NCBI GenBank assembly: GCA_020253445.1 | Contig: JADCBP010000005.1 | Location: 372,001-436,000, forward strand | Direction of reading: 5' to 3' | Length of the DNA stretch: 64,000 nt | DNA from: Methylobacterium sp. | GTDB taxonomy: Bacteria > Pseudomonadota > Alphaproteobacteria > Rhizobiales > Beijerinckiaceae | In this document: piece by piece, positions 1 to 64,000 of the stretch | Layout of the letters: every line of letters starts with the position of its first letter | How positions within the stretch are numbered: the stretch's first letter is position 1 | Made by a program: the position numbers and the translations under genes | The notes under the pieces: model-generated | The model's input: only the letters and a program-made list of their open reading frames with translations | Told to the model about the DNA's origin: nothing | The model's database searches: none

Positions 1-371
1 AAGGGCTTTTCCGGGTCTGTTCCCAGCGGGCGCAGCGCGCCCAGCCATTCCTCGCCGGCCTTGCCCGCATAGAAGGCTCGCTCCTCGATCTCGGCTTCGC
101 GGCGAATGCGCGACTTCAGTTCGGGATTGCCGATGACCGCGAAATGCCAGGGCTGGTGATTGGCCCCGGAAGGTGCCGTGCCCGCCACGCGCAGGCAGGT
201 TTCAAGGATATCACGCGGCACGGGCCGGGGCGAAAACTCGCGCACCGTGTGGCGCTTCCGCATGACCGCGAGGAACCGCAGGGCTTCCGCCCGCATCGCC
301 TCCAGCGGTATTTCGGCATAATCGGGCAGAGGAATGGGTTCGAATTCGCGGATTGTGCTTTCGCTCGTCAT
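1..371 (-). CDS. Nitroreductase family protein (partial, 3' end outside window)
   Basis: The visible N-terminal 123 residues begin [14 protein letters not shown] and contain the two FMN-binding signatures of the nitroreductase fold: a KRHTVREF segment followed by [11 protein letters not shown]. Family members are FMN-dependent NAD(P)H oxidoreductases acting on nitro-compounds, quinones or flavin-like substrates; the substrate cannot be told from this part. The ATG overlaps the cmk stop codon in an ATGA junction, so it is probably translated with cmk and aroA. In many alphaproteobacteria rpsA follows cmk, and here a nitroreductase takes that place. The C-terminal part lies beyond the left edge. 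Confidence 0.85.
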
Positions 372-1033
372 GGACCGGCCTCGTCCGCACCGGACGCGGG
401 TGCCTGCCAAGTCTGGACGCGCGCCTTCACGGCCGCAAGGGCTGCAGCGACCGCCTCTTCCACGCCGAGACGGGTGGTATCGAGCCGGATTGCATCTGCC
501 GCGATCTGCATCTGCGGCGCGTCCCGCGCATCGCGTGCGACGAGATCGGCAAGGATCTGCGCTTCTTCCACCGTTTCCCCCCGGCCGGCGAGCTCACGGA
601 AACGGCGATGCGCGCGTACGCCAACATCCGCATCGATCCAAAGCTTCACCCCCGCCCAGGGCGCGATGACCGTGCCGATGTCGCGCCCATCGAGCACCGC
701 CCCGCCGGGTTGGCGGGCGAAATCCTGCTGGAATTGCCGCAACGCCCGCCGCAGGCCGGGATAGCGCGCGACGCGGCTCGCCTGCTCGCCCGCCGCACGA
801 GTGCGCAGGCGCTCATCCACCAGCCATTCCAGCGCGAAACCGCGCGCGATGCGCTCGGCGGCGACTTCGTCGTCAAGGTCGAGGCCGAGATCGGCCATGT
901 GCTGCCCCACCGCGCGATAGAGCAGCCCCGTATCGAGCATCGGCAGGTGGAACTCCCCCGCCAGGCGTTTGGCGATCGTGCCCTTGCCGGAGGCGGCCGG
1001 CCCATCCACCGCGATGACGAGCGGCTGGCTCAC
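368..1033 (-). CDS. cmk: Cytidylate kinase
   Basis: A 221-residue protein, the normal length for bacterial CMP kinase, which phosphorylates CMP and dCMP with ATP in the cytoplasm. The N-terminus carries the P-loop GPAASGKGT, and the middle has the family segment with [10 protein letters not shown]. Its ATG overlaps the aroA stop codon (ATGA) and its own stop overlaps the next ATG, so aroA-cmk-nitroreductase forms a tightly coupled operon on the minus strand. The aroA-cmk order is conserved in alphaproteobacteria. Confidence 0.97.
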
Positions 1034-2370
1034 ACGATCCTCCCGCCCAGGCGCGCCATCAGCGGCAGGAAATCCGGGAAGCTTGTGGCGATGAAGGTCA
1101 CGTCATCCACCCCCACGGGCTTCGTGCTGGCGAGGCCCATCACCAGGAAGCTCATGGCGATGCGGTGATCCATATGCGTCTCGACCACGCCGCCGCCCGG
1201 CGCGGGCCTGCCATGACCGGAAACGATGAGATCATCGCCGATGATGCTGTGCTCCACGCCATTGACGGCGAGGCCATCCGCGACAGCCGCGAGGCGATCG
1301 CTCTCCTTCACGCGCAGTTCCTGCAGGCCGTTCATGCGCGTCTCGCCGGTCGCGAAGGCGGCAGCCACGGCGAGAACGGGATATTCGTCGATCATCGAGG
1401 GCGCGCGCGAGGCAGGCACATTCACGCCGTTGAGCGCGGAATGGCGGATGCGCAGATCGGCCACCGTCTCGCCGCCCTCCTCGCGCCGGTCGAGTTCGAC
1501 GATATCCGCGCCCATCTCCTTCAGCGTGATGAGAAGTCCGGTGCGCAGCGGGTTCATCATCACGGATTTCACCACAATCTCCGATCCCGGCGTGATGAGC
1601 GCCGCGACGATGGGAAAGGCTGCGGAGGACGGGTCCGCCGGCACGATGATCGGGCGGGGAGCGAGCGAGGGCTGGCCCTTCAGCGTCACCATGCGGCCAT
1701 GCGGGCCATGGGGTGCCACGCGCACATCCGCGCCGAAAAAGGCGAGCATCTTCTCGGTGTGGTCGCGCGAGGCCTCGTTCTCGATCACGGTCGTCTCGCC
1801 CGGCGCGTTGAGGCCGCAGAAGAGAACCGCTGACTTGATCTGCGCCGAGGCAACCGGCGTCTCGTAGGTGATCGGGATGGTCTCCCGCGCCCCGCGGATG
1901 GTCAGCGGCAGGCGATTGCCCTCGGCGGCCGAAATCACTTCGACGCCCATCTTCCGGAGGGGATCGAGAATGCGAGCCATCGGGCGCTTGCGCAGCGAGG
2001 CATCGCCATCGAAAGTCGCGCGGATGGGGTGGCCACCGATCACGCCCATCATCAGGCGCGAACCGGTGCCGGCATTGCCGAAATCGAGCGTATTCGCTGG
2101 CTCAAGCAGGGTGCCGACGCCCATGCCGTTCACGCGCCATTCGCCCGGGCCGAGATGCTTCACGGTCGCCCCCAGGGCACGGGCAGCATCCGCCGTGCGC
2201 AGCACATCCTCGCCCTCGAGCAGGCCTGTCACGCGCGTCTCTCCCACCGCGAGCAGGCCGAAGATCAGCGCGCGATGCGAAATCGACTTGTCACCGGGAA
2301 CAGTCACGGTGCCCTTGAGCGGATGGCCGGCCTCGGCGCGCATCGGCTTGGAAGATCGGGCGTGGCTCAT
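1030..2370 (-). CDS. aroA: 3-phosphoshikimate 1-carboxyvinyltransferase (EPSP synthase), class II type
   Basis: A 446-residue enzyme that joins shikimate-3-phosphate and PEP in the shikimate pathway. The start [10 protein letters not shown] was chosen because GAGGAAG lies just upstream; a longer frame up to 2415 has no comparable signal. Visible motifs are [25 protein letters not shown] and RDHTE. The last two match the S-A-Q-x-K and R-x-H-x-E signatures of class II (CP4-like, glyphosate-insensitive) EPSP synthases. The third class II signature, N-x-T-R, reads NPLR here, with leucine for threonine. First gene of the aroA-cmk-nitroreductase operon and divergent from the TIGR02300 gene. Confidence 0.97.
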
Positions 2371-2581
2371 CGTCGTTCTTCCTCGAAATGCGGCGCCGGC
2401 GAGGCGGCTTCCCATCCGGCTTCGCGCCGGGCAAGGCGCGATGACACGTCACGCGCATTGACAGGCGCGGGCGCACCCTCTAACGGGCTTCATCCCGAAT
2501 TTGCAAGAGACCGTTCGGCGTCGATGGGCGCGGTTCGGGCGCTTGATCCCTCGAAACCCATTTTGAAACGGGACCTCGACC

Positions 2582-2965
2582 GTGGCGAAGCCTGATCTCG
2601 GCACCAAGCGCACCTGCCCCGTAACGGGCAAGAAGTTCTATGACCTGAACCGCGACCCGATCGTGTCGCCGTATACGGGCCAGAAATATCCGCGCAGCAT
2701 GTTCGACCCGCAGGCGAAGCTCGCCGCGAAGGCACCGGAGGCTGAGGAGGACGAGACGGAACTCGCGGTCGCCGATCCGAACTTCGTGCCGCTGGAAACC
2801 GTGGAAGCCGAGGATCCGGCCAAGGCCACGGTGGTGGATGACATCGAGATCGAGGACGATATCGGCGACGAGGATGACACCTTCCTTGAGCCGGAAGAAG
2901 ATGAGGATGATGGCGATGTCGCCGACCTCATCGACGGAGACCTCGAGGAAGACGAGGAAACCTGA
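2582..2965 (+). CDS. TIGR02300 (FYDLN acid) family protein
   Basis: A 127-residue acidic protein. The N-terminus (about residues 8-40) has the diagnostic block LGTKRTCPVTGKKFYDLN and SPYTGQKYP. The C-terminal two thirds is very rich in Asp and Glu and looks disordered. The N-terminal block resembles a zinc ribbon, but most of the cysteine pairs expected in one are replaced by Thr, Ser and Gly, as in other alphaproteobacterial members I recall. Function is unknown. The start is GTG, since no ATG precedes the conserved MAKPDLGTKR. The position between divergent aroA and a downstream tRNA-Ala is typical for the family. Confidence 0.9.
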   Translation: MAKPDLGTKRTCPVTGKKFYDLNRDPIVSPYTGQKYPRSMFDPQAKLAAKAPEAEEDETELAVADPNFVPLETVEAEDPAKATVVDDIEIEDDIGDEDDTFLEPEEDEDDGDVADLIDGDLEEDEET

Positions 2966-3105
2966 CTTTCCGCTTTTTCCGTCTTTCCCCTTGCGGTGCG
3001 AGAGACGTTGTGACAGAAACCCGCGCCGGGTGCTTCGGCTCCCGCCGCAACCTTCTGCTGAAGGCGCGTTGACCATGCATCATCTTCCCGGGATGCTGCA
3101 GGAAT

Positions 3106-3181
<76 letters not shown>

Positions 3182-3198
3182 AACTTCTCCCGCTAGAT

Positions 3199-3290
3199 CG
3201 CAAACCGATCTGATCGAATCAGATCTTGCGCTCACTCTTCTTGTTTTCGAACCCGCTTTTTCCGCCAACCGGTATCCACTTGGCGGGCGG
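3199..3290. repeat. Interspersed hairpin repeat, copy 1 (after tRNA-Ala)
   Basis: Contains an 8-bp perfect stem GATCTGAT-CGA-ATCAGATC (3207-3225), flanked by CGCAA/TTGCG (3199-3203 and 3226-3230). A tail follows with CTCACTCTTCTTGTTTT and CCGCCAACCGG. The same tail recurs almost unchanged at 13783-13862. The location between the tRNA 3' end and the 3' end of the Sco1 gene would suit a bidirectional transcription stop, which is inference. Confidence 0.75.
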
Positions 3291-3421
3291 GTGCCCTCAA
3301 TCAATGTTCTGAGCCTGCTCTGCTCGCGAGATCGCGAGTGGCTGGCTTACGGGGCGAAAGGAAGGCCGCGACGAACGAAACGCGGGTGTTTCCCGCGGCG
3401 TTCCGGTGTTGAATCGGGATG

Positions 3422-3493
3422 CCATGGCGGGTCCATGCCATGGCGGGTCCATGCCATGGCGGGTCCATGCTATGGCGGGTCCATGCCATGGCG
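3422..3493. repeat. 16-bp tandem repeat, about 4.5 copies
   Basis: Unit CCATGGCGGGTCCATG is repeated at 3422, 3438, 3454 and 3470 (the last with one change, CT for CC), followed by a partial copy at 3486. It lies in the roughly 350-base non-coding gap between tRNA-Ala and the Sco1 gene. Because 16 is not a multiple of three, the short reading frames across it are not credible genes. Confidence 0.95.
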
Positions 3494-3534
3494 AGATCGA
3501 TTCCCAAGATGACAATCCCCGTGAACGAGATGGC

Positions 3535-4134
3535 CTAGCGCCGTTCCAGCAAACGCTTGAGCTTCGCCTGCCGGACGCCCGGCGTCTCCCTGCTGTCGAG
3601 CGTGCCGAAAAACTGGCCCTGCGCATCCATCAGGTAGATCGAGGCGGTGTGGTCCATCGTGTAGCCCGAGGGCGTATCGACCTTGCGGTAGATCGCCCGA
3701 TAGAGCCGCGCGATGTTCGCGAGCTCCGCCTCATCCTTCGGCACAAGGCCGATGATGCGGCTATCGAAGGAGCCGGTATATTCCTTGAGCAAGGCTGCCG
3801 TATCCCGCGCCGGGTCCACGGTCACGAAATAGACCCGGAAATCCTTCGCAGCATTGCCAAGCGCGTTGAGATCGTTGGTGATCTCCAGCATGGAGGTCGG
3901 GCAGACATCCGGGCAATGCGTGAAGCCGAAAAAGAGCGCATAGGGCTTCCCGCGCAACGAAGCGTCAGTCACGATCTGCCCGTCATGATCCGCGAGGCGG
4001 AAAGGGCCGCCAATGCTGGCGACCCCCGTGCCCTGTTCGCGATCAACCGGGTTCAGCAGCACATAGAGCAGCGCCACGGTGATGATGCCGATGGCCGCCC
4101 AGGCTGTGAGGCGAACGATTTTCAGGGCGTTCAA
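3535..4134 (-). CDS. SCO1/SenC family copper chaperone
   Basis: A 199-residue membrane-anchored thioredoxin-fold protein that delivers copper to the CuA site of cytochrome c oxidase. An N-terminal helix (about residues 8-28) anchors it. The copper ligands are visible as FTHCPDVCPTS (CxxxC) and the distal histidine in YTMDHTASIY. The start codon is TTG at 4132-4134; it overlaps the stop of the upstream PCuAC gene (TTGA), and no in-frame ATG exists before the fold begins. Last gene of a three-gene copper operon. Confidence 0.93.
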   Translation of the reverse strand: MNALKIVRLTAWAAIGIITVALLYVLLNPVDREQGTGVASIGGPFRLADHDGQIVTDASLRGKPYALFFGFTHCPDVCPTSMLEITNDLNALGNAAKDFRVYFVTVDPARDTAALLKEYTGSFDSRIIGLVPKDEAELANIARLYRAIYRKVDTPSGYTMDHTASIYLMDAQGQFFGTLDSRETPGVRQAKLKRLLERR

Positions 4135-4652
4135 TGCTTGTGCCCTCCGTTGTGATTGTGGCCGTGGTCATGGCCACCGGAGGCGCCCCGCGCCTCGATC
4201 TTGAACTCCACCTCAAGGGTACCCGCGCGCTGGAAGACCAGCGTGCCCTTCACCCTCTCGCCTTCCTTCAGCGGCGATTTGAGGTCGAGGAACATCACAT
4301 GGAAGCCACCGGGCTTGAGTTCAACACTCTGGCCCGGCTTGATCTCGAGTCCCTGCGCCAGCGCGCGCATCTTCATAACGTTCCCCTCCATCGCCATTTC
4401 GTGGATCTCCACGATGCCGGCGGTGACGAGCGTGCCGCCGATGAGGCGATCGGATTCCCTGCCGTTATTGGTGATCTTCATGAAGCCGCCGGCGACTTTC
4501 GCGCCGCCGGGCGTGGCACGCGACCATGGGTGGTCGATCTTGAGATCGCCCAGCTTGTAATCATGGGCAGAGAGGGGTGAAGCCGCGAGGACAAGCGGCA
4601 GGATGGCCAGCGACAGGGCGAAAGAGCGCAGACGCGCGAGAAGAAGAGACAT
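4131..4652 (-). CDS. PCu(A)C periplasmic copper chaperone
   Basis: A 173-residue protein with a signal peptide ending near SPLSAHD. The PCuAC signature is present: EIHEMAMEGNVMKM followed by GFHVM, which supplies the His and Met ligands for Cu(I). The C-terminus is a histidine-rich tail (GGHDHGHNHNGGHKH) likely to bind extra metal. These proteins hand copper to Sco1 and CuA in the periplasm, which fits the overlapping Sco1 gene downstream. The start was placed at MSLLLARLRS because the signal peptide begins there; upstream extension is not protein-like. Confidence 0.93.
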   Translation of the reverse strand: MSLLLARLRSFALSLAILPLVLAASPLSAHDYKLGDLKIDHPWSRATPGGAKVAGGFMKITNNGRESDRLIGGTLVTAGIVEIHEMAMEGNVMKMRALAQGLEIKPGQSVELKPGGFHVMFLDLKSPLKEGERVKGTLVFQRAGTLEVEFKIEARGASGGHDHGHNHNGGHKH

Positions 4653-4698
4653 GATCGTTCCGATCCGAAAAGAAGAGAATGGGGAAGGCAGGCGGGCT

Positions 4699-5064
4699 TC
4701 AGGCAGCCGCCGGCGGTCCTCTCGCGTCGGGCCGGGAGGTGGGTGCGGTCGATGGCTGGCCTGCGCGGGCCAGCGGAGCCGCAGCCTCAAAAACGCGCCA
4801 GATCGGGTTGGCCGGGCCCTCGGGCACCTCCGGCACATTCGTCGCCCCCGGAATGCGGCACTGGTCGCAATCATGGTCCGGGTCGGGGCCTTCACCGGAA
4901 AGGCCGCCCTGAAGGCAGAGCGCGAAGCCACCGGCGAAATGCGATTTGCCGGCCAGTTCCGTCGCCGCACGGGCCTGCGCCACGCCGGCCAGCAGCACCA
5001 GAGCCGCCAGGAAAGCGATGCTCAGGTCGCGATAGCCGGAAAGAAGGCTGCGAAGACGGGCCAT
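4699..5064 (-). CDS. DUF2946-like periplasmic protein of the copper operon
   Basis: A 121-residue protein with an N-terminal hydrophobic segment (about residues 13-33, ending AQARA) and a short His/Asp/Cys cluster PDHDCDQCR near residue 65. Small proteins of this kind (DUF2946) often precede PCuAC and Sco genes and are thought to bind copper, but a role has not been settled. The C-terminus is Pro/Ala-rich and probably disordered. It lies 46 bases upstream of the PCuAC gene in the same direction, so it likely opens that operon. Confidence 0.65.
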   Translation of the reverse strand: MARLRSLLSGYRDLSIAFLAALVLLAGVAQARAATELAGKSHFAGGFALCLQGGLSGEGPDPDHDCDQCRIPGATNVPEVPEGPANPIWRVFEAAAPLARAGQPSTAPTSRPDARGPPAAA

Positions 5065-5114
5065 GTTGCTGGTCTAGTTCGCCCGAAGGGCGCAGGCAAG
5101 CGTGGCACCGCGCC

Positions 5115-8100
5115 TCATTCGGCCGCCAGCGTGCGCTTCAAGCCGATCTGCACGAGCAGAGCGCGCAAGGCGGGCGGCTTGATGGGCTTGTTGAGGATCT
5201 CGATCTGCTCGGTCGTCGCGCGGTCCCGCACCTCCTGCGAGCGTTCTGCCGTGATGAGCACTGCGGGGACGACGGAGCGGAAACGCCAGCGCAGCTTCAG
5301 AATGGCGTCGATGCCGTTCGATTCATCGAGGTGATAATCCACGAGCATCACATCCGGTTTCGCCTTGGCGCCACGCAAGGCCTTGATGGCTTCCTCCGCG
5401 TCCGATGCGGTCATCACCTCGCAGGACCAGCCTTCCAGCAGGCGGCGCATGCCATCGAGTATCGTCGGTTCGTTGTCGATGACGAGGATCTTCCGGCCGG
5501 CAAGGCTCGCCGGCACCGGTGCAGGCGGCTCTGCTTCCGTCGGGCCCATGCGGGCGCGGCTGGCTTGCGCGCGAGGCAGGTGGAGCGTGAAGGTCGAGCC
5601 CTTGCCGGTTTGGGAAGCGAGATCGAGCTTCAGATCGAGCACCTTCACGATGCGCTCGACGATGGAGAGGCCGAGGCCGAGCCCACGCTCGATTCGTGCA
5701 CCCTGTTCCAGCCGCTGAAACTCCTTGAAGATCACCTTCTGCTGCTTCTGGGGGATGCCGATGCCGGTATCGGCCACCACCACGCGCACGCCGTTGCGGC
5801 TGCGCCGGCAGCCCACGAGCACCTTGCCGGTGACGGTGTATTTGATCGCGTTCGAGATGAGGTTCTGCAGCAGGCGACGCAGCAGGCGGCGATCACTCGT
5901 GACCACCAGCGACGATTGCAGCAGAACCAGTTCAATGCCCTTTCCATTCGCCACCGGCTCGAACTCGATGCGCAACTGGCCGAGAATCTCGTCGATGGGG
6001 AAGGTCGAATATTCCGGCTTGAGCTTTCCGGCATCGAGCCGCGAGATTTCGAGCAGGGCGGAGAGAATCTCTTCCACCGCGTTGAGCGAGGCTTCCACGT
6101 TGCGGGCCAGTTCGGCATGCGGTGTCTGCTGCGCGCCTTCGGCGAGCGCCGAGGCATAGAGGCGCGCGGCATTCAGTGGCTGGGCGATGTCATGGCTCGC
6201 AGCCGCGAGGAAGCGCGTCTTCGAGGCATTGGCCTCGTCGGCGTCCTTCTTCGCGCGGGCATATTCGGTGTTGAGCCGCATCAGTTCCTCGGTGCGCTCG
6301 CGCACGCGGTTCTCGAGCGTGACATTGGCCTCCTCCAAGGCCTTCTCGGCCGCCACCGCCTCGGTGATGTCGGTATAGGTCGTCACCAGACCGCCATCCG
6401 GCAGATGGTTCGAGCGGATCTCAATCACGCGGCCGGTGGGCGGCAGATGCAGACGGCGCGGATCGCTCTCCTGAACCAGCGAGGTGATGCGCCGGGCGAT
6501 CACATCCGGCCCCACCTGCTCGCCATAAAGGCCGCGACGGGCATTGTGACTGACGATCTCATCCAGTCCGACGCCGAAATGCAGCAGACCTTCCGGCAGG
6601 TCGAAAAGATCCTGGAAGGCGCGGTTCCAGCACATCAGGCGCAGGTCGGAATCGAAAACCGTCACCCCCTGCCGCGCATGATCGAGCCCGTGCTGCAGCA
6701 GCATGCGCGAATGCTGCATGGCGGCGGAGGCATCATCCAGCAGCTTCAGCGCGGCTTCGGTCGAGACGTTCCGTCGCCGCAGCATCAGAGAGAGGACAAG
6801 ACGCGACGAGGCCGCGCCGATGGCAGAGGCAAGCACCTGCTCGGAAAAGCGGATCGCATGGGCATCCGCCTCCTGCTTCGGCTGGTTGGGAATGCCGCGC
6901 TGCTCCTCATAGGCGCGGAAGGCACGTTCCGTGCGCTCCGGCCCCAGATAGCGCGACACGGTGGCGCGGAGTTCGTCCATCGTCACCGAACTGCGCCAGA
7001 GCTTGAAGCTGCCGCCGGGATAGGCCGTGTCCGGGCTTGTGAAGAGGCTCGCCTGCACGCGCTCGATCGGGCTCACATCGGTGATGAGCGAGAAGAGGAT
7101 CAGCAGGACCAGATTGACGAGCAGCGACAGCACCACGCCCTGAACCAGCGGTGGCCAGCCCGGAATCAGCAGTTGCCCGGGGGCCAGGGCCCCGATGCCG
7201 AACGGGCCATGGCGCACAAATTCGCCGACCACGCCATGCATGCCGGCCAGCGTGGGCAGGAACAGAAGGTAGAACCAGATGCCGAAGCCCGCGAGCAGCC
7301 CCGCAAAGGCGCCTTTCGCATTCGCCCGAGGCCAGAAGAGGCCGAGGATGAAGGACGGCATCAACTGCGCAATGGCCGCGAAGGACAGAAGCCCGATCGT
7401 CGCCAGTGCCGCCTGCTCCGAGGCGCGATAATAGGCGAAGCCCAGCAGCACCATCACCACCACGCCGATGCGGCGAATGGTGAGAACGGTATCCACCATG
7501 GTCTGGGAGGGAGCGTTGCCGGAATCCTTGCCATCAGCCTCGCCGGTGCGCTTGCCGCGGAAATTCGGGCGACGCAGCAGCAAGGGCACCACGAGGTCGT
7601 TCGAGATCATGATGCCGCAGGCAACCGATTCCACGATGACCATCGCGGTCGCGGCCGAAAGCGCGCCGATGAAGGCGACCAGCGCCACCCAGCCGGCATC
7701 GCCCAGCAGCGGCAGCTGGATGACCATCAGGTCGCGATCTACTTCGGCACTGGGCACCAGGATGAGGCCCGCCAGCGCGATGGGCACCACAAAGATGTTG
7801 ATCGCCACGAGATAGAGCGGGAACTGCCAGCCCGCCTGCCGCAGATCGCGCACATCGCGGTTTTCCACCACCATCACGTGGAACTGGCGCGGCAGAAGCA
7901 GGATGGCGCAACCTGCGAGGAAGGTGGTGGTGATCCAGATCACGGGGTCGATCTCGCCCGAGAATACCTTCGCGGCTGCCGGCTCGGCGGCCGCCTTCGT
8001 GAAGAGGTCACCGAAGCCGTCGAACATGAAATAGACGACGAAGACGCCCACCGCGAGGAAGGCCAGCAGCTTCACGAAGGATTCCGCCGCGATCGCCAGC

Positions 8101-8687
8101 ATCAGGCCGTTCTGGTGCTCGGTCGCATCGACATGCCTCGTGCCGAAGGCGACGGCGAAAGCGGCCAGAACCAGCGTGACGAACAGCGAGATGTCGCCCA
8201 GTGCCGAGAGGCCGGAGATCCTCGGCACATATCCCAGCTCGCGCAGCACGATCGTTTCCAGCGCCGCCGAAATCGCCTTCAGCTGCAGGGCGATATAGGG
8301 CACCGTGCCGACAATCGCGATCACCGCCACAAGAGCCGCGACCTTCACGCTCTTGCCATAACGCGAGCCGATGAAGTCGGCGACCGAAGTGATGCGATGC
8401 ACCCGCGCGATATGGATGACCCGCGCGATGATCGGCAACCCGAGCAGGATGACGATCAATGGTCCGAGATAGATCGGCAGGAAGTCGAGCCCGTTGCGCG
8501 AGGCCAGCCCCACGGAACCCAGAAAGGTCCAGGAAGTGCAGTACACCGCGAGCGCGAAGGCGTAGATCGTCGGCCGGAGCCGACCCTCCAGCAGGAAACG
8601 GCCCTTCGTGTCGCCGAAATAGGCAACACCGAACAGGATCATCAGATAGATGAGTGCCGCCGAAACCGCGACCCAGCCGGCCAGCAT
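5115..8687 (-). CDS. Hybrid sensor histidine kinase with SSF transporter-like domain (CrbS/MxtR/NahK type)
   Basis: A 1190-residue protein. Residues 1 to about 530 form a sodium:solute symporter (SSF) domain with roughly a dozen helices. A PAS region follows near 690-790 and a coiled coil containing EKALEEANVTLENRV. The dimerisation/phosphoacceptor motif is HDIAQPLNA with His832, then an HATPase domain with NLISNAIKYT and [10 protein letters not shown]-terminal receiver has Asp1117 in MLVDYHLDESNG and the conserved lysine in NKPIKPP. Related proteins pair with LuxR-type regulators to control acetate and other carbon use. No response regulator is adjacent; one candidate partner lies at 52569-53243. 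The signal sensed cannot be inferred. Confidence 0.93.
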   Translation of the reverse strand: MLAGWVAVSAALIYLMILFGVAYFGDTKGRFLLEGRLRPTIYAFALAVYCTSWTFLGSVGLASRNGLDFLPIYLGPLIVILLGLPIIARVIHIARVHRITSVADFIGSRYGKSVKVAALVAVIAIVGTVPYIALQLKAISAALETIVLRELGYVPRISGLSALGDISLFVTLVLAAFAVAFGTRHVDATEHQNGLMLAIAAESFVKLLAFLAVGVFVVYFMFDGFGDLFTKAAAEPAAAKVFSGEIDPVIWITTTFLAGCAILLLPRQFHVMVVENRDVRDLRQAGWQFPLYLVAINIFVVPIALAGLILVPSAEVDRDLMVIQLPLLGDAGWVALVAFIGALSAATAMVIVESVACGIMISNDLVVPLLLRRPNFRGKRTGEADGKDSGNAPSQTMVDTVLTIRRIGVVVMVLLGFAYYRASEQAALATIGLLSFAAIAQLMPSFILGLFWPRANAKGAFAGLLAGFGIWFYLLFLPTLAGMHGVVGEFVRHGPFGIGALAPGQLLIPGWPPLVQGVVLSLLVNLVLLILFSLITDVSPIERVQASLFTSPDTAYPGGSFKLWRSSVTMDELRATVSRYLGPERTERAFRAYEEQRGIPNQPKQEADAHAIRFSEQVLASAIGAASSRLVLSLMLRRRNVSTEAALKLLDDASAAMQHSRMLLQHGLDHARQGVTVFDSDLRLMCWNRAFQDLFDLPEGLLHFGVGLDEIVSHNARRGLYGEQVGPDVIARRITSLVQESDPRRLHLPPTGRVIEIRSNHLPDGGLVTTYTDITEAVAAEKALEEANVTLENRVRERTEELMRLNTEYARAKKDADEANASKTRFLAAASHDIAQPLNAARLYASALAEGAQQTPHAELARNVEASLNAVEEILSALLEISRLDAGKLKPEYSTFPIDEILGQLRIEFEPVANGKGIELVLLQSSLVVTSDRRLLRRLLQNLISNAIKYTVTGKVLVGCRRSRNGVRVVVADTGIGIPQKQQKVIFKEFQRLEQGARIERGLGLGLSIVERIVKVLDLKLDLASQTGKGSTFTLHLPRAQASRARMGPTEAEPPAPVPASLAGRKILVIDNEPTILDGMRRLLEGWSCEVMTASDAEEAIKALRGAKAKPDVMLVDYHLDESNGIDAILKLRWRFRSVVPAVLITAERSQEVRDRATTEQIEILNKPIKPPALRALLVQIGLKRTLAAE

Positions 8688-8917
8688 GTCCCGTCATCCC
8701 CCATCTTTCACGCCTGCGGCTGCCGCAGGGCTTTCCGATGCATGATCGCGCCGCCAGCCTCCGCGCACAAGAGGCGATGCTCAGGTGATCGCCTTGAGCG
8801 TTCTTCACTTTTGACCTACGACTTGCGACTGCGGGCAGGAAGCAGGGCCCGGTGGCCGGGGGTCGAAGCGGGAGCGAGGGGCCTTCCAGTATCTGAAAAA
8901 GGCAGGGGACCATAACA

Positions 8918-9331
8918 ATGCTGAAAGAATTCAGGGAATTCGCCCTCAAGGGCAATGTCGTCGATCTTGCGATCGGTGTCATCATCGGCGCGGCATTCTC
9001 CAAAATCGTCGATTCCTTGGTGGGTGATGTCTTCATGCCGATCATCGGTGCGCTGACGGGCGGACTGAACTTCGACAACGCCTTCATCGCGCTCTCCAAG
9101 GGCGTGACCGCGACCAACCTGGCCGATGCCGCGCAGCAGGGCGCGGTGCTCGCCTATGGCAAGTTCATCACCGTCTCGATCAATTTCATCATCATCGCCT
9201 GGGTGCTGTTCCTGGTTGTGAAGTGGATGAACCGCCTGAAGAAGACCGAGGTCGCCGCTCCAGCCGCCCCGCCCGAACCGAGCGCGCAGGAGAAGCTGCT
9301 GGCCGAAATCCGCGATCTCCTGAGGAAATGA
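8918..9331 (+). CDS. mscL: Large-conductance mechanosensitive channel
   Basis: A 137-residue inner-membrane protein, normal for MscL, which opens under membrane tension to release solutes on osmotic downshock. The start [20 protein letters not shown] and the first helix with [12 protein letters not shown] match the family strongly. The second helix is around residues 82-105, and the C-terminal helical bundle ends in [13 protein letters not shown]. An AGGGGA Shine-Dalgarno lies upstream. Monocistronic, divergent from the hybrid kinase across 230 bases. Confidence 0.98.
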
Positions 9332-9474
9332 GCGGAATTCGGCAAGATCGAGAGAGCGGGGAGGAGCTGGCCGCCCTTTCCTGCATCACCCGCCGGGCCT
9401 GTCCATCACGCCATTTCATCCATCGATCGAAGTGGCGCGATTGCTCTTTGCCGGTCTTTCCCGCATGAAGAGCC

Positions 9475-10662
9475 ATGCTTTCGCCTGAACGTTTCCCCCT
9501 TCGCCCCGAAGCTCTGGCCGCGCCGTCAAGCGGCATTGTCGAGGTCTTCGATTATGGTCGCAACAGGCCGGGCCTCCTGCCGCTCTGGGTGGGGGAGGGG
9601 GATCGCGCCACACCTTCCTTCATCATCGAGGCCGCCAGCCGGTCGCTCGCGGCAGGCGAGACTTTCTACACGCATCAGGCCGGCATTCCGCCGCTGCGTG
9701 AGGCGATCGCGGCCTATCTCACCCGCATATCGGGCCAGAAGGTGGGGGCGGAGCGCATTTTCGTCACGAATGGCGGCATGCATGCTTTGCAGATCGCGGT
9801 GCGGATGACATCCGGTCCGGGTGACGAGGTGATCGTTCCCACGCCGGCCTGGCCGAATTTCCGCGGTGCGCTGGAGGTGGCCGGCGCCACCACCCGAGAA
9901 GTGCCGATGCGCTTCGGGAATTCCGGCTGGCAGCTCGAAATCGACGATATCGCGCGGGCGATCACCCCGCGCACCCGCGCGCTGTGCATCAACTCGCCGG
10001 CCAATCCCACGGGATGGACCGCGACTCTCGACGAAGTCCGGGCCATTCTGGCACTCGCCCGCAAGCATGGCCTCTGGATCATCGCCGACGAGATCTATGG
10101 TCAGTTCTTCCATGACGCACCCCGTGCGCCCTCGTTCCGCGACCTGATGAACGAGGAGGATCGCATCCTCTTCGTGCAGACGTTCTCGAAGAACTGGGCC
10201 ATGACCGGCTGGCGCATGGGCTGGCTGGAGGCGCCGCCGGCCCTGGCGCAGGTCATCATCAATCTCATCCAGTATTCCAGCTCGGGCACGCCCGTTTTCG
10301 CGCAGCGCGCGGGTATCGCGGCGCTGGAAGGGGGCGATTCCTTCATCGTTGAGCAGGTGCGGCAGGCAAAGCTCAATCGCGATCAGTTGATCACGACCCT
10401 TTTCGCCGTTCCGGGCTTTCGCCTCGCGACGCCGCCGGGTGCCTTCTATCTTTTCTTCGGGGTCGAAGGCGCGACGGATACCCGCGCGCTCGCCTTCGAT
10501 CTGATTGATCATGCCGGCGTAGGCCTCGCGCCCGGCACGGCTTTCGGCACGGGCGGCGAGGGCTTCCTGCGCCTGTGCTATCTGCGCAAGGGTGAGGATG
10601 TGGCGGAGGCCGCGAACCGCCTCGCGGCGCGCATCCGGGCGCGCGCTGTGGCTCATGCCTGA
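9475..10662 (+). CDS. Pyridoxal phosphate-dependent aminotransferase (class I/II)
   Basis: A 395-residue fold-type I aminotransferase. The PLP lysine is in QTFSKNWAMTGWRMGW, the substrate-binding segment is NSPANPTGW, and the cofactor aspartate is in IIADEIYGQF. This matches aspartate/aromatic-type aminotransferases of subgroup I, but the amino acid substrate cannot be assigned from motifs. The stop codon overlaps the next gene by 8 bases, so the two are probably co-translated. Confidence 0.93.
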   Translation: MLSPERFPLRPEALAAPSSGIVEVFDYGRNRPGLLPLWVGEGDRATPSFIIEAASRSLAAGETFYTHQAGIPPLREAIAAYLTRISGQKVGAERIFVTNGGMHALQIAVRMTSGPGDEVIVPTPAWPNFRGALEVAGATTREVPMRFGNSGWQLEIDDIARAITPRTRALCINSPANPTGWTATLDEVRAILALARKHGLWIIADEIYGQFFHDAPRAPSFRDLMNEEDRILFVQTFSKNWAMTGWRMGWLEAPPALAQVIINLIQYSSSGTPVFAQRAGIAALEGGDSFIVEQVRQAKLNRDQLITTLFAVPGFRLATPPGAFYLFFGVEGATDTRALAFDLIDHAGVGLAPGTAFGTGGEGFLRLCYLRKGEDVAEAANRLAARIRARAVAHA

Positions 10663-11707
10663 TCTTTCGCCGCTCCTGCTCCTTGGCCGGATGATTGTGG
10701 CCGGCCTCGCAGGCGTGGCTCTCTTCTGGGTTGCGGGTCTGCCTGCGCCCTGGCTTTCGGGCTCGATGGTCGGCGTCGTGTTCCTGCTCGCGGCCGGTGC
10801 GCGCGTGGCGATGCCGGATCTTTTGCGTGATATCGGCATGCTTTTCGCGGGCGTCGCGATGGGATCGGCGATCACGCCCGAAATGATCCAGGCGATCGGC
10901 CGCTATCCGCTCTCCTTCGCCATTCTCATCCTCACGATGATCGGCATCACGCTGGTCGGCCGCATCGTTCTCGTGCGCTTCTTCGGCTGGCAGAGGGATG
11001 TTGCGCTGTTCGCCTCCGTGCCCGGCGCGATGTCCGTTGTTCTCGCGACCGGCGCATCCGCCGGAATCGACCTGTCGCGCGTGGCGGCGGTGCAGGCCTT
11101 CCGGATGTTCGTGCTGGTCGCGATCCTGCCGAGCATCGTCACGCTCTCCACGAGCACCGGGCGGGTGGCGGAAGTGACGATCATCACCGCGCCCGCCTTT
11201 GCGCTGCTGATGGCGGTGGCCGTGGCGATCGCATTCCTCTTTGAGCGGGTGCGGGTGATCGCGCCGTTCCTGTTCGGCGGCATGGCGGCCGGCGGCCTGA
11301 CGCATGCGACGGGCTGGCTGCCGGGTGCGCCGCCGGCATTCATCGTCGATGCCGCGATGTTCTTGATCGGGGTCTATGCCGGCTCGCGCATCGCCGGCAT
11401 CACGCTCCAGAGCCTCCGGCAGATGTTCCTGCCCGCGCTTTTCTCGTTCCTCGCGAGCATGGCCGTCACGGCGATCGGCGCGAGCCTTGCCATCGCCTTG
11501 GCCGGGGCGCGGCCTGCGGAAGCGCTGATCGCCTTCGCGCCGGGCGGGCTTGAGGCGATGATCGTGCTCGGCATGGCGCTGGCGCTCGATCCGCTCTACC
11601 TCGCCTCGCACCATGTCGGGCGGTTCGTGATGATCGCGACTGTCTTGCCCTTCCTGCTGCGCCATCGGGCGCGCAACCTCAAGCCCGAGACCAATTCCGG
11701 GGCCTGA
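10655..11707 (+). CDS. AbrB family integral membrane protein (PF05145)
   Basis: A 350-residue, very hydrophobic protein with about ten predicted helices in two similar halves, each with a short Pro/Gly-rich entry (AGLPAPWLSGSM in the first, GWLPGAPPAFIVDA in the second). This matches the AbrB/ammonia-monooxygenase-like family, predicted transporters of unknown substrate despite the misleading name. The start at ATG 10655 lies inside the 3' end of the aminotransferase gene. The pairing suggests uptake or export of an amino or keto acid, which is inference only. Confidence 0.85.
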   Translation: MPDLSPLLLLGRMIVAGLAGVALFWVAGLPAPWLSGSMVGVVFLLAAGARVAMPDLLRDIGMLFAGVAMGSAITPEMIQAIGRYPLSFAILILTMIGITLVGRIVLVRFFGWQRDVALFASVPGAMSVVLATGASAGIDLSRVAAVQAFRMFVLVAILPSIVTLSTSTGRVAEVTIITAPAFALLMAVAVAIAFLFERVRVIAPFLFGGMAAGGLTHATGWLPGAPPAFIVDAAMFLIGVYAGSRIAGITLQSLRQMFLPALFSFLASMAVTAIGASLAIALAGARPAEALIAFAPGGLEAMIVLGMALALDPLYLASHHVGRFVMIATVLPFLLRHRARNLKPETNSGA

Positions 11708-12006
11708 GAAGGTCGATCGCTTCGAAGCGCGAGGATCGCGCACAGGCGTGGAGCCCGGATATCCCGCGATCCCCGGCGGGCATGATCCGCCCGATTTCGC
11801 GATTGGCGCGATGCCTCAAGGCGACGCTTCGGCGCCGAACGCCTGCCCCTTGTCTTGGTGGAAATTCCGCTGAACGGCATTTCTGTGCCCGGCGCGGCGC
11901 TGCGCCATCCCTTCCGGCGCCTCGCGGCATCCCCTCGGATGCGCGCCTTGCGCGATCGCTGGAAGAACGGGCGGGGCACCCCCTGCTTCCGCCTGCTGCC
12001 ACTGCA

Positions 12007-12792
12007 TTACTTCACCCAGCTCGCCTTCCGCTTTTCGAAGAAGGCGGAAACACCTTCCATCGCTTCCGGGTTCTCCCAGGTATCCGCGAGGCGGCGGATC
12101 GTGTCTTCGATCACTTCGGAATCGATGCGCGGACCCATGGCGCGGGCCAGCGCCTTCGAGGCCGCGACCGCGCCGGGCGCGGTCGCGAGATAGGGCTTCG
12201 CCTCGGCCATCACCGCCGCATCGAGCTCCTCCGGTGCCACCACCTTCGCGATGAGGCCGAGTTCCACCGCTTCCCGCGCCTCGAACAGGCGCGCGGACAT
12301 GAAGACCCGCCTTGCGTGCCCCTCGCCCATCCGCGCCAGCACGTAGGGCGAGATGGTTGCCGGGATGAGCCCGAGCTTCGTTTCGGTGAGGCCCAGTTTC
12401 GCACCCTCGGCCGCTATCGCGACATCGCAGACCGCAATCATCCCCACGCCGCCGCCGAAGGCATTGCCATGCACGCGGCCGATCAGCGGCTTTTCCAGCG
12501 TGTTGAGCGCATGGAGCATCTCCGCGAGCTTGCGCGCCTCGGTCATGCGCTGCACGCGCGTCGCGGTCATTTGCTGGCGCATCCAGCCGAGATCGCCACC
12601 GGCGCAGAAGCTCGCGCCTTCTCCCGCGAGGATGACCACGCGGATGGCGGGATCGGCATTGATGCGCGCGGCGATGCCCGTGAGTTCCGCGATCATCGCG
12701 GGCGAGAGCGCGTTGTGCTTCTCCGGCGCGCTGAGCGTCAGCGTCGCGATGCCGGTATCATCCCAGGTGAGACGGAGGGTTTCGAGGCTCAT
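12007..12792 (-). CDS. Enoyl-CoA hydratase/isomerase family protein, probably methylglutaconyl-CoA hydratase
   Basis: A 261-residue crotonase-fold protein. Oxyanion-hole segments are visible as GEGASFCAGGDLGWM and HGNAFGGGVGMIAVCD, and catalytic-region glutamates lie in KLGLTETKLGLIPATISPY. The gene starts 3 bases after the stop of an HMG-CoA lyase gene. Together these favour 3-methylglutaconyl-CoA hydratase of leucine degradation (LiuC), the step before HMG-CoA lyase. A general enoyl-CoA hydratase is the alternative. Methylcrotonyl-CoA carboxylase genes are not in the window. Confidence 0.85.
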   Translation of the reverse strand: MSLETLRLTWDDTGIATLTLSAPEKHNALSPAMIAELTGIAARINADPAIRVVILAGEGASFCAGGDLGWMRQQMTATRVQRMTEARKLAEMLHALNTLEKPLIGRVHGNAFGGGVGMIAVCDVAIAAEGAKLGLTETKLGLIPATISPYVLARMGEGHARRVFMSARLFEAREAVELGLIAKVVAPEELDAAVMAEAKPYLATAPGAVAASKALARAMGPRIDSEVIEDTIRRLADTWENPEAMEGVSAFFEKRKASWVK

Positions 12793-12795
12793 GGC

Positions 12796-13647
12796 TTATC
12801 CCCTGAGGCTGCGCGCGAAGGCGGCGACGGATTCGAGCTTCGCGAGGTCCAGTCCGGTCTCGTAGCCCCTGGCGTGGAGCATGCGCGCCACCGCGAGGGT
12901 ATCCACATTACCCTTCGCGCCTGGCGCATAGGGGCACCCCCCGAGATTGCCGACGGAGGCATCGAAGACGCGCAAACCCCGCTCGAGGCTCTCCGCGATG
13001 TTCTCCAGCGCCCGCCCGCCGGTGTCGTGATAATGCCCTGCGAGCTTCGCCGGTGGCACTGCTTTCGCCACCGCATCGAGCATGCGCGCGATGCCCTCGG
13101 GTGTCGCCTTGCCGATCGTGTCGCCGAGGCTCACCTCGTAACAGCCCATGCCGAAAAGCGCGCTTGCCACCTCCGCGACCTTTCCGGGCGGGGTGGGGCC
13201 GTCATAAGGGCATTCCACCACGCAGGAAATGTAGCCGCGCACGGGCATGCCGTCGGCTTTCGCGGCGGCCACCACCGGTTCGAAGCGCTGCAAGCTCTCG
13301 GCGATGGCGCAGTTGATGTTCTTCCGGCTGAAGCCTTCGGAGGCGGAGGCGAAGATCGCGACCTCATCGGCCCTTGCCGCGCGCGCGCCTTCATAGCCCT
13401 TGAGATTGGGCGTGAGCACCGCATAGCCGATGCCCGGCTTTCGCGTGATCCCCGCCATCACTTCCGCCGCATCCGCCATCTGCGGCACCCATTTCGGCGA
13501 GACGAAACTCGTGACCTCGATGCGGTCAAACCCGCATTCGGAGAGGCGATCGACGAGTTCGATTTTTTGCGCCGTGGGGATGAGGCGCGCCTCGTTCTGC
13601 AGGCCGTCACGCGGGCTCATCTCGAAAATGCGGACATGCTCGCCCAT
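12796..13647 (-). CDS. Hydroxymethylglutaryl-CoA lyase
   Basis: A 283-residue TIM-barrel enzyme that splits HMG-CoA into acetyl-CoA and acetoacetate, the last step of leucine degradation. Visible features are the N-terminal EMSPRDGLQNE with the catalytic Arg-Asp, the VTSFVSPKWVPQMAD strand, the metal-binding HYHDTGGRALEN and the glycine/cysteine loop NLGGCPYAPGAKGN, which is diagnostic. The start MGEHVRIFEMSPRDG was chosen because the fold begins directly after it; longer reading has no support. First gene of a two-gene unit. Confidence 0.95.
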   Translation of the reverse strand: MGEHVRIFEMSPRDGLQNEARLIPTAQKIELVDRLSECGFDRIEVTSFVSPKWVPQMADAAEVMAGITRKPGIGYAVLTPNLKGYEGARAARADEVAIFASASEGFSRKNINCAIAESLQRFEPVVAAAKADGMPVRGYISCVVECPYDGPTPPGKVAEVASALFGMGCYEVSLGDTIGKATPEGIARMLDAVAKAVPPAKLAGHYHDTGGRALENIAESLERGLRVFDASVGNLGGCPYAPGAKGNVDTLAVARMLHARGYETGLDLAKLESVAAFARSLRG

Positions 13648-13782
13648 GCAACTCCCCCGGTTCTTGCCTCGCGGTTGCTGGTATACCAATGCCCGAGAGG
13701 CAAGGGAAGCCGACTGAAGCATGTTGCGCAAGAGTGGAGGCCGGTTTTGCCGGTCAGCCTGCGACCACGACCAGTCGCCTCG

Positions 13783-13866
13783 AGCGCAAACCGATCTGAC
13801 AGAAAGAGATCTGGCGCTCACTCTTCTTGTTTTGGCATCCGCATTTTCCGCCAACCGGCATCCACC
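13783..13866. repeat. Interspersed hairpin repeat, copy 2
   Basis: Starts with GAGCGC and closes with GCGCTC about 30 bases later. It continues with the CTCACTCTTCTTGTTTT and CCGCCAACCGGCATCCAC blocks shared with copy 1 at 3199-3290. It runs directly into the 84-base tandem repeat. Confidence 0.75.
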
Positions 13867-14052
13867 CCCGCCTTCGCAAGGGCATGCTTTGCTCGAAAAT
13901 GCTTCTCTCTTTAACTTATCGCATTTTCTTCACGCGAACCGGTGCCCACCCCCGCCTTCGCAGGGGCATGCTTCGCTCGAAAATGCTTCTCTCTTTAACT
14001 TATCGCATTTTCTTCACGCGAACCGGTGACCACTTCGCTTGAAAATGCTCTA
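13862..14052. repeat. 84-base tandem repeat (two copies plus partial third)
   Basis: A block with CCCCCGCCTTCGCAGGGGC, ATGCTTCGCTCGAAAATGC, TTAACTTATCGCATTTTC and CACGCGAACCGGTG repeats with period 84: equivalent positions are 13864, 13948 and 14032. The two full copies differ by only a few bases, so the duplication is recent. The unit carries a CCCC/GGGG hairpin core and also occurs singly near 43423-43480 and 44806-44875. The 400-base gap between the HMG-CoA lyase and KDG kinase genes holds only this and copy 2 of the hairpin repeat. Confidence 0.9.
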
Positions 14053-15036
14053 GCTGCGGCTCGCGCGGAAGCTTTCCACGGCGGCGCGCTTCGGCATGGG
14101 CGCCACCGCCCCATGGCCGAGGGTGGCGAGCGCAGCCGCCGCATTGGCGTAGGAGGCGGCGGTGAAGGGGTCGCCCGTGCGGAGCCATTCCGCGAGGAAG
14201 GCTCCGTCGAAGGTGTCGCCCGCTCCGGAGGCATCGATCGCTTCGACCGGATAGGCGGGCACCAGCGCGCGCGACGCTGGAATCGCGACCATCGTGCCGT
14301 TCTTGCCGAGGGTCAGCGCGACGATTTTCGCGCCGAGGCCGAGATAGAAATCGCAGATGTCCTCGGGCGTCTGCAAGCCCGTGAGGATCTGAGCATCATC
14401 GAGGCCGGGCAGCGCGATATCCGCCTCGGCCATCGCGGCATGGGTGATCGCGCGGGCGCGCTCGATCGGCCAGAGCTTGAGGCGAAGGTTGGTGTCGTAG
14501 CTCACCGCCGTTCCGGCCTTCTTTGCCGCCGTGATGGCCGTGAAGATCGCGTCGGCGCAAGTTTCGGAGATTGCCTGGCTGATGCCCGAGACATGCAGCA
14601 CGCGCGCCTCCGCGATGAGATCGGCGGGAATCTCGGCGGGCGTCATGCGGCTCGCGGCCGAGCCTTTCCGCCAGTAGCTGAACTGATGCCCGTCCGAGCC
14701 ATAGGTGATGAAATAGATGCCGGTGGAGCCATCGGCGCGGGTGATGACACGCGAGGCATCGACACCCTCCCTCGCCCAGAGGCGCAGGAAATCCACGCCG
14801 AAGGCATCCGCCCCCAGCGCGGTGAAATAGGCGCAGGCCGCGCCCTGCCGCGCCGCCGCGATGATGGCGTTGGAGGTATCCCCGCCATGGCCCGGCAGGT
14901 AAAGCCGCTCACCACCGCGCGTGACTTCGGCGAATTCCATCATGGGTTCGCCGATGGCCAGCAGATCGAAACGCCGGGCAGCCGGAACGGGCAGGGCGGA
15001 GGCGGAAACCGGCGCGGCAGGCATCGACAAACTCAT
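14050..15036 (-). CDS. kdgK: PfkB-family sugar kinase, probable 2-keto-3-deoxygluconate kinase
   Basis: A 328-residue ribokinase-fold enzyme. The C-terminal PfkB signature with the catalytic base is DASGAGDTFDGAF, and the N-terminal glycine motif is GHGGDTSNAI. Sequence around FDLLAIGEPMMEF and YFITYGSDGHQFSYWRKGSAAS is typical of KdgK, which phosphorylates 2-keto-3-deoxygluconate to KDPG. The nearby edd gene makes KDPG too, which supports this substrate. The stop overlaps the end of the tandem repeat block. A small inverted repeat lies immediately upstream of the ATG. Confidence 0.88.
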   Translation of the reverse strand: MSLSMPAAPVSASALPVPAARRFDLLAIGEPMMEFAEVTRGGERLYLPGHGGDTSNAIIAAARQGAACAYFTALGADAFGVDFLRLWAREGVDASRVITRADGSTGIYFITYGSDGHQFSYWRKGSAASRMTPAEIPADLIAEARVLHVSGISQAISETCADAIFTAITAAKKAGTAVSYDTNLRLKLWPIERARAITHAAMAEADIALPGLDDAQILTGLQTPEDICDFYLGLGAKIVALTLGKNGTMVAIPASRALVPAYPVEAIDASGAGDTFDGAFLAEWLRTGDPFTAASYANAAAALATLGHGAVAPMPKRAAVESFRASRS

Positions 15037-15037
15037 T

Positions 15038-15054
15038 TCATACGATGATTATGA
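15038..15054. promoter_or_regulatory. Small inverted repeat just upstream of kdgK
   Basis: TCATA-N7-TATGA, with CATACGATG inside, occupies the 60-base space between the VOC gene stop and the kdgK start. It ends two bases from the start codon. It could be a repressor site, perhaps for a GntR-type sugar-acid regulator, but the arms are short and no regulator gene is adjacent. Confidence 0.3.
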
Positions 15055-15096
15055 GCCTCTCTTCGCGTATTCCGCCTGCGGGCGCAAGGCCCGGCA

Positions 15097-15969
15097 TCAC
15101 AGCTTCCGGAAACCGATTGTGATGCCAAAAGGCTCGCGAACCTGAAATTCCGTGGCATCCGGGGTCGCTCCGAGCGTCGTCGGGAGGCGTTGGAATTCGC
15201 TCTCCTCGCGGATGGCAAAGGTGATCATCTCGAGGCCGGTGACGTCCGGATCACGCGGGGCTGCACCCGCGCTGTTCCAGGCATTGAGGCCGATATGGTG
15301 GTGATAGCCACCCCAGGAAAGAAAGCGCGCGCCGGGCCGACGATGGGTGATATCCGCTGCCAGAACATCCTGCCACCACGTCGCAGCGCGATCGACATCG
15401 CCCACCTGAAGGTGGAAATGCCCGATTCGCGTTCCAGCCGGAAGGCGCGGGGTTTCATCGCCGGGGGCGGCGTGTTGCACGAGATCGCGCACGGCCATCG
15501 GGCCGGTCGTCATGTCGACGCCTTCGTGGTCGCGACGCCAATCCGCTCGCGGGCGATCGACATAAACCTCGATGCCATTGCCCTCAGGATCGCTGAGGTA
15601 GAAGGCCTCGCTCACCGCGTGGTCGGAGGCGCCCTCAAATCGTGCGCCGCTGGCATGCGCCGCAAGGAACCAGCGGCCGAGTTCGGCGCGGGTCGGCACC
15701 AGATAGGCGATGTGGAACAACCCCGAGCCGCGCCCGGAATTGGGGCGTGCTTCGGGCCGATGCCGGATGTGAAGGAAGCCGACACCACCAGCGCCAAGCG
15801 TGATGCGATCGCCTTCCGCGCCAATCCGCTCGAATCCGAGCTTTTCCACATAGAAGCGGGAGAGGGTTTCCGCGTCCCGTGCGACAAGCGCAGCGGCCAG
15901 GGGATAGACCGGAGAATTTTCGGATTCGAGAAAGGATTTCGCCGTGGAAACCTTCGCCATCACGTTCAT
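15097..15969 (-). CDS. Two-domain VOC family protein (catechol 2,3-dioxygenase-like, CatE type)
   Basis: A 290-residue protein made of two vicinal-oxygen-chelate modules. Metal-ligand segments are visible: GSGLFHIAYLVPTRAEL and SDPEGNGIEVYVDRP in the first half, and IGHFHLQVGDVDRA and YHHHIGLNAW in the second. The family includes extradiol ring-cleavage dioxygenases and glyoxalase-like enzymes; the substrate is unknown. The start MNVMAKVS was preferred because GGAG lies 8 bases upstream; an alternative ATG at 15996 adds nine residues. Confidence 0.85.
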   Translation of the reverse strand: MNVMAKVSTAKSFLESENSPVYPLAAALVARDAETLSRFYVEKLGFERIGAEGDRITLGAGGVGFLHIRHRPEARPNSGRGSGLFHIAYLVPTRAELGRWFLAAHASGARFEGASDHAVSEAFYLSDPEGNGIEVYVDRPRADWRRDHEGVDMTTGPMAVRDLVQHAAPGDETPRLPAGTRIGHFHLQVGDVDRAATWWQDVLAADITHRRPGARFLSWGGYHHHIGLNAWNSAGAAPRDPDVTGLEMITFAIREESEFQRLPTTLGATPDATEFQVREPFGITIGFRKL

Positions 15970-16280
15970 GGAACGCTCCATTTCAGCGCTGGGCAATCGA
16001 CGGTGCCGTGCCTATTTTGGATGCACCTTGCGAGTTCGCCCTTCAATCCTCCACTTTGCTAAGTGATAATGCGAAATCGCAAGAATTGACCACGCTTGCC
16101 CCGGCTCTTCCTGCGCGGCAGGGTCAACGGCTATCGCGCGCAGCCAAGCACGATTGTATTTTTCCTACACGTATCGTAATTTTTGCACATCTTTGATCCG
16201 GAATCCGGTCCGGATGAAGAAGAACCACATCGGCAGTCGAATCCTGCCGGGTGACGGACGACATGCCCGAGGAACCGCGA

Positions 16281-18125
16281 ATGCCGAATTCTGCCCCGCT
16301 CTCGCCCGTTCTGGAGGCGGTACGCGCCCGCATCGAGGCGCGCTCGTCGGAAAGCCGCACGGCTTATCTCGCGCGCCTGGCGACCATGCGGCGGGACATG
16401 CCGCCCCGGCGGAAGCTCTCCTGCGGCAACCTCGCCCATGCTGCTGCAGCATGTTCCGCCAGCGAAAAGCTGAAGATCGCGAGCGGTTCCGCTCCCAATC
16501 TCGGCATTGTCACCTCCTACAACGACATGCTCTCGGCGCACCAGCCGTTCGAGACCTATCCGGCCATCCTCAAGGCGGCCGCGCGGGAGCTGGGCGCCAC
16601 CGCGCAGGTCGCGGGCGGTGTGCCCGCGATGTGCGATGGCGTGACCCAGGGACAGCCGGGCATGGAGCTGTCGCTGTTCTCGCGCGATGTGATCGCGATG
16701 GCGACGGCGGTGTCGCTGTCGCATAACGTGTTCGATGGCGCGCTGATGCTCGGCGTCTGCGACAAGATCGTGCCGGGATTGGTCATCGGCGCGATGAGTT
16801 TCGGGCATCTGCCGATCGCCTTCGTGCCGGCCGGTCCGATGCCCTCGGGTCTTCCGAACGACGAGAAGACCCGCGTGCGGCAGGCCTTTGCCAGCGGTGA
16901 AGCGGGCCGGGACGCGCTGCTCGAGGCCGAGATGAAGAGTTACCACGCGCCGGGCACCTGCACCTTCTACGGCACGGCGAATTCCAACCAGATGATGATG
17001 GAACTGATGGGTTTGCACGTGCCCGGAACGGCCTTCATTCCGCCGGGCACGCCGTTGCGCGAAGCGATGACGCGCGAGGCCGTGCGCCTCGTGCTTGCCC
17101 GCGCGGCCGAGGGCCTCGGCATGGGCGAGATGCTCGATGCCCGCGCCTTCATCAATGCCATGGCGGGCCTGCATGCCACGGGCGGCTCGACCAATCACCT
17201 GATCCACCTCGTCGCGATGGCGCGTGCCGCGGGCTATCGCATCACCTGGGAGGATTTCGCGGATCTCGCGAAGGCCGTGCCTTTGCTCGCGCGGATCTAT
17301 CCCAATGGTTCTGCGGATGTGAACCAGTTCCAGGCGGCGGGCGGGCTCGCTTTCGTGACGCGCGAACTGATCGGCGCGGGGCTTCTCTTCGAGGATGTGC
17401 CGACGCTGGCGGGGCAGGGCCTCTCGGCTTATGCGAAGGAGCCCGTGCCGGGCGGTTGCGGCATTGCCTATCGTGAACCGCCGGCGGTCTCGCCCGCGCC
17501 ATCCATCCTGCGCGGCGTGGCCGATCCCTTCTCGCCGGAGGGCGGCCTCGCGCTGGTCACGGGTCCCCTGGGCCGGGCGATCGTGAAGACCTCGGCGGTG
17601 GCGATGGACAAGCAATCGCTGACCGCGCCAGCCCGTGTCTATGAAAGCCCCGAGGCCTTCCAGGCGGATTTCAAGGCCGATGCCATCACCAAGGATGCGG
17701 TGATCGTCGTGCGCAATCAGGGCCCGAGGGCGAATGGCATGCCGGAGCTGCATTCGCTCATGCCCATGCTCGGCGTGTTGCAGAATCGTGGGCTCAAGAT
17801 CGCTCTTCTCACCGATGGACGCCTCTCCGGCGCATCCGGCAAGGTGCTGAGCGCGCTGCATCTCACGCCGGAGGCGCAGGAGGGCGGTCCGATCGCGCGG
17901 CTACGGGATGGCGATGTCATCACCATCGATTCCGTTGGCGGGCGGCTGGAAGTAGAGATGGATGAAGCCGAATTCGCGCGCCGCAGGCCGGCGGTCTCGA
18001 ACCAGCCCTCCGCCGGGGAAGGGCTGGGCCGCGAGCTGTTTGCCGGCTTCCGCGCCGGAATTGGCCGCGCCGATGAGGGTGCTGCGATCTTCTGGGGGAA
18101 TGACCCCGCGCCACCTCAATCATAG
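16281..18125 (+). CDS. edd: Phosphogluconate dehydratase
   Basis: A 614-residue Fe-S dehydratase of the IlvD/Edd family that converts 6-phosphogluconate to KDPG, the first specific step of the Entner-Doudoroff pathway. Family segments are NLGIVTSYNDMLSAHQPF, VPAMCDGVTQGQPGMELS and LGVCDKIVPG, carrying cluster cysteines, and TDGRLSGASGK near the C-terminus. The ATG at 16281 was chosen for the GAGGAA seven bases upstream; GTG 16251 and ATG 16263 are weaker. The 3' end overlaps cydB by 10 bases in convergent orientation. KDPG aldolase (eda) is not in the window. Confidence 0.96.
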   Translation: MPNSAPLSPVLEAVRARIEARSSESRTAYLARLATMRRDMPPRRKLSCGNLAHAAAACSASEKLKIASGSAPNLGIVTSYNDMLSAHQPFETYPAILKAAARELGATAQVAGGVPAMCDGVTQGQPGMELSLFSRDVIAMATAVSLSHNVFDGALMLGVCDKIVPGLVIGAMSFGHLPIAFVPAGPMPSGLPNDEKTRVRQAFASGEAGRDALLEAEMKSYHAPGTCTFYGTANSNQMMMELMGLHVPGTAFIPPGTPLREAMTREAVRLVLARAAEGLGMGEMLDARAFINAMAGLHATGGSTNHLIHLVAMARAAGYRITWEDFADLAKAVPLLARIYPNGSADVNQFQAAGGLAFVTRELIGAGLLFEDVPTLAGQGLSAYAKEPVPGGCGIAYREPPAVSPAPSILRGVADPFSPEGGLALVTGPLGRAIVKTSAVAMDKQSLTAPARVYESPEAFQADFKADAITKDAVIVVRNQGPRANGMPELHSLMPMLGVLQNRGLKIALLTDGRLSGASGKVLSALHLTPEAQEGGPIARLRDGDVITIDSVGGRLEVEMDEAEFARRRPAVSNQPSAGEGLGRELFAGFRAGIGRADEGAAIFWGNDPAPPQS

Positions 18126-19117
18126 CGCAGGTCGCGCGCCTTTCCCCGGAACACATAATAGCTGAAGGCCGTATAGCCCGCGATGAAGGGCAGCACGAAC
18201 ACCGCCCCGAGCAGGATGATCCAGAGGCTTTCCGGCGCGCTCGCCGCATCGGTGATGGTCAGCCGTTCCGGCACGATATAGGGGTAGAAGGAATAGGCGA
18301 GCCCCAGGAAGCCGAGCGTGAAAAGCGCCATCGCCCCCAGGAAAGGCGCGATGTCGAGGCTGTGATCCGCGCGTGGCATGCGCTTCAGGAACACCCAGAG
18401 TGCCAGGAAGAGCGCGCCGGTCATGATCGGGATGGGCAGCAGCCCGATGATGTTCGGGAAGCTGAACCAGCGCTCGAAGATGCGCGGAGACACAAGTGGC
18501 GTTGCGATCGACACGGCAATCATGCTCACAAGCGTCAGCAGAAGCGTCGCCCGCGCCCAGCGCACGGCGCGCGCCTGCAACGGCCCCTCGGTCTTGGCGA
18601 GAAGCCATGTGGAACCCACAAAGGCGTAAGAGGCAGCAAGGCCGAAACCGGCGGCGATCGCGAAGATTTCCGGCCAGAAACCGGGCTTGAACCCCATGAT
18701 GTAGCGCCCGAGCATGTAGCCCTGCGTGAGGGCCGTCAGCAGCGAGCCGCCGATGAAGGCCCAGTCCCAGGCGCCCTGATAGCGCAACTGCGCCTTCACG
18801 CGGAATTCGAAGGCCACGCCCCGCAAGGTGAGGCCGAGGAGCATCAGCGCCACGGGAAGGTAAAGTTCCGTGAGGATCAGCCCATGCGCGGCCGGAAAGG
18901 CCACGAGCAAAAGGCCGATCCCCAGCACCAGCCACGTTTCGTTCGCATCCCAGAACGGGCCGATGGTCGCGATCATCCGGTCGCGCTCGGCGCGGTTGCC
19001 CCGCGCCATCAGCATGCCGACGCCGAGATCGTAACCGTCGAGGATGACATAGGCGAGGATCGATACCGCCATCAGGCCGGCAAAGATCAGCGGCAGGTGA
19101 TCGGCGATGAGCGTCAT
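18116..19117 (-). CDS. cydB: Cytochrome bd-type ubiquinol oxidase subunit II
   Basis: A 333-residue integral membrane protein with about eight or nine helices. Subunit II signatures are visible: VILDGYDLGVG, GPFWDANETWLV and LRGVAFEFR. It forms the quinol oxidase with CydA in the inner membrane, reducing oxygen to water with high affinity. The ATG at 19117 was chosen because the cydA stop region supplies GGAG eight bases upstream; a GTG at 19126 is also possible and overlaps the cydA stop. Confidence 0.96.
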   Translation of the reverse strand: MTLIADHLPLIFAGLMAVSILAYVILDGYDLGVGMLMARGNRAERDRMIATIGPFWDANETWLVLGIGLLLVAFPAAHGLILTELYLPVALMLLGLTLRGVAFEFRVKAQLRYQGAWDWAFIGGSLLTALTQGYMLGRYIMGFKPGFWPEIFAIAAGFGLAASYAFVGSTWLLAKTEGPLQARAVRWARATLLLTLVSMIAVSIATPLVSPRIFERWFSFPNIIGLLPIPIMTGALFLALWVFLKRMPRADHSLDIAPFLGAMALFTLGFLGLAYSFYPYIVPERLTITDAASAPESLWIILLGAVFVLPFIAGYTAFSYYVFRGKARDLRYD

Positions 19118-19122
19118 GGCCG

Positions 19123-20481
19123 TCACTCCGCCGGTTGCAGGCGCACGGGCGCGGGCATCGGCGCCGGCGTCGGGTTCCCGCCCTTTTTCGCAAGGTGGAA
19201 CAATACCGAGACATAGGCGACAAGCAGCACCACATAGATCGCGAGATACATGGCGAGCGTCGTGCCGATCATGCCGGCAGGCACGGCGGAAGCGGCCTGC
19301 GCGGTGGTGAGCACGCCCGTCACCAGCCAGGGCTGCCGCCCGATCTCGGTGACATACCAGCCGGCGAGCGTGGCGATCCAGCCGGAGAAGGTCATCGCCA
19401 CGAAGCCATAGGCGAGAAGCCGGGGCAGGTGCCCGCGTCGCCAGAGGAAGTAGCTGCCGACCCAGCTGATCGCGAGCATGGCCAGGCCCATCCCCACCAT
19501 CACGCGGAAGGCATAGAAGACCGGCGCGACGGGCGGGTGCTTGCCTTCAAACGCGTTCAGGCCCGGCACCACGCCGGCGGGATCATGCTTCAGGATCAGG
19601 CTCGCGCCATTGGGAATTTCGATCGCGTAATCGTTGCGCCGCTCTCGCTCGTTGGGAATCGCGAAGAGCACGAGCGGCACGTTTCCACGCGTCTCCCAGT
19701 TGCCCTCCATGGCCGCCACCTTGGCAGGCTGATGTTCCAGCGTGTTGAGGCCGTGGAGATCGCCCACGAGGATCTGAACCGGGATCAGCACCGCGCCGAG
19801 TGTCACGCCGAGGCGAAGGGCGACAGCGACATCGCGCCCCTGATCGCCGCGCAGCCAGCGCCAGGCCGAGAGACCGGCGATGAGGAAGGCGCAGGTGAGC
19901 CCCGAGGCCAGCAGCATATGCGCGAGGCGATAGGGCATGGAGGGGTTGAAGACGATCGCCCACCAATCCGTGGCATGCGCCACGCCGTTGCGCAGTTCGA
20001 AACCGGCAGGCGTGTGCATCCACGAATTCAGCACGAGGATCCAGAAGGCGGACATCGTGGTGCCGAAGGCGACGAGGAAGGTCGCCATGGTATGCACCCA
20101 GTTCGGCACGCGGCGGAAGCCGAAAAGCATGATGCCAAGAAAGGTCGCCTCGAGGAAGAAGGCCGTCAGAACCTCATAGGCCAGAAGCGGGCCGGCGATG
20201 TTCCCGACGCGCTCCATGAAGCCCGGCCAGTTCGTGCCGAACTGGAAGCTCATGGTGATGCCGGAGACCACGCCCAGCGCGAATGAGAGCGCGAACACCT
20301 TCACGAAGAACCGGTAGGCGTTCATCCACGCCTCGTCCTGCGTGGCGTTGAAGCGCAGCTTGATGAAGAGCAGCACCCAGCCCAGCGCGATGGTGATGGT
20401 GGGGAAGAGAATGTGAAACGAGATATTCGCGCCGAACTGGATGCGGGCGAGCAGGATCGGGTCCAGAGAATTCGGTTCCAT
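19123..20481 (-). CDS. cydA: Cytochrome bd-type ubiquinol oxidase subunit I (cyanide-insensitive-like)
   Basis: A 452-residue haem-bearing subunit. The N-terminal haem histidine region is QFGANISFHILFPT, and the signature GRQPWLVTGVL is present. The quinol-binding loop between the middle helices is short, and the total length is below that of E. coli CydA. This fits the CIO/CydA short-Q-loop branch common in alphaproteobacteria. It follows a GbsR/MarR regulator gene by 5 bases and precedes cydB, forming a three-gene operon. The branch assignment is inference from length. Confidence 0.96.
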   Translation of the reverse strand: MEPNSLDPILLARIQFGANISFHILFPTITIALGWVLLFIKLRFNATQDEAWMNAYRFFVKVFALSFALGVVSGITMSFQFGTNWPGFMERVGNIAGPLLAYEVLTAFFLEATFLGIMLFGFRRVPNWVHTMATFLVAFGTTMSAFWILVLNSWMHTPAGFELRNGVAHATDWWAIVFNPSMPYRLAHMLLASGLTCAFLIAGLSAWRWLRGDQGRDVAVALRLGVTLGAVLIPVQILVGDLHGLNTLEHQPAKVAAMEGNWETRGNVPLVLFAIPNERERRNDYAIEIPNGASLILKHDPAGVVPGLNAFEGKHPPVAPVFYAFRVMVGMGLAMLAISWVGSYFLWRRGHLPRLLAYGFVAMTFSGWIATLAGWYVTEIGRQPWLVTGVLTTAQAASAVPAGMIGTTLAMYLAIYVVLLVAYVSVLFHLAKKGGNPTPAPMPAPVRLQPAE

Positions 20482-20486
20482 GGATG

Positions 20487-21065
20487 TCAGCCTTCCTTGC
20501 CGGCGGGGTTGCGCTTGCCGCCTGGCAGCGCGAAGAGCCGGTCCTTCATGTCGAGCACCTTCACGATCTTCGAACCGAGGCTCAGGAGCTGGATGAGCCG
20601 CTCGGTCTCGAGCTTCTGCACATCGGCGTACCAATTCGTGAGCAGCTCGATGAGTTCATGCATCTCGCGGATGCGCGCCTGCGCGTGCCGCTCGCTCTCG
20701 CTTTCGGGCGAGCGCATCAGCAATTCGCGCAGCACGGAGAGGGTCGGGTCGATCTCGCGCTTCTTTCGCTCATCCACCAGCGTGCGGACGATGGCGTAGA
20801 TATCCTCGGGCGTATGGAAGAATTCACGCCGGTCACCCGGGATGGAACGCTGCCGCAGCAGGTTCCAGCTCTGCAATTCCTTGATGCCCATGGAGACGTT
20901 GGAGCGAGAGATGCCGAGCCGCTCCACGATGTCGTCGGCGCAGAGCGGCCGCTCGGCAATAAAGAGCACGGCATAGATCTGCCCTACCGTGCGGTTGATG
21001 CCCCATCGGCTGCCCATCTCGCCGAAATGGAGGACGAAAGCTTCACAGAGCGGAGGCAGGGTCAT
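20487..21065 (-). CDS. GbsR/MarR family transcriptional regulator
   Basis: A 192-residue DNA-binding protein. The winged-helix part spans about residues 20-90, with NRTVGQIYAVLFIAERPL and the recognition region LGISRSNVSMGIKELQ, typical of the GbsR-type MarR subgroup. A C-terminal helical region (about 110-180) is likely for dimerisation. It is the first gene of the cydAB transcription unit, so control of the bd oxidase and of itself is likely. A perfect palindrome lies 15 bases before its start codon. The inducing signal is unknown. Confidence 0.92.
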   Translation of the reverse strand: MTLPPLCEAFVLHFGEMGSRWGINRTVGQIYAVLFIAERPLCADDIVERLGISRSNVSMGIKELQSWNLLRQRSIPGDRREFFHTPEDIYAIVRTLVDERKKREIDPTLSVLRELLMRSPESESERHAQARIREMHELIELLTNWYADVQKLETERLIQLLSLGSKIVKVLDMKDRLFALPGGKRNPAGKEG

Positions 21066-21080
21066 GGGTCAGATCCTGAA

Positions 21081-21124
21081 TTTTCAGATGTTTCTGAAAA
21101 TGGAGAATCCTTGATCCATGTCAA
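21081..21124 (-). promoter_or_regulatory. Candidate promoter and operator of the regulator-cydAB operon
   Basis: A perfect inverted repeat TTTTCAGA-TGTT-TCTGAAAA spans 21081-21100, extended by one A/T pair on each side. Reading on the minus strand, a consensus -35 TTGACA lies at 21119-21124, and the palindrome covers the expected -10 region about 16-18 bases downstream. This is the geometry of an autorepressor site and it sits directly before the GbsR/MarR gene. The DNA pattern is seen; the protein-site match is inference. Confidence 0.6.
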
Positions 21125-21604
21125 GGGCTAGCCCTGTCGCAGGCCTAAGCCGCGCTCTGGCCATCACGGCATACTGGCGGGTGATTGTCCTGATCCTTCC
21201 GGCATTTACCGCTTTCTGCCATGCGCCCTCCGGTCCGGTTTCCGCCGCATCGCCACCTGCTTCGAGAAAACCGCCGAAAATTTCCTCGCCGCCCTGCGGT
21301 TCGCGTCCGTTCGCATCTGGCTAAGCAGGGATGGGTCCACGGCCCAGGGTGAGGACCCATGAAATCGGATGCCACCTGCCCGCCTTCGCTTTACCCGGCG
21401 GAGCAACCCTATCGAGATCGGAACAATTGCCCTTTGCCCGATGACCATGGGCCTGATCTCGCTCTCGGGCCGAATACCGGCAAGGACCTTGCGCAAGGCT
21501 TTGCCGGTGATTCGGAGCTTCGGCTTCCCGTCGATCCGCCCGCCGCACGGAGTCGATGCGCGACAAAAAAGGGTGCCTTCGCTCAAAAGAGCCGAATGAT
21601 CGGT

Positions 21605-21654
21605 GTTCACCGCTGTGAACGCTTTATTCGCCGGAACGTTCGGCATCGTGAACG
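21605..21654. promoter_or_regulatory. Two inverted repeats upstream of the mrp promoter (candidate activator sites)
   Basis: GTTCAC-N4-GTGAAC occupies 21605-21620, and CGTTC-N8-GAACG occupies 21637-21654. Their centres are 33 bases apart, close to three helical turns. Both share GTTC/GAAC half-sites. They lie about 50-100 bases upstream of a sigma-54-like -24/-12 element, where an NtrC-type activator would bind. The rest of the 600-base region between the cyd operator and here shows no gene I can support. Confidence 0.45.
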
Positions 21655-21706
21655 ACACCACGGCCGAAAATCAATCAAGACATTGATATAACAAGAATTT
21701 TTATCT

Positions 21707-21722
21707 TGGCACGCTGCTTGGA
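21707..21722 (+). promoter_or_regulatory. Candidate sigma-54 promoter of the mrp operon
   Basis: TGGCACG-N4-TTGGA matches the -24 element of sigma-54 promoters exactly. It matches the -12 element except for GC to GG, with the correct spacing between the two. It is 89 bases before the chosen mrpA ATG. The operon it would drive ends in a GAFTGA-containing sigma-54 activator, which raises its plausibility. The mismatch in the -12 GC keeps confidence moderate. Confidence 0.5.
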
Positions 21723-21810
21723 AAGGTTGTGTTCCACAAAAGCGGAGCCATGCCTTGAACAAGAGCCGATCCGAAACATGGGCAGCGCGGAAGACAGCAG
21801 AGGGCATGCC

Positions 21811-24168
21811 ATGCCTGGCCTGACAACCCTTGCCCTGATCGGGCCGCTGATGATCGGTGTGGCCGGTGCGATCCTTCTGGCGCTTCTCCCGATCCGTCGG
21901 CCCGCTATGGCCGCGAGCCTGGCCGCTCTCGCATGTCTTGCGCTTTACCTGCCGATGTTGCCGGTGATTTCGGCCGGAGGAAGCCTCTTCGCGGCGTTCT
22001 GGGGATCAACGAGTCTCGGGATTGTCGGCGGATTGCGGCTCGACGGCCTCAGCCTGATCTTCACCCTGCTCATCACCGGCATCGGCGCGCTCATCTTCAT
22101 TTATGCGGCTGGTTATCTGTCGGAAGATCCGCGCCAGAAGCGTCTGGTGGTCTTCCTCCTCGTCTTCATGATCGCGATGCTCGGCGCGGTGACGGCCGAT
22201 GACGTCATTCTGCTCTTCGTGTTCTGGGAACTAACCAGCCTCGCCTCGTTCTTCCTCGTGGGCTACAAGCACGAGAGCCTGAAGGCCCGGAAGGCGGCGT
22301 TGCAGGCGCTGCTCGTGACAGGCAGCGGCGGCCTTGCCCTGCTTGCGGGGCTTATCCTCGTTTCGATTGCGGCCGGCACGACCAGCCTCTCGGGCATCCT
22401 CTCGGCGCGCGAAGCCGTGCTGGCGCATGCGGCCGCAGCACCGGCGATGCTGTTGATCATCCTCGGCTGCTTCACGAAATCGGCGCAGGTTCCGTTCCAT
22501 TTCTGGCTTCCCAACGCGATGGCCGCGCCAACGCCCGTCAGCGCCTATCTCCATTCCGCCACGATGGTGAAGCTCGGGATCTACCTCCTCGCCCGGCTGA
22601 ACCCGCTCTACCAGAACGAGGTGCTCTGGCAGGGAATTCTGACGTTCTTCGGGGTTGCGACAGCGGTCACCGGCGCCGTTCTGGCGTTCCGTGAAACCGA
22701 CCTCAAGCGCGTGCTGGCCTACACGACCGTGACAGCCCTGGGCACGCTTACCATGCTGATCGGCATCGCGCCGGCGCTCTCGATCACCGCGGCGATGACC
22801 TTCCTGGTGGTCCATGCCTTCTACAAGGCGGCGCTCTTCATGGTCGCGGGCATCATCGACCACGAGACGGGAACGCGGGACGCCGCTTCGCTGGGCGGCT
22901 TGCGGCGCCACATGCCGCTCACAACCGTCGCGGCCCTGCTCGCGGCCTTTTCCATGGCCGGGCTGCCGCCGTTCGTGGGCTTTGTTGCGAAGGAGCTGAT
23001 CTATGAAGCCAAGCTGGAACTGGGCCAGACCGCCGCTTTCCTGATCCTCGGGAGCTTCCTCGTGAACGCCGCAACCGTGGCCATCGCGTGCGTGCTCTCC
23101 TGGCGGGTTTTCTTCGGCGAAGCGCGCGGTTTCACCCAAGCGCCGCATGATCCGCCCAAGACCATGCTGGCCGGTCCCATCCTGCTCGCGATCCTTGGGC
23201 TGGTGGCGGGCGGGCTGCCCACCGCCTTCGGGAACGCGCTGATCGATCCCGCCGTCACGGTCGTCCTCGGTCGCCCGGCGGAGGTCACGCTGAAGCTCTG
23301 GCATGGCTTCAACCTGGTGCTGGCTTTGAGCGCAGCGACCATGGCCCTCGGCGTGCTGTTCTATCTTTCCTGGGAGCGGATCGTGCCACGCCTCCGGAGC
23401 CTTGAAGCGATGGACCGATACGGTCCCGCGGTGGGCTACGAGCGGCTGCTTGCGCAGGTGATTGCGGGAGCGGAGACGGTCACAACCACCATCCAGCACG
23501 GCTCGCTGCGCGGTTACATCCGGACCCTGTTTCTTGTCATCGCGACCGCATGCATCGGGACGTTGATCATCCGGGGTGGATTTGCCTGGCCAAGGTTGGA
23601 GGCCCCCGTTGATCCGCGTCTGGGCATTGCCTTGTTGATCATCGTGGGCGCGATCGCAGTCATGGTGGCGCGGACCTCCATTCAGGCGGTCCTGGCCATG
23701 GGGCTGGTCGGCTTTGCGACCGCGCTGATCTTCCTGTCCTTTGGCGCGCCGGACGTCGCCTTCACGCAGTTCGCGGTGGAGACGCTGCTGGTCGTGATCC
23801 TTGCAACGGCCTTGATGCGCCTGCCGCTGCGGCGTCGCGACCTTCGGACGGGCCACGAGAAGACGGTCGATCTCGCCGTTGCGCTCGGGGGCGGATTGGC
23901 TGTTGCACTGATGCTGGCCGCGGTGCTCGCGAGCCCCTTCGACCCGCGCCTCTCGCTGTGGTTCGGGGCCGAGAGCGTCCCTTCTGCCCATGGCCGGAAT
24001 GTCGTGAATGTCATTCTCGTGGATTTCCGCGCGCTTGACACCCTCGGCGAGATCACGGTGCTGGCCATTGCCGCCTTCGCTGTCGTGGCCCTGCTCCGGC
24101 GCACGCCCGAAACGCCCGAAAAGGCGTCCCAATCCCCGAACCTTGCGAAGTCCGAGGGCTCCCGATGA
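21811..24168 (+). CDS. mrpA: Mrp cation/proton antiporter subunit A
   Basis: A 785-residue polytopic protein homologous to NuoL of complex I. The proton-channel core has [18 protein letters not shown] (key Glu and Lys) and [31 protein letters not shown] in split view. The C-terminal part has the MbhD-like segment [18 protein letters not shown] and an MbhE-like stretch with [14 protein letters not shown]. It works with subunits B-G as one Na+(K+)/H+ antiporter for pH and salt homeostasis. MrpB is separate, so this is the A/B-split arrangement. The ATG at 21811 has AGAGG upstream; ATG 21778 would add eleven residues. Confidence 0.95.
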
Positions 24169-24598
24169 ACCCGTCCCTGATCCTCAGGACATCCGCGCCG
24201 CTGCTGCTCTGGGTGCCGATCTTCGTCTCGCTCTATGTGCTGGTGCGTGGCCATAATGATCCCGGCGGCGGCTTCATCGGAGGTCTGCTGGCCGCAGGCG
24301 GCATCCTGTTCTTCGCGATTGCGCGCGGCCCGGACGCGGCACGACGCGTCTTGAGGCTTTCGCCGGTGAGCTGGTGCGCGATCGGCGTGCTGGTGGCCCT
24401 CGCCAGTGGCCTTCCGGCGCTGCTCGCGCCCGGCCAGGCCTATCTCACGCATCTCTGGTGGTTCCCGAATATGGGCGTGACCCTGCCGCTGAGCACGGCT
24501 CTGGTCTTCGATGTCGGCGTCTATTTCACAGTGATCGGCACGGTGAGCGCGCTTTTCCTCGCGTTGGTGGAACTCGACAAGAGCGGGCAGAGCGCGTG

Positions 24599-24599
<1 letters not shown>
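24165..24599 (+). CDS. mrpB: Mrp antiporter subunit B
   Basis: A 144-residue membrane protein with four helices and the MnhB signature [36 protein letters not shown] segment lies near the C-terminus. It is an essential small subunit of the Mrp complex. The ATG overlaps the mrpA stop (ATGA) and its stop overlaps the mrpC ATG (TGATG), so translation of mrpA-B-C is coupled. Confidence 0.95.
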
Positions 24600-25008
<409 letters not shown>

Positions 25009-25009
<1 letters not shown>

Positions 25010-26532
25010 TGGCCCTGCTGCTTGTGGCCCCGATCCTGATCCCGCTTCTGGCGGCAGCCCTCACGGCCCTGTTCTGGCACCGCCCGGAAGTGCAACGGCC
25101 GATCGGGCTCGCTGCTTCGGCGGCCTTGCTCGGCGCTGCGCTCATGCTGCTCGCCCGCACAGCCGATGGCGCGGTGCTGGTGACCCAGATGGGCAACTGG
25201 GCCGCACCTTTCGGGATCAGCCTCGTGATCGACCTGTTCTCCGCGATCATGCTGGTGATCACCGGCCTGATGGCATTGGCCGTTTCGATCTATGCGTTGG
25301 GGCCGGCCTCGATCGAGCGCGACCGCGCCGGGTTCCAGCCGCTTTTTCACAGCCTCATCCTTGGTGTCTGCGGCTCTTTTTCGACCGGCGATATCTTCAA
25401 CCTCTATGTCTGGTTCGAAGTGATGCTGATCGCCTCCTTTGGCCTTCTCGTGCTGGAGCGCACGCGCGAGCAGCTGGATGGCGGCATCCGCTATGTGGTG
25501 CTCAACCTGATCGGCACCACGATGTTCCTGCTCGCGGTGGGCCTGCTCTACGGCCTGACGGGGACGCTGAACTTCGCGGATCTCGCCCGCATCGCGCCGA
25601 CCGTCGAGAACCAGGGGGCTCTGGCGGCGGTGGGCATGCTGCTTCTGGTCGCGTTCGGCGCGAAGGCGGCCCTGTTCCCGCTCTTCAACTGGCTGCCTGC
25701 CGCCTATCACACCGCCTCGATGCCGGTGGCGGCCATCTTCGCGGCATTGCTCACCAAGGTCGGCGTCTACGCGATCATCCGGATCTTCACGCTGGTCTTC
25801 GCCCATGAGGCCGGGTTTTTTGGCCCCGTCTTCCTCGCTGTCGCGGTGGCCACGATGGTCACCGGGGTGCTGGGCGCCGCCATGCACTACGACATCCGGA
25901 AGATCCTGTCGTTCCACATCATCAGCCAGATTGGCTACATGCTGGTGGGCGTTGCGCTGATGACGCCACTCGCGATCGCCGGCAGCATTCTCTACATCGT
26001 CCACCACATCATCGTGAAGGCGAACCTGTTCCTGCTGGCCGGGGCGATCCGGCAGGAAACCGGGTCATTCGCCCTGAAACGGATCGGCGGGCTCTGGGCG
26101 ATCAAGCCGCTGCTGGGGGTGATGTTCCTCGTTCCGGCCCTGTCGCTGGCGGGCATTCCGCCGCTCTCCGGCTTCTGGGGCAAGCTGGTTGTCATCCGCT
26201 CGGGCCTTGAGGCGGAAGCCTACTGGCTCGCCGGCATCGCGCTCGCGGTGGGCGTTCTCACGCTCTACTCGATGATCAAGATCTGGAACGAGGCCTTCTG
26301 GAAGGCTCTGCCGGAGGATGGGCCGTCGCCCCTGCCCTGGAACGCGCGCGAGCGGCTCGCGACCTATGCGCCAATCGTCGTGCTCGGCGGAATGACCATC
26401 ACCATCGGTCTTCTCACCGAGCCCTTCGCGGCGCTCTCGATCGAGGCCGCGGAAAGCCTCCTCGACCGGAATGCCTATATCGCAGCCGTGCTCGGCCCTG
26501 ACGCTTCCCGCCTTGCGGAGATCAAGCCATGA
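25009..26532 (+). CDS. mrpD: Mrp antiporter subunit D
   Basis: A 507-residue NuoN/M-like antiporter subunit with about fourteen helices. Conserved proton-path residues appear in NLYVWFEVMLIASFGLL, in the KAALFPLFNWLPAAYHTA segment and in HIISQIGYMLVG. The ATG at 25009 has a consensus AGGAGG seven bases upstream, and GTG 25006 is less likely. It partners MrpA in the Mrp complex. Its stop overlaps the mrpE ATG. Confidence 0.95.
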
Positions 26533-26885
26533 CCGATCCTGTTCCAGCGCGGCCCGGGCGCCATTCCATCCTCGGTTGGGTCCGGGTGGCCACCACCTTT
26601 GCTGCAGAACTCGTGCTCTCCGCCTGGGCCACGATCAAGGCCGTGCTGAGCCCGCCGGAGAAGCTCCGCCCCGCGATCCTCGCCGTCCCCCTCGATGTCC
26701 GCTCGGAGGGTGGCATCACGCTCTTTGCCAGCATGGTGACACTGACCCCGGGCACCACAAGCCTCGAGGTCTCGCCCGATGCCACGCAGCTTTACGTGCA
26801 TGTGATGGACGCCCCGGACCATGCAGCCGCCATCGCGGCGATGAAATCCACGCTCGAAGCCCGCGCCCGGGAGGTTCTGCCATGA
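26529..26885 (+). CDS. mrpE: Mrp antiporter subunit E, short form
   Basis: A 118-residue protein aligned with the C-terminal two thirds of MrpE: AILAVPLDVRSEGGITLFAS, MVTLTPGTTSLEVSPD and LYVHVMD are the diagnostic blocks. MrpE proteins are usually about 160 residues and start with a pair of transmembrane helices. Here the N-terminus is a short polar stretch followed by a single helix (about residues 15-40). The ATG overlaps the mrpD stop, so a longer form in this frame would have to run inside mrpD. The shortening appears genuine. Confidence 0.88.
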   Translation: MTDPVPARPGRHSILGWVRVATTFAAELVLSAWATIKAVLSPPEKLRPAILAVPLDVRSEGGITLFASMVTLTPGTTSLEVSPDATQLYVHVMDAPDHAAAIAAMKSTLEARAREVLP

Positions 26886-27169
26886 CGCTGCTGATGCTCT
26901 GCAAGGGGGTCGCGATTGGCCTCGTTTCGCTTTCCGTCCTCGCGGTTGGCTGGCGCCTGCTGCGCGGGCCCTCCACCGCAGACCGGGTGATTGCCACCGA
27001 CATGCTCGGGCTTCTGGGCATCTGCATCGCGGCGCTCGTGGCGGGCGTGACCGGGTCTCAGGCCTTTCTCGATGTCGCCTTCGGGATCGCGCTCTTCGGT
27101 TTCCTGACAGCCGTAGCCTTCAGCGCCCTTCTCGAGCGCGTGAGCGCGGGGCGGGAGCCTACGGAATGA
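26882..27169 (+). CDS. mrpF: Mrp antiporter subunit F
   Basis: A 95-residue protein with three transmembrane helices. The conserved block RLLRGPSTADRVIATDMLGLLGI identifies MrpF/MnhF (quoted in part here). It overlaps both neighbours by four bases (ATGA), keeping the tight coupling of the operon. Confidence 0.93.
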   Translation: MTLLMLCKGVAIGLVSLSVLAVGWRLLRGPSTADRVIATDMLGLLGICIAALVAGVTGSQAFLDVAFGIALFGFLTAVAFSALLERVSAGREPTE

Positions 27170-28473
27170 GCACGGTCCTTGCCATCCTTGCCGGTGGTGC
27201 GATCCTTCTCGGTGCCGGGATCGTCGCGATCGCCGCCGTGGGCCTGCTGCGCCTGCCGGATCCCTTCACGCGCATGCATGCCGCGACAAAGGCCGGCGTG
27301 CTCGGGTCCGGTCTCCTGATGCTCGGCGTCGGGCTTTCGATCGGCAGCGTGGGGGCGATCCTGACCGGATTGGCCGGCATGGCCTTCCTGCTCGCGACCT
27401 CGCCGATTGCCTCTCATGCCCTCGGCCGGGCCGCCTACATCTCCGGCGGCCCCATCGCGCCGAGCACGCTCACAGACGCCCTGCGCGGCGTTCTTCCCCG
27501 CAATGTCTTCGATATCAGTCCCGGCCGCGTGGTCCGTCCCCATCGTGATCCCGCGCCAACCCTCGGAAATTCGACCGCACAGGAAGGAAACATCATGAGT
27601 GCAGCCGAAAACAGGAACTACGCCACCGCTCCGCTCAGTCCGGGACGGACGCAGCTGCGTGCCTTGACGGCCTGGCTGGTTGGCGGGCCCTCCCAATCCG
27701 AGGCTTCCGCAACCGCTCTGGATATCGCGGAAGCCGCAGGAGCCCGGCTCACCGGCCTTTCCGCGCTTGATGCCGATGCGGCTGATCATCCGGGGCCTGT
27801 CCCGGTCGGAGGCATGGCCTGGGCCCGCTGGCTGGGTGATCAACGCCGGACGCGCATGCGCGAACGGGCAAGCAAATCCATCGCCGAATTCGACGAGCTA
27901 TGCTTCGCGCGCCACGTCAAGACCCAGGTCCGCCACGAGGAACGGAACTTCCCGACGCTGGTTCTGGCAGCGGCTGGCGCGGATATCCTTGTGGTGCCGG
28001 CGGGTGTTGACCGCCTCGGAGAGCCAGCTTCGCCCACCGAAGAGATCGCGACGGAGCTTTCCGTTGCGGGGATCGCGCCGGTCCTGCGGGTGCGTCGCCG
28101 CCCTCACTCCGTTCGGCGCATCCTGCTGATCGTCTCCCTCACACCGCACGCCGGCCGGCTCGCCCATGCCTTGATCCGCACCGGTCTGTGGCAGTCCGCC
28201 GATGTCGAGGTCACGACCATTGGCGGCATGCGCGACCAGCTTGATTTTCTCGCTCGGGAACAGGCGGCGCTTCTGGAACAGCACGGCTACCGGGTGCAGG
28301 TCACAGCCCCCATCGATTTCGATGCGGACCGGGCTGAGATGCTGGCGCGTCTTTCCCGTGCCGATGCCGTCATCTGTCCGACCCTGAGCCATCGCCGCGG
28401 CTGGTTTGGCTCCATCCGGGAGGACCTTCACGAACTCGCCGCCGAGCGGGCTGACTTGATCTTGCTGCCGTAA
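27166..28473 (+). CDS. mrpG: MrpG fused in frame to a universal-stress-protein-like region
   Basis: A 435-residue frame. Residues 1 to about 85 are MrpG, with three helices and the signature GLLRLPDPFTRMHAATKAG. A polar linker leads to Met144 at 27595, preceded by AGGAAGGAAA, a good Shine-Dalgarno. From there the sequence resembles two USP half-modules: TAWLVGGPSQSEASATALDI ending near ADILVVPAGV, and RRILLIVSLTPHAGRLAHAL ending ADLILLP. The glycine-rich ATP motif of classic USPs is missing in both. Either one fusion protein is made, or a separate USP-like protein is also produced from the internal ATG. No stop codon separates them. The gene ends 35 bases before the sensor kinase. Confidence 0.85.
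   Translation: MSTVLAILAGGAILLGAGIVAIAAVGLLRLPDPFTRMHAATKAGVLGSGLLMLGVGLSIGSVGAILTGLAGMAFLLATSPIASHALGRAAYISGGPIAPSTLTDALRGVLPRNVFDISPGRVVRPHRDPAPTLGNSTAQEGNIMSAAENRNYATAPLSPGRTQLRALTAWLVGGPSQSEASATALDIAEAAGARLTGLSALDADAADHPGPVPVGGMAWARWLGDQRRTRMRERASKSIAEFDELCFARHVKTQVRHEERNFPTLVLAAAGADILVVPAGVDRLGEPASPTEEIATELSVAGIAPVLRVRRRPHSVRRILLIVSLTPHAGRLAHALIRTGLWQSADVEVTTIGGMRDQLDFLAREQAALLEQHGYRVQVTAPIDFDADRAEMLARLSRADAVICPTLSHRRGWFGSIREDLHELAAERADLILLP
27595..28473 (+). other. Possible internal translation start producing a free USP-like protein
   Basis: An in-frame ATG at 27595 (residue 144 of the mrpG frame) follows AGGAAGGAAACATC. The product would be 292 residues, starting MSAAENRNYA, and would contain only the USP-like region. 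In most Mrp operons mrpG ends as a protein of roughly 90-130 residues, so the upstream part of this frame may be a read-through of a formerly separate gene. Whether one, two or both products exist cannot be read from DNA. Confidence 0.5.
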
Positions 28474-28508
28474 TCAGCCACCCCATCCCGCGAAGGGGTG
28501 CGCGCAGG

Positions 28509-29915
28509 ATGGTTTTACCGGGCAACAGGCAATTCGAGCGGCGAGCCAGCGCCTTGAAGTTACCGTTCTTTGCAGCGCTGATCGTGTTCGTCGTGGCCGT
28601 TGCCAGCACGCAACTGGCGCTTCGCCTGGCCAACCGGGAGGCTGACCAGCAGATCGAGCGGCTGGCCAATGTCTATCTCGACGGCTTGAAGGCGAGCACC
28701 CAGCCCTTCATCGAGGCGGAGAATTGGCCGGCCGTGGATGCAGGCTTCCGGCGCGCCTTCACCGTCCAGAAAGGCGTTGCCGAGGTCGGGCTCTATCTCG
28801 TCGACAGCCATGGCTCTGCATTGGTCTCTACGGCGACCGGTGCTTCTCCAACGATCCCGACATCCATTTCCTCGGGAGCACAATCCTTCCGGCTGGATTC
28901 CTCCGCCGGCCTTGCCTGGGTCCGCCGCAGCACGACCTCGGATGAGAAACATGCCCTGGTCGCAGCGCTCGATGTGAGCGACACCATTTCTGCGCGCGGG
29001 CGGCTTTTCTGGAGCGTTGCGCTGCTGGATCTGATCATCGCCGCCCTCTGCGGGCTCCTGACCTATCTCGTCCTGCGCCGCCTGGGGCGCCCCATCGATG
29101 GCCTGCTCGCGCTGCTTCAGGATGGCGCCCGGCGGCCCGAGCCCGTACCCCCGACGCTTGCGGCAAGGGCGAGCAAGGAATTGAGACCTGTTCTGGCCGC
29201 CTATAACGAGATGATCGATGGCCTGCGCGACCGGGACCGGTTGAGGGCCGAGATCGCCGAGCGCACGCAGGCCGCCGCGCTCGGGCGGCTCGCCGCGACC
29301 CTGGCCCATGAGGTTCGCAACCCGCTTGGTGGCCTCGCGACCGCCGTGACAACCTTGCGGAAGTTCGGTGGCGACCCCCAGGTTCGCGCGGAGTCGCTCG
29401 AATTTCTCGCTCGCGGCATCGATTCGCTGGATGCGCTCGTCACGCGCACGCTGAATGTCTACCGGCCCGAGGATGAAAGGCGTTTTGCCCGCGAGGATTT
29501 CGAGGATATCCGCCTGCTCGTGGAACCGGCGGCCCGAAAGCAGGAGGTGGAACTGGCCTTCGAGATCGAGGTGCCGGGCCCGGTCAATATTGCCGCCAGT
29601 GGTGTTCGGCAGGTTCTGCTCAACCTTTTGCTCAACGCGGTTGCTGTCTCGCCCCGTTCCGGGCGCGTCTGCCTTGAAGCCCGGATCGTGGAGCAACAAC
29701 TCACATGCCTGGTCAGCGACGAGGGGCCGGGCATGGAGCAAAGCCATATTCGCCGCCTGTTGGGCGAGGACGCGCAGGATATCCGCTCGCGCCGGATCGG
29801 GATTGATGCGATCGTATCGATCTTGGGTGATCTGAATGCGCGCGTTTCCGTGCAAGGCAATGCCGGGGGCGGAACCGCCGTCCGTGTTGAAATCCCACTG
29901 GAAGCGCAGCCATGA
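28509..29915 (+). CDS. Sensor histidine kinase of the mrp operon
   Basis: A 468-residue membrane kinase. Helices at about 18-40 and 168-190 bracket a periplasmic sensor of about 125 residues with no recognised family. A HAMP-like stretch follows, then the H-box LAATLAHEVRNPLGGL (His267). The ATPase domain has the N-box LLNLLLNAVAVSP and DEGPGMEQ. This arrangement resembles the NtrB/DctB-type kinases that pair with sigma-54 activators. Its stop overlaps the start of such a regulator (ATGA). The likely signal is external pH, sodium or a related cell-envelope stress, which is inference from the Mrp context. Confidence 0.93.
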   Translation: MVLPGNRQFERRASALKLPFFAALIVFVVAVASTQLALRLANREADQQIERLANVYLDGLKASTQPFIEAENWPAVDAGFRRAFTVQKGVAEVGLYLVDSHGSALVSTATGASPTIPTSISSGAQSFRLDSSAGLAWVRRSTTSDEKHALVAALDVSDTISARGRLFWSVALLDLIIAALCGLLTYLVLRRLGRPIDGLLALLQDGARRPEPVPPTLAARASKELRPVLAAYNEMIDGLRDRDRLRAEIAERTQAAALGRLAATLAHEVRNPLGGLATAVTTLRKFGGDPQVRAESLEFLARGIDSLDALVTRTLNVYRPEDERRFAREDFEDIRLLVEPAARKQEVELAFEIEVPGPVNIAASGVRQVLLNLLLNAVAVSPRSGRVCLEARIVEQQLTCLVSDEGPGMEQSHIRRLLGEDAQDIRSRRIGIDAIVSILGDLNARVSVQGNAGGGTAVRVEIPLEAQP

Positions 29916-31240
29916 ATTCTTCGGCACCAGCCATGGGCGGCAGGGACGGGGCCAAGATCCTGTTGATCGAGGATGATCCCACGCTCGGGCCGGCGATGTC
30001 GCAGCGCCTGCGCCTGGAAGGCTTTGACGTCTTGCTTGCACCGGATGGCGCTTCGGCCATCCGCAAGGCGCGTGCCTTTCCGCCTGACCTTGTTCTGAGC
30101 GATATGCGCCTCCCGGACGGCACCGGCGAGGATGTTTTCCGGCAGATCACGGGAACCCTGGGGCTTCTCCCTTACATCTTCATGACGGCCTTCGGGGAGG
30201 TTCAACAGGCCGTGCGCCTGGTGAAAGCCGGCGCGCGTGACTACCTCATCAAGCCGGTCGATACCGACGCGCTCGTCACCCTCATCCAGCAGATGGTCCA
30301 GAGGTCAGAATCCGTGCCGCTGGAAAAGGATCGGAGAGAACAGCGCACAAGTTCCATGAACGCCTTCGAGGCCACCCTCGGAAAGGCGGCGCGCAGCGAT
30401 CTTCCTCTTTTGCTCTTGGGCGAAACAGGCGTTGGCAAGGAACGGGCTGCACGCCTCGCGCATGCTGCCTCTCGCTGCGCCTCCGGCCCCTTCGTTCCGC
30501 TGAATTGCGCGGCACTCCCGCTGGATCTCGCGGAGAGTCTGCTCTTTGGCCACGAAAAGGGAGCCTTCACGGGCGCCGTCTCCCGGATGCCGGGTGTGGT
30601 GCGGGAGGCGGATCAGGGCACGCTGTTTCTGGATGAAATCGCCGAATTGCCAATCGCGCTTCAATCCAAGCTCCTCCGCTTGCTTCAGGAGAAGACCTAC
30701 CGGCCCGTCGGCGCGATCGAGCAGCGATCCTTTGGCGGCCGGGTGATTGCCGCAACGCATCGCGATCTGAAGGCCATGATCGCAGCCGGAACCTTTCGGG
30801 AAGACCTGTATTTCCGTCTGGCGGTGATCGAACTCGTGATTCCCCCTTTGCGAGAGCGACGGGATGAGATCGTTCCGCTCGCGAACGCGTTCCTCGCGGG
30901 CTCGGCCCCCGAGGGGCAATCTCTCTCCATTTCGGCCGAAGCGATGCCCTTGCTTCTCGATCATTCATGGCCGGGCAATATTCGAGAATTGCGCAACCGG
31001 ATCGAACGCGCGGCCGCCCTTCGCGACCATGATGTGCTGACATCGGCAGATCTGTTTCCAGAGCGCGCCCCTGTGAACGCCCGATCCGACCTCGAAGCCG
31101 ATCAAACCCTGGAAGCCGTCGCCGAGGCGGCCATCCGCAGCCGGGTCGCGGCCGCGCTTCAGGCCACGGGGGGCAATCAAACGGAGGCCGCGCGCAGGCT
31201 TGGCGTCTCTCGAACGACGGTCTGGAAGTATTCGAAATAG
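29912..31240 (+). CDS. NtrC-family sigma-54-dependent response regulator
   Basis: A 442-residue activator with three domains. The receiver (about 14-130) has the acidic pair EDD at 20-22, Asp64 in LSDMRLPDG and the conserved lysine in YLIKP. The AAA+ domain has Walker A GETGVGKE (170-177), the sigma-54 contact loop GAFTGA (217-222) and Walker B LFLDE. A Fis-type helix-turn-helix (about 415-440) ends in GNQTEAARRLGVSRTTVWKY. It overlaps the kinase gene by four bases. An intact GAFTGA implies action at sigma-54 promoters; a candidate lies before mrpA. Confidence 0.95.
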   Translation: MNSSAPAMGGRDGAKILLIEDDPTLGPAMSQRLRLEGFDVLLAPDGASAIRKARAFPPDLVLSDMRLPDGTGEDVFRQITGTLGLLPYIFMTAFGEVQQAVRLVKAGARDYLIKPVDTDALVTLIQQMVQRSESVPLEKDRREQRTSSMNAFEATLGKAARSDLPLLLLGETGVGKERAARLAHAASRCASGPFVPLNCAALPLDLAESLLFGHEKGAFTGAVSRMPGVVREADQGTLFLDEIAELPIALQSKLLRLLQEKTYRPVGAIEQRSFGGRVIAATHRDLKAMIAAGTFREDLYFRLAVIELVIPPLRERRDEIVPLANAFLAGSAPEGQSLSISAEAMPLLLDHSWPGNIRELRNRIERAAALRDHDVLTSADLFPERAPVNARSDLEADQTLEAVAEAAIRSRVAAALQATGGNQTEAARRLGVSRTTVWKYSK

Positions 31241-31358
31241 ACGCTTGCCGATCCATGTTCCGCACTTCGCAAGACAAGTCAGGCGTCATGGGCGGTGTTG
31301 CGAGTTCAATGACTTGACAGGATAGCGCCATGGTGATCCCGCCGCCCTGCCGCCGAAA

Positions 31359-31793
31359 TCACCATTGCCGCTGGGCGGTGAGCCCTGTGAAGGCGATCAG
31401 TCGATGGTCGCGCAGCGCTTCGGGGTCATCCGGCGTGTCTGCGGTCGCGAGATCGGCCGGCGCAGGCCCGAGCACGCTGCGGACGGCACTCACCTTGCCA
31501 GCGATATCGCCTGGATCGGCGAGAAGGCCGATGCAGATCGCGACATCCACGCCATCTTCCACGAGGTTCATCATCCGGCCGGAGAGCTGAAGTTCGCCGC
31601 GCAGCTTGTGGTGAAGGTTCATGAACGCGCAGATCAGCGGCGCGGACACCACGAAACGCCCCATGGGTTCGCCGCGTTCGCTTTCGGCCGTGTGTTCGGC
31701 ATCGTCGAGATCGGTCAGGATGCGGCGGCTGCGCTCGAGAAAGTCTTGCCCGGCATCCGTCAGGCTCACGGCCCGGCACCATCGGGGTTCCAA
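31359..31793 (-). pseudogene. LysR-type regulator remnant
   Basis: About 144 residues match the middle of LysR-type regulators: SLTDAGQDFLERSRRILTDL (linker helix after the DNA-binding domain), then GRFVVSAPLICAFMNLHHKL and MNLVEDGVDVAICIGLLADPGD from the effector domain. The helix-turn-helix that should precede it is missing, and the frame stops after RLIAFTGLTAQRQW, far short of the usual 300 residues. The remaining bases of 31241-32139 hold no gene I can support, only scattered fragments, so the roughly 900-base gap looks like decayed DNA. Confidence 0.7.
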
Positions 31794-32139
31794 TCAAGCC
31801 TCGCAGCGTTCCGCGTGTCGATGACCGGCGGGTCATGAATGAATTTCCAGAGTGATGCGGTCGGGCGCTTTCTGGTCTGCCCTGGCGGTGGCGGAGAGGA
31901 AAGCATGGGCCAGAAGCCCGCCCAAGGCCAAATGCAAGGGTCCGATCTGCTTCTTGAAACATATCTGCAAGGTGCGCGCTTTCGTCGAGCGCCTCTTCAG
32001 CAAGGCTTGCCCCCGGATTTGCTCCGTGAAGCCGGCACCTGCGCCGCAGAGCCATCCGCCATGACAAGCTCGCAGAACATTGCACCGCAGCCCTCAAGCT
32101 CTTCGCCTTCCGAGTTTGATTTGCGTTTGCGTTCGCCGA

Positions 32140-34314
32140 TCACTCGGCATCAGTCGGGAACTGGCCGGATTCCAGCAAATCCGAGAACAGGCCGGGCCGG
32201 TTGGCCAGCGCCGCAAAGGTGCCGTGCTGCACAATCGTGCCGCGATCCATCACATAGAGGCGGTCACAGGCCTGCAGGGTCTCGAGCCGATGCGCCACGG
32301 CAAGGATGCTGATGCCGAGGGCCCGCAGCGAGCGGGTGATCATGGCCTGCGCGGCCGGATCGAGCGCGCTGCTCGCCTCATCGAGCAGAACGATTTTCGG
32401 GCGGCTCGCCAGCGCGCGGGCAAAGAGCAGGCGCTGCACCTGGCCGCCCGAGAACATGGGGTTCGCATCGCCCACGACCGTGCCGAGGCCAAGCGGCATC
32501 GCCTCGACCTCGGCCCGAATGCCAGCGAGCGCGAGGCATTCAAGAATTGTCGCATCGGAAATCGGCAGGCCGAGGGCGATGTTTTCGCGCAGGGTCCCGG
32601 GAAAAAGGCTCGCGCCTTGTCCCACGATGCCGATCCGGCGGCGGATGGCCGGCATGTCCAGCGTGCGGATGTCGACCCCGTCGATGAAGACCGCGCCTGT
32701 TTCGGGCATTTTCATGCCAAGGATGACATGCAGCAATGTGGACTTGCCCGAACCCGAGGGGCCAGTGATGCCGACATACTCGCCGGGCTTGATCTCCATA
32801 CTGGAATTGCTGAGCGCCAGCACATGGTCGGCCTGATAGCGATAGCTCGCCGCAACGACGCGGATCGCGCCCTTCAGCGCCAGAAGGTGTTCGCCCTGGC
32901 TTGAGCGGAGCGGCACGCTGGCGAGCAGGGGCTCGGCGAGTTTCCATTCCCGCGCGAGCATGAAAGATTGCCCGATTGCGCTGATCCCCGCGTGAACCGC
33001 GCCGATGACCACCGTCGTCGCCAGGATGAAGGGAATGCTGGCCTCGCCCGGCAGGGTGGTGGCCGTCAGGATCACTGCGCCGATGGCCAGCGCCAGCAGC
33101 AGCGGTTCCAGCGCGGCGGCAAGGCCGGAGGCGATCGCGGCCAGCCGCGAGGAGGCCCGTTGGCGGCGCTGCTGTGTCTCGAAGCCTCCTGTCCAATGGT
33201 TGAAGACGGAAGGTTCCGCGCCGCTCGCGCGAACGGTCTCGATGTTCACGAAACCCTCATAGGCGGTCACCTTCCAGTTCGCGGGCGCGCTGCCCGGCGA
33301 AGGAACAATCGCCCTCTGCTGCAGAAGCACGATGCTCGCGGAAAGGGTGGTCATCAGCACCGCACCGGAGAAGACCGCCAGCGCCGCAACCGGCGCGCTG
33401 GAGGCCATGACCAGCAGGCTCGGCAGGGCCAGGAGCAGGCTCGCCCAAAGGGCAAGCGCCAGCTTCCAGACCGCGCGATGCCAGCCTTCCACGCTGCGGA
33501 TGGCCAGCGCCATGATCGGTGGTGGAACGGGCAAGCGCTTTTCCGGCGGCAGTCGCACCGCGCGATTCATCGCGGCGGCGCGCAGCATGGAGCCGAGCCT
33601 GCCTTCGATGCGCGCCAGCGCGAGCCCGGATGCAAGCTGCACGGCGGCATGGCAGGCAAGCAGCATCGCGAGTATCAGGGCGATCTCGGCGAGCAGCCTC
33701 ATCTCGCGGCCGGGGATGATCGTGCTGATGATCTGCGCCGCGAGGATCGGCATGAACGCCATCAGCAGGCCGGCGAGAACCATCATGCCGGCATAACCCG
33801 CAAGCTCGCCGGTCGCCATCTTCCAGCCGAACATTGCCAGCGCGCTGCGCGTGACGGGCTTTTCGGGCAGGCACGGCCCCAGCAGGAAGCCGCGATCCTC
33901 GAAGCCGTGATCGGCCGTTTTTTCGAGCCAACGTGTCTCGGCCGGCGCAGCGGGATGCATGATGCGCTGGCGCGTGCCCTTTCGCAGCACCAGCAGCATC
34001 TCGCCAGTATCGCGCCGCGTGACGAGAATCGGTGCTGTGGCATGGGCGAGGGATCTGGCATCGACCGTGACAGGCCGCAGCAGGAGCCCGGCGGCTTCGC
34101 CGATGCGGCGCAGGCTCTCTTCCGTTGCTTCACCGGCATGGGGCATGGGCAGGTATCTGGCCTCGATGCCCAGTGCCTGGGCCCCGATGCGCATCAGCCG
34201 CTGCATCGGGTGCTCGGCCCGTCGCAAATCCTGGCCGAGAACCCGCTCGATATGCCCGATATTCTCGGCCAACGCCTCGAAGGCGGGTGACAGGATGCCC
34301 CCGGCGCCGCTCAT
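32140..34314 (-). CDS. NHLM-type peptide exporter, second ABC permease/ATPase
   Basis: A 724-residue ABC half-transporter. The first ~170 residues form a soluble region unlike a C39 peptidase, followed by six helices (about 180-470) and an ATPase with Walker A GPSGSGKST, signature FSGGQVQRLLFARAL and Walker B IVLLDEASSALD. The architecture fits the TIGR03797 subunit of NHLM (nitrile-hydratase-leader microcin) export systems. The ATG at 34314 overlaps the stop of the C39 ABC gene (ATGA); a GTG at 34320 is possible. It is the last gene of the HlyD-ABC1-ABC2 operon. Confidence 0.85.
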   Translation of the reverse strand: MSGAGGILSPAFEALAENIGHIERVLGQDLRRAEHPMQRLMRIGAQALGIEARYLPMPHAGEATEESLRRIGEAAGLLLRPVTVDARSLAHATAPILVTRRDTGEMLLVLRKGTRQRIMHPAAPAETRWLEKTADHGFEDRGFLLGPCLPEKPVTRSALAMFGWKMATGELAGYAGMMVLAGLLMAFMPILAAQIISTIIPGREMRLLAEIALILAMLLACHAAVQLASGLALARIEGRLGSMLRAAAMNRAVRLPPEKRLPVPPPIMALAIRSVEGWHRAVWKLALALWASLLLALPSLLVMASSAPVAALAVFSGAVLMTTLSASIVLLQQRAIVPSPGSAPANWKVTAYEGFVNIETVRASGAEPSVFNHWTGGFETQQRRQRASSRLAAIASGLAAALEPLLLALAIGAVILTATTLPGEASIPFILATTVVIGAVHAGISAIGQSFMLAREWKLAEPLLASVPLRSSQGEHLLALKGAIRVVAASYRYQADHVLALSNSSMEIKPGEYVGITGPSGSGKSTLLHVILGMKMPETGAVFIDGVDIRTLDMPAIRRRIGIVGQGASLFPGTLRENIALGLPISDATILECLALAGIRAEVEAMPLGLGTVVGDANPMFSGGQVQRLLFARALASRPKIVLLDEASSALDPAAQAMITRSLRALGISILAVAHRLETLQACDRLYVMDRGTIVQHGTFAALANRPGLFSDLLESGQFPTDAE

Positions 34315-36449
34315 GCGCACCTCCGGGCCGGGGTGGCGTCCTTGGCCGGCGTTGATTTCGCCTCGCCGCGTATGATGCGCCCGCCGCCTGCGAGCAGCAC
34401 GAGTTCATCGCAGCGCATGGCGGTTCCCACCCGATGTGTCACGATCAGGACGCTGGCGCCGCTGCGCCGCAATTCGTCGAGGATCCCGGTTTCCGTTGTG
34501 AAATCAAGCGCACTTGTCGTTTCATCGAGAATGAGCACGCGGGGCTTGCGGGCCAGTGCGCGGGCCAGGGCCAGGCGTTGCACCTCGCCGCCGCTCAGCC
34601 CCGGCGCATGCCCAGAAAGGAGCGTTTCGATGCCGGCGGAACGGCCCGCCACCACATTCTGCAATCCGGCCTGCGCAAACGCCGCCGCGAGGTCCGCCTC
34701 GGTCACCATCGCGTCACGCAGGGTCAGGTTTTCCTTGATGCTGGCAGAGAATACGGCTGCCTGCTGCGGCACATAGGCCAATTCCCGGCGCAGTTCGTCC
34801 TGCGGCCATTGCTCGAGCGGAACGCCATCGAGCATCACCCGGCCCTCCCGGGGCTCGATCAGGCCAGCCGCGATCCGCGCCAGAGTCGATTTTCCCGCAC
34901 CCGAGGCGCCCATGATGGCGACGAGGCGTCCGGGTTCGAAATCGAGCGTCACGTCCTGGAAGAGCAGATTTCCCGGCGCAAATCCGAAGCTGATGGCTTC
35001 GAGCCGCAAGTGCCCCCGGCAGGGCAAAGGCAGGTTTGCCGCAGGCCGCCTGGCCTCGAAGGCCCGGGCGGAGGGATAGTTCGTGAGGTCGCGCAGGCGC
35101 GCCAAAGCACCGGCCGCCTCATGGAGGTGCGGCATCGCGCCGGCCATGCCGGTGAGGGGGGCGTTGAGCAGCCCGGCCAGCACCTGGCAGGCGATCAGAC
35201 CGCCCAGGGTGAGCTGGCCCTGCATCACCATCCAGGCGCCGAGGCAGAGCACGATGGCCATCATCAGCATCGCCGAAAATTGCGGCGCAACCGTGCCGAT
35301 GCTGCGCAGCTGGCCGATTCGCTGCTCATGTTCGAGGGCCTTGTCCTCGACGGCCGCGACACGCTCCACCAGAAGCATTTCACGGCCATGCAGGCGATAA
35401 TTGTCCAGCGCGGCGATGCCAGCGGCGAGCGCTCCCGCCGCGACGCCCTCGGCGGCCTGCAGCGCGGCATTCACGACGGAGATGCGCGCCGCGAGCATTC
35501 CCATGAGCAGAAAATTGACGAGCGCCACGGCCGCGATGACCGCCGCGATGGTTGGCGCGAAGGCCGCGAGCAATGCGAGATAGCCGAGCAGGGCGATCCC
35601 GTCCGGCACGAGCCGCAGCAGCGATCCGGCAACGATCTGACCGATATCCGAGCTGCGGCGCAGGCGGGAGACGATCTCGCCGGCGCTGCGCTGGGCGAAG
35701 AAGGAGATCGGCAGGTGCATCGCGCGCCACATGCCGCCGGCCGCGACATGCGTGGCGACCTTCGCCCGCAAGGCAGACGCGATGAGCCCGTTGAGGATCG
35801 CGATCATGAACTGCGCCAGACCCGCGACCAGCAGGATTCCCAGAACCGCGACGCCCCAATCGAGGCGTTCCTGCCCGATGACATGATCGGAAAAAACGGC
35901 AATCGCACCCGTTATCGCGACGCCCGGCACAATTCCGACAAGGCCGAGCATTGCCGCGCCGAGCACGGCGTCGGGCGCGCGCGCAGCCTCCGCGAGGAGC
36001 AGTCGCGCTGTCGATGAGAAACGTCCCCCGCGTCGGAAGGACGGGCCCGGCTGCAGCACGAGCGCGATGCCGGTGAAACATTGCCCGAATTCGTGCCGGT
36101 CCAGCACGCGGCGACCGGAGGCGGGATCGTGAATGACGAAACGGCCCCGGCGGCAGGATTCGAGCACGACGAAATGATCGAAATTCCAGTGCAGGATCAG
36201 GGGTAAGGGGAGGTCCTCCAGCGTCTCCGGCTCACGGCGCAGGCCGCGGGCCTCCAGACCATAGCTTTTGGCCGCTGCCACCAGCCTTTCGGCATCCAAC
36301 CCGTCGCCTGCCGTGGAACAGGCAACGCGGGCAGCTTCCAGGGTGATCGGCCGGCCATGCCGCGCCAGGATCATCGCGAGACAGGCGGCACCGCATTCGG
36401 CGGCCTCCATCTGCAGGATCACGGGCAGGCGCGGCGCAAGAAAGGTCAT
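34311..36449 (-). CDS. NHLM-type peptide exporter, C39 peptidase/permease/ATPase
   Basis: A 712-residue protein with an N-terminal C39 bacteriocin-processing peptidase. The catalytic triad is seen as Cys19 in QMEAAECGAACLAMI, His92 in HWNFDHFVVLE and Asp108 in IHDPASGRR. A six-helix permease follows, then an ATPase with MGASGAGKST, LSGGEVQRLALARAL and LILDETTSALD. It would cut a double-glycine-type leader and export the peptide. The ATG at 36449 overlaps the HlyD stop. Length and partner genes match the TIGR03796 subunit of NHLM systems. Confidence 0.9.
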   Translation of the reverse strand: MTFLAPRLPVILQMEAAECGAACLAMILARHGRPITLEAARVACSTAGDGLDAERLVAAAKSYGLEARGLRREPETLEDLPLPLILHWNFDHFVVLESCRRGRFVIHDPASGRRVLDRHEFGQCFTGIALVLQPGPSFRRGGRFSSTARLLLAEAARAPDAVLGAAMLGLVGIVPGVAITGAIAVFSDHVIGQERLDWGVAVLGILLVAGLAQFMIAILNGLIASALRAKVATHVAAGGMWRAMHLPISFFAQRSAGEIVSRLRRSSDIGQIVAGSLLRLVPDGIALLGYLALLAAFAPTIAAVIAAVALVNFLLMGMLAARISVVNAALQAAEGVAAGALAAGIAALDNYRLHGREMLLVERVAAVEDKALEHEQRIGQLRSIGTVAPQFSAMLMMAIVLCLGAWMVMQGQLTLGGLIACQVLAGLLNAPLTGMAGAMPHLHEAAGALARLRDLTNYPSARAFEARRPAANLPLPCRGHLRLEAISFGFAPGNLLFQDVTLDFEPGRLVAIMGASGAGKSTLARIAAGLIEPREGRVMLDGVPLEQWPQDELRRELAYVPQQAAVFSASIKENLTLRDAMVTEADLAAAFAQAGLQNVVAGRSAGIETLLSGHAPGLSGGEVQRLALARALARKPRVLILDETTSALDFTTETGILDELRRSGASVLIVTHRVGTAMRCDELVLLAGGGRIIRGEAKSTPAKDATPARRCA

Positions 36450-37759
36450 CGTTTGTCGCCCGCCCAACCGGGCGGCTCGCGGAACGCGATGCCGCGCAGG
36501 GCCGGCAGCGCGAGCGAGATCAGCGAGGCATGCTCGACCGTGATGCGGGCATCGACGGGCGTGCCGCGCGTGAACACTGCGCGGCTTTCACCGCCCGAGG
36601 TCCATGAAAGCCCGGAAAGGTTGCGGGGATCGCGCTCGAGCTCGACGATAACCTGGAAGACCGGCCCGTTCCGCGTCACCAGCTCCGCGAGCCGTTCGTT
36701 GCCCGAAGCCGCCAGCACGGAATCGCGCGAGGAGGCCGCGCCGGAAACCTGCTTCACGCGGGCCAGAATGCGAAAATGCTGGTTTTCATGCAGCAATGCC
36801 GGGGCCAGGAGCACCCGATCACCCCTGGAGATCTGCTTTCCGGCCGTCAGCGGCACATAAACCGCTGCTTCCAGCATGCGGGCATCATCCATGTGGCTCT
36901 CGGCCGTCACGATCGCCAGCGGCTGGCCCGGCGCGATCGGGGTGCCGACCTGGCCGGGCAGATCCGCGACGAAACCATCGACCGGGGATTTCACCACTCG
37001 CCGGGATTCGAGATTGCGCTCGGCCCTCTCGAGTTCCAGCCGGGCCTGATCGATCTTCAGCGTGCGTTCGAGCTGCTCGCGCTCGCGGCGGGCCTCCGCT
37101 TCCTGCGCGGCGGCATCGAGCGCGCGGCGATCGGCAATCGTGGAATCAAGCTGCGCCTGCGCATCCTGGACGGCGAGGCGGGCCTTGATCATCCGTGTCT
37201 CGGTGGAGATGCCTTTGGCCAGCAATTCCGCCTCTGCCCGTTCGCGGTCCCAGAGCCATTCGATCCGTCGCCGCAGATTGGCAATCTGGCTGTCGAGATT
37301 CTCGGCCTTCAAGGCCCTGATGCGGCCTTCCGACTCCTGATCGAGCCGGGCGAGCCGAGCCATCGCCTGGTCTTCCCGCGCCAGTGCCTCGGCGGCGCCC
37401 CGCAACCGCGGGATGGCATTGGCCAGTTCGGGCAAGGAAAGGCGTGCGACCGGCTGGCCCTTCACGACATGATCTCCCTGCCGGACCAGCAGAGCCTCGA
37501 TGAGACCGCTCGCCGAAGGGGTGATGCTCGCCTGCGAATGGACCGAATGATCGATGAGCACGCCATTGCCGGTGATCTGGATCGGCACCAGCACATAGGC
37601 GCTGGCCGCGACGGCCCCGACCGTCACGAGGGCGAGCGCGACCAGGGTGCTGCGCATCCCGGTACTGGTGACCTGGATCGTGGAGGCGAGCGCGTCGGTC
37701 CGCCCGCGCGCCTCGAGCGCTTCCTTGCGGAACATGCCGGTCACAGGCTCATTCACCAT
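36446..37759 (-). CDS. HlyD-like membrane fusion protein of the NHLM exporter
   Basis: A 437-residue adaptor with one N-terminal helix (about residues 36-58). A split biotinyl-lipoyl-like domain (GLIEALLVRQGDHVVKGQPV, rejoined near SRRVVKSPVDGFVADLPGQ) surrounds a long coiled coil (about 110-240). It should bridge the two ABC subunits toward the outer membrane. No outer-membrane channel gene is next to it. An AGGA precedes the ATG at 37759. First gene of the exporter operon. Confidence 0.88.
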   Translation of the reverse strand: MVNEPVTGMFRKEALEARGRTDALASTIQVTSTGMRSTLVALALVTVGAVAASAYVLVPIQITGNGVLIDHSVHSQASITPSASGLIEALLVRQGDHVVKGQPVARLSLPELANAIPRLRGAAEALAREDQAMARLARLDQESEGRIRALKAENLDSQIANLRRRIEWLWDRERAEAELLAKGISTETRMIKARLAVQDAQAQLDSTIADRRALDAAAQEAEARREREQLERTLKIDQARLELERAERNLESRRVVKSPVDGFVADLPGQVGTPIAPGQPLAIVTAESHMDDARMLEAAVYVPLTAGKQISRGDRVLLAPALLHENQHFRILARVKQVSGAASSRDSVLAASGNERLAELVTRNGPVFQVIVELERDPRNLSGLSWTSGGESRAVFTRGTPVDARITVEHASLISLALPALRGIAFREPPGWAGDKR

Positions 37760-38027
37760 TCATGTCCTGCTGAAGATCAAATATCATTCGCGGCCAGCGA
37801 ACAGGGCTGCCAAGCGATCGGGAAATGCTGCCTTGTTATGGTAAATATTCTCCTGCCGACGCCGCATGCCGGCCGGCAAATGCAGATTTGCGCAGGCGCC
37901 GGGTGACTTCCGGAGCCTCCTCGCACCTGCATTGACGCTGCCGGTCGGGGATGCGAAAATTCCTGTTATCGCCAACCTTTCCTGTCTGCCTCGGAGGCGG
38001 GCCGGAATGGTCCTGAAGGAGCCCCGC

Positions 38028-38198
38028 ATGCCGGTTTCCGAACCCTCGGCCAGCACGCCGCGCCTCTCGCGCGCCGATCGAGCGCTGTGGTTCGTGGGTA
38101 TCGCCGCCGCCCTTGGGCTGGCGGTCGCCCTCTGGTCTCAGGCGGGAAGCGAGGTCTTCTCCGCCATGATGACCGGCCTGCTCGCGCTCTGCTTCTGA
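38028..38198 (+). CDS. Small single-helix membrane protein (hypothetical)
   Basis: A 56-residue ORF starting MPVSEPSASTPRLSRADRAL, with one strongly hydrophobic segment (about residues 21-38) and a second weaker one to the C-terminal Phe. AAGGAG lies six bases before the ATG, better than most starts here. It is read opposite to the surrounding exporter and glycosyltransferase genes and overlaps the last 61 bases of the latter. I do not recognise a family. It could be a small membrane subunit or an exported peptide, or a chance ORF. Confidence 0.45.
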   Translation: MPVSEPSASTPRLSRADRALWFVGIAAALGLAVALWSQAGSEVFSAMMTGLLALCF

Positions 38199-40111
38199 GC
38201 GTCGCCCGCCTGCAAGCTGCCCAGCCCGCCCGCGCGCTTGATGAGGCCGTGCGGCGTTTTCCGCCACAGGAACGGATGGTGCGCGAGTTCGAACAGCGCA
38301 CGCCATGCCGCCACGGAAATCAGGATGTAAATCACCGGCGCCAGCAGCAGCGCCGGCGCGAGATGCAGGGATCGTCGGCGGGAAAGCGCAAGGAGTGGCG
38401 GCACCGTTTCAAGCAGCAGCGCCGCAGCGAGGCTCATGAGCACCAGCATATCAGACAGGAGGATGAGGCTCGGACCTTCCATGAACGGCAAGCCCATATA
38501 GAGCCGCAGGCCGAGGGAGAGCAGGCAGAGCGGCAAGCCCAGCGCGCCCAGCACCACGGAAAGGCCGGTGAGGCTGATGGCCAGCAGACGGAATGGCCCC
38601 AACTCGCCCAGAAGGTCGCGGGGCATGCGCGCCTGCACCATCAGGGTCTGCATCCAGCCCTTCATCCAGCGGGTGCGCTGGTTCATCCAGGGGCGCAAGG
38701 TCGCCGGCAATTCTTCCCAGGTGGTGGAGGGAAGATCCTCGACCCGGTGCCCCAGCCGGGCGAGCCGGATGCCGAGATCGGCATCTTCCGTGAGGTTCCA
38801 GGCATCCCATGCCCCCACGCGCCGCAGGGCTTCGGTGCGAAAATGGTTGGAGGTCCCCCCCAGCGGAACCGGCCAGCCGAGGCGAGCCGCGCCCGCCTTC
38901 ACGGTGTCGAAAAGGGCCGCGTAATCCACCGCGAAACGGCAGGAGAGCAGGCTGTCATAGGCATTCACCACCGCCAGACGGGCCTGCAGGCAGGTGACGA
39001 GCGGATGCGCCACGGCGAAGGCTGCGGCCGCGCGCTTCAACTGGTCCGGGTCCGGCGCGTCCTCGGCATCATAGACGACGAGCAGCTTACCTGTAGCAAA
39101 GGGCAGCCCGGCATTGAGCGCCCGCGGCTTGGTGCGGGGTTCGCCCGGCGGCACTTCGAGAATGAGAATGCTGCCCGGAAGATCGGCCCGACGCGCCCGC
39201 AGCGCATCACGCGTCTCGGCATCATCTGCCTCGATCAGCAGCAGGATTTCCAGCCGGTCGCGCGGGTAATCGAGCCGATCGAGATGGGTGACGAGCGTGT
39301 CGATCATCCCCGCCTCGCGGTAGAGCGGCACGAGGATCGTGTAGGCTGGCAGCTTTGCTTCCGCCAGCGCTGGCGGGAGGGGCAGTGGCTCCCGGCTCGC
39401 AAGCGCCGAGATCACGGTTGTCATCGCCCCGCCGATCAGCAAAGGCGCGAGCAGGGTCGGCACCAGGATCGTGAACAGGGCCGGGAAGGCGATCACAAGG
39501 CCGATGAGCGCAAGAAAGGACGCCAGCAGCATCGGCACAAATGTTCCGAGCATCCTTGTGCGCATCGCCTCGGGCCAGCGGGCGGAAAAGCGCGGGGGCA
39601 AGGTGCTCGCGGCCTTCCGCGCCAGATCCACTCCGTGAAAGCGGATCAGCGCATCGCAGAGGCCTTGGCGCGTGATGAGGGCCACGCGGCCACTGGGCGC
39701 GATCATCCGACCTTCGGCAAGGGCGCGGATCAATGCGCCATTGGGCGCAAGAACGCGCAGGCCCTCCCGGCTGCCGCCCGCCGCCCGGTAGGAACGCAGG
39801 CGCAGGCTTTCATCGAGACTGACCCCGGCACCCACCGGTGGGGGCTCCTCGAGGAAGGCGAGATCAAGCCGCGCGGCAACCTCGCGCAGCAGCGTTTCCT
39901 CGTGAATCCAGCCCTCGCAAAGGCCGAGATCGATGACATCCGAGCCCATCTCCCCGGCACGGGTAACCTCATCCAGGAGCCGCTCGCGCGTGAGGCCGCA
40001 AGCCAGAAGCGCTTCCGAAAGGCGAAAAGCGGGGTGGCGCATATGCGACGCCGCGCTCCGGAAGCGAACTTCTCCCGGGGCCTTTCGGCCGAGGCGGACG
40101 AACTCATTCAT
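38138..40111 (-). CDS. Membrane glycosyltransferase family 2 with N-terminal GSPII_E-like domain
   Basis: A 657-residue protein. Residues ~20-110 resemble the T2SSE N-terminal fold (LSEALLACGLTRERLLDEV and LDLAFLEEP). Two helices near 190-240 precede a GT-A glycosyltransferase domain with VVYDAEDAPD, TEDADLGIRLARLGHR and the QxxRW motif in NQRTRWMKGW, as in cellulose-synthase-like enzymes. C-terminal helices follow. Such proteins make polysaccharides or glycosylate surface molecules; the product is unknown. The start at MNEFVRLGRK is chosen by homology-like content, and its Shine-Dalgarno is weak. Separated from the exporter operon by 378 bases. Confidence 0.85.
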   Translation of the reverse strand: MNEFVRLGRKAPGEVRFRSAASHMRHPAFRLSEALLACGLTRERLLDEVTRAGEMGSDVIDLGLCEGWIHEETLLREVAARLDLAFLEEPPPVGAGVSLDESLRLRSYRAAGGSREGLRVLAPNGALIRALAEGRMIAPSGRVALITRQGLCDALIRFHGVDLARKAASTLPPRFSARWPEAMRTRMLGTFVPMLLASFLALIGLVIAFPALFTILVPTLLAPLLIGGAMTTVISALASREPLPLPPALAEAKLPAYTILVPLYREAGMIDTLVTHLDRLDYPRDRLEILLLIEADDAETRDALRARRADLPGSILILEVPPGEPRTKPRALNAGLPFATGKLLVVYDAEDAPDPDQLKRAAAAFAVAHPLVTCLQARLAVVNAYDSLLSCRFAVDYAALFDTVKAGAARLGWPVPLGGTSNHFRTEALRRVGAWDAWNLTEDADLGIRLARLGHRVEDLPSTTWEELPATLRPWMNQRTRWMKGWMQTLMVQARMPRDLLGELGPFRLLAISLTGLSVVLGALGLPLCLLSLGLRLYMGLPFMEGPSLILLSDMLVLMSLAAALLLETVPPLLALSRRRSLHLAPALLLAPVIYILISVAAWRALFELAHHPFLWRKTPHGLIKRAGGLGSLQAGDAQKQSASRPVIMAEKTSLPA

Positions 40112-40296
40112 AGGGAAGCGGCCATCGCAAATGAAACCACAGGAAAGGCCGAGCCGCGGCGCGATGTCAACAACGAAGCCGCAACAAAGCTGGTTCCCCT
40201 GCCGGAAGCCGGAAAGGCTTGCGAAAACCTGACGCCCTGCCTTCGGCGGCAGCTTCATTTTTCGGACTGGATTTTTCGCCGGAAAAGCGATAAGAG

Positions 40297-40317
40297 TTAT
40301 ACTCACTTTGAGTATAA
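40297..40317. promoter_or_regulatory. Candidate operator upstream of nadA
   Basis: A perfect inverted repeat TTATACTC-N5-GAGTATAA lies 95 bases before the nadA ATG in an otherwise unremarkable 300-base divergent intergenic region. In alphaproteobacteria nadABC genes are controlled by NAD-related repressors such as NadQ or NrtR. Whether this site matches one of those motifs I cannot verify here. The palindrome itself is clear. Confidence 0.55.
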
Positions 40318-40412
40318 ACGGGCCTTGGTTTTGCTCATGACGATCTTTTGGAGGGCTCGTCACGGGTTCAAAAGGGTCGCATGGACGTCCGAGCCCAGAA
40401 AGGACCACGAGG

Positions 40413-41480
40413 ATGAGCAGCGTTCAGCTTCCGCAAAGCGCTCCGGCTTCGAGCCGCAACGCGGATCGGGAGGTTCTCCCGCGCCCAGACCTCACCTATA
40501 CCCCGGAGGTCGCTGCCGAGACCGCGCATCTCTACGAGCGCGTGAAGCATATCGTGCCGAGCGTCGAATGGCCGTTCCACGCGCCTTATGTCGCCGCGAT
40601 CAACCGCATCAAGAAGCAGCGCAACGCGGTGATCCTCGCGCATAATTACCAGACGCCCGAAATCTACAACTGCGTGGCCGATGTGGTGGGCGACAGCCTG
40701 CAACTCGCCAAGATGGCCGCGAAGCTCGATGCCAGGATCATCGTGCAGGGCGGTGTGCATTTCATGGCCGAGACCTCGAAGCTGCTCAGCCCCGAGAAGA
40801 TGGTGCTCATCCCCGATCTCAAGGCCGGCTGCTCGCTCGCCTCCTCGATCACGGGCGCGGATGTCCGTCGCCTGCGAGAGGCCTATCCCGGCGTGCCGGT
40901 GGTGGCCTACGTGAACACATCCGCCGAGGTGAAGGCCGAGGTCGATATCTGCTGCACGTCCGCCAATGCGGTTCAGGTGGTGGAGAGCCTCGGGACGAAC
41001 CGCGTGCTCTTCGTGCCCGACCAGTATCTTGCGAAATACGTGCAATCGAAGACGAGTGTGAAGATCATCGCCTGGCATGGCGCCTGCGAGGTCCATGAGC
41101 GCTTCACCGGCGAGGAACTGCGCCGCTATCGCGAGGCAGACCCCACCATCCGCATCATCGCGCACCCGGAATGCCCGCCCGATGTGATCGCGGAGGCTGA
41201 TTTCACCGGTTCGACCGCCGGCATGATCGACTATGCCAAGGCCCAGCATGGCGGAAAGGTGCTGCTCGTCACCGAATGCTCGATGGCGGATAATGTCGCG
41301 GCCTCGGCGCGGGATGTCGAATTCGTGCGGCCCTGCAACCTCTGCCCGCACATGAAGCGCATCACCCTGCCGAAAATCCTCGACAGCCTGCTCACCCTCG
41401 AGCATCAGGTTGAAATTCCCGAGGAACTGGCCATCCGCGCCCGCCGCTCCGTGGAGCGGATGGTGAATTTGACGCAGTAA
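40413..41480 (+). CDS. nadA: Quinolinate synthase
   Basis: A 355-residue Fe-S enzyme that condenses iminoaspartate with dihydroxyacetone phosphate to quinolinate in NAD biosynthesis. Family blocks are [25 protein letters not shown] and [12 protein letters not shown]-type sequence ([14 protein letters not shown]). Cluster cysteines are expected in [19 protein letters not shown] and [12 protein letters not shown]. It is followed by nadB, its substrate-supplying partner, 125 bases downstream. Confidence 0.97.
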
Positions 41481-41516
41481 CGCAACCTGTCATCCCCGAC
41501 GCGGCACCCGCCGCAG

Positions 41517-41557
41517 GCGGGAATCCCTATCCCGGTTCTCGAGATGAGGATTCCCGC
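41517..41557. repeat. Hairpin repeat between nadA and nadB
   Basis: GCGGGAATCC (41517-41526) and GGATTCCCGC (41548-41557) are perfect 10-base inverted arms separated by 21 bases. They sit in the nadA-nadB spacer with an upstream GTCATCCCCGAC. Intergenic repeats of the GGGAATCC type are common in alphaproteobacterial genomes. It could weaken read-through or stabilise the nadA message. Confidence 0.7.
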
Positions 41558-41605
41558 TCGTTCCGGAGAGGAACCGGCCGGTCGGGAATGAGATGGGAAA
41601 CGCCC

Positions 41606-43192
41606 ATGCCCTCCATCCTCATCATCGGCGGCGGCCTCGCGGGGCTGTTCACGGCGCTGAAGCTCGCGCCCTTGCCCTGCACGGTGCTGACCCCCGTGGC
41701 CTTGGGGGAGGGCGCTTCCTCCGCCTGGGCGCAGGGCGGCATCGCGGCCGCCATCGGCGAGGGCGATTCCATCGAAAGCCATGTGCAGGATACGCTGGTG
41801 GCCGGCGCGGGCCTCTGCGACGAGGCGATGGTGCGGCTGATGGTCTCCGAAGCTTCCGATCGCATCCTCGATCTTCTCGAATTCGGCGTGCCCTTCGATC
41901 GCGATCTCGAGGGCAAGCTGGTGCAGAGCCGCGAGGCGGCGCATTCCCACCATCGCGTGGTGCGCGTGCGCGGCGACATGGCCGGCCGGAAGATCATGGA
42001 GGCGCTGATCGCCGCCGTGCGCCATACGCCCTCGATCCGCGTGATCGAAGGCGCGGAGGCGCTTCGATTGTTGGTCGAGCATGGGCGCATCACCGGCGCC
42101 ATGGCGCAAGAAGGCAATCGAGTCCTGCGGTTCGAAGCCAGCCATGTCGTGCTCGCCACGGGTGGCGCGGGGCAGCTCTTCGCGGTGACGACCAATCCGA
42201 AGGAGGCCTGGGGCTCGGGTCTGGCGATGGCTTTCCGGGCGGGTGCCACCATCGTGAACCCGGAATTCGTCCAGTTCCATCCCACTGCGCTCGATATCGG
42301 TCGCGATCCTGCCCCGCTCGCGACGGAAGCCCTGCGCGGCGAGGGCGCGAAGCTGGTGGACAAGCATGGCGAGCGTTTCATGCTGAAGCTTCACCGGGAT
42401 GCCGAGCTGGCCCCGCGCGATGTGGTGGCGCGCGGCGTTTTCGCCTCGATTCAGGCCGGAAACGGCGCGTTTCTCGATTGTCGCGAGGCGATCGGCACGA
42501 AGTTTCCGGAAATGTTCCCGACGGTGCATGCGGCTTGTGTCGCGGCGGGCATCGATCCTGTGACGCGTGTCATCCCCATCGCGCCCGCCGCGCATTATCA
42601 CATGGGCGGCGTGGCGGTGGATGCCGATGGCGCGGCCATCGGCGTGCCGGGCCTCTACGCGGTGGGTGAGGTCGCCCATACCGGCGTGCATGGCGCAAAC
42701 CGCCTCGCCTCCAACTCCCTTCTGGAGGCGGTGGTATTCGGGGCGCGGGTTGCCCATGCGATTGCAGGGCAGGCACAGAACCCGACCGACGCGGTTATGC
42801 GGGATGCGGGGTCCGCGCCGGGCGACAACGATGCGGATGCCAAGGAAATCCTCGAACTGCGACGGTTCATGCAGGAAAATCTTGGCGTGATCCGCAGCGG
42901 CGCAGCGCCGGGCTGGAAGGCAGATATGCGAAAGAAAATCTCGGGCCGCGTGATGCGGGAGGGCCTGCGCGGCAAGCTCGGAGATATGTCTCTGGTCGCT
43001 CATCTGATGATGACGGCCGCGTTGAACCGCAAGGAAAGCCGCGGCGGGCATTTCAGGGCTGACCATCCTGCGCCCGCCCCCGTTCCACAATGGACCTTCA
43101 TGCGCAAGACCGGCATCGACTTGCCCGATATTCCATCTCCGGGCACGCCGGGGCTGCAATTCTGGCTGGGCCCCATTCCCGCCCGCCCATAG
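41606..43192 (+). CDS. nadB: L-aspartate oxidase
   Basis: A 528-residue FAD enzyme that oxidises aspartate to iminoaspartate for NadA. The FAD dinucleotide motif is [11 protein letters not shown] at the N-terminus. Further family blocks are [39 protein letters not shown] and [15 protein letters not shown]. The start [10 protein letters not shown] places the nucleotide-binding strand at the N-terminus, with GGGAA upstream. nadC is not present downstream, where a convergent hydrolase gene lies instead. Confidence 0.97.
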
Positions 43193-43253
43193 GGCTTGCG
43201 CCGTCTCTTTTCAGCGAGCCCGTCGCCCCGGTCGCGGCCATGTCGGCGGGGAG

Positions 43254-43301
43254 ATGCCAGGAAGAGGTGATGCCAGGAAGAGGTGATGCCAGGAAGGGGT
43301 G
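43254..43301. repeat. 16-bp tandem repeat, three copies
   Basis: Unit ATGCCAGGAAGAGGTG occurs at 43254, 43270 and 43286, the last with one A to G change. It lies in the 314-base convergent gap between nadB and the cell wall hydrolase. The unit length equals that of the unrelated tandem repeat at 3422-3493. Confidence 0.95.
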
Positions 43302-43422
43302 AGAGCACCGAAGGGAGCGGGACGCCGCTTTCGATCGTCTTTAGCGCGATGGATCAGGCGCTGTTCGGCGCGTGAATTCAACCGGCCACAACGATGAGCC
43401 GGAAGTGAATGCGCGGGGAGGG

Positions 43423-43480
43423 CGAAGCATGCCCCTGCGAAGGCAGAGGCGGGCACCGGTTCGCGTCAAGAAAATGCGAT
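43423..43480. repeat. Interspersed repeat, inverted single copy
   Basis: Reverse complement of the 84-base unit at 13862-14052: GAAGCATGCCCCTGCGAAGGC, then GGGCACCGGTTCGCGT and AAGAAAATGCG (sequences split here). It lies between the convergent 3' ends of nadB and the cell wall hydrolase gene. Confidence 0.75.
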
Positions 43481-43506
43481 CAAACAAAGAAATCCCGCAT
43501 CCGATC

Positions 43507-44649
43507 TCAGGTCTGGCCCGGCCGGAGCCGGTAAAAAATATGCCGGCCGATGCGATCCGTCCGCTTCAGCCTGCGCGACCACCAGGGCGCGACGTAATCC
43601 GCGTGATAATGCGTGGAAGCGCCGACGGCCGGCAGGTAGATCTGGCCCTCCAGCACCTCCTGGGCCACGCGCGTCGCCACCGCCCAGGAATCCGGTTCGC
43701 GGATGACCAGCGCCTTGCCCTCGCAGGCGAAGGTGAACTGGCAGGCCTTGTAGCGATGGCGGTTCTGGTAGACGACACCGCAGATCGAGGTGGGATAGAG
43801 CCCGCTTTTCGCGCGGTTGATCACCACCTGAGCGACCGCCGCCTGCCCGGTTTCAGGCTCGGAGCGCGCTTCGAAATAGACCGCCTCCGCCAGGCATTTC
43901 ATCTCCCGCCGGCGCGTTTCGGGGTCGGACAGATCGAGATCGGGAAGCGACAGGGCGACGGTCGGGATGTGCAGCAGCGCTTGTGTCACCGGCTGGATCG
44001 ACGGGATGCGCAGGGTCGAGACCATGATGATCTCGGGCTCCACCGGTGCCGGCGTCACGGAAGCGAGCGCCGTTGCGCGGCTCACGGCCGGTGTCGCGCC
44101 ATCCGGGCGCGAAAGGGTCAAAGCCGCGCGGCTGGGGCCGGAAGGCGTGGGGCCTGCATGGCCCAAAGCCGGCGTGCGCCCGCCGAATGTCGAGAGACGC
44201 GCCGCCAGCAGCCGGCCCGCGCGATGCAGGTTGACGGCTGGATCAAGCCTCTGGCCCGGCAGAAGCACGCGGTTCTCGAGGAAGAGCAGCGGCTGGCCCG
44301 GCAGGGTCGGCACCCGGTTCGCGCGCGCGAGATCCACCCGCCGGATATGCGCGGACAGGCCGTTTAACGCGCTTTCCGGCTCGTGGTATCGGGCCATCCG
44401 CTCCTCGCTGTGCATCATCAGCGGCGACAGGCGCGGCGGGGTGAGCGTGAGCCGCGAGGGCTCGATCATCGTGGTGCGGCGGAACTCGATATCCGGCACA
44501 TGCAGGTTCAGGCCCGCAGTCGCGGTCGTCGAGACGAGCACCGCCCCGGCAAGGCCCCAGGTCGCGACCACGGAGGCGAAGAGGCGCATCGTCCGGCGTC
44601 GCCGCTTGTAGCGCTGCCGCTCCTCGACGATGCTCCGGGCAAAACCCAT
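43507..44649 (-). CDS. Cell wall hydrolase (SleB / Hydrolase_2 domain)
   Basis: A 380-residue protein. A short basic N-terminus leads to one hydrophobic segment (about residues 22-46), suggesting export or membrane anchoring. A low-complexity middle (about 50-240) precedes the C-terminal SleB-type domain with CLAEAVYFEARSEP, AVAQVVINR, YPTSICGVVYQN and QFTFACEGK. These enzymes cleave peptidoglycan; in non-sporulating alphaproteobacteria they likely act in wall remodelling. Alone in its unit and flanked by copies of the interspersed repeat on both sides. Confidence 0.9.
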   Translation of the reverse strand: MGFARSIVEERQRYKRRRRTMRLFASVVATWGLAGAVLVSTTATAGLNLHVPDIEFRRTTMIEPSRLTLTPPRLSPLMMHSEERMARYHEPESALNGLSAHIRRVDLARANRVPTLPGQPLLFLENRVLLPGQRLDPAVNLHRAGRLLAARLSTFGGRTPALGHAGPTPSGPSRAALTLSRPDGATPAVSRATALASVTPAPVEPEIIMVSTLRIPSIQPVTQALLHIPTVALSLPDLDLSDPETRRREMKCLAEAVYFEARSEPETGQAAVAQVVINRAKSGLYPTSICGVVYQNRHRYKACQFTFACEGKALVIREPDSWAVATRVAQEVLEGQIYLPAVGASTHYHADYVAPWWSRRLKRTDRIGRHIFYRLRPGQT

Positions 44650-44805
44650 GACGCGACCCCGATCCCCTTCCGGATCAGGACAGAAAACATCGGTTACGGT
44701 TCAGGAAACCTTAGAAAGCAAGGTTAACTGCCTGCATTTTAACCAGACAAGCGAGCGTTTCGGAACGGCACGGCCATCTCTGGCAGGTGATGAGCGGTCT
44801 CCTTG

Positions 44806-44875
44806 TTCGCATTTTCTTCCCGCGAACGGGTGAGCACCCCCGCCTTCGCAGGGGCATGCTTCGCTTGAAGAAGTT
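44806..44875. repeat. Interspersed repeat, single copy after ppdK
   Basis: CGCATTTTCTTCCCGCGAAC, then GAGCACCCCCGCCTTCGC and AGGGGCATGCTTCGCTTGAAG match the 84-base unit at 13862-14052. It ends one base before the ppdK stop codon on the minus strand. The CCCC/GGGG hairpin could act as a terminator for ppdK, which is inference. The rest of 44650-44805 shows no gene. Confidence 0.8.
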
Positions 44876-47554
44876 TCAGCCTTCAGCCTTCGTCACCTTG
44901 CCGAGGGCGGCCTGCGCCGCCGCGAGGCGAGCGATGGGCACGCGGAAGGGCGAGCAGGAGACATAATCGAGGCCGATGCTTTCGCAGAAGGCGATGGAAG
45001 CCGGATCGCCGCCATGTTCCCCGCAGAGGCCGAGCTTGAGGCCGGCGCGCGTCGCCTTGCCGCGCGCAACCGCGATCTTCACGAGTTCGCCCACGCCTTC
45101 CTGATCGAGCGTCACGAAGGGGTCTTCGGCGAGGATGCCTCGCGCCTTGTAGGAGCCGAGGAAGTTGCCGGCATCATCGCGGGAGATGCCAAGCGTCGTC
45201 TGCGTGAGATCGTTGGTGCCGAAGGAGAAGAACTCCGCCGCGCCTGCGATCTCGCCGGCGCGCAGGGCCGCGCGCGGCAATTCGATCATCGTGCCCACCT
45301 GATAGGGCACGGTGACGCCGGTTTCCTTCGCGACCGCCAGCGCCATCGCATCGATGCGCGCCTTGACAAGGTCGAGTTCGGGCTTGGTCATCACCAGCGG
45401 AACCATTACCTCCGGCGTCACCATCGCGCCGGTGCGCCTTTCCACCTCGATGGCCGCCTCGAAGATCGCGCGGGCCTGCATCTCGGCGATTTCCGGATAG
45501 GCGACCGCGAGACGGCAGCCACGGAAGCCGAGCATGGGGTTCGATTCCCGAAGTTCCAGCGCGCGGATGCGCAGCTTCTCGGCCGAAGCGCCCATGGCCT
45601 CCGCGACTTCCTGGATCTCGCGCGGCTCGTGCGGCAGGAATTCGTGCAAGGGCGGATCGAGCAGGCGGATCGTGACGGGCAGGCCCTTCATGATCTCGAA
45701 GAGCTTGACGAAATCCGAGCGCTGCATCGGCAGAAGCTTTGCCAATGCGACGCGGCGGCCCTTCTCGTCATCCGCGAGGATCATCTCGCGCATGGCGATG
45801 ATGCGTTCGCCTTCGAAGAACATGTGCTCCGTGCGGCAGAGGCCGATGCCTTCCGCGCCGAACTTCACGGCCGTGCGGGCATCAAGCGGCGTTTCCGCGT
45901 TGGTGCGGATCTTGAGGCGGCGGGCCTTGTCGGCCCATTCCATGAGGGCCGCGAACTCGCCGGAAAGCTCCGGCTGGAGCATCGCGACCTCGCCGACGAG
46001 CACCTGTCCGTTGCCGCCATCGATCGTGATGAAATCACCGCGCTTCAGCACCTTGCCGGCGCAGGTCATCGTGCCGGTCGCCATGTCGATGCGGATCGAG
46101 CCCGCGCCGGAGACGCAGGGCTTGCCCATGCCGCGCGCCACGACCGCCGCGTGGGAGGTCATGCCGCCGCGCGTGGTGAGAATGCCTTCCGCGGCGTGCA
46201 TGCCGTGGATATCCTCCGGCGAGGTTTCCACGCGCACGAGAATGCACTTGCGCTTGGCCTTCCTGGCTTCCTCCGCTTCCTCGGAGGTAAACACGATCTC
46301 GCCCGTGGCCGCACCCGGCGAGGCGGGCAGGCCGGTCGAGAATTGCAGGCGGGTCGCCTTCGGGTCGATGGTCGGGTGCAGGAGTTGGTCGAGAGAGGCC
46401 GGATCGACGCGCTTCACGGCCTCCTCCTGCGAAATCAGCCCCTCATTGGCGAGATCGACCGCGATGCGAAGCGCGGCCCTGGCGGTGCGCTTGCCGTTGC
46501 GGGTCTGGAGCATCCAGAGCTTGCCCTGCTGAACCGTGAATTCCAGATCCTGCATGTCGCGATAATGGTTCTCGAGCAGGCCATAGATGCGCACGAGTTC
46601 CCGGTAAGCCTCGGGCATGGCGGCTTCGAGCGAGGGTTTGGTCGAGCCCGCCGCGATGCGGGCGGCTTCGGTGATGTCCTGCGGCGTGCGGATGCCCGCC
46701 ACCACATCCTCGCCCTGCGCGTTGATGAGGAACTCGCCATAGAGTTCCTTCGTGCCGGTGGAGGGGTTGCGGGTGAAGGCCACGCCCGTGGCCGAGGTGT
46801 CGCCCATATTGCCGAACACCATGGCCTGCACGTTCACGGCGGTGCCCCAGCTTTCCGGAATGGAATGCAGTTCGCGATACTTGATCGCGCGGGCATTCAT
46901 CCAGGAGCCGAACACCGCACCGATCGCGCCCCAGAGCTGCTCGTGGGGGTCCTGCGGGAAGGGCTTGCCGAGGTTTTCCGCAACGCAATCCTTGAAGGAG
47001 ACGATGATCGCCTTCCAGTCCTCGGCGGTCATCTCGGTGTCGAGCGTGTAGCCTTTGTGATCCTTGTACTCCTCGAGAATGTCCTCGAAATCATGGTGCT
47101 CCAGCTCCAGGACCACGTTGGAATACATGGTGATGAAGCGGCGGTAGCTGTCATAGGCGAAGCGCGGGTTGTTCGAGAGCCTCGCGACCGCTTCCACGGT
47201 CTCGTCGTTCAGCCCGAGGTTCAGCACGGTATCCATCATGCCGGGCATCGAGGCGCGGGCCCCGGATCGGACCGAGACCAGCAGGGGGTTCTCCCGGTCG
47301 CCGAAGCTGCGGCCCGCGAGCTTGCCGACATGCTTCAGAGCGGCATCGACCTGTTGGGCGAGATCGAGCGGGTATTTCCGGTCATGGGCATAGAACCAGG
47401 TGCAGACCTCTGTGGGAATGGTGAAACCCGGTGGAACCGGCAGCCCAAGGCTGCACATTTCGGCCAAATTCGCGCCCTTGCCGCCCAGAAGGTTGCGCAA
47501 GGAGGCGTTGCCTTCCGCCTGGCCATCACCAAACGTGTAAACCCACTTCGTCAT
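44876..47554 (-). CDS. ppdK: Pyruvate, phosphate dikinase
   Basis: An 892-residue enzyme that interconverts pyruvate, ATP and phosphate with PEP, AMP and pyrophosphate. The N-terminal ATP-grasp domain starts MTKWVYTFGDGQAEG with LLGGKGANLAEMC. The phosphohistidine loop is GGMTSHAAVVARGMGKPCVS, and the C-terminal PEP/pyruvate barrel has MLGFRGCRLA and GLCGEHGGDPASI. Start chosen at MTKWVY, the usual N-terminus; 41 further upstream residues are not conserved-looking. Single gene, divergent from the binding-protein gene. Confidence 0.97.
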   Translation of the reverse strand: MTKWVYTFGDGQAEGNASLRNLLGGKGANLAEMCSLGLPVPPGFTIPTEVCTWFYAHDRKYPLDLAQQVDAALKHVGKLAGRSFGDRENPLLVSVRSGARASMPGMMDTVLNLGLNDETVEAVARLSNNPRFAYDSYRRFITMYSNVVLELEHHDFEDILEEYKDHKGYTLDTEMTAEDWKAIIVSFKDCVAENLGKPFPQDPHEQLWGAIGAVFGSWMNARAIKYRELHSIPESWGTAVNVQAMVFGNMGDTSATGVAFTRNPSTGTKELYGEFLINAQGEDVVAGIRTPQDITEAARIAAGSTKPSLEAAMPEAYRELVRIYGLLENHYRDMQDLEFTVQQGKLWMLQTRNGKRTARAALRIAVDLANEGLISQEEAVKRVDPASLDQLLHPTIDPKATRLQFSTGLPASPGAATGEIVFTSEEAEEARKAKRKCILVRVETSPEDIHGMHAAEGILTTRGGMTSHAAVVARGMGKPCVSGAGSIRIDMATGTMTCAGKVLKRGDFITIDGGNGQVLVGEVAMLQPELSGEFAALMEWADKARRLKIRTNAETPLDARTAVKFGAEGIGLCRTEHMFFEGERIIAMREMILADDEKGRRVALAKLLPMQRSDFVKLFEIMKGLPVTIRLLDPPLHEFLPHEPREIQEVAEAMGASAEKLRIRALELRESNPMLGFRGCRLAVAYPEIAEMQARAIFEAAIEVERRTGAMVTPEVMVPLVMTKPELDLVKARIDAMALAVAKETGVTVPYQVGTMIELPRAALRAGEIAGAAEFFSFGTNDLTQTTLGISRDDAGNFLGSYKARGILAEDPFVTLDQEGVGELVKIAVARGKATRAGLKLGLCGEHGGDPASIAFCESIGLDYVSCSPFRVPIARLAAAQAALGKVTKAEG

Positions 47555-47718
47555 CCCCGTGCCACTCCCTTGGTCACAGAACACGGCCTGACCTTCGCAG
47601 TTGCGAAAGGTCCTTCGTCGCTTTGTCCCAAATGTCTCCGGAAGGCAACCGTTGCGATTGCCTTGTGCCATCCGCAAATGGCATGACCGACATGAACAAG
47701 AGCCGAGCAGGAAACCAA

Positions 47719-48612
47719 ATGCATCGCCTCGTCTCCCGGTTCCCGACGCATTTCCGAAGGCCTGGCCGATGCGCGCTGGTGCTGCTGGGCCTGCTCGCCT
47801 GCCTTCTGCCCGGCACGGCGCCGCGGGCTTTCGCCCAGCAGGGCAACCCGATCCGCATCCCGGTTTTCGTCGATCCCGAGCGGCGCATCGAACGCCGTGC
47901 CGGGCCGCGCATCGCCAGTATCCGTTTTCTCACGGAAGACGATTATCCGCCTTTCAATTTCATTGCGGCCGATGGACAATTGCAAGGATTCAACATCGAT
48001 CTCGCGCGCGCAATCTGCGCCGAGATCGAGGCGCAATGCACCATCCAGCCTCGCCGTTGGGAACTCCTCCTGCCGGCGCTCGACATCAACGAGGGCGATG
48101 CCGTGATTGCCTCGCATCGCATTGACGGGGACCTGCGCCGTCGTTTCGAGGTGTCCCAGCCGGTCTATCGTGTGCCCGCGCGCTTTGCCGGCCACAAGGA
48201 TGGTGCGATCCGATCCGCCGATGCGCAGGCCCTGCAGGGCAGATCCATCGCGGTGGTCGGCGGCTCGCGGCACGAGGCCTATCTCAACGCGCTGTTCCCG
48301 GCCGTAAGGATCGAGCGCTTCGCAAGCGCGGAGGGGGCCTTGGAGGCCATGCGCCGCAGGCGGGTGGACCTCGCCTTCGGGGATGCGATTGCCATCGCGT
48401 TCTGGCTCAATGGTTCGGAATCGCTCGATTGCTGCACGTTCATCGGCGGGGCCTATGCCGATAGCCGCTTTTTCGGCGAGGGCGCAGGCATCGTGATGCG
48501 CAAGGGCAACATTCCGCTCCGGCAGGCGATCGACGATGCGCTGACCCGGATGAGCCGCGATGGCCGCTTCGCGCGGCTCTATCTCAAGCACTTCCCGGTG
48601 CCGTTCTACTGA
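47719..48612 (+). CDS. Family 3 extracellular solute-binding protein
   Basis: A 297-residue periplasmic protein with a signal peptide (hydrophobic run about residues 19-35, cleavage near AFAQQ). The bilobed binding fold is shown by IRFLTEDDYPPFNFIAADGQLQGFNIDL in pieces, DAVIASHRI and VDLAFGDAIAIAFWL. These proteins bind amino acids for ABC transporters. No permease or ATPase gene is adjacent, so it may serve a transporter elsewhere or have a sensory role. The ATG at 47719 has AGGAAA upstream; earlier ATGs at 47683 and 47692 would lengthen the signal peptide. Confidence 0.88.
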   Translation: MHRLVSRFPTHFRRPGRCALVLLGLLACLLPGTAPRAFAQQGNPIRIPVFVDPERRIERRAGPRIASIRFLTEDDYPPFNFIAADGQLQGFNIDLARAICAEIEAQCTIQPRRWELLLPALDINEGDAVIASHRIDGDLRRRFEVSQPVYRVPARFAGHKDGAIRSADAQALQGRSIAVVGGSRHEAYLNALFPAVRIERFASAEGALEAMRRRRVDLAFGDAIAIAFWLNGSESLDCCTFIGGAYADSRFFGEGAGIVMRKGNIPLRQAIDDALTRMSRDGRFARLYLKHFPVPFY

Positions 48613-48693
48613 AAGCCGAATCGCTCCCTGGTTGACGGTTTGAAGCGCGAGCCGTAACGAACCGGCTTCTCCTTTACCGGAAAAGCCGCCTCC

Positions 48694-50400
48694 ATGACCG
48701 ATCTTTCCCGTTATCGCGACGCTGCCCAGACCTCTGCCGCCTGGCCTTTCGAAGAGGCCCGCAAGCTGGTCGCGCGCATCGAGAAATCGGGCAAGAGGAA
48801 GGTGCTGTTCGAAACAGGTTATGGCCCCTCGGGCCTGCCGCATATCGGCACCTTCGGCGAGGTGGCGCGCACCACGATGGTGCGCCGCGCCTTCGAGGCG
48901 CTGACCGGCGGGGAAATCCCGACCCGGCTCGTCTGCTTCTCGGATGACATGGATGGCATGAGGAAAATTCCGGACAATGTGCCGGATCGCGCCTTTCTCG
49001 AGCCGCATCTCCAGAAGCCGCTGACCTCCGTTCCGAACCCCTTCGGTGGCGATTACGAGAGCTTCGGGCATCACAACAACGCGATGCTCCGCCGCTTTCT
49101 CGATACTTTCGGCTTCGAATACGAGTTCATGAGCGCGACCGAGTGCTATCGCAACGGCACCTTCGACACGGTGCTCCTGCGTGCGGCCGAGCGCTATCAG
49201 GCGATCATGGACGTCATGCTGCCCACGCTTGGTCCGGAGCGGCAGGCGACCTATTCGCCCTTCCTGCCGATCTCGCCGAAATCCGGCCGCGTGCTCTATG
49301 TGCCGATGAAGCATGTCGATGCGAAGGCGGGCACGGTCACCTTCCTCGACGAGGACGGCGCGGAGACGACTTTGCCCGTCACCGGCGGGCATGTGAAGCT
49401 GCAATGGAAGCCGGATTTCGGCATGCGCTGGGCGGCGCTCGATGTCGATTTCGAGATGTTCGGCAAGGATCACCAGACCAATGCCGGCATCTATGATCGC
49501 ATCTGCGCGATCCTCGGCGGCATCCCGCCGGAGCATTATGTCTATGAGCTGTTCCTCGACGATCAGGGCCAGAAGATCTCGAAATCGAAGGGCAATGGCC
49601 TGACGATCGACGAATGGCTGACCTATGCCTCGCCCGAGAGCCTCGCGCTCTATATGTTTCACAAGCCACGCGAGGCGAAAAGGCTCTATTTCGATGTCAT
49701 TCCCCGCGCGGTGGATGAATATCTCCAGTTCCTCGATGCTTTTCCCCGGCAAGACCAGAAGAACCAGCTCGGCAATCCGGTCTGGCACATTCATGGCGGC
49801 AATCCGCCGCCGCCGGAGCGTCTGGGCAAGGAGGGCGAGAACACGCCGTCCGAGAAGGTTTCTTTCTCGCTGCTCATGAACCTCGTGGCGGTCGCCAATG
49901 CCGAGGAGAAGGGCGTTCTCTGGGGGTTCCTCAAGCGCTATGCCCCTTCGGCCTCGCCCGAGAGCCATCCGCGTCTTGATGCGCTGGTCGGTTACGCGAT
50001 CCGCTATTTCGAGGATTTCGTGAAGCCGAAAAAGGCCTATCGCCTGCCCGATGCAGTGGAGAAAGCGGCCTTCGCCGCGTTGGCGGACAAGCTTGCGGGG
50101 ATGCCTGCGGATGCAACGGCGGAGGCTATCCAGGAAGCGGCCTATGATGTCGCGCGCGCCGTGCCGCGCTATCAGGATTTCGCGGCCAAGGGCGCCACAC
50201 CCGAGCGCCCCGGCGTCTCGAATGCGTGGTTCGCGGCGATCTACAACGTGCTTCTCGGCGAGGAACGGGGACCGCGTTTCGGCTCCTTCGCGGTGATCTA
50301 CGGCATCGAGAACACGGTTGCGCTCATCCGCAAGGCGATTGCCGGCGAACTCGTTGCGGCGCACGAGGCCTTCCGAAGCGCGCGCCGGATTACTGGCTGA
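48694..50400 (+). CDS. lysS: Lysyl-tRNA synthetase, class I
   Basis: A 568-residue class I enzyme charging tRNA-Lys. The HIGH-type motif is [16 protein letters not shown], and the KMSKS-type motif is [12 protein letters not shown]. Class I LysRS is archaeal in origin and found in most alphaproteobacteria in place of the class II form; this is known for the family. The 3' end overlaps the convergent regulator gene by 11 bases. Confidence 0.97.
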
Positions 50401-51007
50401 GCCAGAGGATGCGGGCGAGCAGGCGGATATCCTTCGTCTTGTGCGCAGGCAGTTCTTCTCCCGAAAGGCCGCGCAGGCGCACCTGCATGGCCGTTTCGAG
50501 CCCGAGTTCGCCAATCATCAGGCTGCCATCCGTCGCAAGGAGCAGCACGCGATCGCCTCGGCGCCTCGGCGCGCTGGGCGAGGCGATGATCATGTCGCCC
50601 TGCTTGTAGGCCGGTGCGAAGCGGTCGCAGGCGAGCCCGATCGCGAAAGCATCCCCCCGCAGGCCCTGGAGCGGCTCGATCCGGTCCCAGCCGGCACCCT
50701 GCGGCCGCCCCTCGTCGTCGAAGGCATCGGCCGTGAGGTGATCCGCGAACTGGAAGGGCAGGTGCGATGGCCCCGGTTCGCTGGTGATGATCGCCAGGAA
50801 CTCGTCCACGCCGACGCCCGTGGCCGCGAGGATCTTCGCGATGGATTCGGTCGATGGCCAACGCGGATGGCCATCCGCGCCCTGCCGCTTCGAGCGATTG
50901 AAGGTGGTCGCATCAAGGCCCGCCCGCTTGGCCAGCGCCGAGGGCGTGAGGCCATGTCGCTGCGCGAGCGTGTCGATGGCCGTCCAGATCTGCGAATGGG
51001 TCAACAT
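50390..51007 (-). CDS. HTH transcriptional regulator with S24-like domain lacking the catalytic pair
   Basis: A 205-residue protein. The N-terminal helix-turn-helix (about 3-70) has [20 protein letters not shown]. The C-terminal half (about 110-205) resembles LexA/CI-type S24 domains, with [20 protein letters not shown] and [14 protein letters not shown]. The positions where Ser and Lys should form the self-cleavage dyad read IGLACDRF and LMIGEL, so autoproteolysis is unlikely. This suggests a repressor that does not respond by self-cleavage. Targets are unknown. Confidence 0.85.
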
Positions 51008-51149
51008 GCCGCAACATCCTGCACGAAACCTGCGGCCGTCGCGAGGGGTATGCCGTGAAAAGCTGAGCTTCCGGCCGGAAAATTGCGCTTTCCAGCACCC
51101 CTGCAACCGCCTAAATCTCGCCGCGCCCGCCCAAGCCGGAGTCTGCCGC

Positions 51150-51497
51150 ATGGCGCTTCTCTACAAGATCCTGTCTCGCTCCGAATGGGAGACCTTTCGG
51201 CGGGACAGGCGATTCGCCGGCTCCGCAATCGACCGGCAAGATGGCTTCATCCATTTCTCCCATGCCCATCAGCTCATCGAAACCGCCCGCAAGCATTTCG
51301 CCGGGCAAAGCGATCTTGTGCTGCTGGCGGTCGAGGGGGCCGAACTGGGTGATGCCCTGCGCGATGAGCCATCCCGTGGCGGAGACCTCTTTCCGCATCT
51401 TCATGCCGAGCTTCCGCTTCCTGCCGTGCGCTGGATGAAGCCCATCGGCCAGGATGCGGAGGGCTTTCCCGTTCTTCCCGCCTTCGAGGAGGCCTGA
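51150..51497 (+). CDS. DUF952 domain-containing protein
   Basis: A 115-residue protein starting MALLYKILSRSEWETF. The DUF952 block DRQDGFIHFSHAHQLIETA and the PHLHAELPLPAVRWM segment with conserved histidines are visible. The family has a compact alpha/beta fold with no settled function. It lies 3 bases upstream of pyrD, whose Shine-Dalgarno AGGAGG is inside its final codons, so the two genes are translationally linked. Confidence 0.9.
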   Translation: MALLYKILSRSEWETFRRDRRFAGSAIDRQDGFIHFSHAHQLIETARKHFAGQSDLVLLAVEGAELGDALRDEPSRGGDLFPHLHAELPLPAVRWMKPIGQDAEGFPVLPAFEEA

Positions 51498-51500
51498 TCC

Positions 51501-52568
51501 ATGTTCGCCCGAGCCTTTCCGCTGCTACGCCCGCTGATCGGCGCGATCGATGCCGAGCAGGCGCATGATCTTTCCGTGCGGGCGCTGGAAATGCTGCCGC
51601 TCCCGGCCTGCGGGCCGGATGATCCCCGCCTTGCCGTGGAAGCCTTCGGGCTCAAGTTCCCCAACCCCGTGGGCATGGCTGCGGGTTTCGACAAGGATGC
51701 CCGCGTGCCCGATGCCGTGCTGCGGCTGGGCTTCGGCTTCGTCGAGGTCGGCGGCGTCACGCGGCAGCCCCAGCCCGGCAATCCGCGCCCACGCGTCTTC
51801 CGCCTTCCGCAGGATGAGGCCGTCATCAACCGCTACGGCCTCAATTCCAGCGGCATGGAAGCCGTTCGCCAGCGCCTGGCGAAGCGCCGGCGGGCCGGGA
51901 TTGTCGGGATCAATCTCGGGGCGAACAAGGAAAGCGTCGATCGCATCGGCGATTACGTCGCGCTGCTCCAGACCCTCGGTCCGCATGCGGAATTCGTGAC
52001 ACTCAACATCTCCTCGCCGAACACGCCGGGCCTGCGGGATCTCCAGGGCAGGGCCTTCCTCGAGGAGTTGCTCGACCGCACGCTCGATGCCCGCGCGAAG
52101 GCAAACCTTGCGACCCGTGTTCTGCTGAAGATCGCGCCTGATCTCGACGATCTCCAGCTTGATGACATCGTGGCAGTGGCGCTGCGCCGCCCCATCGACG
52201 GGATGATCGTCTCGAACACCACCACCGCCCGGCCCGAAAGCCTGAAGGACAAGGCGCAGGCAAAGGAAGCCGGCGGCCTTTCCGGCAGGCCGATTTTCCG
52301 GCCCTCCACCGTGAAGCTCGCGAAAACATGGCTCCGCGTCGAGGGCAGGTTTCCGCTGATCGGCGTCGGCGGCATCGCCAGCGGCGCGGATGCGCTGGCC
52401 AAGATCGAGGCCGGCGCGAATCTTGTCCAGCTCTATACCGCGCTGATCTATCAGGGGCCGGCGCTGCTTCAGGAAATCAAGGACACGCTGGCCGCCGCCG
52501 CGCCGCCGGAGGGACTTTCCGCCCTCGTGGGCCGCGCTGCGCGCGACTGGGCCAGTTCGGCCTGCTGA
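51501..52568 (+). CDS. pyrD: Dihydroorotate dehydrogenase (quinone), class 2
   Basis: A 355-residue FMN enzyme of pyrimidine biosynthesis that passes electrons to the membrane quinone pool. The N-terminal helical extension [20 protein letters not shown] is the membrane-association segment of class 2 enzymes. Further motifs are [29 protein letters not shown]-type sequence, [12 protein letters not shown] with the catalytic serine, and [11 protein letters not shown]. Its stop codon abuts the stop of the convergent response regulator gene. Confidence 0.96.
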
Positions 52569-53243
52569 TCAGGCCGGAAGCTCGATCTTCGAGGCGGCGA
52601 TCACCGCCTGTGTGCGGCTTTCGACGCCAAGCTTCATCAGGATCGCCGAGACATGCGCCTTCACGGTCGCCTCCGAGACCGAGAGTTCATACGCGATCTG
52701 CTTGTTGAGAAGACCCTCGGACAGCATGGTCAGCACGCGCATCTGCTGCGGGGTGAGGCTGGCGAGCCGCCGGACCAGATCGGCTGTCTCCTTGTCCGCC
52801 CCCACATCGAGCCGGATATGCGGTGGCGTCCATTGTCCGCCCCCGATCACTGTCGCGATCGCGCCGTGCATGGTCTCGATGGAGGAGGTCTTCGGGATAT
52901 AGCCCGAGGCACCGAATTCGATGCAGGCGCGGATGGTCGCCGGGTCTTCGATGCCCGAAACCACGATGACCGGCACGGAAGGATATTGCGAACGCAGGAA
53001 GGTGAGCCCGGAAAAACCGTTCACGCCCGGCATCTTCAGGTCCAGCAGCACCAGATCGACCTCCGGCTCCTGAGAGATCGCCGCCGTTGCTTCCTCGAGC
53101 GTGCCGGCCTCGATCACGTGGAGGTGTCGGAAGATGCCGTTGACCGCCTGACGCAGCGCGCCGCGAAACAATGGATGATCGTCGGCGATGACGATGGTTC
53201 CGCGGCCATCCGCAGACAGAGGCGTGGAAAGACCTGCCGACAT
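52569..53243 (-). CDS. LuxR/NarL-family response regulator (CrbR/ErdR-like)
   Basis: A 224-residue regulator. The receiver (about 16-135) has ADDHPLF at the acidic pocket, the phospho-acceptor in VLLDLKMPGVNG and the lysine in GYIPKTSS. The C-terminal LuxR helix-turn-helix has LTPQQMRVLTMLSEGL and NKQIAYELSVSEATVKAHV. An AGGGGG precedes the ATG at 53243. No kinase gene is adjacent. The SSF-type hybrid kinase at 5115-8687 belongs to a group that pairs with such regulators, so it is the best candidate partner in the window. Confidence 0.9.
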   Translation of the reverse strand: MSAGLSTPLSADGRGTIVIADDHPLFRGALRQAVNGIFRHLHVIEAGTLEEATAAISQEPEVDLVLLDLKMPGVNGFSGLTFLRSQYPSVPVIVVSGIEDPATIRACIEFGASGYIPKTSSIETMHGAIATVIGGGQWTPPHIRLDVGADKETADLVRRLASLTPQQMRVLTMLSEGLLNKQIAYELSVSEATVKAHVSAILMKLGVESRTQAVIAASKIELPA

Positions 53244-53435
53244 CCCTTTTCCCCCTTGGAATGTTGCCTGTTGATTTTTTGTAACGCTAACACGCGGATT
53301 GCGGTTGCACCATGATCCGATCCAATTACCGGCACCCTGCGACATTCTGTCAGGGTTGTTGCCCTTGAGGCAGCCATCGCTGTTTGACAGCCGCGCCCGC
53401 CCCGGCGAAAAAGCGGGTGCGCGAAGGGCGGCTTC

Positions 53436-54917
53436 ATGGTTTCCACTCTCGTTTTCTCGATCACGACAGCCGGGTTGCTCTTTCTGGTTCTCGGGGAGTG
53501 GCTGGGCCTGCCAGCGCCGCTCGGCCTGCTGGCGCTTCAGGCGCTGCTGGCCCTCTCTTTCGGGTTGATGATCGTGCTTTCGGCGACGAATCGGCTCGAT
53601 CCCTTTCTGGCGGAGCGGCCAAGGGCGCAGGCTTTCGGGCGGGTGGCGCGCCTCGCCATCCTGCTCCTTGCGGGGCTTGCCGCCAGCGGTGGCGTTGCGC
53701 TCGAAAACCCGGTCCGGGTCGGCTCTCTCATCGCCGGTTATGGGCTCGGCGCGATCGCGCTGCTCCCGCGGGAAGCGGGCTTCGGGGTTTCCGGCGGAAA
53801 AATCCTTGCCATGGGCGGCATGCTCCGGCGCCTGGCCCTCGCGATGATGTGTCTCGTGCTGATCACCCTGTGGCTGCCGCTGGCGAGCGCCGGTTTCGCC
53901 GCCATCCTCCAGCGCGAGGCCGAGGCTTTGCGCGGCCCGATCATTCTGGCATCGGTCCTTGGTGTTGCGCTGGGTGGCGCGACGGGCCTCTCGCGGCTCG
54001 CGCGGGCGATCCTCCTGCTGGGTCTTGTTCTGGCCGTGGCTCCGCTGGGGGCCGCCGCCTTCGTGGAACGCGCCTTTCCGCTGGAAAGCCTGCAGGGCAC
54101 GCTGGCGACGATCCTGCGTGACGCGACAACCGCCATTCCCGCCGGCCAATGGCGAGAGGGGCTGCCCGATCTCGTCGCGGGGTTTGCCCTTGGCGGCCTT
54201 GGTTCCGCGCTGCGTCCGGCCGGCGAACGGGTGGGCCAGAGCATGCTGGTTGCCCTGCTCGCGCTCATGATCGCGCTGGCCGGTGCCTTGCTCGTGATGA
54301 TGGAGGTCATTCGCCTGCACGAGATCGTCGTCATGCAGATCGCCGACCAGCCGCCGGCGCGCTGGCCGCTCTTCGTGTTTGACGAGGCCATTCTCGGCTG
54401 GCTGAAAGTGTGTGGAGAGGCGCCACGGGATGTGCTTGACGCGTTCCGCGCCTGCCGCGCTCGCGGATACTCGGTCAGCTTCCCGATTTCCGAACTTCGC
54501 CTCGAGCCGGGCCTGATCGGCCCGGCCATCGCCGCCTCGCGCGGGTTGCCCGCGGTGCTGGGGGCCGGCTGGCTGCAGGCCGCGCCCTTGATCGGCCTTG
54601 TCGCCATCGGGCTGCTGATGCATGGCGCGGCATTGCTGATCAGCGAGACCAGCCTCTACCGGCGGGCAGGCGAGAAGGCCTTGCGCTCCTCCCGGCTGCT
54701 GCTGGCGCGCTTCCTTGTGCTGGCTCCCATGGCATTGCTGTTCCTGCTGCCGGCCGAATCCGCCTTGCAGGAGCGCCCGGCCTTGTGCCTGATGCTGGGC
54801 AGCCTGCTGCTGATCCTTGTCGCAAGGCTGGCCGACCTTTTGCGCGCGGGCGTCAGGGCGTTGCAATCGCGCAAGCCCCATGCTTTGCCGATCACGCCTT
54901 CCGCAGAAGCGATCTGA
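53436..54917 (+). CDS. Polytopic membrane protein of unknown function
   Basis: A 493-residue protein with about twelve hydrophobic segments and little soluble sequence except a loop near residues 335-370 (WLKVCGEAPRDVLDAFRACR). Glycine-rich spots AGYGLGAIALLPREAGFG and ALGGLGSALRPAGERVGQ hint at a transporter-like fold, but I cannot place it in a family. It is divergent from the CrbR-like regulator across 192 bases, so the two may share control. Its end overlaps the convergent DNA ligase gene by 26 bases. Confidence 0.75.
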   Translation: MVSTLVFSITTAGLLFLVLGEWLGLPAPLGLLALQALLALSFGLMIVLSATNRLDPFLAERPRAQAFGRVARLAILLLAGLAASGGVALENPVRVGSLIAGYGLGAIALLPREAGFGVSGGKILAMGGMLRRLALAMMCLVLITLWLPLASAGFAAILQREAEALRGPIILASVLGVALGGATGLSRLARAILLLGLVLAVAPLGAAAFVERAFPLESLQGTLATILRDATTAIPAGQWREGLPDLVAGFALGGLGSALRPAGERVGQSMLVALLALMIALAGALLVMMEVIRLHEIVVMQIADQPPARWPLFVFDEAILGWLKVCGEAPRDVLDAFRACRARGYSVSFPISELRLEPGLIGPAIAASRGLPAVLGAGWLQAAPLIGLVAIGLLMHGAALLISETSLYRRAGEKALRSSRLLLARFLVLAPMALLFLLPAESALQERPALCLMLGSLLLILVARLADLLRAGVRALQSRKPHALPITPSAEAI

Positions 54918-56493
54918 GGGTTTCGATCCGATCGGCTTCTGCTGGTTTCTTGTCATTCCGGATGCGGTGGATGCGCGGGAAACGCATCGCCAGACCCGAG
55001 CGATGGCGGGTCGATTCCTGCAAGCCCTCGAAGGCGATTTCGAGCACAAGGCCGGAATCCGGCTCATGCGCCACCTCGCGCACCGGGCCGAAGCGGTTGA
55101 TGGTGTTCTGCCGCACGAAGCGGTCAAGCCCCTTCAGTTCCTCGTCGGTGAAGCCGAAATAGGCCTTGCCCACCGGCACGAGCTTTTCGCCCTCCCAGAC
55201 GCCGAAGGTGAAATCCGAATAGAAGCTGGAGCGTTTCCCGTGCCCGCGCTGCGCATACATCATCACGCAATCCGCGATCATCGGATCGCGCTTCCACTTG
55301 TACCAGAAGCCCTTGGGGCGGCCCGCGAGATAGGGGCTGTTGAGCCGCTTCAGCATCACGCCCTCGATGGCCGGGTTCTCCGCGGATTGCGCCCGCTTCT
55401 CGGCGAGTTCCTCCCAGGTCGCGAAGGGGATGGCCGGCGAGAGCATGAGGCGCGGATGGGCTTTCGCCTCGACCAGCGCCTTGAGCCGCGCGCGACGCGC
55501 GGGCAGGGAATGCGGGCGCAGATCCTCGCCGCCGATCTGCAGCAGGTCATAGGCCATCAGCGCGACGGGAGAATCGCGCAGCATCGCCGCCGAGACGCTC
55601 TTGCGGTTCAAGCGCTGCTGGAGGTCCGAAAAGGTCGCGACCACCGTGTCGCGCGCGACCACCAGTTCGCCGTCGATCACCGCATCCTCCGGCAAGGCCT
55701 CGATGAGGTCGGGGAAGGCGGTGGTGATGTCATCGCCGCTGCGGGAGAACAGCCGCACATCCCGTGCAAGCCCGTTGGATCGCGTCGCCGCCTGGATGCG
55801 GATGCCGTCCCATTTCCATTCGGCATGGAACTCGGACGGCGCGAGGGTCTCGAAATCCTGATCCTCGATCGGATGCGCCAGCATCGGCGAGCGGAAGGTG
55901 AGCGCGGCGGAGGGGTCTGGCCTTGGGCCGCGTCCCTCCAGCCAGGCGAAAAGATCGGTGTAAGGCGGCTCGACCCCGTGCCAGACCTCCTCGATCTCCT
56001 CCACCGGATGGCCCGAGAATTCCGCCAGGGCCTGCCTTGCGAGAAGCGCCGAAACGCCGACGCGCAAAGCGCCGGTGATGAGCTTCAGCAAGGCCCAGCG
56101 GCCGGTTTCGTCGAGTTCGTCGAGCCATCGGGCGATCAGGGCCGGTCCCTCGCGACGGCTGGCCGAAAGGAGCGTGGAAATCACCTCCGCGAGGTGGAGC
56201 GGCGCGTCTTTGCCGGTGACCTGGGCCGGCCAGATCAGCGCGATGGTCTCGGAGAGATCGCCGACGAAATCATAGGAAAGGCCGAAAAGCACCGGATCGA
56301 CCCGCTCGGAGACCAAAGCGCGCAGCATGGCGGGCTTCACGGCCGGAATGTCGAGCGCACCACACAAAGCCGCCAGCGCATGGCCACGATCGGGGTCCGG
56401 CGCCTCGCGCAGATAGCGCACGATATGGCGCAGCTTTTCCGTGCGGCGCGGCTCGTGGGAGAGGCGGTCAAGAAGCGTCGAGAAAGCCTTCAC
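54892..56493 (-). CDS. ATP-dependent DNA ligase of the LigC-associated repair cluster
   Basis: A 533-residue ligase. An N-terminal helical domain (about 1-200) precedes the adenylation domain with the catalytic lysine in EWKWDGIRIQ, then AVIDGELVV and IEGVMLKR. The OB-fold domain has SDFTFGVWEG. It matches the TIGR04120 'ligase-associated' family seen with a dedicated exonuclease, Lhr-like helicase and PdeM, all present here. The start is GTG at 56491-56493, overlapping the exonuclease stop (GTGA). Role: DNA strand-break repair outside the replicative NAD ligase. Confidence 0.94.
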   Translation of the reverse strand: MKAFSTLLDRLSHEPRRTEKLRHIVRYLREAPDPDRGHALAALCGALDIPAVKPAMLRALVSERVDPVLFGLSYDFVGDLSETIALIWPAQVTGKDAPLHLAEVISTLLSASRREGPALIARWLDELDETGRWALLKLITGALRVGVSALLARQALAEFSGHPVEEIEEVWHGVEPPYTDLFAWLEGRGPRPDPSAALTFRSPMLAHPIEDQDFETLAPSEFHAEWKWDGIRIQAATRSNGLARDVRLFSRSGDDITTAFPDLIEALPEDAVIDGELVVARDTVVATFSDLQQRLNRKSVSAAMLRDSPVALMAYDLLQIGGEDLRPHSLPARRARLKALVEAKAHPRLMLSPAIPFATWEELAEKRAQSAENPAIEGVMLKRLNSPYLAGRPKGFWYKWKRDPMIADCVMMYAQRGHGKRSSFYSDFTFGVWEGEKLVPVGKAYFGFTDEELKGLDRFVRQNTINRFGPVREVAHEPDSGLVLEIAFEGLQESTRHRSGLAMRFPRIHRIRNDKKPAEADRIETLRSLLRKA

Positions 56494-57506
56494 GCGGCAT
56501 CCTCCGCCGCTTCCTCCCCGAAGCCCACGAGATGCAGGGGCTGTGCCGCGAGGCCCTGGCCAAGGCACCAATGCACGAGCGCATCCTCTTGCCCGTGGGT
56601 GACCCAGATTTCGCTGGCTCCCGTTTCCAGAATCGTCTGGCGCAGGCTGTCCCAATCGGCATGGTCGGAAATGACGAGCGGCAGTTCCGCGCCCCTCTGG
56701 CGTGCACGGGCCCGCACGCGCATCCAGCCGCTGGCCGCGACCGTCAGCGGCTCCGCGAAGCGCCGCGACCAGATATCGCTCAGGCTCGAAGGCGGGCAGA
56801 TCAGGATCTCGCCCGCGAGGCTGCCGCGCGGCAGGCCGGCCGCGCGCGCGAGCGGCCCCAATGCGATGCCCACCTCTTCGTAATAGCCGGTCACCTTTTC
56901 GAGCGCGCCATGAAGGTAAACCGGCCGGTCATACCCCGCCTCGCGCAGATGGTGGATGAGCCTCTGCGCCTTGCCCAGCGAGTATGCCCCCACAAGATGG
57001 GCGCGATGCGGGTTTTCCTGCAGGGAGGCCAGCAATTTGCCGACTTCCCGATGCGGATCGGGATGGCGGAAAACGGGAAGCCCAAATGTCGCTTCCGTCA
57101 CGAAAACATCGCACGGCACGACCTCGAAGGGAGCTGCGGTGGCATCGGGCTCGCGCTTGTAATCACCGGAGACGACGATGGTCAGGCCTTTCCATCTGAG
57201 CGCGATCTGGCAGGAGCCGAGCACATGGCCGGCGGGGAAGAACGCGACCTCCACGCCGCCGATATTCAACCACTCGCCGATCGTCGCTTCCTGCCGCGTC
57301 TCGCAGAAACCTTCGCCGAGGCGCAGGCCCATGATCGCGAGCGTTTCCCGGCTCGCCATCACCGCGCCATGGCCGGGCCGGGCATGGTCGGAATGCGCAT
57401 GCGTGATGAGCGCGCGCGCAACCGGGCGCATCGCATCGACGTAGAAATCGCCGGGCGGGCAATAGAGGCCTTCCGGGCGCGGATGCAGCAGTTCGGAAGG
57501 TCTCAT
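56490..57506 (-). CDS. Ligase-associated DNA exonuclease (MBL fold)
   Basis: A 338-residue metallo-beta-lactamase/beta-CASP-type nuclease. Metal-binding motif HAHSDHARPGH is at residues 36-46, GHVLGSCQ and SGDYKREPD follow, and SDHADW is near the C-terminus. It belongs to the TIGR04122 group, exonucleases always found near LigC-type ligases. It is the first gene of the exonuclease-ligase pair on the minus strand, 47 bases from the divergent methyltransferase-helicase-PdeM unit. Confidence 0.94.
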   Translation of the reverse strand: MRPSELLHPRPEGLYCPPGDFYVDAMRPVARALITHAHSDHARPGHGAVMASRETLAIMGLRLGEGFCETRQEATIGEWLNIGGVEVAFFPAGHVLGSCQIALRWKGLTIVVSGDYKREPDATAAPFEVVPCDVFVTEATFGLPVFRHPDPHREVGKLLASLQENPHRAHLVGAYSLGKAQRLIHHLREAGYDRPVYLHGALEKVTGYYEEVGIALGPLARAAGLPRGSLAGEILICPPSSLSDIWSRRFAEPLTVAASGWMRVRARARQRGAELPLVISDHADWDSLRQTILETGASEIWVTHGQEDALVHWCLGQGLAAQPLHLVGFGEEAAEDAA

Positions 57507-57553
57507 GGTGTTGCCTGTTCTCGCCGCCCGTCAAATCGCGTAAGCACCGACAT

Positions 57554-58483
57554 ATGTCTTCCACTGCCCGTTCCGCCAGTCTCGCGCAGGGTTCCGGCGA
57601 TTTGCTCGCCGATCGCCGCTTCGCTTATGCCGAAGGCGCATGGGCGGATGGCGATGCGCGAGCCGCCTTCGACCTTTACGAACAGACCCTCGAACGGGTT
57701 CCCGATTGGTTGCCCGCGCGTCTCGGCCTCGGCAAGGCGGCGCTTGCCCTGGGCCGCGAGGCGGAAGCGCGCGCGGCCTTCGAGAGGGTCGCGAGGGGTG
57801 ATGAGGCGGACATGCTGGGCGCCCGCGCCTTTCTCGCCCGGATGGGTGCGGAGGGCGGTGCCGTGACGACCGGCTATGTCGCCGCGCTCTTCGATGATTA
57901 CGCCCCGCGTTTCGATGCGCATCTTGGGTCCGCGCTCGATTATCGCGCGCCGGAATTGCTGGCGGGGGCTTTGGCGAGCGTCGCGGGGGCGCAGCGATGG
58001 GCGCGCGTGCTCGATCTCGGCTGCGGCACGGGGCTGATGGCGAAGGCGCTCGCCGGGCAGTTTGGCGTCATGGATGGCGTCGATCTCTCCTCGCGCATGC
58101 TGGCAATCGCGCGGGAAACGGGCCTCTACAGCCGCCTCGATTGCCTGGAAGCCGAATTGTGGCTTGCCGGCGAACCCGCGCAATCGGCCGATCTCGTGAT
58201 CGCGGCGGATGTCTTCTGCTACATCGAGAACCTCGCCCCCCTTTTCCGCGAAGTCCGGCGCGTGCTCACCCGTGATGGGTTCTTCGCCTTCACGGTGCAG
58301 GATGCGGGCGAGGGGCCGAGCCGCGTGGGTGCCGATCTTCGCGTGCATCACGCCGAGGCGGACCTCCTGCGCTGGGCACGCGAATCCGGTTTCGTGATTC
58401 TCCATTGCGCGCAAGTGAGTGCCCGGCGTGACCGGGGCGAGCCGGTGCCCGGCGCGCTTTACGTGCTGTCGCGGGATGGCTGA
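57554..58483 (+). CDS. TPR-containing class I SAM-dependent methyltransferase
   Basis: A 309-residue protein. Residues ~20-95 form two tetratricopeptide-like helical repeats (FAYAEGAWADGDARAAFDLY and ARLGLGKAALALGREAEA). A Rossmann methyltransferase domain follows, with SAM motif VLDLGCGTGLMAKAL and acidic DGVDLSSRM. The substrate, protein or small molecule, is unknown. Its last 8 bases overlap the helicase gene, linking it to the LigC repair cluster in expression. Such a gene is not one of the four standard cluster members I know. Confidence 0.9.
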   Translation: MSSTARSASLAQGSGDLLADRRFAYAEGAWADGDARAAFDLYEQTLERVPDWLPARLGLGKAALALGREAEARAAFERVARGDEADMLGARAFLARMGAEGGAVTTGYVAALFDDYAPRFDAHLGSALDYRAPELLAGALASVAGAQRWARVLDLGCGTGLMAKALAGQFGVMDGVDLSSRMLAIARETGLYSRLDCLEAELWLAGEPAQSADLVIAADVFCYIENLAPLFREVRRVLTRDGFFAFTVQDAGEGPSRVGADLRVHHAEADLLRWARESGFVILHCAQVSARRDRGEPVPGALYVLSRDG

Positions 58484-60965
58484 ACTCCCCGACAAGATCA
58501 CGCGATGGTTCGCGGCGAAGGGTTGGTCCCTGCGCGCCCATCAGCATGCAATGATCGAGAAAGCGCAGGCAGGCCGCCCCGCCCTGCTGATCGCGCCGAC
58601 GGGCGCGGGCAAGACGCTCGCCGGTTTCCTCCCGAGCCTCATCGACCTCATGGCGCCGCGCCCGGTGCGGCGGCTTCACACGCTCTACATCTCGCCCCTG
58701 AAGGCGCTGGCGGTCGATGTCGCGCGGAACCTCGAAACGCCGGCAGCGGAAATGGGTCTTCCCATCCGCATCGAGGCGCGCACGGGCGATACTCCTGCTT
58801 CCCGCCGCGCCCGGCAGATGACCAGCCCGCCGGATATCCTGCTGACGACGCCCGAGCAGCTGGCGCTGATGCTCGCGCATTCGCAGGCGGGGAAACTCTT
58901 CGGTTCGCTGAAGCGGCTGATCATTGATGAAATCCATGCGGTCGCGCCCAACAAGCGCGGCGACCTGCTCGCCCTCGGCCTCGCGCGGTTGCGGGCGCTC
59001 TCCCCCGGTCTCGTGACGGCGGGACTCTCGGCGACGGTGGCCGAGCCGGACGACCTGCGCCGCTGGCTCACGGGGCAGGGCGGCTGCGAAGCGATGGCGG
59101 ATCTCGTGCTCGCGGCCCCGGAAGAGGCCGCCGAGCCCATCCTCACCATGCTCGAAACCGAGGAGCGCCTGCCCTGGGCCGGGCATTCCGCGCGCCACGC
59201 GATCAGGGAGATCTACGCCGAGATTGGCAAGGCGAAGCTCAGCCTCGTCTTCGTCAACACGCGCATGCAGGCGGAATATCTCTTCCAGCTCCTCTGGAAC
59301 GAGAACGAGGCGGGAAAGCGCATCGCGCTGCATCACGGCTCGCTGGATGTGGGGCAAAGACGGCGCGTGGAAGCCGCGATGGCGGCCGGGCAGCTCGATG
59401 CCGTGGTCTGCACCTCGACCCTTGATCTCGGGATCGACTGGGGTGATGTCGATCTCGTCATCCATGTCGGGGCTCCGAAGGGCGCGAGCCGGCTTCTTCA
59501 GCGCATTGGCCGCGCCAATCACCGGCTCGATGAGCCCTCGCGCGCCTTGCTGGTGCCCTCGAACCGCTTCGAGGTGCTGGAATGTCGCGCGGCGATCGAG
59601 GCGGCCTTCGCGAAGGAACAGGACGCGGTGACGAAGCGAACCGGCGCGCTGGATGTGCTGGCCCAGCATGTGATGGGGATGCTCGTCGCCGAGCCGCGAT
59701 CCGAGGCGGAGCTTCTGGCGGAAATCCGCGACGCCGCTCCCTATGCCGACCTTTCGGAAGAGGATTTCTCCAGGGTCCTCACCTTCGTCATCGATGGTGG
59801 CTACGCGCTCAGGGCCTATGAGCGCTTCGCCCGCGTGAAGCGCGACAAGGAGGGCCGTCTGCGCGTCGCGCATGCGCGCATCGCACAGAGCTACCGGATG
59901 AATGTCGGCACGATTGTCGAATCAACGATGCTCAAGGTGCATCTCGGCAAGCCCCTGGGTCACAACAAGACCGTGGGCAGCGGCAAGGCCTTGCGCTTCG
60001 GGCGCCTGCTCGGCGAGGTCGAGGAATACTTCGCGGAAGGCCTCGTGCCGGGCGATACCTTCGTGTTCGCCGGCGAGGTGCTGAAATTCGAGGGCCTCGC
60101 GGAGGATCGCGTGATCGTCAGCCGCACATCGGCGCGTGACCCCATGGTGCCATCTTACGCGGGCGGGAAATTCCCGCTCTCGACGCATCTGGCCCGAAGG
60201 GTGCGCCAGATGCTGGCTACACCGAAGGAATGGATCGCCCTGCCCGATCAGGTCTCGGCCTGGCTGGAACTCCAGCGGCAGAAATCGCGCCTGCCCGGGC
60301 CGGAGGATCTGCTGGTGGAAACCTTCCCGCGCGGCGAGCGGCATTACCTTGTGGCCTATCCCTTCGAGGGGCGGCTCGCGCATCAGACACTCGGCATGCT
60401 GCTCACGCGCCGGCTGGAGCGCGCGCGGCTGAAGCCGCTCGGTTTCGTGGCCAATGATTATGCCCTCGGCATCTGGATGCTCGGCGATGTGGCATCAGAG
60501 GCGAAGCGCCACGAATCCTTCCTGCCCGAACTTTTCGCGCCCGACATGCTCGGCGACGATCTCGAGGAATGGCTGGAGGAAAGCGCCCTGATGAAGCGCT
60601 CCTTCCGCCATTGCGCCGTGATCGCCGGGCTGATCGAGCGGCGCTTTCCGGGCATGGAGAAGAAGGCACGGGCCGTCACCATGTCGACCGACCTCATCTT
60701 CGATGTGCTGCGCCGGCACGAGCCGGATCACATCCTGCTCAAGGCCGCGCGGGCTGATGCGGCGAGCGCGCTGCTTGATCTTCGCCGCCTCTCGGACATG
60801 CTGATGCGCATCCGGGGGCGAATCATGCATCACCCGCTGAAGAGGGTCTCCCCGCTCTCGGTGCCGATCCTGCTCGAGATCGGCAAGGAGCCGGTCTATG
60901 GCGAGGCGCGCGATGCCGCGATCGGCGAGGAAGCCGCGCGGCTGATGGAGGAAATCGGGGCATGA
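58476..60965 (+). CDS. Ligase-associated DEXH-box DNA helicase (Lhr-like)
   Basis: An 829-residue superfamily 2 helicase. Walker A is IAPTGAGKTLAG, the DEXH box IIDEIHAV, motif III GLSATVAEP and motif VI near LLQRIGRANHR. The C-terminal half carries the winged-helix and Lhr-specific regions. It matches the TIGR04121 group in LigC repair clusters, proposed to unwind damaged DNA for the exonuclease and ligase. The ATG at 58476 overlaps the methyltransferase stop, and its own stop overlaps pdeM (ATGA). Confidence 0.95.
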   Translation: MAELPDKITRWFAAKGWSLRAHQHAMIEKAQAGRPALLIAPTGAGKTLAGFLPSLIDLMAPRPVRRLHTLYISPLKALAVDVARNLETPAAEMGLPIRIEARTGDTPASRRARQMTSPPDILLTTPEQLALMLAHSQAGKLFGSLKRLIIDEIHAVAPNKRGDLLALGLARLRALSPGLVTAGLSATVAEPDDLRRWLTGQGGCEAMADLVLAAPEEAAEPILTMLETEERLPWAGHSARHAIREIYAEIGKAKLSLVFVNTRMQAEYLFQLLWNENEAGKRIALHHGSLDVGQRRRVEAAMAAGQLDAVVCTSTLDLGIDWGDVDLVIHVGAPKGASRLLQRIGRANHRLDEPSRALLVPSNRFEVLECRAAIEAAFAKEQDAVTKRTGALDVLAQHVMGMLVAEPRSEAELLAEIRDAAPYADLSEEDFSRVLTFVIDGGYALRAYERFARVKRDKEGRLRVAHARIAQSYRMNVGTIVESTMLKVHLGKPLGHNKTVGSGKALRFGRLLGEVEEYFAEGLVPGDTFVFAGEVLKFEGLAEDRVIVSRTSARDPMVPSYAGGKFPLSTHLARRVRQMLATPKEWIALPDQVSAWLELQRQKSRLPGPEDLLVETFPRGERHYLVAYPFEGRLAHQTLGMLLTRRLERARLKPLGFVANDYALGIWMLGDVASEAKRHESFLPELFAPDMLGDDLEEWLEESALMKRSFRHCAVIAGLIERRFPGMEKKARAVTMSTDLIFDVLRRHEPDHILLKAARADAASALLDLRRLSDMLMRIRGRIMHHPLKRVSPLSVPILLEIGKEPVYGEARDAAIGEEAARLMEEIGA

Positions 60966-61678
60966 GGGGCGCTGTGGCGGGTGCAGAAATGGAACTGGCC
61001 GGCCATGAATGCCGGATCGCGGGCCTGCGCCTCATGCTCGACTGCTCCGGAGCGGCCTTCCTGCCGGAGGAAAGCATGCTCGTCGTGGCCGACCTGCATC
61101 TCGAGAAATCCGCCGCCCTGGCGCGGTTCGGGCAGATGCTCCCGCCCTATGACAGCCTGGCAACCCTGGCGCGCCTCGAGGCCGCCGTGAAGCGGCTGCG
61201 CCCCGAAAGCCTCGTGTTGCTGGGTGACAGCTTCCATCGGGCCGATCTGGTGCCAGAGGCCGGTTCGCCGGCAGCGATGATCCTCACGCGGCTGGCGGAC
61301 CGGGTGCGCTTCATCTGGATCACCGGAAACCATGATCCGCATCACCCGGCGGATTTGCCGGGCGAAAGCCTTGGGCATCTCGATCTCGGTGGCGTGCGCC
61401 TGCGCCATGAACCGGAAGCGGATGGAAGACCGGAAATCGTGGGCCACCTGCACCCGGCGGCACGGCTCGCGACGCGCGCCGGCATGCAACGGCGGCGCTG
61501 CTTTCTCGCCTCGCGTGAGAGGCTGCTGATGCCGGCCTTCGGCTGCCTCACGGGCGCTCTCGACGTGACGGATCGGCCTATCAGCGATCTCGGCTGGGGC
61601 GTGGATGCGCGCGCCTATCTCATCGCGCGTGAGGCAATCCACCCTGTGCCGTTCCACGCGCTTGCCGTGCGGCGCTAA
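60962..61678 (+). CDS. pdeM: Ligase-associated DNA damage response endonuclease
   Basis: A 238-residue calcineurin-like metallophosphoesterase. Metal-ligand motifs are in order: VVADLHLEKSAALARFG, LLGDSFHR, ITGNHDPHHP and VGHLHP. This is the PdeM (TIGR04123) family, the fourth standard member of the LigC-associated cluster. It is last in the methyltransferase-helicase-pdeM unit and overlaps the helicase stop by four bases. Confidence 0.93.
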   Translation: MRGAVAGAEMELAGHECRIAGLRLMLDCSGAAFLPEESMLVVADLHLEKSAALARFGQMLPPYDSLATLARLEAAVKRLRPESLVLLGDSFHRADLVPEAGSPAAMILTRLADRVRFIWITGNHDPHHPADLPGESLGHLDLGGVRLRHEPEADGRPEIVGHLHPAARLATRAGMQRRRCFLASRERLLMPAFGCLTGALDVTDRPISDLGWGVDARAYLIAREAIHPVPFHALAVRR

Positions 61679-61687
61679 CTTTTCCCG

Positions 61688-62461
61688 TCAATCCCGCCGG
61701 AAAGCAAAGTTTGCGACCCAGCCGAGAAGCACGGCGATGAGCACGGTCGCCAGCGCATAAAGCGGCGCTCGGTTCTTCGCCGCATCCGCCACAGCGGCGT
61801 CGAAGCCGACCTTCCGCACCACGAAGCCAGTCTGGGAGGTGCGCAAGACCACACCCTCGGAGACCACCGAGACATTGATCACGTAAAGCCCAACCGGGGC
61901 CTTGCCCGGCACGTTCACCCTCGCGGTGAAGAGGTTGGGGCGCACCATGGTGATCGCCTTGGGGTCGATGACCAGCGCGCCTTCCTCCTGCCTAAGGCGC
62001 AGCAGCGCCTGGCGAAACTCGGCCTGTTCGGCCTGTTCCGGCGCAGGCAGGGTGTCGAGCGGCGGAAGATAATCCGTGAGGCTGAGCTTCAGCCTCTGCG
62101 CGGTTTCGTCCGTCACCATCTCGCCCACGGGGCGGGCGCTGAGCAGCGCGAAATAGGTGGGGATGCGCGCGAAGCGCTCGCGGGCCGCCGTCAGCCAGAT
62201 CGGACCGAGCTGCCCCTTCTTGTGCACCACGATATCCCCCACGGGGCCCTGCACGGTGGCGATGATCTCGAAGGGCGCGGCGCGCGTCACGCTGCGCACA
62301 TCGCGTTCGATGAAACCGAAGGCCGTCACATCCGCGCCGGTATAGGTCGAGGTGATCGCGACCTCACGGGTCGAAAGGGTCAGCACCAGTTCCTGCGACC
62401 GCGCAGGCAGGCTCGAAAGGCAAGCAAGCGCCAGCAACAGGAACGGGACAAGGCGATTCAT
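61688..62461 (-). CDS. TIGR02186 family membrane-anchored periplasmic protein
   Basis: A 257-residue protein with a signal peptide (to about residue 22, PARSQ), an all-beta periplasmic body and one C-terminal helix (about 232-252, LYALATVLIAVLLGWVAN). The family is specific to alphaproteobacteria and nearly always sits beside a TauE/SafE gene, as here. Its function is unknown; a role with the exporter is inference from neighbourhood. Its ATG overlaps the TauE stop. Confidence 0.92.
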   Translation of the reverse strand: MNRLVPFLLLALACLSSLPARSQELVLTLSTREVAITSTYTGADVTAFGFIERDVRSVTRAAPFEIIATVQGPVGDIVVHKKGQLGPIWLTAARERFARIPTYFALLSARPVGEMVTDETAQRLKLSLTDYLPPLDTLPAPEQAEQAEFRQALLRLRQEEGALVIDPKAITMVRPNLFTARVNVPGKAPVGLYVINVSVVSEGVVLRTSQTGFVVRKVGFDAAVADAAKNRAPLYALATVLIAVLLGWVANFAFRRD

Positions 62462-63393
62462 CGCTCCACCTCGACGGCCGAGATCACAAAGGGATCGAGC
62501 GGGCGGCCGACGACCTCGAAAGCGAAGCGCACGCCCACGGCGAGGATGAGCATGGCCAGCAGCAGGCGGAACTGTTCGCCCTTGAGAGTCTGCCCCGTGC
62601 GCACGCCGAATTGCGCACCGATGACCCCGCCGACCACCAGAACCAGCCCCAGGATGATGTCCACCGCCTGGCTGATGGTGGCATGCAGGAAAATCGCGAC
62701 GATCATCGTCATGAGAATCTGCAGCAGTGAGGTGCCGACGACCACATTCGTGGGAATCCGGAACAGATAAATCAGGGCGGGCACCACGAGAAAGCCGCCG
62801 CCGATGCCCAGCACGGCGCCCACGAAACCGATGACCGTGCCGAGGGTCACCACCGGAATGACGCTCGTGTTCAGTTTGGAGCGGACAAAATGTACATGCA
62901 GTGGAAAGCGCTGGTGCCAGGCCCTCTCCGGGGGCGGGGGCACGGGCGGAACAGGCTTGCCGCGCTGCACGCGCTTCTCGATCATGGAGCCGATGCTTTC
63001 CACGAACATCAGGCAGCCGATCGACATCAGCAATGTCACGTAGGACAGCGTGATGATGAGGTCGAGAAAGCCCAGCTGGCGCATCTGGTTGAAGAATATC
63101 ACGCCCAGAAAAGCGCCCAGCACGCCGCCGGCAATCAGCACGGCACCCAGCCGCACATCCAGCGCCTGCCTTCGCCAATAGGTGAGCGCGCCGGTGACCG
63201 ACGAGGCTGCGATATGCACCGATGAGGTGGCGACAGCCACCGGGGCCGGCACTCCGATGAAGATCAGGAATGGCGTGAGCAGGAAGCCTCCGCCCACGCC
63301 AAAAAGGCCGGCGATGAAGCCCACGGCCGCGCCCATGCCAAGCAGCAGGAACAGGTTCAGCGGCAACTCGGCAATGGGCAGGTAGATCTGCAT
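62458..63393 (-). CDS. Sulfite exporter TauE/SafE family protein
   Basis: A 311-residue inner-membrane protein with about eight helices in two repeats, each carrying the family motif: FGVGGGFLLTPFLIF in the first half and LGIGGGFLVVPALIY in the second. A proline-rich cytoplasmic loop (about residues 150-165) separates them. It probably exports sulfite or organosulfonate-type anions; the exact substrate is not readable. The ATG at 63393 has GGAGG 11 bases upstream; a TTG at 63417 would add eight residues. Confidence 0.92.
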   Translation of the reverse strand: MQIYLPIAELPLNLFLLLGMGAAVGFIAGLFGVGGGFLLTPFLIFIGVPAPVAVATSSVHIAASSVTGALTYWRRQALDVRLGAVLIAGGVLGAFLGVIFFNQMRQLGFLDLIITLSYVTLLMSIGCLMFVESIGSMIEKRVQRGKPVPPVPPPPERAWHQRFPLHVHFVRSKLNTSVIPVVTLGTVIGFVGAVLGIGGGFLVVPALIYLFRIPTNVVVGTSLLQILMTMIVAIFLHATISQAVDIILGLVLVVGGVIGAQFGVRTGQTLKGEQFRLLLAMLILAVGVRFAFEVVGRPLDPFVISAVEVER

Positions 63394-63498
63394 CCGGTGA
63401 TGGGCCTCCGGTGGCAAGGAAAAGCGGAAGGCCGCAAGCTCTCGCCGTGCGGCCTTTTCTCGATCCTCAGCTCCGGCTCGTCAACCGACCAGAGGCTG

Positions 63499-64000
63499 TT
63501 ACTGTGCCGGTGCTCCCGGCCGCCCGATGGGCGGGAAGGGCAGGGCGGCGGTCCTGTCCCAGTTTCCGGGTTCGTTGGCATTCACGTTCGGTACGGTCGT
63601 CTTGAAAGACTTCAGGCGGTCACGCTCCTTGGCGAGCTGTTCCTTGGTGAGCCGCGCCGCGATGTCATCGCGCTTCTTGCCGGCATCTGGATCGCCCTGC
63701 ATCGCGGCGAGCGAGAACCAGCGATAGGACTCGCCGAGATCCTGGTTCACGCCAAGCCCGCGGGCGAAGAGGATGGCCACGTTGAACTGGCTATCCTTCA
63801 CGCCGTGCTCGGCGGCGCGGCGGAACCAGAGTGCCGCACCGGCATAATCCGGCGCGCCATGCACACCCTCGGCCAGCAGCACGCCGGCATTGTGCATGGC
63901 CAGCACATGGCCCTGCGCTGCCGCGCGATCGAACCACTGGAAAGCCAGCGCGGCGTCCTTTGCCACACCGCGCCCTTCACGATAGAGGCTCGCGAGGCGA
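63499..64000 (-). CDS. Sel1-repeat protein (partial, N-terminus outside window)
   Basis: The visible C-terminal 166 residues hold about four Sel1-type repeats, for example AALWFRRAAEHGVKDSQFN and LGESYRWFSLAAMQGDPDA. A charged helix with KKRDDIAARLTKEQLAKERDRL then leads to a Pro-rich end. The frame continues past the right edge. A similar ending occurs in PodJ-like polar localisation proteins of Hyphomicrobiales; the match is from memory and the rest of the protein is not seen. Confidence 0.8.
   Translation of the reverse strand, partial: RLASLYREGRGVAKDAALAFQWFDRAAAQGHVLAMHNAGVLLAEGVHGAPDYAGAALWFRRAAEHGVKDSQFNVAILFARGLGVNQDLGESYRWFSLAAMQGDPDAGKKRDDIAARLTKEQLAKERDRLKSFKTTVPNVNANEPGNWDRTAALPFPPIGRPGAPAQ

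Follow-up and report, generated by a model that had tools for sequence, protein, structure and literature searches.

The mrpG gene that closes an mrpABCDEFG operon of Methylobacterium sp. continues in frame into a tandem universal stress protein (USP)-like region, and comparison with its relatives firmly supports this MrpG::USP fusion as real and conserved. The gene lies in a stretch of 64,000 nucleotides that we analyzed as a whole and refer to as the window (G000:C14:372001-436000, in a genome of 3.28 Mb). It is best explained as part of a group I Mrp operon of a separate alphaproteobacterial type, whose MrpG bears a tandem USP-like domain on the cytoplasmic side. For the subtype that includes the window, type c, we lean towards a gene that provides both an Mrp-tethered and a free USP, with a link from the USP to a kinase and two-component control of the antiporter operon. 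Among the elements of this reading, the conserved fusion, the nested start and the linked kinase, regulator and promoter are supported by sequence comparison.

The operon has the seven genes A to G, with mrpA and mrpB separate, as in the group I Mrp (Mnh/Pha) Na+/H+ antiporters (groups I and II as defined in PMC9568556):

21811–24168, + strand: mrpA (inferred start; the mechanical open reading frame runs from TTG 21706)
24165–24599, + strand: mrpB
24596–25009, + strand: mrpC (inferred start)
25006–26532, + strand: mrpD
26529–26885, + strand: mrpE (PF01899, E 2e-29)
26882–27169, + strand: mrpF (inferred start; PF04066, E 1e-12)
27166–28473, + strand: mrpG::usp fusion gene, 435 aa (29 further fusion loci read)
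27202–27438, + strand: MrpG domain, residues 13–91 of the fusion (PF03334, E 4.3e-21)

The last of these genes, in the place of MrpG, is a single in-frame open reading frame of 435 codons. It scores 75.4 bits against PF03334 (cut-off 23.4), and more than 320 further residues follow the MrpG part without a stop. Its length exceeds that of the usual MrpG (about 100–200 aa; the NCBIfam MrpG models listed span 97–197). In the solved Bacillus complex, MrpG is described as three transmembrane helices arranged in a line (PMC9568556), whereas the MrpG of the window adds about 290 USP-like residues after this part. The original prediction of an MrpG reading in frame into about 290 tandem USP-like residues is borne out by the PF03334 match, the open codons and the relatives described below.

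We read at least 30 fusion loci in 29 genomes, spanning 11 family codes and 17 genus codes, and a single stop ends all 30 fusion frames. The second species, G010, has the same frame, with 98% protein identity and 95.7% DNA identity over 5,030 bases. MrpG was found in at least 138 and fusions in at least 12 of the 397 genomes of the family sample; at least four of the 385 genomes of the class sample have full-length fusions besides that of the window, and the 392 genomes of the order sample hold at least ten more. The families of three of the class-sample fusion genomes yielded at least three more fusions, and the two genomes that make up the order of the fourth contributed no further one; all of these searches are samples, and the counts of fusions are lower bounds rather than rates. 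Two long open frames, L064 and L065, turned out not to be fusions once read, and a 400-aa frame in G499:C126 matches the USP part only.

Within the genus, the fusion protein finds no match in 15 of 17 genomes, and none of these 15 has an MrpG among the matches listed. Such a distribution would fit a sequencing error, or an accident in a single strain that removed the stop of mrpG. That explanation is refuted by the same frame in G010 and by 28 further full-length open fusion loci, and we give it a probability close to nil. The original prediction had feared a stop hidden by a sequencing error between the two parts, and none was seen in the relatives; its other concern, that relatives might always keep the two as separate genes, is answered by the same fusion across these family codes, although separate genes occur as well.

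The USP label for the C-terminal part comes from the profiles of relatives and partly from the fold, the window protein alone not being named by Pfam. Taken by itself, the C-part gives no match at E ≤ 1 in Pfam or NCBIfam, not even to PF00582. Of the nine members of profile A4, six match PF00582 with E ≤ 1 (the best at 7.4e-8); L104 (33.2 bits) and L025 (32.8) lie above the 24-bit cut-off, L103 (20.5) lies below it, and L105, L106, and L172 have no PF00582 match at E ≤ 1. Profile A4 matches the PDB USPs 3s3t (7.7e-5) and 3ab7 (1.7e-4), and a type-c profile with two Skermanella rows inside aligns by hhalign with four PF00582-positive tandem USPs at E 3.5e-22. The USP-like character claimed for the C-part in the original prediction holds through the PF00582 matches of relatives and through profile A4, but not through a direct Pfam or NCBIfam match. 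The ATP glycine motif, G-2X-G-9X-G(S/T/N), is missing from the C-part as had been claimed. It is equally missing from the other 39 sequences, clear PF00582 members included, so its absence separates nothing. An AlphaFold model from the window sequence and the 98% relative only has a mean pLDDT of 46 and leaves the first half unmodelled. The Foldseek top five for this model are KCC2, KCC3, KCC4, and Dot1L besides one USP, and on both counts only the C-half match was taken.

In a tree of the USP parts (40 rows), a starred branch sets off the 15 rows of type a and another the 5 rows of type b. Type c (the window, L103, L105, L106, and L172–L174) falls inside a starred set of 11 that also contains free USPs, those of Skermanella and L022/L023. 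The USP of L104 branches apart while its MrpD groups with type c at 94/91, and L104 was assigned to type c by MrpD and junction after the junction had been inspected. In the MrpD tree (49 operons, rooted at the midpoint only) the 29 fused rows lie together with support of 80/95 and two changes of state, and one unfused long-branch operon, L066, falls inside the fused group in a placement that the program calls unsure. Since the fused rows group together with two state changes, the simplest reading is a single origin, after which the USP part diverged; type c may instead have an independent origin. The 720-aa fusion encoded by L018 (8657–10819) has two consecutive USP pairs, of which one falls with type a and one with type b. 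It looks like an intermediate, one pair of which would have been lost in other lineages. Two unfused Mrp operons, L107 and L108, have a divergent free USP adjoining mrpA that is closest by BLAST to the type-b USP, and in L007, where a free usp gene neighbors an unfused Mrp operon, transposase-like frames (41–1002; DDE_3, E 5.1e-25) are located about 0.5 kb away from that usp gene.

The cluster at 21700–31240 may have been transferred sideways, given the 15 genus genomes above and a nearest whole cluster that, among the matches listed, is in another family code (L106, MrpD 80%). Its G+C content is 65.4%, and that of the rest of the window is 65.5%. In plasmid records, the P0001 and C-part queries both match the same two Skermanella plasmids, the type-a fusion query has no match, and the type-b fusion query finds no place covering 80% of its length; the stretches matched by the latter correspond to about the MrpG part only (15 listed of 21 records).

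The junction between the two parts contains a candidate second start, with the following features:

27502–27594, + strand: junction linker, residues 113–143 (25 to 37 codons across nine type-c fusions)
27581–27589, + strand: internal Shine-Dalgarno AGGAAGGAA (anti-SD duplex −6.5 kcal/mol)
27595–28473, + strand: nested usp frame from the internal ATG, 292 aa, tandem USP-like

The ribosome-site sequence that had been pointed out before an in-frame ATG is indeed present, as CAGGAAGGAAACATCATG at 27580–27597, which places AGGAAGGAA-N5-ATG with its ATG at 27595. A junction ATG preceded by a Shine-Dalgarno of −6.5 or better is found in 9/9 type-c fusions and in 1/21 fusions of types a and b (L184, −7.2). 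Without L104, and without G010 as a near-duplicate of the window, the type-c count is 7/7. The type-c values are −6.5 (window and G010), −6.6, −8.3, −9.5 in three cases, −11.6, and −11.7 kcal/mol, the site of the window, equal in G010, being the weakest of the nine. With GTG and TTG counted, 4 of the 21 type a/b junctions have sites at −6.5 or better (L060, L175, L179, and L184), and some of these fusions may have weak nested starts. Among 322 other internal ATGs in 27 other genes of the type-c clusters, 5.0% reach −6.5. From this background rate, the chance of such a site in a 40-codon stretch is 0.044, to be read with the shared ancestry of the nine nested starts in mind.

The surroundings of the nested ATG are conserved too. 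An A directly follows the ATG in 7 of the 8 non-duplicate type-c junctions compared with 54 of the 322 background ATGs, and pairwise identity (28 pairs) is 62% at positions −14 to −6 versus 36% at −60 to −19. The free USPs of Skermanella start at the homologous place, with GGAGGGAGCC preceding the ATG, and begin with MTPIPF or MKPIPF; the type-c fusion L105 has MTAIPF there. Conservation of the nested start in type c is well supported by these comparisons. In 7 of the 8 non-duplicate junctions the start reads ATGA, so that a +1-frame TGA overlaps it. Any ribosomes shifting into the +1 frame within the linker would terminate right at the nested ATG, an arrangement resembling that of coupled genes; the ATGA may also be merely the usual A after a start codon.

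One reading of the internal site is that it is a relic of an ancestral separate usp gene and that MrpG::USP is the sole product. The free USPs of Skermanella and L022/L023 within the type-c set imply that this lineage once had a separate usp gene that carried its own start, and most fusions of types a and b manage without a comparable ATG start (1/21). A relic should decay, however, and both the Shine-Dalgarno and the ATG persist in all nine type-c members, the near-duplicate G010 among them. The starts were kept even though the USP parts are 42–49% identical to that of the window (35% for L104) and the linkers have turned over. We therefore regard the fusion as sole product as unlikely.

The converse reading is that the free USP made from 27595 does the work and that read-through from mrpG is a tolerated by-product. 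It draws on the strong Shine-Dalgarno in most type-c members, on the homology to free USP starts and on the linker, where base changes in most pairs do not clearly favor third positions. Ahead of the junction ATG, the +1 frame is interrupted in 3/9 and the +2 frame in 5/9 type-c fusions, and neither is interrupted in 4/9 (L105, L172, L173, and L104); most +1-frame stops around the junctions are the TGA that overlaps the ATG or lie beyond it. In this G+C-rich DNA, an open frame alone therefore says little. The phase of the linkers speaks for the type-c fusion more than the open frame does: they have six lengths (25, 26, 27, 31, 33, and 37 codons), each in phase and stop-free, whereas five length changes, if free, would all be in phase with a chance of about (1/3)^5. 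Furthermore, most type a/b fusions lack a comparable nested start, so that fusion is the evident route to USP translation there. A role for the free product alone is in our judgment distinctly improbable. A membrane-tethered fusion and a nested gene yielding both a fusion and a free USP had been put forward as alternatives; the comparison supports each of them, and in type c the two look to be true together. The linker is net basic in 6/9 type-c fusions, neutral in the window and G010, and acidic in L104, a distribution that fits the positive-inside rule only in part.

Two further genes follow the fusion, and a promoter-like site precedes mrpA:

28509–29915, + strand: sensor histidine kinase (HisKA and HATPase_c; membrane segment by eye)
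29912–31240, + strand: NtrC-type regulator (receiver, sigma-54 interaction domain, Fis-type HTH; PF00158 E 2.6e-59, PF00072 E 8.7e-23)
21707–21721, + strand: sigma-54-type promoter TGGCAC-N5-TTGG (9/10 consensus letters; the −12 C is G)

The translated regulator contains GAFTGA, combines a receiver with a sigma-54 domain, and is found in a genome that encodes RpoN, as expected of a sigma-54-dependent two-component regulator. Kinase and regulator lie within 6 kb downstream in 22/27 fused loci (21/26 others and the window) versus 0/19 unfused loci, the other fused loci counted being those with more than 2.5 kb of downstream sequence and the unfused L122 being left out for its short downstream sequence. 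In L173 the kinase lies some 4.5 kb away and is followed by the regulator, and the L059 copies of both genes appear fragmented into short frames.

The promoter has a similar distribution. G010 carries TGGCACGCGGCTTGG upstream of mrpA, and TGGCAC-N5-TTGC with at least 9/10 letters is found in 21/26 fused loci (23/28 with G010 and L183) versus 2/20 unfused loci, the latter being the 20 mrpA-first loci at hand rather than a random set, with the unfused L064, L068, and L069 excluded because their genes are ordered differently. All ten letters are present in 8/26 fused and 0/20 unfused loci. The scan ran from 500 before to 300 after the mechanical mrpA start, L106 and L182 falling outside it for too little sequence before mrpA, and the rate within the window itself predicts about 0.04 chance sites per locus. 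We adopted the ten-letter scan once the window site had been spotted by eye, and a stricter first scan (GG at −24, GC at −12) found sites in 12/26 fused loci and missed that of the window. On two Skermanella plasmids (L025 and L026, 7926–11615), a USP, a kinase, and a regulator stand in a row, the kinase 44–45% and the regulator 52–55% identical to those of the window, and no Mrp match was found within the surrounding 16.8 kb. The module may hence exist apart from the antiporter. Taken together, the gene neighborhoods suggest that kinase, regulator, and sigma-54-type promoter are likely the context of the fusion, a connection that the original prediction had not drawn.

In the reading that we favor, ribosomes starting at 27166 would make MrpG::USP, which would be incorporated in the antiporter, and those starting at the conserved 27595 would make the free USP. 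With the tail presumed to exit from TMH3, the tethered USP would lie on the cytoplasmic face near the MrpE/MrpG end, where it would link the antiporter to the histidine kinase of the adjacent gene, as a receiver or scaffold. The free USP would bind the same partner and set the balance. The USP at the antiporter may read an ion or nucleotide state and relay it to the kinase, and the phosphorylated NtrC-type regulator would then act on the −24/−12 promoter before mrpA. We infer that both products are made, that the USP part contacts the kinase or gates transport, and that it has a ligand. A more specific version, in which the free USP competes with the tethered one for the kinase so that the cell gauges working Mrp or ion load and adjusts the operon via sigma-54, is a tentative proposal that we hold to be rather doubtful.

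The USP part might instead gate transport directly. MrpG TMH3, which is broken by an essential proline, is described as contacting the cytoplasmic domain of MrpE near the proposed Na+ path (PMC7419157, PMC9568556), a position compatible with gating. Direct gating is also favored by fused loci with no kinase or regulator homologue downstream (L058, L060, L180, for which 2.5 kb only is at hand, and L181). L058 and L060 have a 10/10 promoter despite the missing pair. The Skermanella plasmids, where the USP accompanies kinase and regulator without Mrp, argue against it in that they imply that the USP can travel with the kinase. We consider direct gating somewhat unlikely, and retain the kinase-linked reading as the preferred one.

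Several known systems resemble parts of this arrangement. In E. coli, UspC reportedly scaffolds KdpD/KdpE. In S. aureus, c-di-AMP is bound by the USP domain of KdpD; a USP tied to a kinase controlling an ion transporter operon is the feature shared with the arrangement proposed for the window (PMC4686210). The window differs from KdpD/UspC in having its USP fused to a transporter subunit and in encoding a sigma-54-type regulator. In Halomonas, the USP of the ectoine transporter TeaABC, TeaD, is a separate protein of a TRAP transporter, whereas the USP of the window is fused to Mrp. Proteins in which a USP domain is joined to a Cl− channel, a Na+/H+ antiporter domain, a kinase, or a permease are known (PMC8509486), so that a transporter bearing a USP has precedents; the passage concerned names no Mrp subunit, nested start, or two-component genes. 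Among the titles and first lines of abstracts listed from the open-access literature, we found no paper on a fusion of USP with MrpG or another Mrp subunit; as this search covered open-access literature only, it does not prove the absence of MrpG-USP in print. Nor did the open-access literature yield a paper that joins an Mrp antiporter, a two-component system, and sigma 54.

The recurrent MrpG::USP fusion, with its kinase, regulator, and promoter, offers a compact system in which to ask whether a USP reads the ion state at the pump. A nested start that is kept in one subtype and mostly missing in two others provides a clean test of tethered and free forms, and the USP-like tail beside a two-component regulator suggests an ion pump with a built-in sensor.
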